From NCBI GenBank assembly GCA_017560425.1, contig JAFZEX010000030.1, positions 1 through 40,048 on the forward strand: DNA of 40,048 bases, in the 5' to 3' direction. The position numbers were made by a program, and so were the translations under genes. The notes under the pieces were generated by a model, which ran no database searches, was not told the DNA's origin, and worked only from the letters and a program-made list of their open reading frames with translations. Numbering within the stretch: position 1 is the first letter of the stretch; each line of letters begins with the position of its first letter. Positions 1 through 40,048 of this stretch are shown one piece after another. This DNA comes from Alistipes sp. Its GTDB lineage: Bacteria > Bacteroidota > Bacteroidia > Bacteroidales > Rikenellaceae.

Positions 1-89
1 GGAACTAAAAGAAAAATAATATTGAGCCGAAGACCGTGCGTACAGTCCCGGCTGAACAATCAAATATTATTTTTTCTCTTTTAGTTTCC
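1..89. repeat. Long imperfect palindrome, possible structured RNA or leader
   Basis: Arms at 1-23 and 63-89 are reverse complements apart from about four extra bases in the right arm. Between them lie nested short stems: AGCCG with CGGCT, and GACCGT with ACAGTC around a GCGT loop. The folded form is a long rod with a terminal hairpin. A minus-strand promoter motif at 114-121 would transcribe it leftwards, so it may be the leader of a gene outside the window or a small RNA. I could not match it to a known RNA family. The left arm starts at the window edge, so the full element may be longer. Confidence 0.5.
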
Positions 90-113
90 GATAAAGCTGA
101 ACAGCTCGCAATA

Positions 114-121
114 CAAAGATA
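114..121 (-). promoter_or_regulatory. Promoter -7 motif TATCTTTG
   Basis: The minus strand reads TATCTTTG, a match to the Bacteroidetes TAnnTTTG motif. It would drive leftward transcription through the palindrome at 1-89 and out of the window. I could not assign a clear -33 element. Confidence 0.45.
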
Positions 122-146
122 CAAACTTTTCTATATAAAATAAAAA

Positions 147-186
147 CCTGCCTAACAAAAAACTTGTTAGACAGGCTCTTTTTTTT
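147..186. terminator. Bidirectional intrinsic terminator
   Basis: A 12-base stem (147-158 with 164-175, one mismatch) around AAAAC is followed by a T-rich run on the plus strand and, read from the other strand, by TTTTTATTTT. It separates the CapA gene from whatever lies to the left. The right arm, TTGTTAGACAGG, resembles the TTGTTGGACAGC arm of the terminator at 10921-10952. Confidence 0.75.
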
Positions 187-218
187 ATTAATATGTTGTA
201 TAAATAGTTAAATTTTGC

Positions 219-226
219 TATATTTG
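219..226 (+). promoter_or_regulatory. Promoter -7 motif TATATTTG of the CapA gene
   Basis: The motif ends four bases before the ATG at 231. Transcription would then start at or next to the start codon, giving a leaderless or almost leaderless mRNA. The ATG at 231 is the sensible start because it opens a lipoprotein signal peptide. Confidence 0.7.
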
Positions 227-230
227 TAAT

Positions 231-1310
231 ATGAAACGAGCAGTATTTAATATTCTTTCAATATTCTTGTCTGTTTTTGTTGCAACGTCATGTTGCGATA
301 ACAAGGCTATGACCATTGAATTTCTGCCTGAGCCTCAGGCGGAGGTGCGTATCGACACCGTGTGTCTTATGTTTGGTGGCGATCTAATGCAGCATATTCC
401 CCAGGTGAGAGCGGCGTATAAGAGTGGTAAGTATGACTATTCCACATCATTTCAGTATGTTGCGCCCATGTTTCGCAATGCCGACATTGCGGTATTAAAC
501 CTCGAAACTACGCTCACCACACGTGGTGATTATAGTGGCTACCCGAGCTTTGCCTCACCCATTGAGGTGGCAGACGCAATGGCGGATATGGGGATTGATG
601 TCGCTCTATTGGCAAATAATCATTGTTGTGATAGGGCTGGTCGAGGTATCGACACGACAGTGGAGCAACTCGCCAAGCATAATATTGCACACACCGGAGC
701 CTTTACGGGTAAGGAGGACTACGATGCTAACAACGTGTTGCATTTTATGTCAAAGGGTATAAGATTTGCCTTGGTGAACTACACTTATGGAACAAATGGC
801 TATCCTGTGCCTAAAGGGAAGTATGTTAATATTATTGATAAAGAGCGCATTAAGCGTGATATATCAACGATTAATCGAGATAGTGTAGATTGCGTTATTG
901 CTTGTATGCATTGGGGTATAGAGTATCAGCGACAGCCAAATGCTGAGCAGAAAGAGATGGTGCAATTTCTTAAGTCATTAGGTGTGGATGTTATCATCGG
1001 AGGACATCCTCATGTGGTGCAGACATACGAGGTGTCGTCAGATGGTGTAGTGTTCTACTCGTTGGGTAACCTTGTGTCGAATCAGCGCAAACGATATACC
1101 AATGGAGGATTAATCGCCGAGGTGAACATCGTTCGCTGCGACACAGTTCCTGGACTTAGCTACAGCGCCAATGCTCACCCCGTGCATGTTGTCTTGCCTG
1201 GTTATCGTATTGTTCCTCGCTCGGTTGGCGACACATTGAAGATGTCTGCCGACTCACGTCAGTTGTACAATATATTTATGGCAGACACCGATCGTTTGCT
1301 TAAGCGTTAG
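231..1310 (+). CDS. CapA family lipoprotein (metallophosphatase fold)
   Basis: This 359-residue protein begins with a lipoprotein signal peptide whose lipobox ends at Cys21 (VATSC), so it should be anchored in the cell envelope facing outward. The body carries the motifs of the PGA_cap/CapA calcineurin-like family in order: GGDLMQH, NLETTL, ANNHCCDRAG, MHWGIEYQ, GGHPHVVQ and YSLGNLV. Members resemble the poly-gamma-glutamate synthesis protein CapA, but in Bacteroidetes they occur without the rest of the capsule genes, and none of those is seen here. The substrate is therefore unknown. The gene is monocistronic, with its own promoter, and converges with the DUF4251 gene three bases after its stop. 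Confidence 0.88.
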   Translation: MKRAVFNILSIFLSVFVATSCCDNKAMTIEFLPEPQAEVRIDTVCLMFGGDLMQHIPQVRAAYKSGKYDYSTSFQYVAPMFRNADIAVLNLETTLTTRGDYSGYPSFASPIEVADAMADMGIDVALLANNHCCDRAGRGIDTTVEQLAKHNIAHTGAFTGKEDYDANNVLHFMSKGIRFALVNYTYGTNGYPVPKGKYVNIIDKERIKRDISTINRDSVDCVIACMHWGIEYQRQPNAEQKEMVQFLKSLGVDVIIGGHPHVVQTYEVSSDGVVFYSLGNLVSNQRKRYTNGGLIAEVNIVRCDTVPGLSYSANAHPVHVVLPGYRIVPRSVGDTLKMSADSRQLYNIFMADTDRLLKR

Positions 1311-1313
1311 GCT

Positions 1314-1880
1314 TTAAATTCCTAAGATATTTCCCGTATACTGCACGCTATTGTAGAATGGTGATGATAGCGTGAGTGTTGCACCTCCGTATCTCGAATA
1401 TATCTCGAGCGAGAAGGTGTAGTCTGTTGTTGAGTACATCGATGACTCAAACGTGATGTGCCAACCCTCGTTAGTCTTCTCTGTGTTATAGCCATTGACT
1501 GATGTTAAAACATAGTTAAATAACACGGGGTAATAGGGTGGTGTATAGCCTTTTAGGAATGGTAGGCAAACATCAACCTCACTTCCCATAACAACCAATT
1601 CGTAGTAGGGATTTTGTAGGTTGCGCATCATGCCAGCAGGGAGCTGTTGCATGGTCTGCGCTGCAAACCTAAAGTGGTTAGATCTTACAAGCGAGTCGAG
1701 GTGTTGCTCGTAGGCTTCGAGGCGTTGTGTGCGCTTTTCGCGTCGTGCCTCACGTTTAGCTTCACGACTTATCGCATCGGCACTCTGTTTGTTGCTCTGA
1801 GCATCGCCACTATATGCTAAAAACATGGTGGCGAGGAGCATGCACGTCAAGATGATGAATAGTGAACGTTTCATAGACAT
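1314..1880 (-). CDS. DUF4251 family secreted protein
   Basis: The 188-residue product has a signal peptide (hydrophobic stretch at about residues 7-24, ending near GDAQS), then a charged Arg/Lys/Glu-rich helix (about 35-55), then a beta-rich domain. The C-terminal part, with its FLKGYTPPYY segment, glycine-rich turns and final YTGNI, fits the DUF4251 family of Bacteroidetes exported proteins. No function is known for the family and no catalytic motif is visible. It is the last gene of the minus-strand run that starts at 7728, 44 bases behind the ABC-F gene. A second ATG two codons downstream (1874) could also serve as start. Confidence 0.68.
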   Translation of the reverse strand: MSMKRSLFIILTCMLLATMFLAYSGDAQSNKQSADAISREAKREARREKRTQRLEAYEQHLDSLVRSNHFRFAAQTMQQLPAGMMRNLQNPYYELVVMGSEVDVCLPFLKGYTPPYYPVLFNYVLTSVNGYNTEKTNEGWHITFESSMYSTTDYTFSLEIYSRYGGATLTLSSPFYNSVQYTGNILGI

Positions 1881-1924
1881 AATGATTTATGCCTATATCC
1901 ATGCAATGATTAAGCCAAAGTTGA

Positions 1925-3793
1925 TTACTCGCTTAGCTCCAGCCAGCGTAGCTCCTTGAGGTCGGTTGTGGCGATTATCTCCTCAATGCGGCTGGAAATC
2001 TCGGTTAGGCGAGCGTAGTCTGCTGTGCCAGCATTAAGCTCTGCCTCGAGCTTTGCTCGCTCCTCGGCAAGTGATGCTATATCACGCTCAAGTTTCTCTA
2101 ACTCACGCTGTTCCTTGAATGATAGCTTGCGCTTCGATGTGTCGTGTGTGCGCTGCTGTTGTGCTTTAGGCTGTGCTGCTGAGCGCTGAGCTTGACGCTC
2201 TGCATCTTCACGCTCCTTCATATATTCACGATACTCGCTATACTGACCTACAAAGTCCTTTATGCGACCCTCGCCCTCGAATACAAAGAGGTGATCGACA
2301 CACTTGTCGAGGAAATATCTGTCGTGCGAAACGATGATAAGCGAGCCCTTGAACTCGCGCAAGTACTCCTCTAATACGTTGAGTGTCATGATGTCGAGAT
2401 CGTTTGTTGGCTCGTCGAGGATGAGCATATTGGGGTTGCGCATCAATACCGTGAGTAGGTATAATCTGCGCTGCTCACCGCCACTTAATATGTCGATGCG
2501 CTTTGTGAATGTTTCGTGTGGAAATAGGAAGCGATTTAGTAGGGTGGTTGCCGATACGTTTTGTCCGTCTGATGACTTTACAACCTCGGCAATCTCTTGA
2601 ACGCACTCCAGTACGGTTTGCCCAGGCTTAAAGCTAATGCCACGCTGAGTGTAGTAGCCTATGCGTAGTGTCTCGCCCTGCTCAATTATGCCTGAGTCAG
2701 GTTGTAAACTGCCTGAGATAAGGTTAAGGAATGTGCTCTTGCCCACACCGTTACGACCTACAATGCCTATGCGCTCGCCACGTGTAAACTTGTATGAAAA
2801 TTTGTCGAGCATCTTTCTCTCTCCAAACTTTAAGTCTACGTCCATGCAGTCGATAATCTTGCGACCTAAGCGTGATGTGGCAACATCAATCTCTACATTC
2901 GATGTCTTGAGGCTCACTGAGGCTTTGTCCCTAAGGTCGTAGAAGGCATTGATGCGATAGCGTGCCTTGCCTGTGCGTGCCTGAGGTGTGCTACGTATCC
3001 ACTCGAGCTCACGGCGTAGAAGGTTACGTGATTTGTCTATCTCTGCCTGCATATTCTCGTAGCGCTCCTCACGCTTCTCGAGATATTCGGTGTAGTTGCC
3101 TCGATAGCTATATAGGTTGCCACGATCAATCTCCATGATGATATTGCACACACGGTCAAGGAAATAGCGGTCGTGCGTAACCATAAATAGTGTGCATCGT
3201 GAGCGCTGAAGATAGTTCTCCAAATATTCGATAATCTCAATGTCGAGGTGGTTGGTAGGCTCGTCCATGATCAGGAAGTCAGCATTTTGCAACATCATGC
3301 ATGCGAGTGCCACACGCTTAGCCTCGCCACCCGATAGCTCGCTCATTGGCTGGTCGAGTCGCTCAATCTTGAGCTGTGATAGTATCTGCCTAATATTCTG
3401 TTCGATGTCCCAGCTACCTGAAGCGTCCATTGAGGCTATTGCTCGCTCCAGGCGATCGTTATCGCCGCTGGCCAATGCCTCTTCATACTCACGAATTTCT
3501 GGAGCAAGATTGCCCATGCGAGTGTAGACCTCCTCAAAGATGGTGTTGCGAGGGTTGAAGTCGAAATTCTGGTCGAGAAAGGCTACTCGGATATCCTTCA
3601 TAAACTTGACCTCGCCACCACGATCTGAACTCTCGACACCAGCAAGAATCTTCATAAGTGACGACTTTCCGGTACCATTTGGAGCAACAAGAGCAATCTT
3701 GTCGCCCTCGTTGATATTGAAGCTGATATTTGAAAATAGGGTACGGTCGCCGTATGATTTTGATATATTTTCTACCTGAAGATAACTTGCCAT
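1925..3793 (-). CDS. ABC-F family ATPase (Uup-like)
   Basis: The 622-residue protein has two ABC ATPase domains and no membrane segments, which is the ABC-F layout of ribosome-associated translation factors. Walker A sequences are APNGTGKSS and GRNGVGKST, the signatures are LSGGEAKR and LSGGEQRR, and the Walker B/D-loop sequences are IMDEPTNHLD and ILDEPTNDLD. Both sites look complete. A charged coiled-coil tail (about residues 545-620) is typical of the Uup branch, which binds DNA or ribosomes. ABC-F proteins act on stalled or assembling ribosomes; some give antibiotic resistance, but nothing here points to that. It lies 11 bases behind the GNAT gene in the same operon. Confidence 0.9.
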   Translation of the reverse strand: MASYLQVENISKSYGDRTLFSNISFNINEGDKIALVAPNGTGKSSLMKILAGVESSDRGGEVKFMKDIRVAFLDQNFDFNPRNTIFEEVYTRMGNLAPEIREYEEALASGDNDRLERAIASMDASGSWDIEQNIRQILSQLKIERLDQPMSELSGGEAKRVALACMMLQNADFLIMDEPTNHLDIEIIEYLENYLQRSRCTLFMVTHDRYFLDRVCNIIMEIDRGNLYSYRGNYTEYLEKREERYENMQAEIDKSRNLLRRELEWIRSTPQARTGKARYRINAFYDLRDKASVSLKTSNVEIDVATSRLGRKIIDCMDVDLKFGERKMLDKFSYKFTRGERIGIVGRNGVGKSTFLNLISGSLQPDSGIIEQGETLRIGYYTQRGISFKPGQTVLECVQEIAEVVKSSDGQNVSATTLLNRFLFPHETFTKRIDILSGGEQRRLYLLTVLMRNPNMLILDEPTNDLDIMTLNVLEEYLREFKGSLIIVSHDRYFLDKCVDHLFVFEGEGRIKDFVGQYSEYREYMKEREDAERQAQRSAAQPKAQQQRTHDTSKRKLSFKEQRELEKLERDIASLAEERAKLEAELNAGTADYARLTEISSRIEEIIATTDLKELRWLELSE

Positions 3794-3804
3794 GTTTAAG
3801 ACAA

Positions 3805-4317
3805 TTACAAAGTGTTACTTAAATTTAAATCTAATTCGTAAGTCTCTCGTTCGCCACTCTCGTATACAATCTTTCCCACGTGCTTAAAGCCGAGTCGCTG
3901 CATCATGCCGAGCATGCGTGTGTTGCCCTTGTGGGTGTCGATGCGAAATGCCGAGTAACCCGCCTTGCGAGCTTGTGTGGCTGCATGCTGCATAAGTCGT
4001 AGTGCTATGCCCCGACGGCGTGCCGAGCCACCGATACACAGACGATGAACAACGACATACTCTTCGCTTGTTTGCCACAACTCGGCAATCTGCTCGTATG
4101 CAGGTTCGCCCGTGAGCACTATAGCTGCATATCCCAACACCTTGTCGCCATCTATGGCTACATATCCCACACCTTGACTAATGTCCTCTTTGATATCAGC
4201 ATTTCGTGGGTAGCCATCTTGCCATTGGTCGATGCCGAGTTCGCATAGCGCCTGTTGGGCACTGCGCACAATGCCCATAATAGATGCTATGTCGCCAATG
4301 GTAGCTCTGCGGATCAT
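3805..4317 (-). CDS. GNAT family N-acetyltransferase
   Basis: The 170-residue protein is a single GNAT domain. Beta strand 4 and the acetyl-CoA pyrophosphate loop are visible as VVHRLCIGG followed by SARRRGIALRLM (R-x-x-G-[IA] pattern), and the later strand and helix read AFRIDTHKGN and MQRLGFKHVG. GNAT enzymes move an acetyl group from acetyl-CoA to an amine; the substrate cannot be told from sequence. Its ATG overlaps the stop of the upstream FtsX-like permease by four bases, so the two are translationally coupled. A link between the permease and the acetyltransferase is not otherwise evident. Confidence 0.88.
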   Translation of the reverse strand: MIRRATIGDIASIMGIVRSAQQALCELGIDQWQDGYPRNADIKEDISQGVGYVAIDGDKVLGYAAIVLTGEPAYEQIAELWQTSEEYVVVHRLCIGGSARRRGIALRLMQHAATQARKAGYSAFRIDTHKGNTRMLGMMQRLGFKHVGKIVYESGERETYELDLNLSNTL

Positions 4318-5498
4318 CGTTTGCGTGAAATCTCTACTATCTTGCGGCGGATAATGCCGATGTTAAAGATGATGATACCGACCATCAGCGCAAGGCCACA
4401 TACAATGGTAAGCGCCATGGTTCCGTGTATCTCACGACCTGTTGATTCGGCAAGGTAGTCGATATAGATAAGTCGTAGCTGCGAGATAATCCAAAGGCTT
4501 AGTATCATGATAGATACGCTTAGCGTGATGGCTATCATGTTATATGGTCGTGCCACAGCAGATGTGGTGTAGCCGATTAGTCGAAGATTTTCGAGCTTCT
4601 CGATATTTTTCTGCAAGAGTAGATATATACTCAAGGTTAAGATAATCAACGACAATATGCTGAATACCACGCCAATAAATATGATTACGCCAACGCCTAC
4701 ACGAAGCAAGAATAGGGCCTTGCTACTCTCGGCTGGCTTCTCCTCGGGAACATAGCCATGCTCTCTAAAGTAGCTCAATAACGCTGGGTCGCTCGGATTT
4801 ACCACCTCGATAATAAGGCGTGAAATCTCAACCTTCTCGCTCTTGGCAAAACGTTTGTTTGACCATGTTATAAAGTCGTAAGGCACAAGAATGGTGTTTA
4901 GTCTATCCGAGAAACCAACCACCTTGCCCGTGAAGGTCTGAGTGTTGCCATCGCCCGATAACTTAAGCTCCAACTCGAGGTCTTTCATCATGCTCTCAGT
5001 GATTTGAGGCAGCTTATCTGAAGTTTGACTAAAGCCAAAATTATAGAGGTTAAGATAGTTGCGAGGTATGACAATTGGTATCTTATGCTTCGAAGGCTTA
5101 AACTTCCACTCTTTGCTCTTAACGTCCATAAATTCGTCAGGTATAGCCTCGAAGAACATGAGCGTTGATAGCGACTGACCGTTGATGTTTATGCCGCCAT
5201 ATACTTGATACTGCGCAGGAGTAAACTCGCCAAGACGTAGGGTGAATGGTTGTGTCTTAAGCTCCTCGATCTCCTCGGCGCTAAACACAGCCTTGCTATT
5301 TACTCGCTTTACGGGCTTCGATATCACCACATAGTCGTTGCCTACGAGTGCATTTTCTCCCGTTACCAATGGGCGCAAATCGGTGTATACCTGCACGCCG
5401 GCAAGTATCACAACCATGCCTATAAGGTTGGCAATGAAGAAGATGCTCAACTCGAATAGACTAACGTGTTTTCTGAGAAGTTTCCAAATTAGTCTCAT
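4314..5498 (-). CDS. FtsX/MacB-type ABC transporter permease
   Basis: The 394-residue protein has one membrane helix near the N terminus (about 15-36), a periplasmic domain of roughly 220 residues, and three further helices (about 265-295, 315-340, 360-385). This is the four-helix FtsX layout used by LolCE, MacB and FtsX. The matching ATPase is encoded just upstream with a four-base overlap. Such pairs are mechanotransmitters or lipoprotein extractors rather than classic importers. The periplasmic domain gives no recognisable motif, so the specific role is open. The DUF4836 lipoprotein at the head of the operon is a candidate partner. Confidence 0.82.
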   Translation of the reverse strand: MRLIWKLLRKHVSLFELSIFFIANLIGMVVILAGVQVYTDLRPLVTGENALVGNDYVVISKPVKRVNSKAVFSAEEIEELKTQPFTLRLGEFTPAQYQVYGGININGQSLSTLMFFEAIPDEFMDVKSKEWKFKPSKHKIPIVIPRNYLNLYNFGFSQTSDKLPQITESMMKDLELELKLSGDGNTQTFTGKVVGFSDRLNTILVPYDFITWSNKRFAKSEKVEISRLIIEVVNPSDPALLSYFREHGYVPEEKPAESSKALFLLRVGVGVIIFIGVVFSILSLIILTLSIYLLLQKNIEKLENLRLIGYTTSAVARPYNMIAITLSVSIMILSLWIISQLRLIYIDYLAESTGREIHGTMALTIVCGLALMVGIIIFNIGIIRRKIVEISRKR

Positions 5499-6139
5499 AG
5501 GCTCAATATTTTATTATACTCCATATCCATGTGTTTTCCTATCGACGTTGCGATGATGCCTGCGCCCTGACGTGTTGCCTCACGAATGATGATGTCGCGC
5601 ATCACCTCGCTATTGCGGTCGTCGAGATGCGATATTGGCTCGTCGAGTAGTAGGAAGTTGAATGGCTGACACAAGGCCCTAATAAGCGCCACGCGCTGCT
5701 GCTGGCCATACGACAGATGGTCGGCACGAGTCTTTAGCTTGTCTGCAATGCCAAGCTCCTCGAACCAGCCCTTGATAACCCTGGTTGGCTGAGTCTTTGT
5801 GAGCCTATTCTTGATCTCTACATTCTCGAGCGCTGTGAGCTCGCCAAATAGCTTAAGGTCCTGAAACAAAATGCTTAACATCGACTGACGTACCATGCAC
5901 CAATCGTGTGCCGAGAGTGTCTGGATGTTCTGATCGTTAAACAAAATGTCGCCACGATAGTCGCCACGCTGACCATAGATGTAGCTCAGTAGTGATGACT
6001 TTCCTGTGCCTGAGTCGGCTTTGATTAGATAGCGCTTGCCCTGCTCGAACTCAATGTCGGTACGCCATACTTCTGAGCGTAGATCGTTGTTCAAGGCGAA
6101 TATTTCGGGCACTACGCCTTTAAGTTTAATAGTATTCAT
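5495..6139 (-). CDS. ABC transporter ATPase of the LolD/MacB type, with a degenerate switch loop
   Basis: This 214-residue subunit pairs with the FtsX-like permease downstream. Walker A reads ADSGTGKSS (residues 41-49), where the usual first glycine is alanine. The Q-loop Gln is near residue 93, the signature is LSYGQQQR (142-149) and Walker B is LLLDEP (163-168). At the switch position, where relatives have Thr-His-Asp, this protein reads ATSIGKH (about 197-203), so the conserved histidine appears to be serine. Hydrolysis may be slow, or a nearby histidine (203) may substitute. It overlaps both neighbours (TAATG with the upstream gene, four bases with the downstream gene), so the three proteins are probably made in fixed ratio. 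Confidence 0.85.
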   Translation of the reverse strand: MNTIKLKGVVPEIFALNNDLRSEVWRTDIEFEQGKRYLIKADSGTGKSSLLSYIYGQRGDYRGDILFNDQNIQTLSAHDWCMVRQSMLSILFQDLKLFGELTALENVEIKNRLTKTQPTRVIKGWFEELGIADKLKTRADHLSYGQQQRVALIRALCQPFNFLLLDEPISHLDDRNSEVMRDIIIREATRQGAGIIATSIGKHMDMEYNKILSL

Positions 6140-7728
6140 TAGTTAAATGCTAAATCGTAATATAGTTCAACAATGCTCTGTAGTGAGTTTTTCGATTTAT
6201 TGCGAGTGATTATCATCAGCTCGCCACGCACCGAATCCTCTTTGCCGTTAATTGAGATATATGTCTTATCGACCCATGAAATCAATCTCTTTGCGCCCTC
6301 CAAGTCATCGGGGTTCTTGATTCTATCCAGGATTACGGTGAGTGCTGTGCGTCCATATCCCGACTTAAATAGTTGGTTGAAGTCGATCATCGCAAATAGG
6401 TAGCCACCAATAACATTGTTAAACCACTCTTGGTCGGCTGCTGATGGCTTTTTTAACTCGCCGTCGTTGTTTACGCCTACGTAGAATAACTTCTCTTGCT
6501 GTGTTATGGTGAGCTTGTTTCCGAATGCTTCGATGCTGTAGCCATTCTTTTGCTTGGTGAGTAGGTTGCTAGCATAGGTGTCGATGTTCTTCATAATATA
6601 GTCGTCGCTCACCTCGGCAGCGAATAGTGCGTCGGCAGAGGTGAATAGTGGTCGCTTGTCGCCAAGTGCATCCTCCGAAATTGTGCCGTTTGCATCGGTC
6701 AGGGCGAACATCAAATCGCCATTAATCGAGGCAACAACGCCCAATGCTACATTCTTATATATGCTAAACTCGTTGCTTGTGCCGCCCAAAGTCTTCATGG
6801 CTGTGTCGATGGCCTTGTTTGCCAACTCGGCAAATGCCTCGCCATTAACTCCTATGTTAAGTAATGCGATAGGTGATGGCTTTAATCTGCTTAGGCTTTG
6901 TCCGTTAATCTCCTTGAAGAACTTGGATACTTCATCACGAACGCCCGTAAAGTTGGTGTCGTAGGTAAGGCTACCCCTATCGAACGAAATGCCTGTTACG
7001 ACGGTTGCATTCTCGCTGAAATATTCGTCTATATCAATCTCGTCGCTCTCTTCGTCGTCGGCAGTGTTGTTTAGAGCGCTTGCCAACTCGTATGTTTTGT
7101 TGATGTCGAGATATGCGGCTGCGTCGTAGTTTGTAAATCTCGATAGATCGGCTGCGAAATACTTCATGTGTTGTAGTAGAACGCTGTGCAGATCACATGT
7201 TTTATCCTCCGAGGCAATAAGCACCAGGCGCTTGTCGTCGTAGCCAACAATCACGCCCTCTTCAACATCGCTGATTATTCGTTTGTTGCCCTCCAATGCA
7301 AATGTTGCATCTTTAAAATTCTTAGCCAAGCCCTTCAAAAAAGTATCTACTTCGGTTGCTGACTTAATCTCGATAGATGCTATTGCGTTATACTTATTGG
7401 TGTCGTTAATATACTCACCAAATGCAAGATATGCTGGCTTATCTAAATTAAACCCCGAGATGTTTGGATTGTGCATTAGGCTTTTGAGCAATGCAACCTC
7501 TCTCTTGTGACCATTAGCACAGCTGTCTATCTGCTGCTCGAACTTGCTTAGATCCATGTTGCTTAGTCCGCTCTTTGAGTGCAGGTCGCCCATATTGATA
7601 TAGAATACGGCGGTTGCTCCGTCCCATATAGGTTCGGAGATGGGTGCTTTGTCGGCACACGATAGGGTGAAGATGGCGACGAATGTTGCAACTAATCCCT
7701 TTGTTATGTAGTTCTTCATCTTATTCAT
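6139..7728 (-). CDS. DUF4836 family lipoprotein
   Basis: The product is an envelope lipoprotein of 529 residues: a signal peptide with lipobox LSC, then WDGATAVFYINMGDLHSKSGL, which fits the start of DUF4836 proteins of Bacteroidetes. The body alternates beta strands with acidic loops (for example DDEESDEIDIDEYF) and has no catalytic motif. The open frame extends to a GTG at 7749, but that codon lies inside the promoter motif 7749-7756, so translation must begin at ATG 7728 or ATG 7719 (MKNYITKG). It heads the operon and overlaps the ATPase gene by one base, suggesting joint work with the ABC pair at the envelope. Function of the family is unknown. Confidence 0.72.
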   Translation of the reverse strand: MNKMKNYITKGLVATFVAIFTLSCADKAPISEPIWDGATAVFYINMGDLHSKSGLSNMDLSKFEQQIDSCANGHKREVALLKSLMHNPNISGFNLDKPAYLAFGEYINDTNKYNAIASIEIKSATEVDTFLKGLAKNFKDATFALEGNKRIISDVEEGVIVGYDDKRLVLIASEDKTCDLHSVLLQHMKYFAADLSRFTNYDAAAYLDINKTYELASALNNTADDEESDEIDIDEYFSENATVVTGISFDRGSLTYDTNFTGVRDEVSKFFKEINGQSLSRLKPSPIALLNIGVNGEAFAELANKAIDTAMKTLGGTSNEFSIYKNVALGVVASINGDLMFALTDANGTISEDALGDKRPLFTSADALFAAEVSDDYIMKNIDTYASNLLTKQKNGYSIEAFGNKLTITQQEKLFYVGVNNDGELKKPSAADQEWFNNVIGGYLFAMIDFNQLFKSGYGRTALTVILDRIKNPDDLEGAKRLISWVDKTYISINGKEDSVRGELMIITRNKSKNSLQSIVELYYDLAFN

Positions 7729-7748
7729 AACTTTATGATATAACTCCA

Positions 7749-7756
7749 CAAATATA
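7749..7756 (-). promoter_or_regulatory. Promoter -7 motif TATATTTG of the DUF4836/ABC operon
   Basis: The minus strand reads TATATTTG. It places the transcript start near 7744, which excludes the GTG at 7749 as start codon of the DUF4836 gene. It is about 70 bases from, and divergent to, the promoter at 7829-7836. Confidence 0.7.
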
Positions 7757-7828
7757 TAAATTATTTTTCAAAATTTCAATTAATACTTATTAAGTATAGG
7801 TACGTATGCAATGTTGCGAAATATTTTG

Positions 7829-7836
7829 TATATTTG
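7829..7836 (+). promoter_or_regulatory. Promoter -7 motif TATATTTG of the cysteate synthase-like operon
   Basis: The motif lies 36 bases before the ATG at 7873, giving a leader of about 30 bases. No clear TTTG was seen at the expected -33 spacing. Confidence 0.65.
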
Positions 7837-7872
7837 CATGATTAATAGACGTGCACAAAATTTAGACTAAAT

Positions 7873-9162
7873 ATGAAAGATTTTAATCCAACACGCTACA
7901 CGCTAAAGTGTGTCGCTACCGATAGGGAGTTTGAAGATACCGGCTGGATGCTCGATGATCCTGAGTGCAAAACGCCATCGCTTGTTAGGGCTAACTACGA
8001 AAAGAAACAGCTCGAGCTTAAGTCTGACGACTATGGCTTGTATAAGTTTTGTGGTTGGCTTCCTGTGAAGCGCATGCTTCAGGGCTCGGCAGCACCTGTT
8101 ACCTATCGTAGCGAGGCTTTGGCTAAGCACCTCGGACTTAGCAACCTTTGGGTTACGCTCAACGGCTATGCTCCTGAGCATGGTGCTAAGATGCGAACAG
8201 GCTCGTTCAAGGAGACTGAGGCATATAGCGTATGTGCACGTATCGACGAGAAGGAGGATAGGGTGTTGGTTGTTGCTTCGGCAGGAAACACGGCACGTGC
8301 CTTTGCTCGTGTATGCTCTGACAACAACATCAAGCTTCTGTTGGTTGTTCCATCGGACAACCTATCTGCTTTGTGGTTTACCGAGCCACTTAACGACTGC
8401 GTGAAGCTCATTTCGTGTGAGAAGGGTGGCGACTACTACGATGCTATCTTCCTCAGTAACATTGTGCTTAAGTCGTCGAAGTTCTACGCCGAGGGTGGTG
8501 CAAAGAACATAGCTCGCCGTGATGGTATGGCAACCACAATGCTATCGGCAACAACGACAATTGGCCGTATTCCAGACTATTACTTCCAGGCCGTAGGTAG
8601 TGGCACAGGTGCCATTGCAGCATGGGAGGCTAATCAGCGACTCATCGAGGACGGACGCTTTGGCACGAATACCATGCGTCTTATCGTTTCGCAGAATGCA
8701 CCATTTGTGCCTATCTTCGATGCGTGGCGTGCCGACTCACGTGAGATTTTGCAGTACGAGATGAAGAAGGCTCGCCGTGATGCTGAGCTTATCGATGCTA
8801 AGGTGTTGTCGAACCGTCGTCCTCCATACGATATTGCTGGTGGTTTGTACGATGCGCTTAAGGCTACAAATGGCGATGTGGTGGTGGCAACAAATGCTCA
8901 GTCGAAGCGTGCTTGTCGCCTGTTTAAGGAGCTTGAGGGTGTCGATATTCACCCAGCAGCAGGCGTGGCACTTGCGTCGCTCATTAAGATGGTCGAGGCT
9001 GGTGAGATTGACAAAGATGCATGTATCATGCTCAATATCACAGGTTGTGGCGAGGAGCGTGCAAAGAAGGATAAGGAGATATTCTACCTTAAGCCAAGCA
9101 AGGTGTTCTCGCTTATGGCTGACTTCAACGAGATTATCAACTACGCAGAAACATTGTTTTAA
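7873..9162 (+). CDS. Cysteate synthase-like PLP enzyme (threonine synthase family)
   Basis: The 429-residue protein belongs to fold-type II PLP enzymes related to threonine synthase. The Schiff-base lysine is Lys113 in GSFKETEAY, and the phosphate-binding loop is ASAGNTARAF. Its N terminus (YTLKCVATDREFEDTGW) looks like the remnant zinc-ribbon start of the archaeal-type branch, not like classical ThrC. From memory it matches the family annotated as cysteate synthase, which makes L-cysteate from O-phosphoserine and sulfite. In Bacteroidetes cysteate is the head-group precursor of sulfonolipids. Threonine synthase remains the main alternative. It starts an operon with manA and a LuxR-type gene. 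Confidence 0.72.
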   Translation: MKDFNPTRYTLKCVATDREFEDTGWMLDDPECKTPSLVRANYEKKQLELKSDDYGLYKFCGWLPVKRMLQGSAAPVTYRSEALAKHLGLSNLWVTLNGYAPEHGAKMRTGSFKETEAYSVCARIDEKEDRVLVVASAGNTARAFARVCSDNNIKLLLVVPSDNLSALWFTEPLNDCVKLISCEKGGDYYDAIFLSNIVLKSSKFYAEGGAKNIARRDGMATTMLSATTTIGRIPDYYFQAVGSGTGAIAAWEANQRLIEDGRFGTNTMRLIVSQNAPFVPIFDAWRADSREILQYEMKKARRDAELIDAKVLSNRRPPYDIAGGLYDALKATNGDVVVATNAQSKRACRLFKELEGVDIHPAAGVALASLIKMVEAGEIDKDACIMLNITGCGEERAKKDKEIFYLKPSKVFSLMADFNEIINYAETLF

Positions 9163-9173
9163 AAGATTATAAT

Positions 9174-10160
9174 ATGCTGTACCCAATAAAATTTAAACCA
9201 AGAATCAAGGAGCGCATATGGGGTGGTCACGCCATTTTGGAGCGCAAGGGCAAGGCTGCGGCACGCCTCGCTAAGGATAAGCTCTATGGCGAGAGCTGGG
9301 ATTTGTCGTCGGTTAAGGGCGATATCTCGGTTGTTGCTAACGGCATGCTCAAGGGTAATAACCTCGAGGAGATTATCGAGGTGTATATGGGCGAGTTGGT
9401 TGGCGAGGGCCTCTTCGAGCGCTACGGCCTTGAGTTCCCGCTGTTGATCAAGTATCTCGATTGTAACGACAAGCTATCTGTTCAGGTACACCCCGACGAT
9501 GCACTTGCCGAGGAGCGTCACAATAGCTTTGGTAAGACCGAGGCGTGGTATATTGCTGACTGCAAGCCAGGTGCTGCCATATATCTTGGTTTCAGGGACT
9601 TGAACATTAGTCGTGAAGAGTATATCTCGGCTGTGTCGGAGTCACGCCTCGAGGAGTTGCTCAATCGTGTCGAGGTTAAGAAGGGCGATGTCTTCTTCAT
9701 TCCTGCAGGTACGGTGCACGCTCTTGGTGCTGGCATCGAGGTTGTCGAGGTGCAGCAGACATCGGATGTGACTTATCGAATCTATGATTGGGATAGAGTA
9801 GATGCATCGGGTAAGGGTCGTGAGCTACATACGGCACTTGCTGTAGATGCTATCGACTTTGAGTCTGATGCCGAGCTTTTGCACAAGCAGTACACCCTTG
9901 CGAAGGGTAGCGAGAGCAAGGTTATCGAGTGCCCATACTTCACGATGACGCTTCACGATGTCGATGCAGTGAAGTATCTCGACCGCTCTATGCTCGACTC
10001 GTTTATCGTATACATCTGCTTGTCGGGTAGTGCTACAATATCTATTGACGGAGGCAAGGAGGAACTTGCCGCTGGTGAGCTTGTGTTGATCCCTGCCGAG
10101 GCTTGTGAGGTTGCTATCGAGGGCAATGCTCAGCTAATGGAGGTGTATATCGGTAAGTAG
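9174..10160 (+). CDS. manA: Class I mannose-6-phosphate isomerase
   Basis: The 328-residue enzyme interconverts mannose 6-phosphate and fructose 6-phosphate, feeding GDP-sugar synthesis or mannose use. The zinc ligands of the type I family are in place: Gln104 and His106 in SVQVHPDD, Glu123 in KTEAWY, and His182 in AGTVHALG. The family signature that follows (VEVQQTSDVTYRIYDW) is also clear. The length fits the short bacterial and Bacteroidetes form. It starts 12 bases after the previous stop and is followed after 12 bases by the LuxR-type gene, so all three share a transcript. Why it sits with a cysteate synthase-like gene is not evident. Confidence 0.92.
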   Translation: MLYPIKFKPRIKERIWGGHAILERKGKAAARLAKDKLYGESWDLSSVKGDISVVANGMLKGNNLEEIIEVYMGELVGEGLFERYGLEFPLLIKYLDCNDKLSVQVHPDDALAEERHNSFGKTEAWYIADCKPGAAIYLGFRDLNISREEYISAVSESRLEELLNRVEVKKGDVFFIPAGTVHALGAGIEVVEVQQTSDVTYRIYDWDRVDASGKGRELHTALAVDAIDFESDAELLHKQYTLAKGSESKVIECPYFTMTLHDVDAVKYLDRSMLDSFIVYICLSGSATISIDGGKEELAAGELVLIPAEACEVAIEGNAQLMEVYIGK

Positions 10161-10172
10161 AAATTGGTGTAG

Positions 10173-10760
10173 ATGATGCGACCACAGATGGTGATAATCA
10201 TGGAGAATACGCTGAGCGCAATGGCTCTGCGTACTCTCCTTATGGATATCGCTGGTGGCATGGAGGTTGTCGTCTACGATTCGTTCAAGAGCTACACTCC
10301 CACAGAGGATGCCGTGCCACACTTCTTTGTGTCGTCGATGACCATCTTTCGCAATCCCGACTACTTCCGTCAGATGATGCGTCGCACAATCGTTGTCACC
10401 GAGGGCAGTGGCTCAACCTTTACGCAGATGGGCTTCCGCACCCTCGATGCCACGTCGTCGGAGCAAGATATTGTGCGTGCTATGTTGCAGATGCACCACA
10501 TGGGTCATCCACATGGTCACCCACACCCAACCCCCACAAGCGCAGATGATAGCAACGACCTATCTCAACGTGAGCGTGAGGTGCTAAAGCTGATGATTAA
10601 GGGTCGCATTAACAAGGAGATTGCCGACGAGTTGCACATATCGCTCTCAACGGTCATCTTCCATCGCAACAACATCTGCGACAAGCTAAACACTCGCTCA
10701 ATAGGTCGCCTCACGATCTATGCCGTATTGAACAATATAGTGTCTATTGCCGAGATTTAG
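10173..10760 (+). CDS. LuxR-type regulator with degenerate receiver and His-rich linker
   Basis: The 195-residue protein ends in a GerE/LuxR DNA-binding domain (about 128-190; LSQREREVLKLM and NKEIADELHISLSTVIFHRNNI are visible). The first about 105 residues have the strand/helix rhythm of a response-regulator receiver, but the strand that should end in the phosphorylated Asp reads HFFVSSMTIF, so that residue seems missing. Between the two domains is a histidine-rich linker with His at 108, 109, 112, 114, 116 and 118. Control may thus be by ligand, metal or partner rather than phosphorylation; this is inference. It is last in the operon and is followed by a terminator. Confidence 0.85.
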   Translation: MMRPQMVIIMENTLSAMALRTLLMDIAGGMEVVVYDSFKSYTPTEDAVPHFFVSSMTIFRNPDYFRQMMRRTIVVTEGSGSTFTQMGFRTLDATSSEQDIVRAMLQMHHMGHPHGHPHPTPTSADDSNDLSQREREVLKLMIKGRINKEIADELHISLSTVIFHRNNICDKLNTRSIGRLTIYAVLNNIVSIAEI

Positions 10761-10790
10761 GCTCTCTGTGTACTATTATAAACACAAAAA

Positions 10791-10952
10791 GAAGCTGTCT
10801 AACAAGGCTACTTTGTCGTTACGCTTGCTCTCAAAATGCTCATTTACGCTAAGTAAACTCCGCTTTTTCGAGCTTCGCAAGCCTAAAATTAGCTCTTGTT
10901 ATACAACTTCTAAAGCAAATGAGGCTGTCCACAAAACTTGTTGGACAGCCTC
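10791..10952. repeat. Intergenic repeat element ending in a terminator
   Basis: The arm GCTGTCTAACAAG (10794-10806) can pair with CTTGTTGGACAGC near 10938-10950, enclosing about 130 bases that contain a further small hairpin (TTTAC GCTAA GTAAA). The same downstream arm also pairs with GAGGCTGTCCA at 10921, so two alternative folds exist. The arms resemble the terminator at 147-175. A frame reading through it (10747-11013) has no gene-like features. Confidence 0.45.
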
Positions 10953-10957
10953 TTTTC
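10921..10957. terminator. Intrinsic terminator between convergent genes
   Basis: GAGGCTGTCCA (10921-10931) pairs perfectly with TGGACAGCCTC (10942-10952), followed by TTTTCT. It ends the cysteate synthase-manA-luxR operon and lies 25 bases from the stop of the convergent BACON lipoprotein gene. Confidence 0.8.
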
Positions 10958-10977
10958 TGTATCTCTATGTCGCTAAT

Positions 10978-11796
10978 CTATTGGTAGCTCTCGTTTGTGC
11001 AGTCGATAAGTGAGTATGCACCCTCGTAGGTTACAACGTGGGTCTTCTGCATATAGTCGATCTGCATTCTTGCCTCGAGGGTCACCTTGCCATCCTCTAC
11101 TGTGAGCTTTGCTACCTCGAAGTGGATCTGATTCTCTGACAAAGCGTAGCCCTGCTCGTTGTTGATCTGATACCAGCTAAACGAGTCGGTAAATGTGTTA
11201 GCGAAGCCCGAGTTGGTGATGTCGAACTCATAGACACCATTAGGCACAACAATGTTGTTCATGTCGGCTGGAGCAACGTCGAGGTAGAGATCTACGAAGT
11301 AGTAGTGAGCGTTAGGTACGCTAAACATGTTATTGTTGTCTAAGCCAAGGTCTGAGAATGCAAGGTAGTAGTTGTACAAGCCCTGCTGAATGCCATAGTA
11401 CTTACCCTGAAGGTATGTGGCTGAAATCTGCTCGTTTGTTGGAGCCTCGCTAAGCTTCTGAGTGATAGTCACAGTAACTGACGACTTGTCGTAAGATATG
11501 GTGACAACACCCATACGTGGCTCAGCATTAGGGTTTGCCTGAACGGTATAGCCAATCTTACCCTCGCTATAATCAAAGCTGCCAATCCAATCTACGTTAG
11601 ACTCTGCCTTAACCTCGGCGCCCTCTACCTGTGACAAGATCTCATACTTGATAAAGCCCATCACGCTACCGCTATTTACGGTAACCTCGCTATCGGTGGT
11701 AAGCTTAATCTGCTGTGTAGGCTCGTCGATAACAACAGGCTCACACGCTGCAAATAGCATTGCCACAATAGCAAAAATTGCAAGAATATTCTTCAT
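10978..11796 (-). CDS. BACON-domain-like lipoprotein
   Basis: The 272-residue protein has a lipoprotein signal peptide (lipobox FAAC, Cys18). Residues about 33-115 read like a BACON beta-sandwich: AESNVDWIGSF, GKIGYTVQANPN and VVTISYDKSSVTVTITQ follow the usual W-x-x and N-x-x-x-x-R-x-G pattern. BACON domains are common in surface proteins of Bacteroidetes and are thought to bind carbohydrate or mucin. The remaining 150 residues form a second beta-rich domain I do not recognise. It is monocistronic; no SusC/SusD or glycosidase gene is nearby to suggest a ligand. Confidence 0.75.
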   Translation of the reverse strand: MKNILAIFAIVAMLFAACEPVVIDEPTQQIKLTTDSEVTVNSGSVMGFIKYEILSQVEGAEVKAESNVDWIGSFDYSEGKIGYTVQANPNAEPRMGVVTISYDKSSVTVTITQKLSEAPTNEQISATYLQGKYYGIQQGLYNYYLAFSDLGLDNNNMFSVPNAHYYFVDLYLDVAPADMNNIVVPNGVYEFDITNSGFANTFTDSFSWYQINNEQGYALSENQIHFEVAKLTVEDGKVTLEARMQIDYMQKTHVVTYEGAYSLIDCTNESYQ

Positions 11797-11830
11797 AATG
11801 TTTAAATTTATTGTTTACATATTTCTTTTG

Positions 11831-11838
11831 CAAAGATA
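11831..11838 (-). promoter_or_regulatory. Promoter -7 motif TATCTTTG of the BACON lipoprotein gene
   Basis: The minus strand reads TATCTTTG, 34 bases before the ATG at 11796. It is divergent to the dipeptidase promoter at 11893-11900. Confidence 0.7.
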
Positions 11839-11892
11839 TATAATTTTTCCCATTAATAAATATATGTATTAGACTTTGTAAAATATTTTTAC

Positions 11893-11900
11893 TATATTTG
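11893..11900 (+). promoter_or_regulatory. Promoter -7 motif TATATTTG of the dipeptidase gene
   Basis: The motif lies 29 bases before the ATG at 11930. A TTTG at 11875-11878 is closer than the usual -33 spacing. Confidence 0.7.
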
Positions 11901-11929
11901 CATAAAATAACAATGACATATCAAATCTT

Positions 11930-12664
11930 ATGAAACGTATTTCACTACTATTTTGTGGCTTAATGGCTCTGTCCATGACTGCATTTGCGCAATCTGTGGA
12001 TTTCGATGCGAAGATGCGAGAGTATAAACTCGTGGATATTCAGACAATGGAGGGTGCTGAGGATATTATCGTGGAGCTCAAGTATTCTACTACTGATAAC
12101 TTCGTGGGCAAGGATATGTATCGTGATCTCGAGAAGGCATATCTCACTCCCGATTTTGCTCGCAAGGTTATCCGTGCTCAGCAGGTCCTTCGCAAGCGCA
12201 ATCCTCAGCTAACGCTTATGATCTACGACGCAGCACGTCCTATCAGTGTGCAGCGCTATATGCGTAAGTTGGTCGAGGGCACTAAGTTTCAGGACTTCGT
12301 TGCCGATGGCTCAAAGGGTGGTCGTCACAACTATGGCGTGGCCGTAGATCTTACTATTGCGACTAATCAGGGTATACCTTTGGATATGGGTGCTGGCTTC
12401 GACGACTTTACCGATGCAGCTGCCGTAAAGGGTACGAGCGACACTAACGACCAGGCAAACCGCAACCTTAAGGTGTATCGCGAGTATGTATATGGTCTTG
12501 TTAAGCGTGGCCTAATCACGCAGGAGGCAGCCAACAACCGTATGCTTCTTATTGAGGTTATGGTGGAGGTTGGTCTTTACCCATACCGCCGTGAGTGGTG
12601 GCACTACGAGGAGCTAACTCCAATGTCTGAAGTGCGCCAAACTCGTCGTCTGCTAAACTTCTAA
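11930..12664 (+). CDS. D-alanyl-D-alanine dipeptidase (VanX/DdpX type, peptidase M15)
   Basis: The 244-residue enzyme has a cleavable signal peptide (ending TAFAQ, about residue 21), so it works in the periplasm. The M15D zinc site is visible as GGRHNYGVAVDL (His and Asp ligands) and REWWHYE (Glu base and His ligand); the arginine loop DAARPISVQRYM also matches VanX. It cleaves D-Ala-D-Ala, here probably for peptidoglycan turnover and nutrient recovery: there is no vanH, vanA or two-component pair beside it, so glycopeptide resistance is not implied. It is monocistronic, with a terminator about 20 bases after the stop. Confidence 0.9.
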   Translation: MKRISLLFCGLMALSMTAFAQSVDFDAKMREYKLVDIQTMEGAEDIIVELKYSTTDNFVGKDMYRDLEKAYLTPDFARKVIRAQQVLRKRNPQLTLMIYDAARPISVQRYMRKLVEGTKFQDFVADGSKGGRHNYGVAVDLTIATNQGIPLDMGAGFDDFTDAAAVKGTSDTNDQANRNLKVYREYVYGLVKRGLITQEAANNRMLLIEVMVEVGLYPYRREWWHYEELTPMSEVRQTRRLLNF

Positions 12665-12684
12665 GCGTTTGATAATAACGAAAT

Positions 12685-12722
12685 AAGGGTGACTCCATTG
12701 CGGGGCCACCCTTAATATTTTG
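12685..12722. terminator. Intrinsic terminator between convergent genes
   Basis: AAGGGTG (12685-12691) pairs with CACCCTT (12707-12713), followed by AATATTTTG. It lies between the dipeptidase stop and the convergent lipoprotein stop at 12734. Confidence 0.65.
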
Positions 12723-12733
12723 TTGAGTCTCAG

Positions 12734-14209
12734 TTATTCAACCTCTATGATAATCTCGTAAGTGGAGTTAGGCTCGAACTCGGCGTTGTAGACAAGCACA
12801 AAGTTCTCGTCCAAAGCCACCTTCCACTCCTGACCCTCGGCAAGGCGGGGTGACGATAGGCGAGCGGGGAAGATGTAGCTAAATGGTAGGTCGAGGACAT
12901 GCTCCTGCTTAAACTTGTCGCCACGCATCTTCTCGAGGCTGAAGCTCTCGCCTGTTACAACCTTTACGACATACTTGCCATCACGCATAAAGCTACGTAC
13001 GGTGTAGTCCTCGTCGCCCGCTACGCTCTGAAGGTTAATCTGCCACTTGGGGTCGCCATAGTAGACCAACACATCTCTATCGTGCCAAAAGCCTACCATA
13101 TCCCAATCCTCGGCATTGTCAAGGTCTACCTCACGGCCAAGCACTTCCGATAGGCGGTTAGCAGCTGTGGTGAGCTCCTCGCGAAACTTGCCCTCGTAGC
13201 GATACTTTTCGTTGATGAGCTGTGGATACCACTCGTTTTGCTGGTGTAGGAAGTCTTGCTGGTTGATGAACGTAGCCTGGGCAAGGGTGTAGCGTGAAGG
13301 GTTTGTTACCCAATACTTTAGTGCGCCCCAGCCGTTGCGACCATGCCATGTTGTTACCACATAGCCAATCATCGTTGCAGCATTCGAGCCATTGAGCCAT
13401 GCCGCAGCCATGCTCTCTTTGGTGTTGTTCATGTCGCCGATAAGGCAGTTGCCAACAGCCGCATACACACGGCGCTTGCCGCTATTTTGCAAGTCCCACT
13501 CCTCCTTGGTGAACCTGTCTTCGGCATATAGCTTGCCATCACGAGGCTTGAGGTTGCCCAGCGAGTAGGGCATCTCCAGGTTCTTCTGCGTTGCATGTGC
13601 CGCTGTGACAATGAGGTCGGGGTCGAACTCTGCGTAGAGGTCGGTAAACTTGCGCAACACCTGCTCGGGTGCTACCGTGTCGCTCTTTATCTCGGCATCA
13701 CGGCCACGCTTCTCGCCCCAAAGACCCTTGGTGTGGTCATCGACCCATGCGTAGTTGTCGAACCACTTTGCCGAGTTTAGCTCCATGATTGTTGCTACGG
13801 CATCTTTGATAAGTAGTGGCTCTGTGCTGTTGTTCACCATGCGCATAGCAGCCTCGGCATCGTAGCCGGTGATGATGCCCCACATAAAGTCGGCGTAGAT
13901 ATCCTCGTCGATGTTGCGGCTTGTGTGGTGGAAATTGATGACATAGTCACGACCGATATTCTCGGGCTTCTCGACAATTGCCACATAGCGTGGCTTTAGG
14001 CTGCGTAGGGTGTCGATGAGCTCCGAGGGCGACGACTCGTAGACAACCACGTCTGCCGAGTGTTTTTGGCGTAGCGCCTCGGCAACATCTGCCCATGACT
14101 TATCCTCGCTCACGGCACGTGACATAGCCACAACGTAGCCATCATCGACATTTGCGCCTGAGCACGACACTGCCACAAGGGCGACCAAGCAGATAAATAA
14201 TCTTCTCAT
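12734..14209 (-). CDS. Lipoprotein with possible caspase-like (C25/gingipain-type) fold
   Basis: The 491-residue protein has a lipobox at VSC (Cys16). I do not recognise it as a named family. The order of elements recalls caspase-hemoglobinase-fold proteases: a strand KPRYVAIVEK, a segment DEDIYADFMWGIITGYDAEAA like the D-Y-x-D-x-x-W-G-R-L-T-G region of gingipain relatives, His205 after the hydrophobic strand DLIVTAAH, and Cys255 after strand RRVYAAVGNC. His and Cys at strand ends are what a catalytic dyad would need. The last about 150 residues are beta-rich. Protease activity is inference. It follows the DUF456 gene after four bases. Confidence 0.55.
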   Translation of the reverse strand: MRRLFICLVALVAVSCSGANVDDGYVVAMSRAVSEDKSWADVAEALRQKHSADVVVYESSPSELIDTLRSLKPRYVAIVEKPENIGRDYVINFHHTSRNIDEDIYADFMWGIITGYDAEAAMRMVNNSTEPLLIKDAVATIMELNSAKWFDNYAWVDDHTKGLWGEKRGRDAEIKSDTVAPEQVLRKFTDLYAEFDPDLIVTAAHATQKNLEMPYSLGNLKPRDGKLYAEDRFTKEEWDLQNSGKRRVYAAVGNCLIGDMNNTKESMAAAWLNGSNAATMIGYVVTTWHGRNGWGALKYWVTNPSRYTLAQATFINQQDFLHQQNEWYPQLINEKYRYEGKFREELTTAANRLSEVLGREVDLDNAEDWDMVGFWHDRDVLVYYGDPKWQINLQSVAGDEDYTVRSFMRDGKYVVKVVTGESFSLEKMRGDKFKQEHVLDLPFSYIFPARLSSPRLAEGQEWKVALDENFVLVYNAEFEPNSTYEIIIEVE

Positions 14210-14213
14210 ATCT

Positions 14214-14693
14214 TTAAGGTATTACATCTTTAATAATATAGTAGAGCAAAAAGCCGCCCACAACAAGCTTGAAGAGTGTGCCCACCAGGAACGACATCAG
14301 CGAGCCGAAGCCCACCTTGAGGGCCTCTTCGAATGTGAGCTTCTTTGCCAACATCTCGCCAGCCACAGCGCCGACAAATGGTCCGAGGATAATGCCCAAT
14401 GGACCGAAGAAGATTCCGGCGATAGTTCCCACCGTGGCACCTATCACACCAGCCTTAGTGCCGCCGAACTTCTTGCTAAAGTATCCTGGTAGAACGTAGT
14501 CCATAACTATCACTGCTACAGCAATAACGCCCCATACGACGAGTGTGGCTGTGGGTAGCTCAGAGTATGAGCTAAACGATATGCAAAGCAAGCCCGCATA
14601 TGAGATTATTGTGCCGGGTAGCACGGGGATTACAGCGCCAAGCAGACCTATGATGCCGCAGATTATGGCGATTACGCCAAGTGTAGTATCCAT
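14214..14693 (-). CDS. DUF456 family membrane protein
   Basis: The 159-residue protein is almost wholly membrane-embedded, with about five hydrophobic segments rich in glycine and proline (GAVIPVLPGT, GIFFGPLGIILGPFVGAVAGE). This glycine-rich pattern and the length fit DUF456. The family has no established function. It sits two bases behind udk and four bases ahead of the lipoprotein gene, in a three-gene unit. Confidence 0.85.
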   Translation of the reverse strand: MDTTLGVIAIICGIIGLLGAVIPVLPGTIISYAGLLCISFSSYSELPTATLVVWGVIAVAVIVMDYVLPGYFSKKFGGTKAGVIGATVGTIAGIFFGPLGIILGPFVGAVAGEMLAKKLTFEEALKVGFGSLMSFLVGTLFKLVVGGFLLYYIIKDVIP

Positions 14694-14695
14694 CG

Positions 14696-15316
14696 CTATC
14701 TCTCGTCGATAAGTGAGCGGATATTCTTGATAAGCATGCCCACAGCCACCGAGTTGAAGCCACCCTCAGGAATGATAACGTCGGCATGACGCTTCGATGG
14801 CTCAACAAACTGCTCGTGCATAGGCTTCACGGTTGTGGTGTATTGGTCGATGACCGACTGCATTGTACGGCCACGCTCACACACGTCACGCAAGATGCGG
14901 CGAGCAAGACGAATATCGGCATCGGTATCAACAAACACCTTGATGTCCATAAGCTCACGAAGCTCCTTGTTCTCGAAGATTAGGATGCCATCAACGATAA
15001 TCACCTTAGACGGCTTAACCGAAACACGCTCGTCGGTGCGGTTGTGCTCGACAAACGAGTATACAGGGTGCTCGATGGGCACATTGTTCTTAAGCGTGCG
15101 AATATGCTCCACCAACATATCTGTGTCGAAGGCAGCGGGGTGGTCGTAGTTTAGCTTTGTGCGCTCGTCGTACGTAAGCTCGGGGTGAGCCTTGTAGTAG
15201 TAGTCGTGGCACAATGTGGCTACGTCGTCGCCCTTGAATGCCTCCTGAAGTTGCTTCACGAGTGTAGATTTTCCTGAGCCGGTACCACCAGCAACACCAA
15301 TAACGGTAACTTTCAT
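14696..15316 (-). CDS. udk: Uridine kinase
   Basis: The 206-residue enzyme phosphorylates uridine and cytidine in the pyrimidine salvage pathway. The P-loop GGTGSGKST follows the start directly (VTVIGVAGGTGSGKST), and YYYKAHPELTYDERTKLNYDHPAAFD plus FVDTDADIRLARRILRD are typical of uridine kinases. The open frame runs up to 15367, but the ATG at 15316 gives the standard N terminus and length; the longer version would cross the gyrB terminator. No TAnnTTTG promoter fits between that terminator and the start, so expression may rely on partial read-through from gyrB. Confidence 0.94.
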   Translation of the reverse strand: MKVTVIGVAGGTGSGKSTLVKQLQEAFKGDDVATLCHDYYYKAHPELTYDERTKLNYDHPAAFDTDMLVEHIRTLKNNVPIEHPVYSFVEHNRTDERVSVKPSKVIIVDGILIFENKELRELMDIKVFVDTDADIRLARRILRDVCERGRTMQSVIDQYTTTVKPMHEQFVEPSKRHADVIIPEGGFNSVAVGMLIKNIRSLIDER

Positions 15317-15330
15317 AATATTCAGTCTAT

Positions 15331-15357
15331 AAAAAAGGGCCGCACTAAGCGACCCTA
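15331..15357 (-). terminator. Intrinsic terminator after gyrB
   Basis: On the minus strand GGGTCGC pairs with GCGGCCC (one G-T pair) around TTAGT, followed by TTTTTTAT. It lies in the short gap between gyrB and udk and should reduce transcription into udk. Confidence 0.75.
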
Positions 15358-15367
15358 CGTTAATCAA

Positions 15368-17559
<2,192 letters not shown>

Positions 17560-17604
17560 AGTTTCGTTTCTTCTTTTTTCCTATGAAACGAAAAAGAAGA
17601 AACT
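17560..17604 (+). repeat. Left copy of a 45-bp exact inverted repeat (hairpin H1)
   Basis: These 45 bases are the exact reverse complement of 18258-18302. Each copy can itself fold: GTTTCTTCTTTTT pairs with AAAAAGAAGAAAC in the reverse orientation, with the loop holding CATAGG (CCTATG on this strand). No target-site duplication flanks the pair. Confidence 0.9.
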
Positions 17605-17629
17605 ATTGTTTAATCATCAAAAATATATC

Positions 17630-17680
17630 AATTATGAACGTTTTACGATATCGGTTGGGGTAGTGTCGTGGCAGAGAGAG
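17630..17680 (+). repeat. 51-bp direct repeat, copy A
   Basis: It starts AATTATGAACG and ends GCAGAGAGAG, and matches copy B (17751-17801) at about 47 of 51 bases. Both copies contain ATG followed by nine sense codons and TAG (MNVLRYRLG in copy A, MNVFRYWLG in copy B). Confidence 0.8.
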
Positions 17681-17687
17681 GGGTTGA

Positions 17688-17737
17688 TTTTCAATTTTTC
17701 TTTCTTTCAAAAACCCTATGTTTTGAATTTGAAAAAA
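17688..17737 (+). repeat. Hairpin repeat H2
   Basis: TTTCAAAAA and TTTTGAA surround the loop CCCTATG; outer A/T-rich arms pair less well. In reverse complement it matches the hairpins at 18065-18115 and 18162-18211, which share the CATAGGGTTTTTGAAAG core. Confidence 0.75.
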
Positions 17738-17750
17738 TAAAAACCATCAC

Positions 17751-17801
17751 AATTATGAACGTTTTTAGATATTGGTTGGGGTAGTGTCGTGGTAGAGAGA
17801 G
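17751..17801 (+). repeat. 51-bp direct repeat, copy B
   Basis: Second copy of the repeat at 17630-17680, placed after hairpin H2 as copy A is after H1. The left half of the element is thus two hairpin-plus-repeat units. The bases before its ATG (ATCACAATTATGAA) recur at the start of the gene at 24525. Confidence 0.8.
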
Positions 17802-17816
17802 AACAACAGGGAGATA

Positions 17817-17940
17817 AGACCCTTAGGACCTTTGGGACCATTAGGAGAGAGGACCATTAGGACCTTTAAGACCTCTAAGAAAAAAAGTGATACCTGAGTT
17901 TCGTAATGGTCTTAATGGTCTTATTCGTCTTATTGGTCCC
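17817..17940. repeat. Two opposing arrays of a nine-base repeat
   Basis: From 17817 to 17880 the plus strand carries units of the form RGACCWTTR (for example GGACCATTA, GGACCTTTA). From 17902 to 17940 the same unit runs on the other strand (AATGGTCTT). The arrays can pair into a long imperfect stem. The spacer AAAAAAGTGATACC is shared with the element at 21770-21857. Confidence 0.75.
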
Positions 17941-18025
17941 AAAAAAAATCTATTACTAATTAATTAATTAGTATGTTAGTGACAATGTAAGTAAGAGTAA
18001 TAGTGGTTGTCGCTACACACATAAT

Positions 18026-18115
18026 CAATACATTGAGGATAGCCCTTGGTTAAGGGATAAAGAATTTTCATTCAATTCAAAACATAGGGTTTTTGAAAGA
18101 ATGAAAATTTGAAAA
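18026..18115 (-). repeat. Repeat unit 1: linker plus hairpin H3
   Basis: The linker TTGAGGATAGCCC ... AAGGGATAAAGAA (18032-18064) is followed by a hairpin with arms TTTTCATTC/GAATGAAAA and TTCAAAA/TTTTTGAA around CATAGGG. The same linker-hairpin order recurs twice more (18120-18211, 18220-18302). Confidence 0.8.
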
Positions 18116-18119
18116 GCCT

Positions 18120-18211
18120 CAACAATACTTTGAGGATAACCCTTAGTTAAGGGATAAAGAATTTTCTTTTTTTTCAAAACATAGGGTTTTTGAAAGAAAG
18201 AAAATTGAAAA
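18120..18211 (-). repeat. Repeat unit 2: linker plus hairpin H4
   Basis: The linker TTTGAGGATAACCCTTAG ... AAAGAA is followed by arms TTTTCTTT/AAAGAAAA and TTTCAAAA/TTTTTGAAA around CATAGGG. Compared with H3, an A-T pair in the outer stem has become T-A, keeping the pairing. Confidence 0.8.
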
Positions 18212-18219
18212 AAAAACAG

Positions 18220-18302
18220 CAACACTTTGAGGATAACCCATGGATAGACGATAAAGAAGTTTCTTCTTTTTCGTTTCATAGGAAAAAAGAAGAAACGAAA
18301 CT
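18220..18302 (-). repeat. Repeat unit 3: linker plus hairpin H5 (right copy of the 45-bp inverted repeat)
   Basis: The linker CTTTGAGGATAACCCATGG ... ATAAAGAA leads into 18258-18302, which is the exact reverse complement of 17560-17604. The mirror-image mosaic ends here. Confidence 0.85.
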
Positions 18303-18494
18303 CGAAACTCGACGACCCGAGCCCTACGGCTTAATCCCGCGCTGGTTTATGGAGTGCACGCTGGGTGGCTATGGTCGAAGAACAGGTGTTGCAGATGTTG
18401 TAAACTTAGCGGAGTATTGTCCGTTCTAAGCGAGAGGTTAGGAGATATTAAAAAAAATTATCAACGACCCACTACTAATTACTATTTTTTTTCA

Positions 18495-18502
18495 TATCTT
18501 TG
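18495..18502 (+). promoter_or_regulatory. Promoter -7 motif TATCTTTG of the HAD gene
   Basis: The motif ends eight bases before the ATG at 18510, so the leader is only a few bases. This fixes 18510 as start rather than the upstream ATG at 18354 in the same frame. Confidence 0.7.
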
Positions 18503-18509
18503 TACAATT

Positions 18510-19112
18510 ATGAGTAACTACGCAAATATTGTTTTCGATTTGGGCGGTGTGGTATTCGCACGTGACCCTCGAAAATTTGAGCCCGAATTTATAGAGTTTT
18601 TCAGCTACATCACCCTTCCCCAAATGCCTAAGTTTTGGGAGGAGTACGACCGTGGTGTGGTGAGCCTCGATGAAACGTTGGAGGCCCTTGCTCGCTACAA
18701 CTCATGCTCACGAGAGCTTGCCGAGCAAAACCTTCGTCGCTCGATACTCACGCAGGAGGCAATACCCGCAACAAAGCGCCTCATCGAGGAGCTTAAACGA
18801 GCTAACCTTAAGCTTTATGTGTTGTCGAATATGTCGCTGGAGTTCATCGAGTTTCTGCGCCAGCAAGAGGTATTCAAAAATTTCGACGGCGAGGTTGTTT
18901 CGTGCGAGGAGCATGTGGTTAAGCCCGATGCCGAAATCTACCGCCGCCTCATCGAACGCTATGGCCTAAACCCCAGCGAAACGCTCTTTATCGACGACCG
19001 CAAGGCGAACATCGACACGGCAATCACTGAGGGGTGGGGTGGCTACCATTTCGATGCCCACAACCCCGAGGCAAGTTGCGAGGAGCTACGCCGAATAATT
19101 CTTGAACGATAA
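18510..19112 (+). CDS. HAD-superfamily hydrolase (subfamily IA)
   Basis: The 200-residue protein has the HAD motifs in order: VFDLGGV (motif I with the nucleophile Asp; the second position is Gly, as in many of this branch), VLSNMS (motif II), KPDAEIY (motif III lysine) and FIDDRKAN (motif IV acidic pair). The cap domain is the short helical type. Such enzymes are small-molecule phosphatases or haloacid-dehalogenase relatives; the substrate is not predictable. The frame is open from 18354, but the added residues would be Cys/Arg-rich and read through the promoter, so they are discarded. The glucanotransferase gene follows after 30 bases, so both are likely cotranscribed. Confidence 0.9.
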   Translation: MSNYANIVFDLGGVVFARDPRKFEPEFIEFFSYITLPQMPKFWEEYDRGVVSLDETLEALARYNSCSRELAEQNLRRSILTQEAIPATKRLIEELKRANLKLYVLSNMSLEFIEFLRQQEVFKNFDGEVVSCEEHVVKPDAEIYRRLIERYGLNPSETLFIDDRKANIDTAITEGWGGYHFDAHNPEASCEELRRIILER

Positions 19113-19142
19113 CCGAAAAGATAACCGATATAATATAAGTAT

Positions 19143-21596
19143 ATGACACTAAATCTTAGATTAGAGTACAACACTGCATATGGCGAGGATCTATATGTGG
19201 TTGTTGGCGCTGCAAAAGAGAAGGCATATCCAATGACATATGTTGGCAATGCCACATGGAGCGCTACACTTAAGCTTAGTGATGCCACTGAGCTATGCTA
19301 CCGCTACGAGGTGCGTTACCAGGATACTACTCTTCGCAAGGAGTGGACCGAGAAGCGCACGCTCGCTCTCGACAAGAAGGCTACTAACGTTCGCATTCTC
19401 GACCGCTGGGGCGACATGCCTTTCGACCGCTCGTTCCACTCGTCGATGTTCACCGATGGTGTCTTCGCTCGCACATCACGCAAGAAAGCTCAGGGCATTG
19501 CCGATGGCTATGTCACATTCCTCGCAGACATCGCAGCTATCCGCCCACACCAGAGCGTTGTGATGGTTGGCGATGGCAAGGCGCTTGGCAATTGGGACGT
19601 AAAGAAGGGTGTTAAGCTCAGCGACGCTCAGTTCCCTATTTGGAATGCACGCATCAAGGCTCCTAAGGGTGCTTTTGCCTATAAGTTCGTTATCGTAGAT
19701 AGTGAGTCGGGCAATGTTGTTGCATGGCAGTCGGGCGAGAACTACTACTTCAACGAGCAGCTATCCGAGGGTGAGGCTCTTGTTGTCGAGGGCTTGCGTC
19801 CTCAGTTCGACACTGCTCCATGGCGTGGTGCGGGTGTTGCTATCCCTGTATTCTCGCTCCGCTCAGAGTCGAGCTTCGGTGTTGGCGAGTTCAACGACAT
19901 TCGCCTCATGGTAGATTGGGCTGCAGCAACAGGTCAGTCAATCATTCAGATTCTGCCTATAAACGACACCACCATGACCAACACATGGCAGGACTCGTAC
20001 CCCTACAACGCCAACTCTACATTCGCCCTTCACCCTCAGTTCCTCCACCTGCCACTCGTTGGCCAGCTCAAGGACAAGGCTCAGATGGAGCGCTTCGAGG
20101 CGTTGGGCAAGGAGCTTAACTCGCTTCCAAACGTCGATTACGAGCGTGTAAACCAGGCTAAGGCCGAGTACCTACACCTCATCTTCGAGGAGGAGGGTCA
20201 AAAAATACTTGCCTCGAAGGAGTTTAAGGCCTTCATGGCAGCTAACGAGGAGTGGTTGCGCCCATACGCCATCTTCTGCGCATTGCGTGACGAGAAGGGC
20301 ACTCCTGACTTTGCGGAGTGGGGCTCTATGGCTAAGTACACCAAGGCTAAGGCTGCAAAATACGAGAAGGAGCATGCCGAGGCTGTGGCTTACAACTACT
20401 TCGTGCAGTATCACCTCGCTAAGCAGTTGCGTGAGGTGCGTGACTATGCACATGCTCATGGCGTAGTTCTCAAGGGCGATATTCCAATCGGCATCTCTCG
20501 CACAAGCGTCGATGCGTGGGTATACCCCGAGCTCTTCAACATGGACTCATCAGCGGGTGCTCCACCTGATGACTTCTCTGTGATGGGTCAGAATTGGGGC
20601 TTCCCAACATACAATTGGGCTAAGATGGCTGAGGACGGCTATGCTTGGTGGAAGGCTCGCTTCGTGAAGATGGCTGAGTACTTCGATGCTTACCGTATCG
20701 ACCATATCCTTGGCTTCTTCCGCATTTGGGAGATTCCTCTCGACGCTGTAAATGCGCTCCTCGGACGCTTCAACCCTGCACTCCCTTACTCTCGTGAGGA
20801 GATTGCTTCGTATGGCTTTAACTTCGAGGGCTGGCATGTGGGCGATATTTCGCAGACTGATAACGTGCTCTTTGTCGAGGATAAGATTCAGCTTGGTAAG
20901 TTCCACCCACGCATCTCGGCATACAACACCGACTGCTACCGCTGGCTTAGCGACGAGCAGAAGGAGGCTTACAACCGCTTATATGACGACTTCTTCTATC
21001 GTCGTCACAACGACTTTTGGAAGTGGGAGGCACTCAAGAAGCTTCCACCACTCACCGAGGCTACTCGCATGCTCGTGTGTGGCGAGGACTTGGGTATGAT
21101 TCCTGACTGCGTGCCATCAGTAATGTCGGGCGAGCAGATTCTCTCGCTCGAGATCCAGCGCATGCCTAAGGACCCTAAGGTGGAGTTTGGCTCAACCTAC
21201 GACTACCCATACCTCTCAATCTGCACCACAGGTACTCACGACATGAACCCACTACGTGCTTGGTGGGAGGAGGATCGTGGCGTTACACAGCGCTTCTACA
21301 ACCAGGTGCTCGGCGCATGGGGCGAGGCTCCATACTTCTGCGAGCCATGGATCTCGGAGCAGGTTATCGCTATGCACCTCAAGTCGCCAGCAATGCTCAC
21401 CGTGCTTCCTTTGCAGGATTGGATGGCTATGGATGGCGAGTTGCGTCGTGAGAATCCACACGATGAGCGTATCAACGTGCCAGCAAACTCACGCCACTAT
21501 TGGCGCTACCGCATGCACATCACCCTCGAACAGCTTCTCAAGAGCGAGAATCTCAACAAGATGATTCGTCAGAAGATTGCCGAGTCGGGCAGATAG
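19143..21596 (+). CDS. malQ: 4-alpha-glucanotransferase (GH77) with N-terminal starch-binding domains
   Basis: The 817-residue enzyme moves alpha-1,4-glucan segments between maltooligosaccharides in glycogen and maltodextrin metabolism. It has no signal peptide, so it is cytoplasmic. Two CBM20-like beta domains precede the catalytic part (about 1-105 and 115-255; the second has VVMVGDGKALGNWD, a CBM20 hallmark). The GH77 barrel shows the nucleophile Asp in DAYRIDHILGFFR, the acid/base Glu in CGEDLGMIPDCV and the third Asp in TGTHDMNPLR. This layout is that of plant DPE2 and of Bacteroidetes MalQ. It is followed by a strong terminator. Confidence 0.93.
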   Translation: MTLNLRLEYNTAYGEDLYVVVGAAKEKAYPMTYVGNATWSATLKLSDATELCYRYEVRYQDTTLRKEWTEKRTLALDKKATNVRILDRWGDMPFDRSFHSSMFTDGVFARTSRKKAQGIADGYVTFLADIAAIRPHQSVVMVGDGKALGNWDVKKGVKLSDAQFPIWNARIKAPKGAFAYKFVIVDSESGNVVAWQSGENYYFNEQLSEGEALVVEGLRPQFDTAPWRGAGVAIPVFSLRSESSFGVGEFNDIRLMVDWAAATGQSIIQILPINDTTMTNTWQDSYPYNANSTFALHPQFLHLPLVGQLKDKAQMERFEALGKELNSLPNVDYERVNQAKAEYLHLIFEEEGQKILASKEFKAFMAANEEWLRPYAIFCALRDEKGTPDFAEWGSMAKYTKAKAAKYEKEHAEAVAYNYFVQYHLAKQLREVRDYAHAHGVVLKGDIPIGISRTSVDAWVYPELFNMDSSAGAPPDDFSVMGQNWGFPTYNWAKMAEDGYAWWKARFVKMAEYFDAYRIDHILGFFRIWEIPLDAVNALLGRFNPALPYSREEIASYGFNFEGWHVGDISQTDNVLFVEDKIQLGKFHPRISAYNTDCYRWLSDEQKEAYNRLYDDFFYRRHNDFWKWEALKKLPPLTEATRMLVCGEDLGMIPDCVPSVMSGEQILSLEIQRMPKDPKVEFGSTYDYPYLSICTTGTHDMNPLRAWWEEDRGVTQRFYNQVLGAWGEAPYFCEPWISEQVIAMHLKSPAMLTVLPLQDWMAMDGELRRENPHDERINVPANSRHYWRYRMHITLEQLLKSENLNKMIRQKIAESGR

Positions 21597-21616
21597 TTGC
21601 TCAAAAGCAACAACAA

Positions 21617-21656
21617 ACAAGGGGCTTTCCGCATTGGAGAGCCCCCTTGTTGTTTT
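21617..21656 (+). terminator. Intrinsic terminator after malQ
   Basis: ACAAGGGGCTTTCC (21617-21630) pairs with GGAGAGCCCCCTTGT (21636-21650; one mismatch and one bulge), followed by TGTTTT. Confidence 0.8.
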
Positions 21657-21659
21657 AGT

Positions 21660-21768
21660 GAGTAATTAGTAATGAGTAGTGAGTAGCGAGTAATTAGTAA
21701 TGAGTAGTGAGGAATGAGGAATGAGGAATACCACATTATTACTAATTACTAATTCCTAATTACTAATT
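21660..21768. repeat. AT-rich imperfect tandem and inverted repeats
   Basis: GAGTAATTAGTAATGAGTAG occurs twice in tandem (about 21660-21710), then GAATGAG three times. The complement, TACTAATTACTAATTCC, follows at about 21737-21768, so the stretch can fold back. The same TACTAATTA wording borders the repeat element at 17950-17970. Confidence 0.6.
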
Positions 21769-21769
21769 A

Positions 21770-21857
21770 AAAAAATGATACCCGACTTCGTTGTCGTCTC
21801 TTTCGTCCCTTTCGTCTCTGTCGTCTCAAAAAATATTACTAATTCCTAATTGCCTAG
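21770..21857. repeat. Second copy of the A-tract/nonamer repeat family
   Basis: The order AAAAAATGATACCCGACTT, a nine-base array (21788-21827: CGTCTCTTT-like units), an A-tract and TTACTAATT matches 17881-17966, but the nonamer sequence itself differs. The array therefore varies inside constant borders. It ends at the stop codon of the minus-strand nuclease gene. Confidence 0.6.
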
Positions 21858-22624
21858 TAAATCTCCTCGAGCAGAGCAGCCAAGCGTAGTCCGCCCTTGA
21901 CGAGTTGTTGCTCGACAACGGGGGCATAGTGCGCCACATAGTCGTACGAGAGGTTTGCGCCGGTGGTTGAGTTGCGATATACGTCGTCGGCAAGCGCCAC
22001 ACACTCCTCAATCCAGTCGTTGGGTGTGCCCTCGATTATTGCTCGGCACTCCTTGCGCTTGAGCCTATCTATCTGCTGCTGCCACTCCGCATAACTCCAC
22101 TTGTGTGCCGACTCAACAATCTCGCTATCCCACACCGAGTGTAGCTTCTTGCTCTTGCCGAAGTAGTTTACCTGGGTAAGGTTGCCACCTCTGTCGCTCT
22201 TGTGTCCTGCGTGCATGGGGCAGTGCATGTCGCCCACCAGGTGGATGAGCATCATCAGCTCGGCACGCTCCTCCTCCCTGGTTAGCTCGCCACTCTTTAG
22301 GCGCTCGACGATACTATTTACTGCCGTCACCACATCGCCCTTAGGCTCTTGCTGCGACTCAGCATAGCTCCCTTCCGAGGGCTCTACATTGACATAGTGC
22401 CATGTCTTGGTGTAGGCATACTCGGGTGTGTGGCTGGCGTTGTCGAGCCAATTAGCCACGTATACCATCGACTTGCCATTGAGGACTGCCTCGATGCGCT
22501 TTAGTGCTCGCTTCGAGAGGTTGTTTTGCGCAACATACGCTACAATGTCGTGACCCTTAGGGCCCCATGCCGAGGCGCTAAGCGTAAACGACGTGGCGAT
22601 GAGTAGTGCTAAAAGTCTTCTCAT
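21854..22624 (-). CDS. Secreted S1/P1-type nuclease
   Basis: The 256-residue precursor has a signal peptide ending SASA; cleavage leaves an N-terminal Trp (WGPKGHDIVAYVA). An N-terminal Trp that binds zinc is the hallmark of the S1/P1 family. The remaining zinc ligands are visible in HLVGDMHCPMHAGHKSDRGGN, ANWLDNASH and KTWHYVN. These enzymes cut single-stranded nucleic acid and remove 3'-phosphates in the periplasm or outside the cell, probably for nutrient salvage. It starts five bases after rho and probably shares its transcript. Confidence 0.9.
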   Translation of the reverse strand: MRRLLALLIATSFTLSASAWGPKGHDIVAYVAQNNLSKRALKRIEAVLNGKSMVYVANWLDNASHTPEYAYTKTWHYVNVEPSEGSYAESQQEPKGDVVTAVNSIVERLKSGELTREEERAELMMLIHLVGDMHCPMHAGHKSDRGGNLTQVNYFGKSKKLHSVWDSEIVESAHKWSYAEWQQQIDRLKRKECRAIIEGTPNDWIEECVALADDVYRNSTTGANLSYDYVAHYAPVVEQQLVKGGLRLAALLEEIY

Positions 22625-22629
22625 AGAGC

Positions 22630-24336
22630 TTACTGATTCATTGTTGCGAGGAACTCGTTGTTGTCACGCGTGAGGCTAAACTGCTTCTGAATGAACTCCA
22701 TAGCCTCTACGGTGGTCATATCCGATAGGTGCTTGCGTAGTATCCATGTGCGCTGCATGACGCTCTGTGGCAAGAGCAAATCCTCACGGCGTGTGCCCGA
22801 CGCAACAACATCGACAGCAGGGTAGATACGCTTGTTGGCGAGCTTTCTGTCGAGCTGAAGCTCCATGTTGCCCGTACCCTTGAACTCCTCGAAAATCACC
22901 TCATCCATCTTCGAGCCTGTGTCGATGAGGGCTGTGGCGATAATCGTTAGCGAGCCCTTCTCCTCGGTGTTACGTGCCGCACCAAAGAAGCGCTTAGGCT
23001 TGTGCAGCGCGTTGGCATCGACACCTCCCGAGAGCACCTTTCCCGATGCTGGCTGAACAGAGTTGTAGGCACGTGCAAGACGTGTGATAGAGTCGAGGAA
23101 GATGACCACGTCGTGACCGCTCTCCACCATGCGCTTAGCCTTCTCCAGCACCATCTCGGCAACCTTAACGTGGCGTGATGCCTGCTCGTCGAAGGTCGAG
23201 GCAACAACCTCTGCCTTGACGTGGCGTGCCATCTCGGTAACCTCCTCGGGACGCTCGTCGATAAGTAGCACGATCATATATACCTCGGGGTGGTTGTCGG
23301 CAATGGCGTTGGCTATCGACTGCAGAAGCATTGTCTTACCTGTCTTTGGCTGTGCCACAATCATCGCACGCTGACCCTTGCCAATAGGGGAAAAGAGGTC
23401 TATAATGCGGTTCGACACACTGTTGTGTCCGTTGCCCGTGATGTTGAACTTCTCCGATGGGAACAATGGTGTCAAATACTCAAACTGCTGACGGTCACGC
23501 ACATACTCGGGCTTAAGGCCGTTGATAAGCTCTACGTGCACCAATGGAAAATACTTCTCGCCAATGCGTGGTGGACGAATTGTGCCTACCACCGTGTCGC
23601 CCGCCTTTAGTCCGAAGAGCTTAATCTGCGATGGCGATACGTAGATGTCGTCGGGTGAGTTTAGATAGTTGTAGTCTGCCGAGCGCAAGAAGCCAAAGCC
23701 ATCGGGCATAATCTCGAGAACACCCTCGCCCTCGACAACGGCCGTAAAGTCGTCCTTGGTTATCTCAGCCTCCATAGTCATCTGCTGCTGCTGCTGCTCA
23801 GCTGCCTCCACCTCCTCGTCGATGCCCTCTAAAGCCTCGGTATGCTCCTCTAAAGCCTCGGCATGCTCCTCTGTGGCTACCTCCTCGGCTTCGGGTGTGT
23901 GTGCTGGCTCAGCCTTTGCCACACGCTCAGCGTGCATCCTTGGCTTGCGACCACGACGCTTGGGGTGGTGCTCCGTCTTTGCAGAGTTATCCTCGGCGGG
24001 CTCCACAGCCGATGCTGCCTTCTCGGCGTTTGCGCTCTCTGCCTCTGCCTCTACCTCGGTAGGGGTTGTGGTGTTGTCGTTATCTTGTTGTTGGGTGTTG
24101 CTTAGCTTGATGCCACTCATGCGTGGACGACGACCACGACGTGCTGGTGCAGCCTCCGCCTCACTCTCCGATGCTGGCTCTACATTTGTCTCTGCTGAGG
24201 GCTCCGAAGTGGTAAAAGCAACTATTTTCTCGATAAGGTCGCTTCGCTTGCGTGTGGTGATGTTGATGCCCAACACACTTGCAATTTGGCGTAACTCTTG
24301 GATAGTTTTACCCTCCAGTGCTGATAAATCTTGCAT
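22630..24336 (-). CDS. rho: Transcription termination factor Rho with disordered insert
   Basis: The 568-residue hexameric helicase ends untranslated transcripts. A Rho_N helical domain (about 1-40) is followed by a low-complexity stretch (about 42-190) rich in Ala, Glu and Gln, with two basic motifs RRGRRPRM and RRGRKPRM, a duplicated EEHxEAL and a QQQQQ run. The RNA-binding domain follows ([15 protein letters not shown]), then the ATPase (Walker [11 protein letters not shown], Walker [12 protein letters not shown]). The insert makes it about 150 residues longer than E. coli Rho. In Bacteroides thetaiotaomicron a disordered Rho segment drives condensation; the same here is inference. Confidence 0.95.
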
Positions 24337-24402
24337 AAAATATAAGTTAGATTAAGTGTACCCTACGGGGGTGGGGTAATAAAGATTTCGTTGTTAGTGA
24401 TG

Positions 24403-24410
24403 CAAATATA
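24403..24410 (-). promoter_or_regulatory. Promoter -7 motif TATATTTG of rho
   Basis: The minus strand reads TATATTTG, giving a leader of about 60 bases before the ATG at 24336. The leader contains a C-rich stretch (CCCCACCCCC on the minus strand), of the sort Rho might bind to control itself. Confidence 0.65.
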
Positions 24411-24493
24411 GTGATTTTTTGCGGAAATAAAAATAAAAAATCATTTTTATAACATATTTTCGACCGCAACACAATATATTGCCAAATTATTGC

Positions 24494-24501
24494 TACATTT
24501 G
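24494..24501 (+). promoter_or_regulatory. Promoter -7 motif TACATTTG
   Basis: The motif lies 23 bases before the ATG at 24525 and is divergent to the rho promoter. Confidence 0.65.
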
Positions 24502-24524
24502 TATCTGATAAAACTATCACAATT

Positions 24525-25031
24525 ATGAATATTGTATTTAAGTATCGAATGCTCAGCGACGAGAGCGACCATTTTGTGCGTGACTTCGAGGTATATCCCG
24601 ATATGACTCTCAGCGAGTTCTCCGACTTTGTGCTCGAGGCTCTGCACTACGAGCCATGCATGGTGTCTATATTCAAGGCCGATGGCGAATGGCGACCAAT
24701 CGAGGAGTTCTCCGAAATTGACCTTGGCGACGATGTGCCAGGAGCACCACGTGCTATGGACAAGGTGCGCCTGATGGATGTTACGGGCGACTTCCACGAG
24801 CGTATCATCTACACCTTCGACATGCTCAACAACCGCTCATACTACATCGAGCTACTCGACATGCAGCGCCCCAATGCCGACCTTATGTATCCACGCCTTG
24901 CCTTCGAGCATGCACCAACCCCCGATCAGTACGACCCCGAGGCAACTGAGGATTCGGGCTCGATATTCGAGGAGATGATGAGCGACTACAACGAGTTCGA
25001 CGGCGACGATAACTACGACGATGAGTTCTAA
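24525..25031 (+). CDS. Plasmid pRiA4b ORF-3-like protein
   Basis: The 168-residue acidic protein resembles the pRiA4b ORF-3 family (also annotated as IS1096 TnpR-like): an N-terminal VFKYRMLSDESDHFVRDFEV strand-turn-strand, then DMTLSEFSDFVLEAL and SIFKADGEW. The final 45 residues are strongly acidic and probably disordered (DYNEFDGDDNYDDEF). Despite the family name, there is no transposase nearby and the gene sits in stable chromosomal context. Its end overlaps the miaA start by 11 bases, which couples their translation. The molecular role is unknown. Confidence 0.8.
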   Translation: MNIVFKYRMLSDESDHFVRDFEVYPDMTLSEFSDFVLEALHYEPCMVSIFKADGEWRPIEEFSEIDLGDDVPGAPRAMDKVRLMDVTGDFHERIIYTFDMLNNRSYYIELLDMQRPNADLMYPRLAFEHAPTPDQYDPEATEDSGSIFEEMMSDYNEFDGDDNYDDEF

Positions 25032-25938
25032 ACAGCCGACGCTCATAGTAGTTGTGGGACCTACCGGCTCGGGTAAGACATCGCTTGCGGTGGCTCTTGC
25101 CCGCCACTACTCTGCGCCCATAATCTCTACCGACTCACGTCAGTTCTACCGTGGCTTGCCCATAGGCACAGCACAGCCCACTGCCGAGGAGCTGTCGCTT
25201 GCCGAGCACCACTTTATTGCCGACCGTGACGTAGACGACGACTTTAACTCGGGACGCTACGAGCACGAGGCACTCGCTCGCCTCGATGAGCTATTTAAAC
25301 GCCACGACGTGGTTATTGCCGTGGGTGGCTCAGGACTCTATATTCAGGCACTATGCGAGGGTATGGACAACCTTCCCGAAGCCAACGACGAGCTACGCCA
25401 AAGCCTCAAGCAACGCCTTGAGAGCGAGGGCGTAGAGTCGTTATTCGAGGAGCTGCGTAGGCTCGATCCCGTCTATGCCGAGGTTGTAGATAGACACAAC
25501 CCCGCACGCATCATGCGAGCATTAGAGGTGTGTATTACGAGTGGTAAGCCATACTCCCATCAGCGCAAGGGCGAGAGGCAACAGCGCCCCTTCCGCATTG
25601 TGAAGATAGGTACCGACCTGCCCCGTGACGTGCTCTACGAGCGCATAAACCTACGTGTGGATATGATGATCTCGGAGGGCCTCGAGGCTGAGGCACGTGC
25701 AATGCTTCCGAAGCGAGAGCTTAACTCGTTGCAGACGGTGGGCTATCGCGAGATGTTCGACTACTTCGATGGTCGTTGCTCACTCGACGAGGCGATAGAG
25801 CTTATCAAGCGCAACTCACGCCGCTATGCCAAGCGCCAGCTCACATGGTTTCGCCGTGATGCCGAGGTTGCATGGTTCTCTCCCCACGACATTGAGCCGA
25901 TAATATCACATATTGACACGAAGATTTTGCAGAATTAA
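25021..25938 (+). CDS. miaA: tRNA dimethylallyltransferase
   Basis: The 305-residue enzyme adds a dimethylallyl group to N6 of A37 in tRNAs that read codons starting with U. Visible motifs are the P-loop VVGPTGSGKTSLA, the DSRQFYRGLPIGTAQPT segment that binds the prenyl donor and base, VGGSGLYIQAL and the C-terminal KRNSRRYAKRQLTWFR. Length and order fit MiaA. The start at 25021 lies within the end of the preceding gene. The tRNA-Leu(UAA) gene that follows after 42 bases is a likely substrate (A36-A37). Confidence 0.95.
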   Translation: MSSKQPTLIVVVGPTGSGKTSLAVALARHYSAPIISTDSRQFYRGLPIGTAQPTAEELSLAEHHFIADRDVDDDFNSGRYEHEALARLDELFKRHDVVIAVGGSGLYIQALCEGMDNLPEANDELRQSLKQRLESEGVESLFEELRRLDPVYAEVVDRHNPARIMRALEVCITSGKPYSHQRKGERQQRPFRIVKIGTDLPRDVLYERINLRVDMMISEGLEAEARAMLPKRELNSLQTVGYREMFDYFDGRCSLDEAIELIKRNSRRYAKRQLTWFRRDAEVAWFSPHDIEPIISHIDTKILQN

Positions 25939-25948
25939 ATAAATTTAC

Positions 25949-25956
25949 TACATTTG
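25949..25956 (+). promoter_or_regulatory. Promoter -7 motif TACATTTG of tRNA-Leu
   Basis: The motif lies 24 bases before the mature tRNA 5' end, leaving a short 5' leader that contains a small inverted repeat (GTCTT TTCG AAGAC). Confidence 0.7.
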
Positions 25957-25980
25957 CAACGTCTTTTCGAAGACTGTGTT

Positions 25981-26066
25981 GCTCGGATGGTGGAATAGGT
26001 AGACACGCCGGACTTAAAATCCTGTGGGCAGAAATGCCCGTACCGGTTCGACCCCGGTTCCGAGTA
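25981..26066 (+). tRNA. tRNA-Leu (anticodon UAA)
   Basis: This is an 86-base class II tRNA. The acceptor stem is GCTCGGA/TCCGAGT (first pair G-T), the anticodon loop CTTAAAA holds TAA, the long variable arm has GGGC/GCCC, and the T arm is ACCGG TTCGACC CCGGT. The discriminator is A and the CCA end is not encoded. In the anticodon stem (CCGGA/TCCTG) the second pair is a C-T mismatch. Confidence 0.95.
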
Positions 26067-26071
26067 CGCAA

Positions 26072-26103
26072 AGAGAGGAATTTTCGTTCCTCTCTTTTTT
26101 TTG
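26072..26103 (+). terminator. Intrinsic terminator after tRNA-Leu
   Basis: AGAGAGGAA and TTCCTCTCT form a nine-pair stem around TTTTCG, followed by a long T run. Confidence 0.88.
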
Positions 26104-26126
26104 TTATGATATATGGGTAGACGTGA

Positions 26127-26504
26127 TTATTTTATTGATTGTTCTATCGCATTAAGAATCTCATCACGAAGGGCACGGGGAGTGACATTCTTCTTGATGA
26201 CCAATAGATAGGAGTTGTAAATCTGCTCGAGGATAAAGCTCGGGGCAAGGTCGCCCGTAAGGCGAATAGAGTTCCAATGTCGTTTGTTAAAGTGCCACGC
26301 CTCGGTGATCTCATTGTAAAGGTCACGTAGCTCGATAGCTAAGTCGGGGTCGCACTTCACCACAACATGGTCACTATGCATCAAGTCAATCACCGCAAAC
26401 CACTTGCCACCAACTTTATAGACCACTATGTCATCGTCAAAAGGCGTGGTCTCAGCTGTGTAGGGTAGGCCAAGGCAATAGTTACGAATATCCTCGATGC
26501 TCAT
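26127..26504 (-). CDS. MmcQ/YjbR family DNA-binding-fold protein
   Basis: The 125-residue protein matches the MmcQ/YjbR family (CyaY-like fold): the start IRNYCLGLPYTAETTPFDDDIVVYKVGGKWFAVI, the VVVKCDPDLAIELRD strand-helix and the AWHFNKRHWNSIRL motif are all typical. The family has been called DNA-binding on structural grounds, but its function is not known. It is the last gene of the operon that begins with the ABC exporter, one base after ispF. Confidence 0.88.
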   Translation of the reverse strand: MSIEDIRNYCLGLPYTAETTPFDDDIVVYKVGGKWFAVIDLMHSDHVVVKCDPDLAIELRDLYNEITEAWHFNKRHWNSIRLTGDLAPSFILEQIYNSYLLVIKKNVTPRALRDEILNAIEQSIK

Positions 26505-26505
26505 A

Positions 26506-26985
26506 TTACGCCTTCATGAGCAGAACTACAGCCGTTGTAGATACGCCCTCCTCACGGCCCTCGAAGCCGAGGCGCTCGGTGGTGGTGGCCTTTACCGAGA
26601 TGCGATCAACAGCAATGCCAACTACCTCGGATAGGCGTGCACGCATGGTGTCGATATGTGGGCGAAGCTTAGGACGTTGCATGGCAATGGTGCAGTCTAT
26701 GTTGCTAATAGAGTAGCCATTAGACTTTACCAACTCAACAACATGTTTAAGCAAAACGGTCGAGTCGATGCCCTTATACTGCTGGTCGGTGTCGGGGAAT
26801 AGCTTGCCAATGTCGCCCAGCGCCAAAGCACCAAGCATAGCATCGCAAATGGCGTGTATCGCCACATCGCCATCGGAGTGTGCAACGCAGCCCTTCGAGT
26901 GCTCAATCTCCACGCCACACAACACCAGGCGTAAGCCCTCGGCAAGTGCGTGGACATCGTATCCATGACCAATTCTAATATCCAT
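26506..26985 (-). CDS. ispF: 2-C-methyl-D-erythritol 2,4-cyclodiphosphate synthase
   Basis: The 159-residue enzyme catalyses the fifth step of the MEP isoprenoid pathway. The zinc-binding motif GHGYDVH is at the N terminus, followed by AHSDGDVAIHAICDAMLGALALGDIGKLFPDTD, and the C-terminal KATTTERLGFEGREEG carries the conserved Thr and Glu. All expected residues are present. It follows the S26-type peptidase gene after two bases; the pairing with that gene is probably only transcriptional. Confidence 0.96.
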   Translation of the reverse strand: MDIRIGHGYDVHALAEGLRLVLCGVEIEHSKGCVAHSDGDVAIHAICDAMLGALALGDIGKLFPDTDQQYKGIDSTVLLKHVVELVKSNGYSISNIDCTIAMQRPKLRPHIDTMRARLSEVVGIAVDRISVKATTTERLGFEGREEGVSTTAVVLLMKA

Positions 26986-26987
26986 AT

Positions 26988-27440
26988 CTATCTCTTTTTA
27001 CGTTTATAATCGAGCCAACGGCGCATAGCGCCAAGCATCTTGCCACGCACCCAACGAGGTGTCACCAGCCACAATCTCTCTCTTCGTCGCCAACGAGGGG
27101 TGGTGCAATCAACCACCTTGCCACGCTCACGGCGCACCTTATCCACAACACCAATTATCTCGCCACGCTGGCACTCCTCGGTTTGAATGATGTTGCCATC
27201 GCCACGAAGCACAACAACACCATCATTAACGCTCAGTACACGGTGGACGATAATCTGATTGCGTGCACCACGAAACATTGCTATACGACCCACGATATCC
27301 TCCTCGGCATCGACCCTCCGCACAACGATAACATCGTCGCCAAAGCCGAGCATGGGCAACATGCTGTAGCCCTTGACATGGAGCTCGAAGCTCTCGCCAA
27401 CGCCAACAAGAAGTTCTATGTTGTCTAATACCTTATGCAT
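26988..27440 (-). CDS. S24/S26-type peptidase with Ser-His pattern
   Basis: The 150-residue protein has the signal-peptidase fold motifs: the nucleophile Ser26 in KGYSMLPML, His66 in IIVHRV where bacterial leader peptidase I has its lysine (the archaeal and eukaryotic signal peptidases use His), and RGDGN (79-83) like the KGDAN box. There is no N-terminal membrane helix; the last 45 residues are very basic, with Trp-Arg clusters. Such small proteins sit next to HprK-like kinases and exporters in peptide-modification clusters of Bacteroidetes, where they may process a peptide. Its start overlaps the kinase stop by eight bases. Confidence 0.82.
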   Translation of the reverse strand: MHKVLDNIELLVGVGESFELHVKGYSMLPMLGFGDDVIVVRRVDAEEDIVGRIAMFRGARNQIIVHRVLSVNDGVVVLRGDGNIIQTEECQRGEIIGVVDKVRRERGKVVDCTTPRWRRRERLWLVTPRWVRGKMLGAMRRWLDYKRKKR

Positions 27441-28314
27441 TGTTAATCATAGTTTTGTATGACAACTGCGCAGCCTCGGCATCAGGCAAGCATGCCAAGT
27501 GGTAAGCTGGCACATGGCGCAACAACTCGCCAAGGGTCGAGCAGATAGAGTCCTGCAACATACCATCGTGTGCAAACTGAGGGGGCGTAGAGGGCAACAC
27601 AGCGCCAATGGCTGCAATTGTCGATAGGCGCTTAATGATGTTTTCGGGTGCCTGGCTTAGGCGACAGAAGGCGGCGATAGGGTAGTTAAGGTTCTTGTAG
27701 CATGGTGTCTTGCCGCTCCATGGCGAGCCATAGATGATTGCCTTGCCGTCGATAAATCGCACGATGGGCGAGTCGTCGTTGAGCAGTCGAGCGCCAGCGA
27801 TATGCTCACGCCATAGGCGGGTATGTGTGCTCTTGCCCGTGCCCGACTCACCGAGGAACAACACCACACGACCCTCGCACTCGATAGCCGACGAGTGAAT
27901 AGCAATGGCATTGTGCGATGCGAGCACCACACCGAACAATATCCATAAGCCGAAACGCAAGATGGCCAAGTCTACATCGCCGTCGAAGATGTTTGTTGTC
28001 ATGCGCTTGGTCGTAGTGTCGATAGCAAACTCGATAACACGACCCGAGTCGCCACATGGCGTAATGCGATAGAGGTAGCCATCAACGGTCTTATAGAGCA
28101 CGCCCTCGGCATCGGCCTCAGCCAAGTACGACTCCGATAACTTCTTAAGGCTCAGTGCATCGTAACTCTTTACCTTATCTTCTACTGCAAATAGAGTGTC
28201 GGCATCGCCCTCTACCTCAGACGCAAAGGGTGCGAAGCCACGAAGTCCCAACGCCACAAGATCGCACTCTGAGCGTAGGCGAACATCTGCTATGATATAG
28301 TCGTAGTGTGTCAT
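27433..28314 (-). CDS. HprK-like serine kinase
   Basis: The 293-residue protein has a C-terminal domain like HPr kinase: P-loop FLGESGTGKST (155-163), a following LLNDDSP (acidic residues for Mg) and YGSPWSGKTP. The N-terminal 140 residues are unlike HPr(Ser) kinase and include a beta-rich part ending in a hydrophobic helix (WILFGVVLA). Relatives occur in lasso-peptide clusters, where they phosphorylate the peptide, and in other Bacteroidetes clusters. No HPr gene is near. It starts at the TAATG junction with the ABC exporter gene and overlaps the peptidase gene. Confidence 0.82.
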   Translation of the reverse strand: MTHYDYIIADVRLRSECDLVALGLRGFAPFASEVEGDADTLFAVEDKVKSYDALSLKKLSESYLAEADAEGVLYKTVDGYLYRITPCGDSGRVIEFAIDTTTKRMTTNIFDGDVDLAILRFGLWILFGVVLASHNAIAIHSSAIECEGRVVLFLGESGTGKSTHTRLWREHIAGARLLNDDSPIVRFIDGKAIIYGSPWSGKTPCYKNLNYPIAAFCRLSQAPENIIKRLSTIAAIGAVLPSTPPQFAHDGMLQDSICSTLGELLRHVPAYHLACLPDAEAAQLSYKTMINNA

Positions 28315-30002
28315 TATTCAAGCGTTATTATTCGGTTGCAATACTCCAACGAGCTCTCGCGATGGGCAATCACGATGATTGTTAGTCCCTTCTGCTCGGC
28401 AGAGAGTCGGCTTATTGCATTATTAATATTATTTTCGGTATGCTGATCGAGCGACGATGTAGCCTCGTCGAAGAGCAACACGTTACACTGCTTATATAGT
28501 GCTCGGGCGATGCCTATTCTCTGGCGCTGACCACCCGAAAGGCGTGAGCCGAGTTCACCGATACGGCTATTTACGCCACCTGCGAGCGAGTCGATAAATG
28601 GCTTTAGGTCGGCAAGCTCAATGACCTTATTTACAAGGTCGTAGTCGATGTCAGCTGCGTTCACTCCAAAGGCGATGTTCTCGGCTATGGTAGCGTCGGT
28701 GATAAATACATTTTGCGACACGTAGCCAATGGAGTTCTGCCACATGGCAATATTCTCGTTGGTAAGCTCCACACCATCAACCGCAATGCGACCACTCGTA
28801 GGGCGATACAAGCCAAGAATGATGTTGAACAGGGTAGTCTTACCCACGCCCGAAGCACCACGAATGCCCACACGCTCGCCACAATTAATCGTTAAGGAGA
28901 AGTGCGACAAGGTGTCACTCTGGGCATCGTCAAACCTAAACGAAATATCGTCAAGCTCGATACTCTGCTTAAGGTCGATGCGCTCTGTGGTCGAGAGTAT
29001 CTCCTCGGAGCAATCTTCAAGGTCGATATCCTTGAGCGTATCTACCGAGTAGTTGTTAAAGCGTAGGGTGCTCCATGCCGACATTATGTTGCGCACAACG
29101 GGCAAAAGACGTATTGCTGCAACAACAAATATTCCGAACATTAGCTGCATATCCTGGTCGCTCGAGTGTCCCCATATTGCCATGGCCACCAGGCCAACAA
29201 CCACGCCTATCTCTATAAACGCTTGAGGTAGCATGGCAATCGAGGCATGGCGGTTTCGTAGATGTACAATCTCTGTCATCATCTCGTCGAAGCTACGCAA
29301 CATATAGGGCATAGCACCGCCAATCTTCACGTCTACATAGCCTCGGTAGGTCTCTGCCACAATGCGGTTTTTTGCTCGTTGCACCTCGTTCTCACGGCTG
29401 CCCACTTCACGCAGTCTGCGACGCACAGCAGCATAGAATAGCAGCACGATAGGCACAAATATCGCCATTGCCACAAGAGCAAGATATGGCGAGTAGAGCA
29501 CCAGGGCAGTGAGGAAAATAAAGAGCAGCATTATCTCGCCCGCAATCTGCGCCATGGGCTTTAGCACGCCCGTCGCAAACATCAGACTCACAGCATTTAC
29601 GTCACGTGCCAAGTGTGCCGAGTTGCTGCGCTTGATAAAGCCTAAGCCACGCTGATAGTAGCTAACGTACAGTCGTCGAGAGAGATACTTGTACAGCGAG
29701 AAGATATAGCTTCGCTCGGCACGATAGAGTAGCTGGTTGAGCACATTCTTGATCACCAGCACGCCCACAACCATGCCACATACCGCAGCAACAAAGCCCT
29801 CGGCAGAGAGCCCTAACCACTCATACGCCTTGCTCATATATGGATTTGCCTCGATATCTCCGCCAACGATGATCATCAACACCGGCACAAGCATGGCAAT
29901 ACCCACAAAGTTGAGCAGTGCACGCACAAATATCGTCACAGCAACAAACAGCGCTCTGCGACGAAAACTCTCTGGAATGACTCTATATACCGACTTAAAC
30001 AT
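28314..30002 (-). CDS. ABC exporter, fused transmembrane and ATPase domains
   Basis: The 562-residue half-transporter has six predicted membrane helices (about 1-310) and a C-terminal ATPase: Walker A GIRGASGVGKTT, signature RLSGGQRQR, Walker B VLLFDEATSSLD and switch VIAHRES. There is no N-terminal C39 peptidase domain. This layout is that of MsbA, lipid or peptide exporters. Joined to the kinase and peptidase genes by overlaps, it may export a modified peptide; MsbA-like lipid transport is the alternative. The open frame extends to a TTG at 30017, but that lies inside the promoter, so the ATG at 30002 is the start. Confidence 0.88.
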   Translation of the reverse strand: MFKSVYRVIPESFRRRALFVAVTIFVRALLNFVGIAMLVPVLMIIVGGDIEANPYMSKAYEWLGLSAEGFVAAVCGMVVGVLVIKNVLNQLLYRAERSYIFSLYKYLSRRLYVSYYQRGLGFIKRSNSAHLARDVNAVSLMFATGVLKPMAQIAGEIMLLFIFLTALVLYSPYLALVAMAIFVPIVLLFYAAVRRRLREVGSRENEVQRAKNRIVAETYRGYVDVKIGGAMPYMLRSFDEMMTEIVHLRNRHASIAMLPQAFIEIGVVVGLVAMAIWGHSSDQDMQLMFGIFVVAAIRLLPVVRNIMSAWSTLRFNNYSVDTLKDIDLEDCSEEILSTTERIDLKQSIELDDISFRFDDAQSDTLSHFSLTINCGERVGIRGASGVGKTTLFNIILGLYRPTSGRIAVDGVELTNENIAMWQNSIGYVSQNVFITDATIAENIAFGVNAADIDYDLVNKVIELADLKPFIDSLAGGVNSRIGELGSRLSGGQRQRIGIARALYKQCNVLLFDEATSSLDQHTENNINNAISRLSAEQKGLTIIVIAHRESSLEYCNRIITLE

Positions 30003-30006
30003 TCTG

Positions 30007-30014
30007 CAAATATA
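30007..30014 (-). promoter_or_regulatory. Promoter -7 motif TATATTTG of the exporter operon
   Basis: The minus strand reads TATATTTG, then four bases, then the ATG at 30002. The mRNA would be leaderless or nearly so. The motif lies just beyond the stop of the AddA-like gene. Confidence 0.7.
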
Positions 30015-30026
30015 CAAACAATCTTA

Positions 30027-33000
30027 CTACTTCGCAACTTTGCTAATCTCTCCGAGATTTATGTACCACACGTAGCCCTCAATCTCGTCGTAGAGCCCCA
30101 TCTTGTCAAGCAGCTCCATATACTGCTTAACCTGACCGAGGTAGCGAGCATTTGTCTTGTCGCCAAACTTGTAGTCTACAACCACAGCCCTACGGCCACT
30201 AATCATCACTCTGTCGGGTCGGCGCACCTCGCCCGAGGCAACAATCTCGGCTTCACACTTAACGTCGTCCCACGCCTTGGAGAACCACTCGCACACCACC
30301 TCATGGCTCATAAACCTTGTGATGTTATCACGAATTTCGCCTGCCTCAGCCGATGATATTAGCGCATCGTTCTCCATGCGAGCTATGTTGCGCTCGAGGT
30401 CGTCAAATGTTGCAGCACCCTCAAACACACGGTGTAGACGAATGCCGAGTCGCTGCGATGCGTTGCTCAGGCTAATAGCCTCGTCGGCAAATCGACGTGA
30501 GGGGTAGTGTATCTTCAGCTCGGGAAGATGCGACGTGTAGTTATCCAACACAACGCTACCCACTCCCTCGCTCTTTGCTTGCCTGCTGATGTTTAGCTTG
30601 GTGCCATGGCGGTGTGTCCTGCGATATACTCCATCGACACTTGTGAGCGTCACGGCATCGGGGAAATAGGTGTTGGCTGCTACGGTGAGTAGTGGAACAA
30701 TGTTGTTGATAGCCTCAGTCGATTTCGACTTGGTATTTAGCTTTGTAGGCACAATCATGTAAAGCTCTTTCGAGGCACGGGTGATTGCCACATATAACAA
30801 ATTCACGGCATCTACATGGCTCATCACCAACTCCGAGTAGTAGTCGGGCGTGAAGGCTGAGTTCTGCATATCCTTGCCATAGATCACGGGGAACTCGCCA
30901 ATCTCGGCAGCATCGCCCGTCGATGCCTTCGACCACACCACGGGCTGCAACGCCGCCTTGGGTGCTGTGTCCCACTTGCAGTATGGTATGATCACCACAT
31001 CACGCTCCAAGCCCTTAGCCTTATGTATTGTCGAAATCTCGATGGTGTCGTCGGTCATCTCGACGCTAAGTATCTCGTTTTTACCCTTCTCCTCCCACCA
31101 ATTGAGGTAGTGCTGAATGTCCGATATGCGAGAGGTCGAGAACGACACTATGCCCTCGTGCATAGCCTGTAGGTAAGCAACCTGCTCTTTGCGCTCATGC
31201 AGTTTGTGCTCAACGACAACTGCCTCGAATGCCTCCATGGGCGATAAGTGGGCGATGTGTGACAAGAACTCCTGCTCGTTGTCATCGAACATATGCTCAA
31301 GAGATTTCCCCAAGAAGCGGTTGTATACACCTCGCTCGATATTGTTGCTGGGGTCTACTGCCAACCTGAACATCGAAACTACAAACTGTGTAATTTCGCT
31401 ATTCTCGATAGTTAGCGAATCCGACGTGAGCACGTTAAATCCCTGCTTACCCTGCGACGTGAAGGCTTGCTCCTTGTATGCAAATAGTTGCTCAGCAACC
31501 TTGCGGCCGTCACTCTTGCCACGCACCAAGATAAGGATGTCACGATACCTATATCCTCGCATGATGGCATCCTCGATAACCTCGATAAACGGCGAGTCTA
31601 CGAGTGTCGAATCATAGAACGACATCTCGGCATAACCCTCGTCGTCATATCTCTTGCCCAATATCTGCTTGTGGTTGCTATATGCTGTGCTTACAATGTC
31701 ATGAAGCGACGAGTGAAGTGACTCGGGTATATGCTTATTTGTTAGTGCGTTATCAATGATGTTGTTGATATACTGATTGTCTGTTGCAACAACCGAGTCG
31801 ATGATGTTACGATTGAAATCAACCACCTTTTCAAGACTTCTAAAGTTGTGCTCAAGGCGGTCGATAGTGACATTCTCACGCCCCATATCCTCGATTGCAA
31901 CATCTTGCAACAATCGCCAGTCGCCACCTCGCCAACGATAGATAGACTGCTTAACATCGCCCACGATAAATACCGAGCACGCCTCGCTCTCGGCCATGGC
32001 ATTCTGCAACAACGGCAGCATATTTTGCCACTCACGCACCGACGTGTCCTGAAACTCGTCGATCATAAACCTCTCGAAGCGATTACCCACCTTCTCGTAG
32101 ATAAATGGGGCATTGCTACCATCGACAAAGGTCGAGAGTATATGCTTCGTCTCGCCCAAGACCATGATGTTCTCCTCGTCGCAAATCTTGTCCACCTGCT
32201 CCGAAAGGTCGGCAAGAAGCGCAAAGCTGCGATAGTTGCCACGCAAAAGTTTTGCGGTGTTTACCCTTTTCTCAACATCTGCAAATGTTGTGCATATCTC
32301 TTGGAGTATTGGCAAAAGCTCCTCGGCTGCATCACGCACATTGGCATCTGCATCTTTGGCATACCATGCATTGATGTCGTTAGTAGCCTTAAGCATTGTT
32401 GCTGTTGGCTCCGAAAGATCACCATCAGCATATTTATAGAATCTAAACACGAAGCTACGTGACTTACCAGCAAACATATCGGCACTAAGTCCATGTTTGG
32501 CGATAATATCTATTGCCCTCTCTCCTAAGCTCTTAAGGTAGTTCTTCGCACGTTCAGCATCAGCAACGATATTCGACACAATCTTGCCGAGCTCCTCCTT
32601 CGACTTGCGTAGTTTGGTGCGCTCCTTGCTGCTCTCCTTGAATATCTCGTTACCCAACGAGCGCAGGTCACCACGCATATCCCACCTTACGCCGTCGTTT
32701 ATGCGCTCCTCGACAAACTCGAGCATCCAACGCTTAAGCTCCGCATCGTCGGCAATCTTTTCGACAAGGCGGTCGGCACTGCGTGATAGTAGCGAGCTGT
32801 GGTCGAGCTCGATGTTGTAGTTTAGGTCGATGCCAAGCTCCTTGATGAAGGCACGTATGATGCGCTGGAAAAACTTGTCGATAGTAAGCACGCTGAAGCG
32901 TGAATAGTCGTGCAAGATGAGCGTTCGAGCCCTCAGCGCCTGTTTACGAACAGTCTGCTCAGCCATCTCGAGCTCCTTGCATAGCTTGTCAAGATAGTTG

Positions 33001-33200
33001 CTCTTCTCGCCCGCCGCCAGGATATGAATTTCACGCAATATGCGGGACTTCATCTCCTCGGTAGCCTTGTTTGTAAACGTCACGGCAAGGATAGCACGAT
33101 AAAGCTCGGGGCGCTCAACAACGTCACGAACATACTTATATGCCAGCTGATATGTCTTTCCCGAGCCAGCACTTGCACTCAATATCTTAGCTCGTTTCAT
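30027..33200 (-). CDS. addA: AddA-like UvrD helicase-nuclease
   Basis: The 1057-residue protein is a superfamily 1 helicase with a C-terminal nuclease. Walker A (SASAGSGKT, to Thr16) and FTNKATEEMK (motif Ia) lie at the N terminus, FMIDEFQDTS is motif II, YRWRGGD is motif III, TIHKAKGLE is motif V and NLLYVAITRAS is motif VI. The nuclease motif VVVDYKFGD is near the end. With AddB it processes double-strand breaks for recombination. It is coupled to the addB-like gene by a four-base overlap. Sequence divergence from the Bacillus protein is high, so the gene name is by layout and neighbourhood. Confidence 0.85.
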   Translation of the reverse strand: MKRAKILSASAGSGKTYQLAYKYVRDVVERPELYRAILAVTFTNKATEEMKSRILREIHILAAGEKSNYLDKLCKELEMAEQTVRKQALRARTLILHDYSRFSVLTIDKFFQRIIRAFIKELGIDLNYNIELDHSSLLSRSADRLVEKIADDAELKRWMLEFVEERINDGVRWDMRGDLRSLGNEIFKESSKERTKLRKSKEELGKIVSNIVADAERAKNYLKSLGERAIDIIAKHGLSADMFAGKSRSFVFRFYKYADGDLSEPTATMLKATNDINAWYAKDADANVRDAAEELLPILQEICTTFADVEKRVNTAKLLRGNYRSFALLADLSEQVDKICDEENIMVLGETKHILSTFVDGSNAPFIYEKVGNRFERFMIDEFQDTSVREWQNMLPLLQNAMAESEACSVFIVGDVKQSIYRWRGGDWRLLQDVAIEDMGRENVTIDRLEHNFRSLEKVVDFNRNIIDSVVATDNQYINNIIDNALTNKHIPESLHSSLHDIVSTAYSNHKQILGKRYDDEGYAEMSFYDSTLVDSPFIEVIEDAIMRGYRYRDILILVRGKSDGRKVAEQLFAYKEQAFTSQGKQGFNVLTSDSLTIENSEITQFVVSMFRLAVDPSNNIERGVYNRFLGKSLEHMFDDNEQEFLSHIAHLSPMEAFEAVVVEHKLHERKEQVAYLQAMHEGIVSFSTSRISDIQHYLNWWEEKGKNEILSVEMTDDTIEISTIHKAKGLERDVVIIPYCKWDTAPKAALQPVVWSKASTGDAAEIGEFPVIYGKDMQNSAFTPDYYSELVMSHVDAVNLLYVAITRASKELYMIVPTKLNTKSKSTEAINNIVPLLTVAANTYFPDAVTLTSVDGVYRRTHRHGTKLNISRQAKSEGVGSVVLDNYTSHLPELKIHYPSRRFADEAISLSNASQRLGIRLHRVFEGAATFDDLERNIARMENDALISSAEAGEIRDNITRFMSHEVVCEWFSKAWDDVKCEAEIVASGEVRRPDRVMISGRRAVVVDYKFGDKTNARYLGQVKQYMELLDKMGLYDEIEGYVWYINLGEISKVAK

Positions 33201-36037
33201 CGTCTACAAATCGATTTATAGTCACAATACTTACACATGTCTACATCCTCGCACTGAACAAATGGCTTGTCGTAGTCGAACAGCTCCTCAAGCACAGCAC
33301 TTAGCTCACGCTCAAACTCCTCGGCAACGGCGGTGTATTGGTCGATAATCTCACCATTGCTCATATCAACGATGTTTGGCGAGTAGTCGTCGCTAAGCAT
33401 CTTCGACGCAAAGTAGAGCGATGGCATCGACTCCACACCATGATTCTTATGCAAGATCATCGAGTAGAGTAGCGTTTGGAATATGTTGGATACTCTGTCG
33501 TTGGCCTCGCCACGGAACAATCCTTCAACTCCATTAAACTCGAGGTGAGGCACGTTGCCACTCTTATAATCAATAATTTGCAGCGAGCCATCAGCTCGTT
33601 CGTCGATGCGATCGGCACGACCAAATAGGTTTACATAGCGGCCATTCGAAATCTCATATTTGTAGGCTATGTCGTCCTCGAGGCCACGTATCGTAAAGCC
33701 ACTCTGCGAGGTGTCGTAGCGCAGAATACCTCGTAGGATATACTTCAAAATAATATCTCGAACAAGGATAGTATCGCCTGAGAAACGCTCTGCCACACTC
33801 TCCTTCGAGTGGTAGATAAGCTCCGAAATCTTCCTATCCACAACACTTTCAACCACCTCACGGCTACACTTCGACTTAATTGCCGACATCGGATTTGCCA
33901 TGCCCACAAACTCGCCATAGAGCTCTTGCATGCTCTCGTGGAGAATGTTGCCAAACATCAGAGCGTCGATAGTTTCCGAAATCTCGTCCTGTGTGCGCAG
34001 TTTAGCCACAGAGTATAGGTAGAACTTCAGTGGGCACTCCACATACCTAAATAGTGCAGTGGGCGATAGGGCAGAGTCGCCGTCTGTCGTAAACTTGTTG
34101 AGTATCGACCTCTCGTATTCGCCCTTGGCAACGCTAATCGGCGCAACCTCCTCGGTGCTAAGGTCCACACCCACAGATAGTTTGTCTATGGTGTATGGCG
34201 ACTCATACTCGAGCTGGTGGATATATCGACTACACTCGCCCGTGCTCTTGTCGTCGGCACGTGAGCAGTAGAGCATTGTCACGCTTCGTGCACGCTGAAT
34301 AAGGCGATAGAAGTAGTAGGCATACATCGCCTCGTGCTGCTCGGGCGTAGGTATTCCATAGGCTGCACGCAGGTTGTAGGGTATAAACGACGACTGTCCT
34401 GTCTTGTCGCTCGGGAAGTTAGCATCGTTCATCGACAAGATTATAACATTCTCAAAATCGACATTTCGTGTCTCGAGAATACCCATAATCTGCACACCCT
34501 CCAATGGTTCACCCTCGTAAGGGATTGTCACGGTCTGTAGGTGGCGACGAATGAGCGATATGAACACGCTTAGCGGAACGTCAAACTCGCACTTCTCGAT
34601 AGAGTTCACCACCTTGGCTATCTCGTCGTAAGCAATATTCAGATACTCAATATCTATTGGCTCAGCCGATGCTATCGAACCTACAAGAGTCGATATTACA
34701 TCAAGTAGATATTTAGCTGTGCTCTTCCAATCCTTTTGCTTTGAGAATATTACTTTTAGGAGATCGTCTGCATCGAACAGAGTGTTCTCAACAAACAAAA
34801 TCCTGTTCTGCAAGATGTAAGAGTCATGTTTCTTAGCTATCTCGCCGAGGCTATCACAGATGTATGGGTGTGATAGTAGTCCATGAACATCTGCATGGTA
34901 GAATATATCAACACCGTCGCTGCTACGTGTGTTACTATGCTGCTGCAGATCTACAAGACGCTCGATAAGCGAGTAGGCGAGGGTATTTTTGAGCGGATAT
35001 CCCATCGTCACATTTACCTTATCAACGCACTTGGGCACAGAGTGAAGCATAGGGATAAGCATATTCTCGTCGGTGAGCACTATCGCCGTACGCTTGTTTA
35101 GCATGTCGGGGTCTAACTCCTCGAGTAGCCTTGCAACATATTTACACTGAGCCACATTCGACACACAGGCAACCGACTTAATCTCCTTCTTCGTGTCGCT
35201 AAAGTTGGTTGATGAAATCTTATCAACCGAGGGGAATAGGTGGAGATTGTCACGCATGAACATGCCCGCCTCGTGCGACGTGTTGGCGACATAGTAGTCG
35301 TCGTAATCCCAATAGAACTCGGCACCATGCTCCGAGAGGGCAAGATGCTTAAATAGTCGTTTCTCGCACTCCGACAAGGCGTTGAAGCCCGCAAAAACAA
35401 CCCTCTTATTTGGAAGCTCGACACCCTCGCCACGCTCGATATTCTCAACAGCACAGCGATACATCATGCCTGTATAGGCAAATCCGAGCGACTTAAGACG
35501 TTTGTGGTAATCCTCATAAATGTTGTACAGCGTGCGCCATATCTTCAAGAATCGTTGCTTCTGGCTGCTTAGCGAGTCACCATCGCCAATGCTCTTCCAA
35601 AACGAGATGATGCGCAACTGCTCGGGCGTGAGATACGACACATCTGCCTCAAGCTCCTTGATATCCTCGATATTACGCAGTAGCTGCTTGGCATCCACAA
35701 GATACTTATCTATGAGATCGAAGTCGGCAATAAGCATGTCGCCCCAAAAGTAGAATTTGTCGAACTCCTCGTTGGGGTGATACTTTATATAGACCTTGTA
35801 AAGTTCTGTTATTAGGCGTATTCTGTCGCCACGCATCAGGCCCGATGCACGCTCCATTATCTCGTCGATAGTTGCCCATTGGGGTTGCCATCGGGGTAGT
35901 GCCGAGAGCTCCGATAGGGCATCGTTGAAGAACACCCTGGCACGACGTGAAGGAAATAGTATGACGAGCGATGATAGGTCACCAGAATAGCGGCTCACGA
36001 GCTTGTGGGCCAACTCGCTAAGGAAACTCGATGCCAT
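33197..36037 (-). CDS. addB: AddB-like PD-(D/E)XK nuclease
   Basis: The 946-residue protein has an inactive helicase-like body (ILFPSRRARVFF instead of a Walker A) and a C-terminal nuclease with IIDYKSGNVP. A cysteine in VECPLKFYLY plus CKYCDYKSIC at the end (C-x2-C-x5-C) gives the four ligands of the AddB iron-sulfur staple. It therefore forms AddAB with the gene that follows. The frame opens with a GTG at 36043, overlapping the previous stop; the ATG at 36037, two codons in, is the more likely start. Confidence 0.85.
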   Translation of the reverse strand: MASSFLSELAHKLVSRYSGDLSSLVILFPSRRARVFFNDALSELSALPRWQPQWATIDEIMERASGLMRGDRIRLITELYKVYIKYHPNEEFDKFYFWGDMLIADFDLIDKYLVDAKQLLRNIEDIKELEADVSYLTPEQLRIISFWKSIGDGDSLSSQKQRFLKIWRTLYNIYEDYHKRLKSLGFAYTGMMYRCAVENIERGEGVELPNKRVVFAGFNALSECEKRLFKHLALSEHGAEFYWDYDDYYVANTSHEAGMFMRDNLHLFPSVDKISSTNFSDTKKEIKSVACVSNVAQCKYVARLLEELDPDMLNKRTAIVLTDENMLIPMLHSVPKCVDKVNVTMGYPLKNTLAYSLIERLVDLQQHSNTRSSDGVDIFYHADVHGLLSHPYICDSLGEIAKKHDSYILQNRILFVENTLFDADDLLKVIFSKQKDWKSTAKYLLDVISTLVGSIASAEPIDIEYLNIAYDEIAKVVNSIEKCEFDVPLSVFISLIRRHLQTVTIPYEGEPLEGVQIMGILETRNVDFENVIILSMNDANFPSDKTGQSSFIPYNLRAAYGIPTPEQHEAMYAYYFYRLIQRARSVTMLYCSRADDKSTGECSRYIHQLEYESPYTIDKLSVGVDLSTEEVAPISVAKGEYERSILNKFTTDGDSALSPTALFRYVECPLKFYLYSVAKLRTQDEISETIDALMFGNILHESMQELYGEFVGMANPMSAIKSKCSREVVESVVDRKISELIYHSKESVAERFSGDTILVRDIILKYILRGILRYDTSQSGFTIRGLEDDIAYKYEISNGRYVNLFGRADRIDERADGSLQIIDYKSGNVPHLEFNGVEGLFRGEANDRVSNIFQTLLYSMILHKNHGVESMPSLYFASKMLSDDYSPNIVDMSNGEIIDQYTAVAEEFERELSAVLEELFDYDKPFVQCEDVDMCKYCDYKSICRR

Positions 36038-36042
36038 AATCA

Positions 36043-36753
36043 CTATTTTAGCTGAAGAATATCGCCACCAAACAACGACTTCTCGGTGCGGAGAAGCTCG
36101 GGTTGCGACTTATAGAATATCTTGCCACCTGTCGAGCTCTTAGCCTCGAGGCGCTCTGTGGCATTTACCCTTACGTCGGCATTATGCTCGGCACGAACGA
36201 TCGTAGACTTACTCTCGAGCTCCACAGCGTTATATTTCGCCGTAGCAACATCCGCATCATGATAGAGTGTCGAGCCACTGAGCTCCACACGGCTATCGCC
36301 ACTAATGCGGATCTTGAGATCCTTCACATCGATATTTGCCGTGAATTGCGCTCCGTTAGATATAGATATATCTATCATCTTGGTCATGAGTACGCCCTCG
36401 ACATAGGTGTCGGCACGTGATAGCGTTATATTGCTTAACGAGTTGTAGTATAGCGTAACCTCGGTGATGCCTATACGCTTAGGGTCGTAGCGCTCACGAA
36501 TTTTCAGAACGCCATCACGATCAACCTCCACTGTGAACTTTGAAGCCTCAGCGCCCTTTGTGTCGTAGATGATGCATGGGGCTTGGTCGTCGCCTACGGA
36601 GATTAGCGTAAGCTTGATGTGCGCATCTACATCCAAAGAGTTAAAACTCGATGTCCACTGCTTAACGGGCTCACTATTAACTGCTACGGGCTCCTGAGCA
36701 AAGGCTGCACATGAGCACATTAGGGCGATTGCGAGGAATAGATATCGTTTCAT
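36043..36753 (-). CDS. DUF2807 (GIN domain) secreted protein
   Basis: The 236-residue protein has a signal peptide (ending AAFAQ). The rest is a repetitive beta structure typical of DUF2807: FNSLDVDAHIKLTL at the start, then strands with NITLSRADTYV, DISISNGAQFTANI and IRISGDSRVELSG. These are predicted beta-helix proteins of the Bacteroidetes envelope, without known activity. It lies just upstream of the addB-like gene. A weak promoter-like motif (TATCTTTA, 36779-36786) precedes it. Confidence 0.85.
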   Translation of the reverse strand: MKRYLFLAIALMCSCAAFAQEPVAVNSEPVKQWTSSFNSLDVDAHIKLTLISVGDDQAPCIIYDTKGAEASKFTVEVDRDGVLKIRERYDPKRIGITEVTLYYNSLSNITLSRADTYVEGVLMTKMIDISISNGAQFTANIDVKDLKIRISGDSRVELSGSTLYHDADVATAKYNAVELESKSTIVRAEHNADVRVNATERLEAKSSTGGKIFYKSQPELLRTEKSLFGGDILQLK

Positions 36754-36778
36754 ATGATTACTTCAAATAAATTATTCG

Positions 36779-36786
36779 TAAAGATA
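36779..36786 (-). promoter_or_regulatory. Possible promoter motif TATCTTTA of the DUF2807-addBA unit
   Basis: The minus strand differs from TAnnTTTG by the last base and lies about 25 bases before the ATG at 36753. Confidence 0.35.
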
Positions 36787-36846
36787 TGAAAAAATCGCCA
36801 AACCACCAAAAGTCTGACGATATTTAAATTCTGCAATATTATGCCC

Positions 36847-37410
36847 CTAATCCAGGCTTATAACCACATATTGAGCCCCCGAGCGGCGTGCTGCTTCGAC
36901 ACCCACAGCCGAGTCCTCAAATATGATGGTCTCCTCGGGTGTTACACCCTCACGGCGCATAGCCTCCAAGAAGGGGTCGGGCGCAGGCTTTGAGTGCTCA
37001 ACATCGTCGCCCGTGATTATGCCATCGATGCCGTTGTTTAGGTTCAAGTGTTGCATTACATTGCGAATGTTATCTACGTGACCTGTAGATACAATCCACA
37101 CCTTTGCACCCATCTTGCGCATCATACAACACCAGCCCCATAGCTCGTCGTTAAGCTTGACGGTGTCGAAATATTTCGGGTAGATCTCAACCTTTCTTTT
37201 TCGCAGCTTGGCAATGGTTGAACTATCCTCAAAGCCCAACATGCGCATAAACTCAATACAGCGCACACCATAATACTTGTCGAGATACTCCTCCTCGGTT
37301 AATGTAATACCAACCTCCGATAGTGTTTCAATATAGGCATATGCATTTGCCCTTCGTGTGTCCACCAAGGTGCCGTCAAAGTCAAGTAGAATGAGCTTTA
37401 GTTGAGCCAT
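36847..37410 (-). CDS. HAD-superfamily hydrolase, phosphoglycolate phosphatase-like
   Basis: The 187-residue protein has the HAD motifs LLDFDGTLVDT (nucleophile and acid), IVSTGH (motif II), KPAPDPF (motif III Lys) and IFEDSAVGVEAA (motif IV). The helical cap lies between motifs I and II. It resembles phosphoglycolate phosphatase and beta-phosphoglucomutase relatives; the substrate is unknown. The start is taken as ATG 37410 (MAQLKLILLDFDG), two bases from the stop of the upstream M23 gene; the frame extends to 37443, but that would overlap and add a non-conserved N terminus. Confidence 0.88.
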   Translation of the reverse strand: MAQLKLILLDFDGTLVDTRRANAYAYIETLSEVGITLTEEEYLDKYYGVRCIEFMRMLGFEDSSTIAKLRKRKVEIYPKYFDTVKLNDELWGWCCMMRKMGAKVWIVSTGHVDNIRNVMQHLNLNNGIDGIITGDDVEHSKPAPDPFLEAMRREGVTPEETIIFEDSAVGVEAARRSGAQYVVISLD

Positions 37411-37411
37411 A

Positions 37412-38368
37412 CTAATCGAGTGATTGCATGGTTGATAGCGCAATGCTAATTATTCGCTTGTACTCCTCTGCATCGAGCTCCATGAAGAAGTAATGCACGG
37501 GGTCTACTCGCTGGTCGTTAAGGATAACTTCATAGTGAAGATGTGGCAAGAACGAAAGGCCCGAGTTGCCTGATAGAGCAATAATGTCTCCACGACGCAC
37601 CGATTCACCCTTCTTGATGCGAATATCCATGAGGTGAGCATAGCGAGTTTTATAGCCATTACCATGGTCTATTACTATGTACTTTCCGTTAGTAGAGCTT
37701 CGATCCGAAACATCATCAACACGGCCATCGGCAGTAGCATAAACAGGTGCTCCCTCAGGCACGAGATAATCAACGCCATGGTGCTCACTCATAGTGCGAT
37801 TGAACGGATCAACTAAAGGCTTTTTTCCAGCTACAAGAAGTGTTAATCGCTCGTTATTAACGGGCTGTATTGAGGGTACATTGCTTAGTGATGCGTAGTC
37901 ATAAACCACAGCATCGCCAAAGTCCTCATACGACTTTATCATGCGCTTAGAGTCACGCATGGTGCTCTTTACCATGTTGTCGAGAATATCCTGAAGATCG
38001 CCATTGCTCATCTCCATAAGCTGAGCGCTTAGCCTCTGACGTGAGTTGTCGTCACCCGCATTCAAGACATAGGGGTCGGACTGGAATAGCTTTCTAAACA
38101 CGCTCTTATCTCGCTCAACGACATTGTTAAGCACCTTATCGAGAATCTCGTATCGAGCCTCAAGTCGCTTATATTCATCACGTAGGTCATCTGCCGAGTG
38201 GCGCAGACGGTGTTCGTTTGGCATATCTACAACCATGGCGAATATGATATACCAGCCAATGATTAGTGCAGCCCACGTAAGACTCTTGTATAGTATGGGC
38301 ATCACCGCTCTAACGATGCGCCTTCTCTCAACCTTCTTGCGATACGTAGCCTTTACCTTATTTTCCAT
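37412..38368 (-). CDS. M23 family peptidase (LytM domain), membrane-anchored
   Basis: The 318-residue protein has a basic cytoplasmic N terminus, one membrane helix (about 30-50), a coiled coil (about 55-80) and a C-terminal LytM domain. Zinc ligands fit HHGVDYLVP (His and Asp) and PHLHYEV (His-x-His). It should cut or regulate cutting of peptidoglycan cross-bridges. It is a diverged duplicate of the adjacent M23 gene, sharing the order helix, coiled coil, LytM and the closing V[DN]PVHYF. Confidence 0.9.
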   Translation of the reverse strand: MENKVKATYRKKVERRRIVRAVMPILYKSLTWAALIIGWYIIFAMVVDMPNEHRLRHSADDLRDEYKRLEARYEILDKVLNNVVERDKSVFRKLFQSDPYVLNAGDDNSRQRLSAQLMEMSNGDLQDILDNMVKSTMRDSKRMIKSYEDFGDAVVYDYASLSNVPSIQPVNNERLTLLVAGKKPLVDPFNRTMSEHHGVDYLVPEGAPVYATADGRVDDVSDRSSTNGKYIVIDHGNGYKTRYAHLMDIRIKKGESVRRGDIIALSGNSGLSFLPHLHYEVILNDQRVDPVHYFFMELDAEEYKRIISIALSTMQSLD

Positions 38369-38372
38369 ACTT

Positions 38373-39314
38373 CTACTTATTTAGACTACCCTCAATCTGC
38401 TTCATTATCTCCTCGTAGCGCTCCTCCGACATATCCTTATCGAAGTAGTGTACGGGGTTTACGGGTGTATTTCTGTAGCGCACCTCGTAGTGGAGGTGTG
38501 AGCCCGTAGATGTTCCTGTGCTACCAACCTCGCCAATAGGCTCGCCACGACGCACCCAATCGCCCTCGCCAACATAGCGTGCTGAGAGGTGTGCATAACG
38601 TGTGGCGTAGCCATGACCGTGGTCAATCTCGATTATGTCGCCATATCCGCCCATAACCCTCGACATGCGTATCTTGCCATCTGCGGTGGCATATACAGGT
38701 GTTCCTGTGGGTGCTGTTAGGTCTACGCCGGTATGCATGCGCATGGTGTCGAGCGTAGGGTGGTGACGCATGCCGAAGAGGCTACTCACGCTACGCATCC
38801 TTGTGCGGTCGATAGGCCAAATAGAGGGGATAATTGTCGTGTATTCGGCCTTCTCCTGCGCCTGCTTTTGTGTAGCATCAAGACAGACTGATGCGTAGTA
38901 TATGTTACGCATTAACCTATCCATTCTCAGCCACATATCACGGCTTAACTCACCATAATATTTATCTGAGGACAGATGGGCATACTTGCTATCCATATAG
39001 TCGGAATAGATTCCCGGAATGCTCAACGAGTCGATACCCATGATTGGGCGATAGACATACTGATCACGATGCTTTAGGTCGGCAATAGTTCGCTCGGCTG
39101 AGCTAATCTTTCCCTCGAGTATTCGGCACTTATCTTCGAGTCGTTTATTCTCACGACGTATGTTCGACATCTTGGGTGTGTCGCCATATGTTGAAATTAC
39201 AACGTTGCTCACGCCGGCAATGACCATCGCAACGAAGACCTTGACAACTATTCGCACCCATCGTGGCCAGCTGTGGACATCTATTTTGGATAATTTACTC
39301 TTCTCTATACTCAT
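38373..39314 (-). CDS. M23 family peptidase (LytM domain), membrane-anchored
   Basis: The 313-residue protein has a membrane helix (about 22-42), a coiled coil and a LytM domain whose ligands are HTGVDLTAP (His, Asp) and SHLHYEV (His-x-His); YARYAHL- and G-D-W-V-R-R-G-type strands are present as in active enzymes. It heads the operon with the second M23 gene. The frame runs to a TTG at 39356 inside the promoter 39354-39361; the ATG at 39314 is therefore used. Confidence 0.9.
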   Translation of the reverse strand: MSIEKSKLSKIDVHSWPRWVRIVVKVFVAMVIAGVSNVVISTYGDTPKMSNIRRENKRLEDKCRILEGKISSAERTIADLKHRDQYVYRPIMGIDSLSIPGIYSDYMDSKYAHLSSDKYYGELSRDMWLRMDRLMRNIYYASVCLDATQKQAQEKAEYTTIIPSIWPIDRTRMRSVSSLFGMRHHPTLDTMRMHTGVDLTAPTGTPVYATADGKIRMSRVMGGYGDIIEIDHGHGYATRYAHLSARYVGEGDWVRRGEPIGEVGSTGTSTGSHLHYEVRYRNTPVNPVHYFDKDMSEERYEEIMKQIEGSLNK

Positions 39315-39353
39315 CTTTTTAATAAAAATATTAAAAAAGTCGATTAGACCATA

Positions 39354-39361
39354 CAAAGATA
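39354..39361 (-). promoter_or_regulatory. Promoter -7 motif TATCTTTG of the M23 operon
   Basis: The minus strand reads TATCTTTG, about 40 bases before the ATG at 39314. It lies 12 bases from the divergent alaS motif, so the two promoters must share or compete for space. Confidence 0.7.
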
Positions 39362-39373
39362 CGGAATTTTGTT

Positions 39374-39381
39374 TAATTTTG
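39374..39381 (+). promoter_or_regulatory. Promoter -7 motif TAATTTTG of alaS
   Basis: The motif matches TAnnTTTG and gives a leader of about 50 bases before the ATG at 39437. Confidence 0.6.
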
Positions 39382-39436
39382 CAACCGCATTATAAATATA
39401 GGTAATCAGAGATTAAAATAAGTAAATTTAAGATAT

Positions 39437-40048
39437 ATGGAATCAAACAAAGTAAGACAAGCTTTTTTGGAGTTCTTCGAATCGAAGCAGCACCACATTG
39501 TTGCTTCAGCTCCGATGGTTGTTAAGAACGACCCAACACTCATGTTTACCAACGCTGGTATGAACCAGTTCAAGGATATCTTCCTTGGCAACGCTCCTCG
39601 CAAGTGGCCCCGTGTGGCAGATACACAGAAGTGTTTGCGTGTGTCGGGTAAGCATAACGACCTCGAGGAGGTAGGTCACGACACCTATCACCACACAATG
39701 TTCGAGATGCTCGGCAACTGGTCGTATGGCGACTACTTCAAGAAGGAGGCTATTGAGTGGGCATGGGAGCTCCTCACCGAGGTCTACAAGCTCGATAAGA
39801 GCCGTATGTACGCAACCGTGTTCGAGGGTTCTGAGGAGGATGGCGTAGCATTCGACCAGGAGGCTTACGACTATTGGAAGCAGTTCTTGCCTGAGGACCA
39901 CATCATTCGTGGTAACAAGAAGGATAACTTCTGGGAGATGGGAGATACAGGCCCTTGCGGACCATGTTCTGAGATTCACATCGACCTTCGTAGCGACGAG
40001 GAGCGTGCAGCTGTACCTGGAGCATCGCTCGTGAACAAGGACCACCAC
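39437..40048 (+). CDS. alaS: Alanyl-tRNA synthetase, 5' part (runs off the window)
   Basis: The frame from ATG 39437 is open to the window end (204 codons). It begins [14 protein letters not shown] and contains the class II synthetase motifs of Ala[35 protein letters not shown] and [15 protein letters not shown], then [18 protein letters not shown]. The enzyme charges tRNA-Ala. The antisense open frame over the same region is a shadow. The editing and C-terminal domains lie beyond the window. Confidence 0.97.

Follow-up and report, generated by a model that had tools for sequence, protein, structure and literature searches.

In Rickettsia palindromic elements the palindrome lies within a reading frame, and in plasmid RSF1010 RepA is a helicase and RepC acts with iterons. 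The RSF1010 primase uses the ssi hairpins ssiA and ssiB, one on each strand (PMC4434180). For Tn4555, PMC13183296 lists the same kind of gene pair that we describe here, an AAA ATPase and a DUF6371 protein. The transposase TnpA_REP is described as co-evolving with REP (PMC8266576), and a GTAG or GTGG tetranucleotide beside the palindrome, on its 5' side, is a REP criterion (PMC3686654).

We analyzed a window of 40,048 nucleotides, contig JAFZEX010000030.1 of an Alistipes sp. genome (1.84 Mb, 89.6% complete), in which a mosaic of inverted repeats lies between gyrB and a HAD gene. Judged by its sequence, this region is very probably a decayed copy of a chromosomal Alistipes cassette encoding an AAA_25 ATPase with a helix-turn-helix (HTH) and, behind it, a zinc-ribbon/DUF6371 protein. 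Like REP/REPIN sequences with their RAYT, such cassettes have inverted doublets apparently cognate to a protein gene and occur in tandem and dispersed copies, but the partner is an AAA ATPase with an HTH and no HuH transposase, the loop core is conserved, and one hairpin is in frame. They differ from Rickettsia palindromic elements in the fixed position of their hairpins, the matched pair, and the putative cognate helix. The likeness to RSF1010-type replication is one of anatomy alone, comprising helicase-like and putative primase-like partners, a hairpin per strand, and iteron-like boxes; unlike RSF1010, the cassette is chromosomal with no plasmid, its boxes lie within the hairpin stems, and a zinc-ribbon/DUF6371 protein takes the place of RepB'. 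Tn4555-like mobilizable transposons share the AAA ATPase and DUF6371 pair (PMC13183296), whereas the contigs of seven cassettes carry no tyrosine integrase.

The repeat mosaic in the window

The features of the region are, in order:

17401-17559, plus strand: remnant of the AAA_25 ATPase gene with the C-terminal HTH (RDEGKTLQQIADALGYKSISSVHALLHSK) and its stop at 17557-17559, from alignments to the intact protein P0003
17560-17604, minus strand: outer left hairpin of stem type A with loop CCTATG, repeated exactly as an inverted copy at 18258-18302
17634-17682, plus strand: start of the zinc-ribbon gene, first stub (ATGAACGTTTTACGATAT...), its ATG equivalent to the ATG of other copies
17688-17743, minus strand: inner left hairpin, stem type B, like the copy on contig C4 (repeat analysis)
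17755-17803, plus strand: start of the zinc-ribbon gene, second stub, a tandem duplicate (direct repeat)
17810-17940, no strand: opposing 9-nt arrays around AAAAAAAGTGATACCTGAGTTTCG, inside the zinc-ribbon gene, of an array type dispersed in the same genome
17966-18058, plus strand: second half of the zinc ribbon, matching query residues 39-73
18063-18109, plus strand: inner right hairpin B1 (repeats, hairpin search, covariance model)
18160-18206, plus strand: inner right hairpin B2 (repeats, hairpin search, covariance model)
18258-18302, plus strand: outer right hairpin, type A, loop CATAGG, inverted copy of the outer left hairpin
18310-18429, plus strand: remnant of the DUF6371 gene with its linker RRPEPYGLIPRWFME (linker match at 18319-18363)

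An earlier sequence-only reading had described an exact 45-bp outer inverted repeat, two left-hand units, three right-hand units in opposite orientation, and opposing nine-base arrays in the center, and we recovered all of these in place. Positions 17560-17604 and 18258-18302 are reverse complements of each other without a single mismatch (45 nt, 100%); the longest exact inverted match arising by chance in 1000 dinucleotide shuffles of 17560-18302 was 22 nt, with a mean of 11. The left-half unit, a hairpin plus N-terminal stub, is present twice as a 65-nt direct repeat at 17616 and 17737 (86%), and the right half consists of linker plus hairpin three times at 97-nt spacing (18026, 18123, and 18220), an array that an array search found again. 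The central 9-nt arrays, of the GACCATTAG/GACCTTTAA type at 17818-17880 and the TAATGGTCT type at 17904-17938, look like a separate dispersed element. Because the inner hairpins have TTTTC... stems and the outer pair GTTTC GTTTC TTC, and because the inner arms are 89-95% complementary across the center, the whole reads as a nested A-B...B-B-A mosaic. The outer type-A hairpins are identical and the inner type-B hairpins, which resemble those on C4, have diverged; this is the residue to be expected of repeated copying between the outer left and right hairpins, and a single recent event is equally compatible with it.

The arrays at 17810-17940 have 23 matching rows elsewhere in the same genome, spread over 12 further contigs (C6, C9, C10, C13, C17, C18, C27, C30, C33, C38, C41, and C45), and C18 has a similar array-center-array plan with a related center. 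On contig C23 of a related genome, G022, a hairpin pair encloses three units of about 75 nt made of opposing 10-nt arrays, with no recognized zinc ribbon (L254, 1250-1700).

The same reading had seen no convincing gene between gyrB and the HAD gene. This holds for the region today, but the remains of two genes are recognizable, and what the gene-free reading overlooked is a pseudogenized cassette with its putative cognate ATPase. The ATPase remnant aligns best with residues 296-331 of intact P0003 (47% over 36 aa), a second alignment covers residues 178-230 (36% over 53 aa), and the stretch before the HTH resembles ATPase residues about 178-198. An internal deletion in the ATPase gene is likely, short of certain because the second alignment overlaps the best one. 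The zinc-ribbon/DUF6371 copy is a fragment (its relatives P0002 and P0004 pass both Pfam cut-offs, Zn_ribbon_16 and DUF6371), in which an internal deletion has probably fused the linker to the C-terminal tail (...CPF stop), a tail with weak similarity by eye. The HTH is still readable (ISSVHALL), belongs to the class seen at L186, and goes with the outer type-A hairpins. Both genes are dead; deletions and array invasion would have killed them, the outer hairpins meanwhile remaining identical.

The repeat unit also recurs elsewhere, as a second mosaic on contig C4 of the same genome, detected by BLAST, and in many copies in relatives. Several contigs end at such hairpins, as they might if the repeats were an assembly artefact; the window's genome, however, has two distinct copies, and other assemblies contribute many loci, several of them deep inside long contigs, and we regard such an artefact as a negligible prospect.

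Cassettes in related genomes

Pairs of both genes are found in relatives of the same genus. Of 151 genomes of the genus searched, 29, that of the window included, have matches to the zinc-ribbon/DUF6371 protein; 26 have matches to the ATPase, the window's genome not being one of them. A scan of a named collection gave 59 loci, the close ones from Alistipes sp. and Rikenellaceae MAGs, largely of the ruminant gut, and the distant ones from other Bacteroidota. At the gyrB-HAD site, where the window has its mosaic, G022 has an ATPase-DUF6371 unit, and the close relative G017 carries an intact pair beside dus, the gene that the C4 relic adjoins (the names dus, argS, rho, and gpmI are our presumed assignments from the protein sequences; gyrB and HAD follow the sequence-only reading).

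In both-gene cassettes, the stretch separating the ATPase stop from the next start codon holds the left hairpin. The right hairpin is an in-frame part of the linker that follows the zinc ribbon, and the reading frame runs open through it in all 12 inspected copies that have one. The G022 cassette is without a right hairpin, as are the distant copies outside the Alistipes group. Comparison with Rfam gave sub-threshold matches only, and PADLOC gave weak matches only, to the ATPases alone. Among solved structures, the ATPase had no match at E 0.01, and the zinc-ribbon protein matched only zinc fingers, weakly. In the openly licensed literature, judged by title and start of abstract, we found no account of these hairpins.

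In a sister group with the order DUF6371-ATPase (L116 and L117), hairpins with a TATAGGG core surround the two-gene unit, the outermost in opposite order to those of the other cassettes. Upstream of the start codon, more distant DUF6371 genes (L185, L124, and L125) carry strong hairpins of another kind, which lack the ATAGG core. In L040 and L257 (G011), the hairpins adjoin GC-rich mini-hairpin arrays (GGGCGGAGCTAAAGCTCC and similar). Both-gene cassettes have a conserved promoter-like block upstream of the ATPase, with a palindrome like GTTCAGTTCTTGAAC, and the window's genome retains a single isolated copy of this block on C18 (L011, about 1968-2030).

Hairpin pairs and the recognition helix

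In a search for hairpins that ignored their sequence, right hairpins were sought at 57 loci and left hairpins at 55. Where zinc-ribbon identity was about 70% or more (29 loci), right hairpins reached threshold at 21; among the remaining 28 loci, one did so (L086, likewise a relic of the genus). Of the eight misses, five have a core-bearing hairpin just under threshold (L158, L162, L166, L168, and L172). The overall yield of 22/57 compares with 7/57 for a control stretch inside the gene and 1/570 for shuffles, and that of left hairpins, 24/55, with 3/550 for shuffles. The ATAGG/CCTAT core, which played no part in finding them, is present in 20 of the 22 right and 16 of the 24 left hairpins.

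Stems differ from locus to locus while both hairpins of one locus match. Across 33 distinct loci, left/right similarity was 0.86 within a locus and 0.28 between loci (0/10,000 permutations, best 0.44), the hairpins being located via the ATAGG core and the best left/right pair taken per locus, which slightly favors the within-locus value. The hairpin's own partner was its best match in 24 of these loci, and the right hairpin of another locus was better in nine. The copying between outer arms proposed by the sequence-only reading is therefore supported, left/right matching within a locus being a rule of the family in these 33 loci. In an alignment of 22 hairpins, all chosen beforehand for having 13 or more of the 16 pairs, which inflates pairing, 16/16 stem pairs had changed on both sides (shuffled mean 13.1), with a covariation score of 0.90 against 0.21 for shuffled stems. 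At lag 8 the 5' arm has a self-identity of 0.85, against 0.14-0.54 for the remaining lags up to 12, and this 8-nt periodicity gives boxes such as GTTC, TTTC, GTCC, and GTTG around the ATAGG core.

With up to 150 candidates scored per genome, a covariance model gave 69 matches, in 7/7 genomes with zinc-ribbon matches (3 to 25 per genome), and none in 5/5 genomes without such matches. Its six matches in the window's genome all fall at C4 and C24, and it missed the outer pair. A neighbor lies within 700 bp of 49 of the 69 matches; same-strand neighbors number nine, and opposite-strand neighbors are in the '-+' arrangement in 18/18 cases.

These properties bear on whether the hairpins are REP/REPIN (BIME) sequences moved by a Y1 (RAYT/TnpA_REP) transposase. 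The term REPIN-like, used in the sequence-only reading, fits their look: they form inverted doublets (the 18/18 '-+' pairs agree with the two inverted hairpins of REP), pair in apparently cognate fashion with a nearby gene, and occur in tandem units and intergenic relics. It does not fit as a statement of membership. The Y1 transposase domain (Y1_Tnp, PF01797), which that reading had suggested as a check, was found neither in the window's genome (0/1) nor in genomes with cassette matches (0/17, of which 12 are not in the at-least-90%-complete class), whereas 5 of 14 control genomes were positive. GTAG or GTGG occurs within 8 nt before the stem or in its first 6 nt, on either strand, in 19 of 94 distinct hairpins, and seven of the 19 belong to a TGGTTGG stem class in which GTGG is part of the stem. 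Moreover, 3 to 25 model matches per positive genome stand against the high copy number of REP, and hairpins in and beside the ATPase/DUF6371 genes, the right one intragenic, stand against the almost exclusively intergenic REP. Movement by a Y1 transposase is thus very improbable here.

We compared the hairpin stems with the HTH of the cassette's own ATPase. With stems and helices extracted by script at 28 loci, recognition-helix distance correlated with stem distance in a Mantel test, which is not tree-aware (r = 0.434, 0/5000). The adjacent helices of the same HTH showed r = 0.052 (1373/5000), and the partial correlation with these helices as control was 0.422 (0/5000). A hand-extracted set, including loci that fail the script filters (L037, L098, L115, L126, and L170), gave r = 0.39 (0/5000, n = 31) and, given zinc-ribbon distance, a partial correlation of 0.38 (0/5000, n = 29). 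In the hand set, the signal was strongest at zero-based positions 4, 9, and 10 of GYKSISSVHALLHSK (0/2000 each), weaker at 2, 8, and 12 (3 to 4/2000), and marginal at 0 and 1 (60 and 52/2000), and positions 3, 5, 6, 7, 11, and 13 showed none (264 or more/2000).

Within the 15 both-gene cassettes, the helix-stem correlation was 0.357 (11/5000) and, given the ATPase body, 0.361 (9/5000), and stems were uncorrelated with the ATPase body (-0.06), the zinc ribbon (0.09), and the DUF6371 segment (0.156, 374/5000). Simple linkage fails to explain the helix-stem correlation because the zinc ribbon, which lies between both hairpins, shows none; the HTH and left hairpin are adjacent in the DNA, and co-transfer could add to it. 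The same helix class can accompany different stems, lysine with GTAC and GTCC, and histidine with GGTT and TTGTTTG. On these correlations, the ATPase HTH probably binds the stems of its own cassette's hairpins.

In the same 15 cassettes, ATPase and DUF6371 distances agree with one another (r = 0.53, 0/5000), but agreement between zinc ribbon and ATPase is poorer (r = 0.255, 636/5000), a hint of module exchange.

Neutral palindrome dynamics, in which slippage and template switching build and homogenize hairpins with no protein function, would suit stems made of short repeats, tandem units, and hairpins that stay alike in dead copies such as those of the window and L104. This reading has little probability in view of the recognition-helix covariation with its adjacent-helix control, the core kept in hairpins that were found without using it, the fixed orientation, and the lack of model matches in 5/5 genomes without a cassette.

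Movement of the cassettes and a candidate mechanism

Cassette positions differ between close relatives. The gyrB-HAD site is empty in G017 and filled in the window (241 compared with 1180 bp), with flanks 99% identical at the gyrB N terminus and 90% in HAD, and the rho site is empty in the window's genome and filled in G017. At gpmI, both genomes have the flanks, and the window's genome has lost the hairpin-zinc ribbon-hairpin segment (L074 compared with L038). L264, L266, and L100 keep the HTH, one hairpin, and the linker, with the zinc ribbon gone, and tandem right or left units as in the window occur in L083, L096, L102, and L104. Alignment of filled with empty gyrB-HAD and rho sites yielded no clean junction and no target duplication. 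We dropped the idea of a fixed relic endpoint: the right edge is variable, and the left edge, placed partly by eye, falls between ATPase residues about 277 and 326.

Long inverted repeats around a start codon could serve as an invertible switch, with a recombinase flipping the gene start enclosed by the hairpins so that DUF6371 is switched on or off, and the sequence-only reading had considered an invertible segment. Inversion has indeed happened in L098, where the hairpin-bounded module is inverted relative to both flanks, but this is the case in 1 of 91 rows only, some loci being listed twice. A programmed switch is unsupported because a search covering tyrosine integrases (PF00589) as the one recombinase type found none on the contigs of seven cassettes, though such integrases exist in 8/8 genomes. 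We consider this kind of switch improbable.

The hairpins might instead be operators or RNA structures through which the ATPase HTH represses or loops the zinc-ribbon gene. The left hairpin does lie between the genes, the HTH tracks the stem, and the promoter region has a separate palindrome, but the right hairpin is inside the coding sequence, the cassettes change position and lose their module, and the conserved loop core would be left unexplained; a regulatory role of this kind is unlikely.

As a whole explanation, we lean toward a combination of cognate HTH/hairpin pairs, a box code, and a replication-like mobile module. The ATPase would bind its own hairpin stems via the HTH, in the manner of an iteron-binding helicase, and its zinc-ribbon/DUF6371 partner would prime DNA synthesis at the folded hairpins, one per strand. 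Copying or template switching between left and right hairpins would keep both alike; it would also give rise to tandem units and cause the hairpin-bounded module to be inverted or lost. The ATPase matches include phage primase and helicase families, one DUF6371 relative lies inside a phage protein annotated as DNA primase/helicase, and DUF6371 matches occur in 11 plasmid records, mostly of Bacteroides. From these matches, the Tn4555 gene pair, and the finding of no Y1 transposase and, for the contigs of seven cassettes, no tyrosine integrase, we infer a replication-like module. A role of the cassette in replication, drawn by analogy, is itself tentative, a little short of an even prospect, and priming alone needs no common left and right stems, which speaks against this explanation.

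It is possible, although we hold it doubtful, that the cassettes represent a new class of mobile element: two genes with no recognizable recombinase, an ATPase that would read a private 4-nt code, repeated in paired hairpins with a conserved core, and a module that may be lost, inverted, or exchanged. Each lineage would then copy only its own cassette, because helix and hairpins change together.

The cassettes offer hairpin repeats with a putative cognate protein beyond the HuH transposases. They also offer a mobile gene pair that changes place with no recombinase found, neither a Y1 transposase nor, where the contigs of seven cassettes were searched, a tyrosine integrase. Paired hairpins that track the helix of their own ATPase point to a new kind of protein-hairpin partnership. 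The family provides about thirty naturally occurring protein-DNA pairs, a series along which a single recognition helix has changed together with its target boxes, and therefore a DNA-reading code that would be directly testable.
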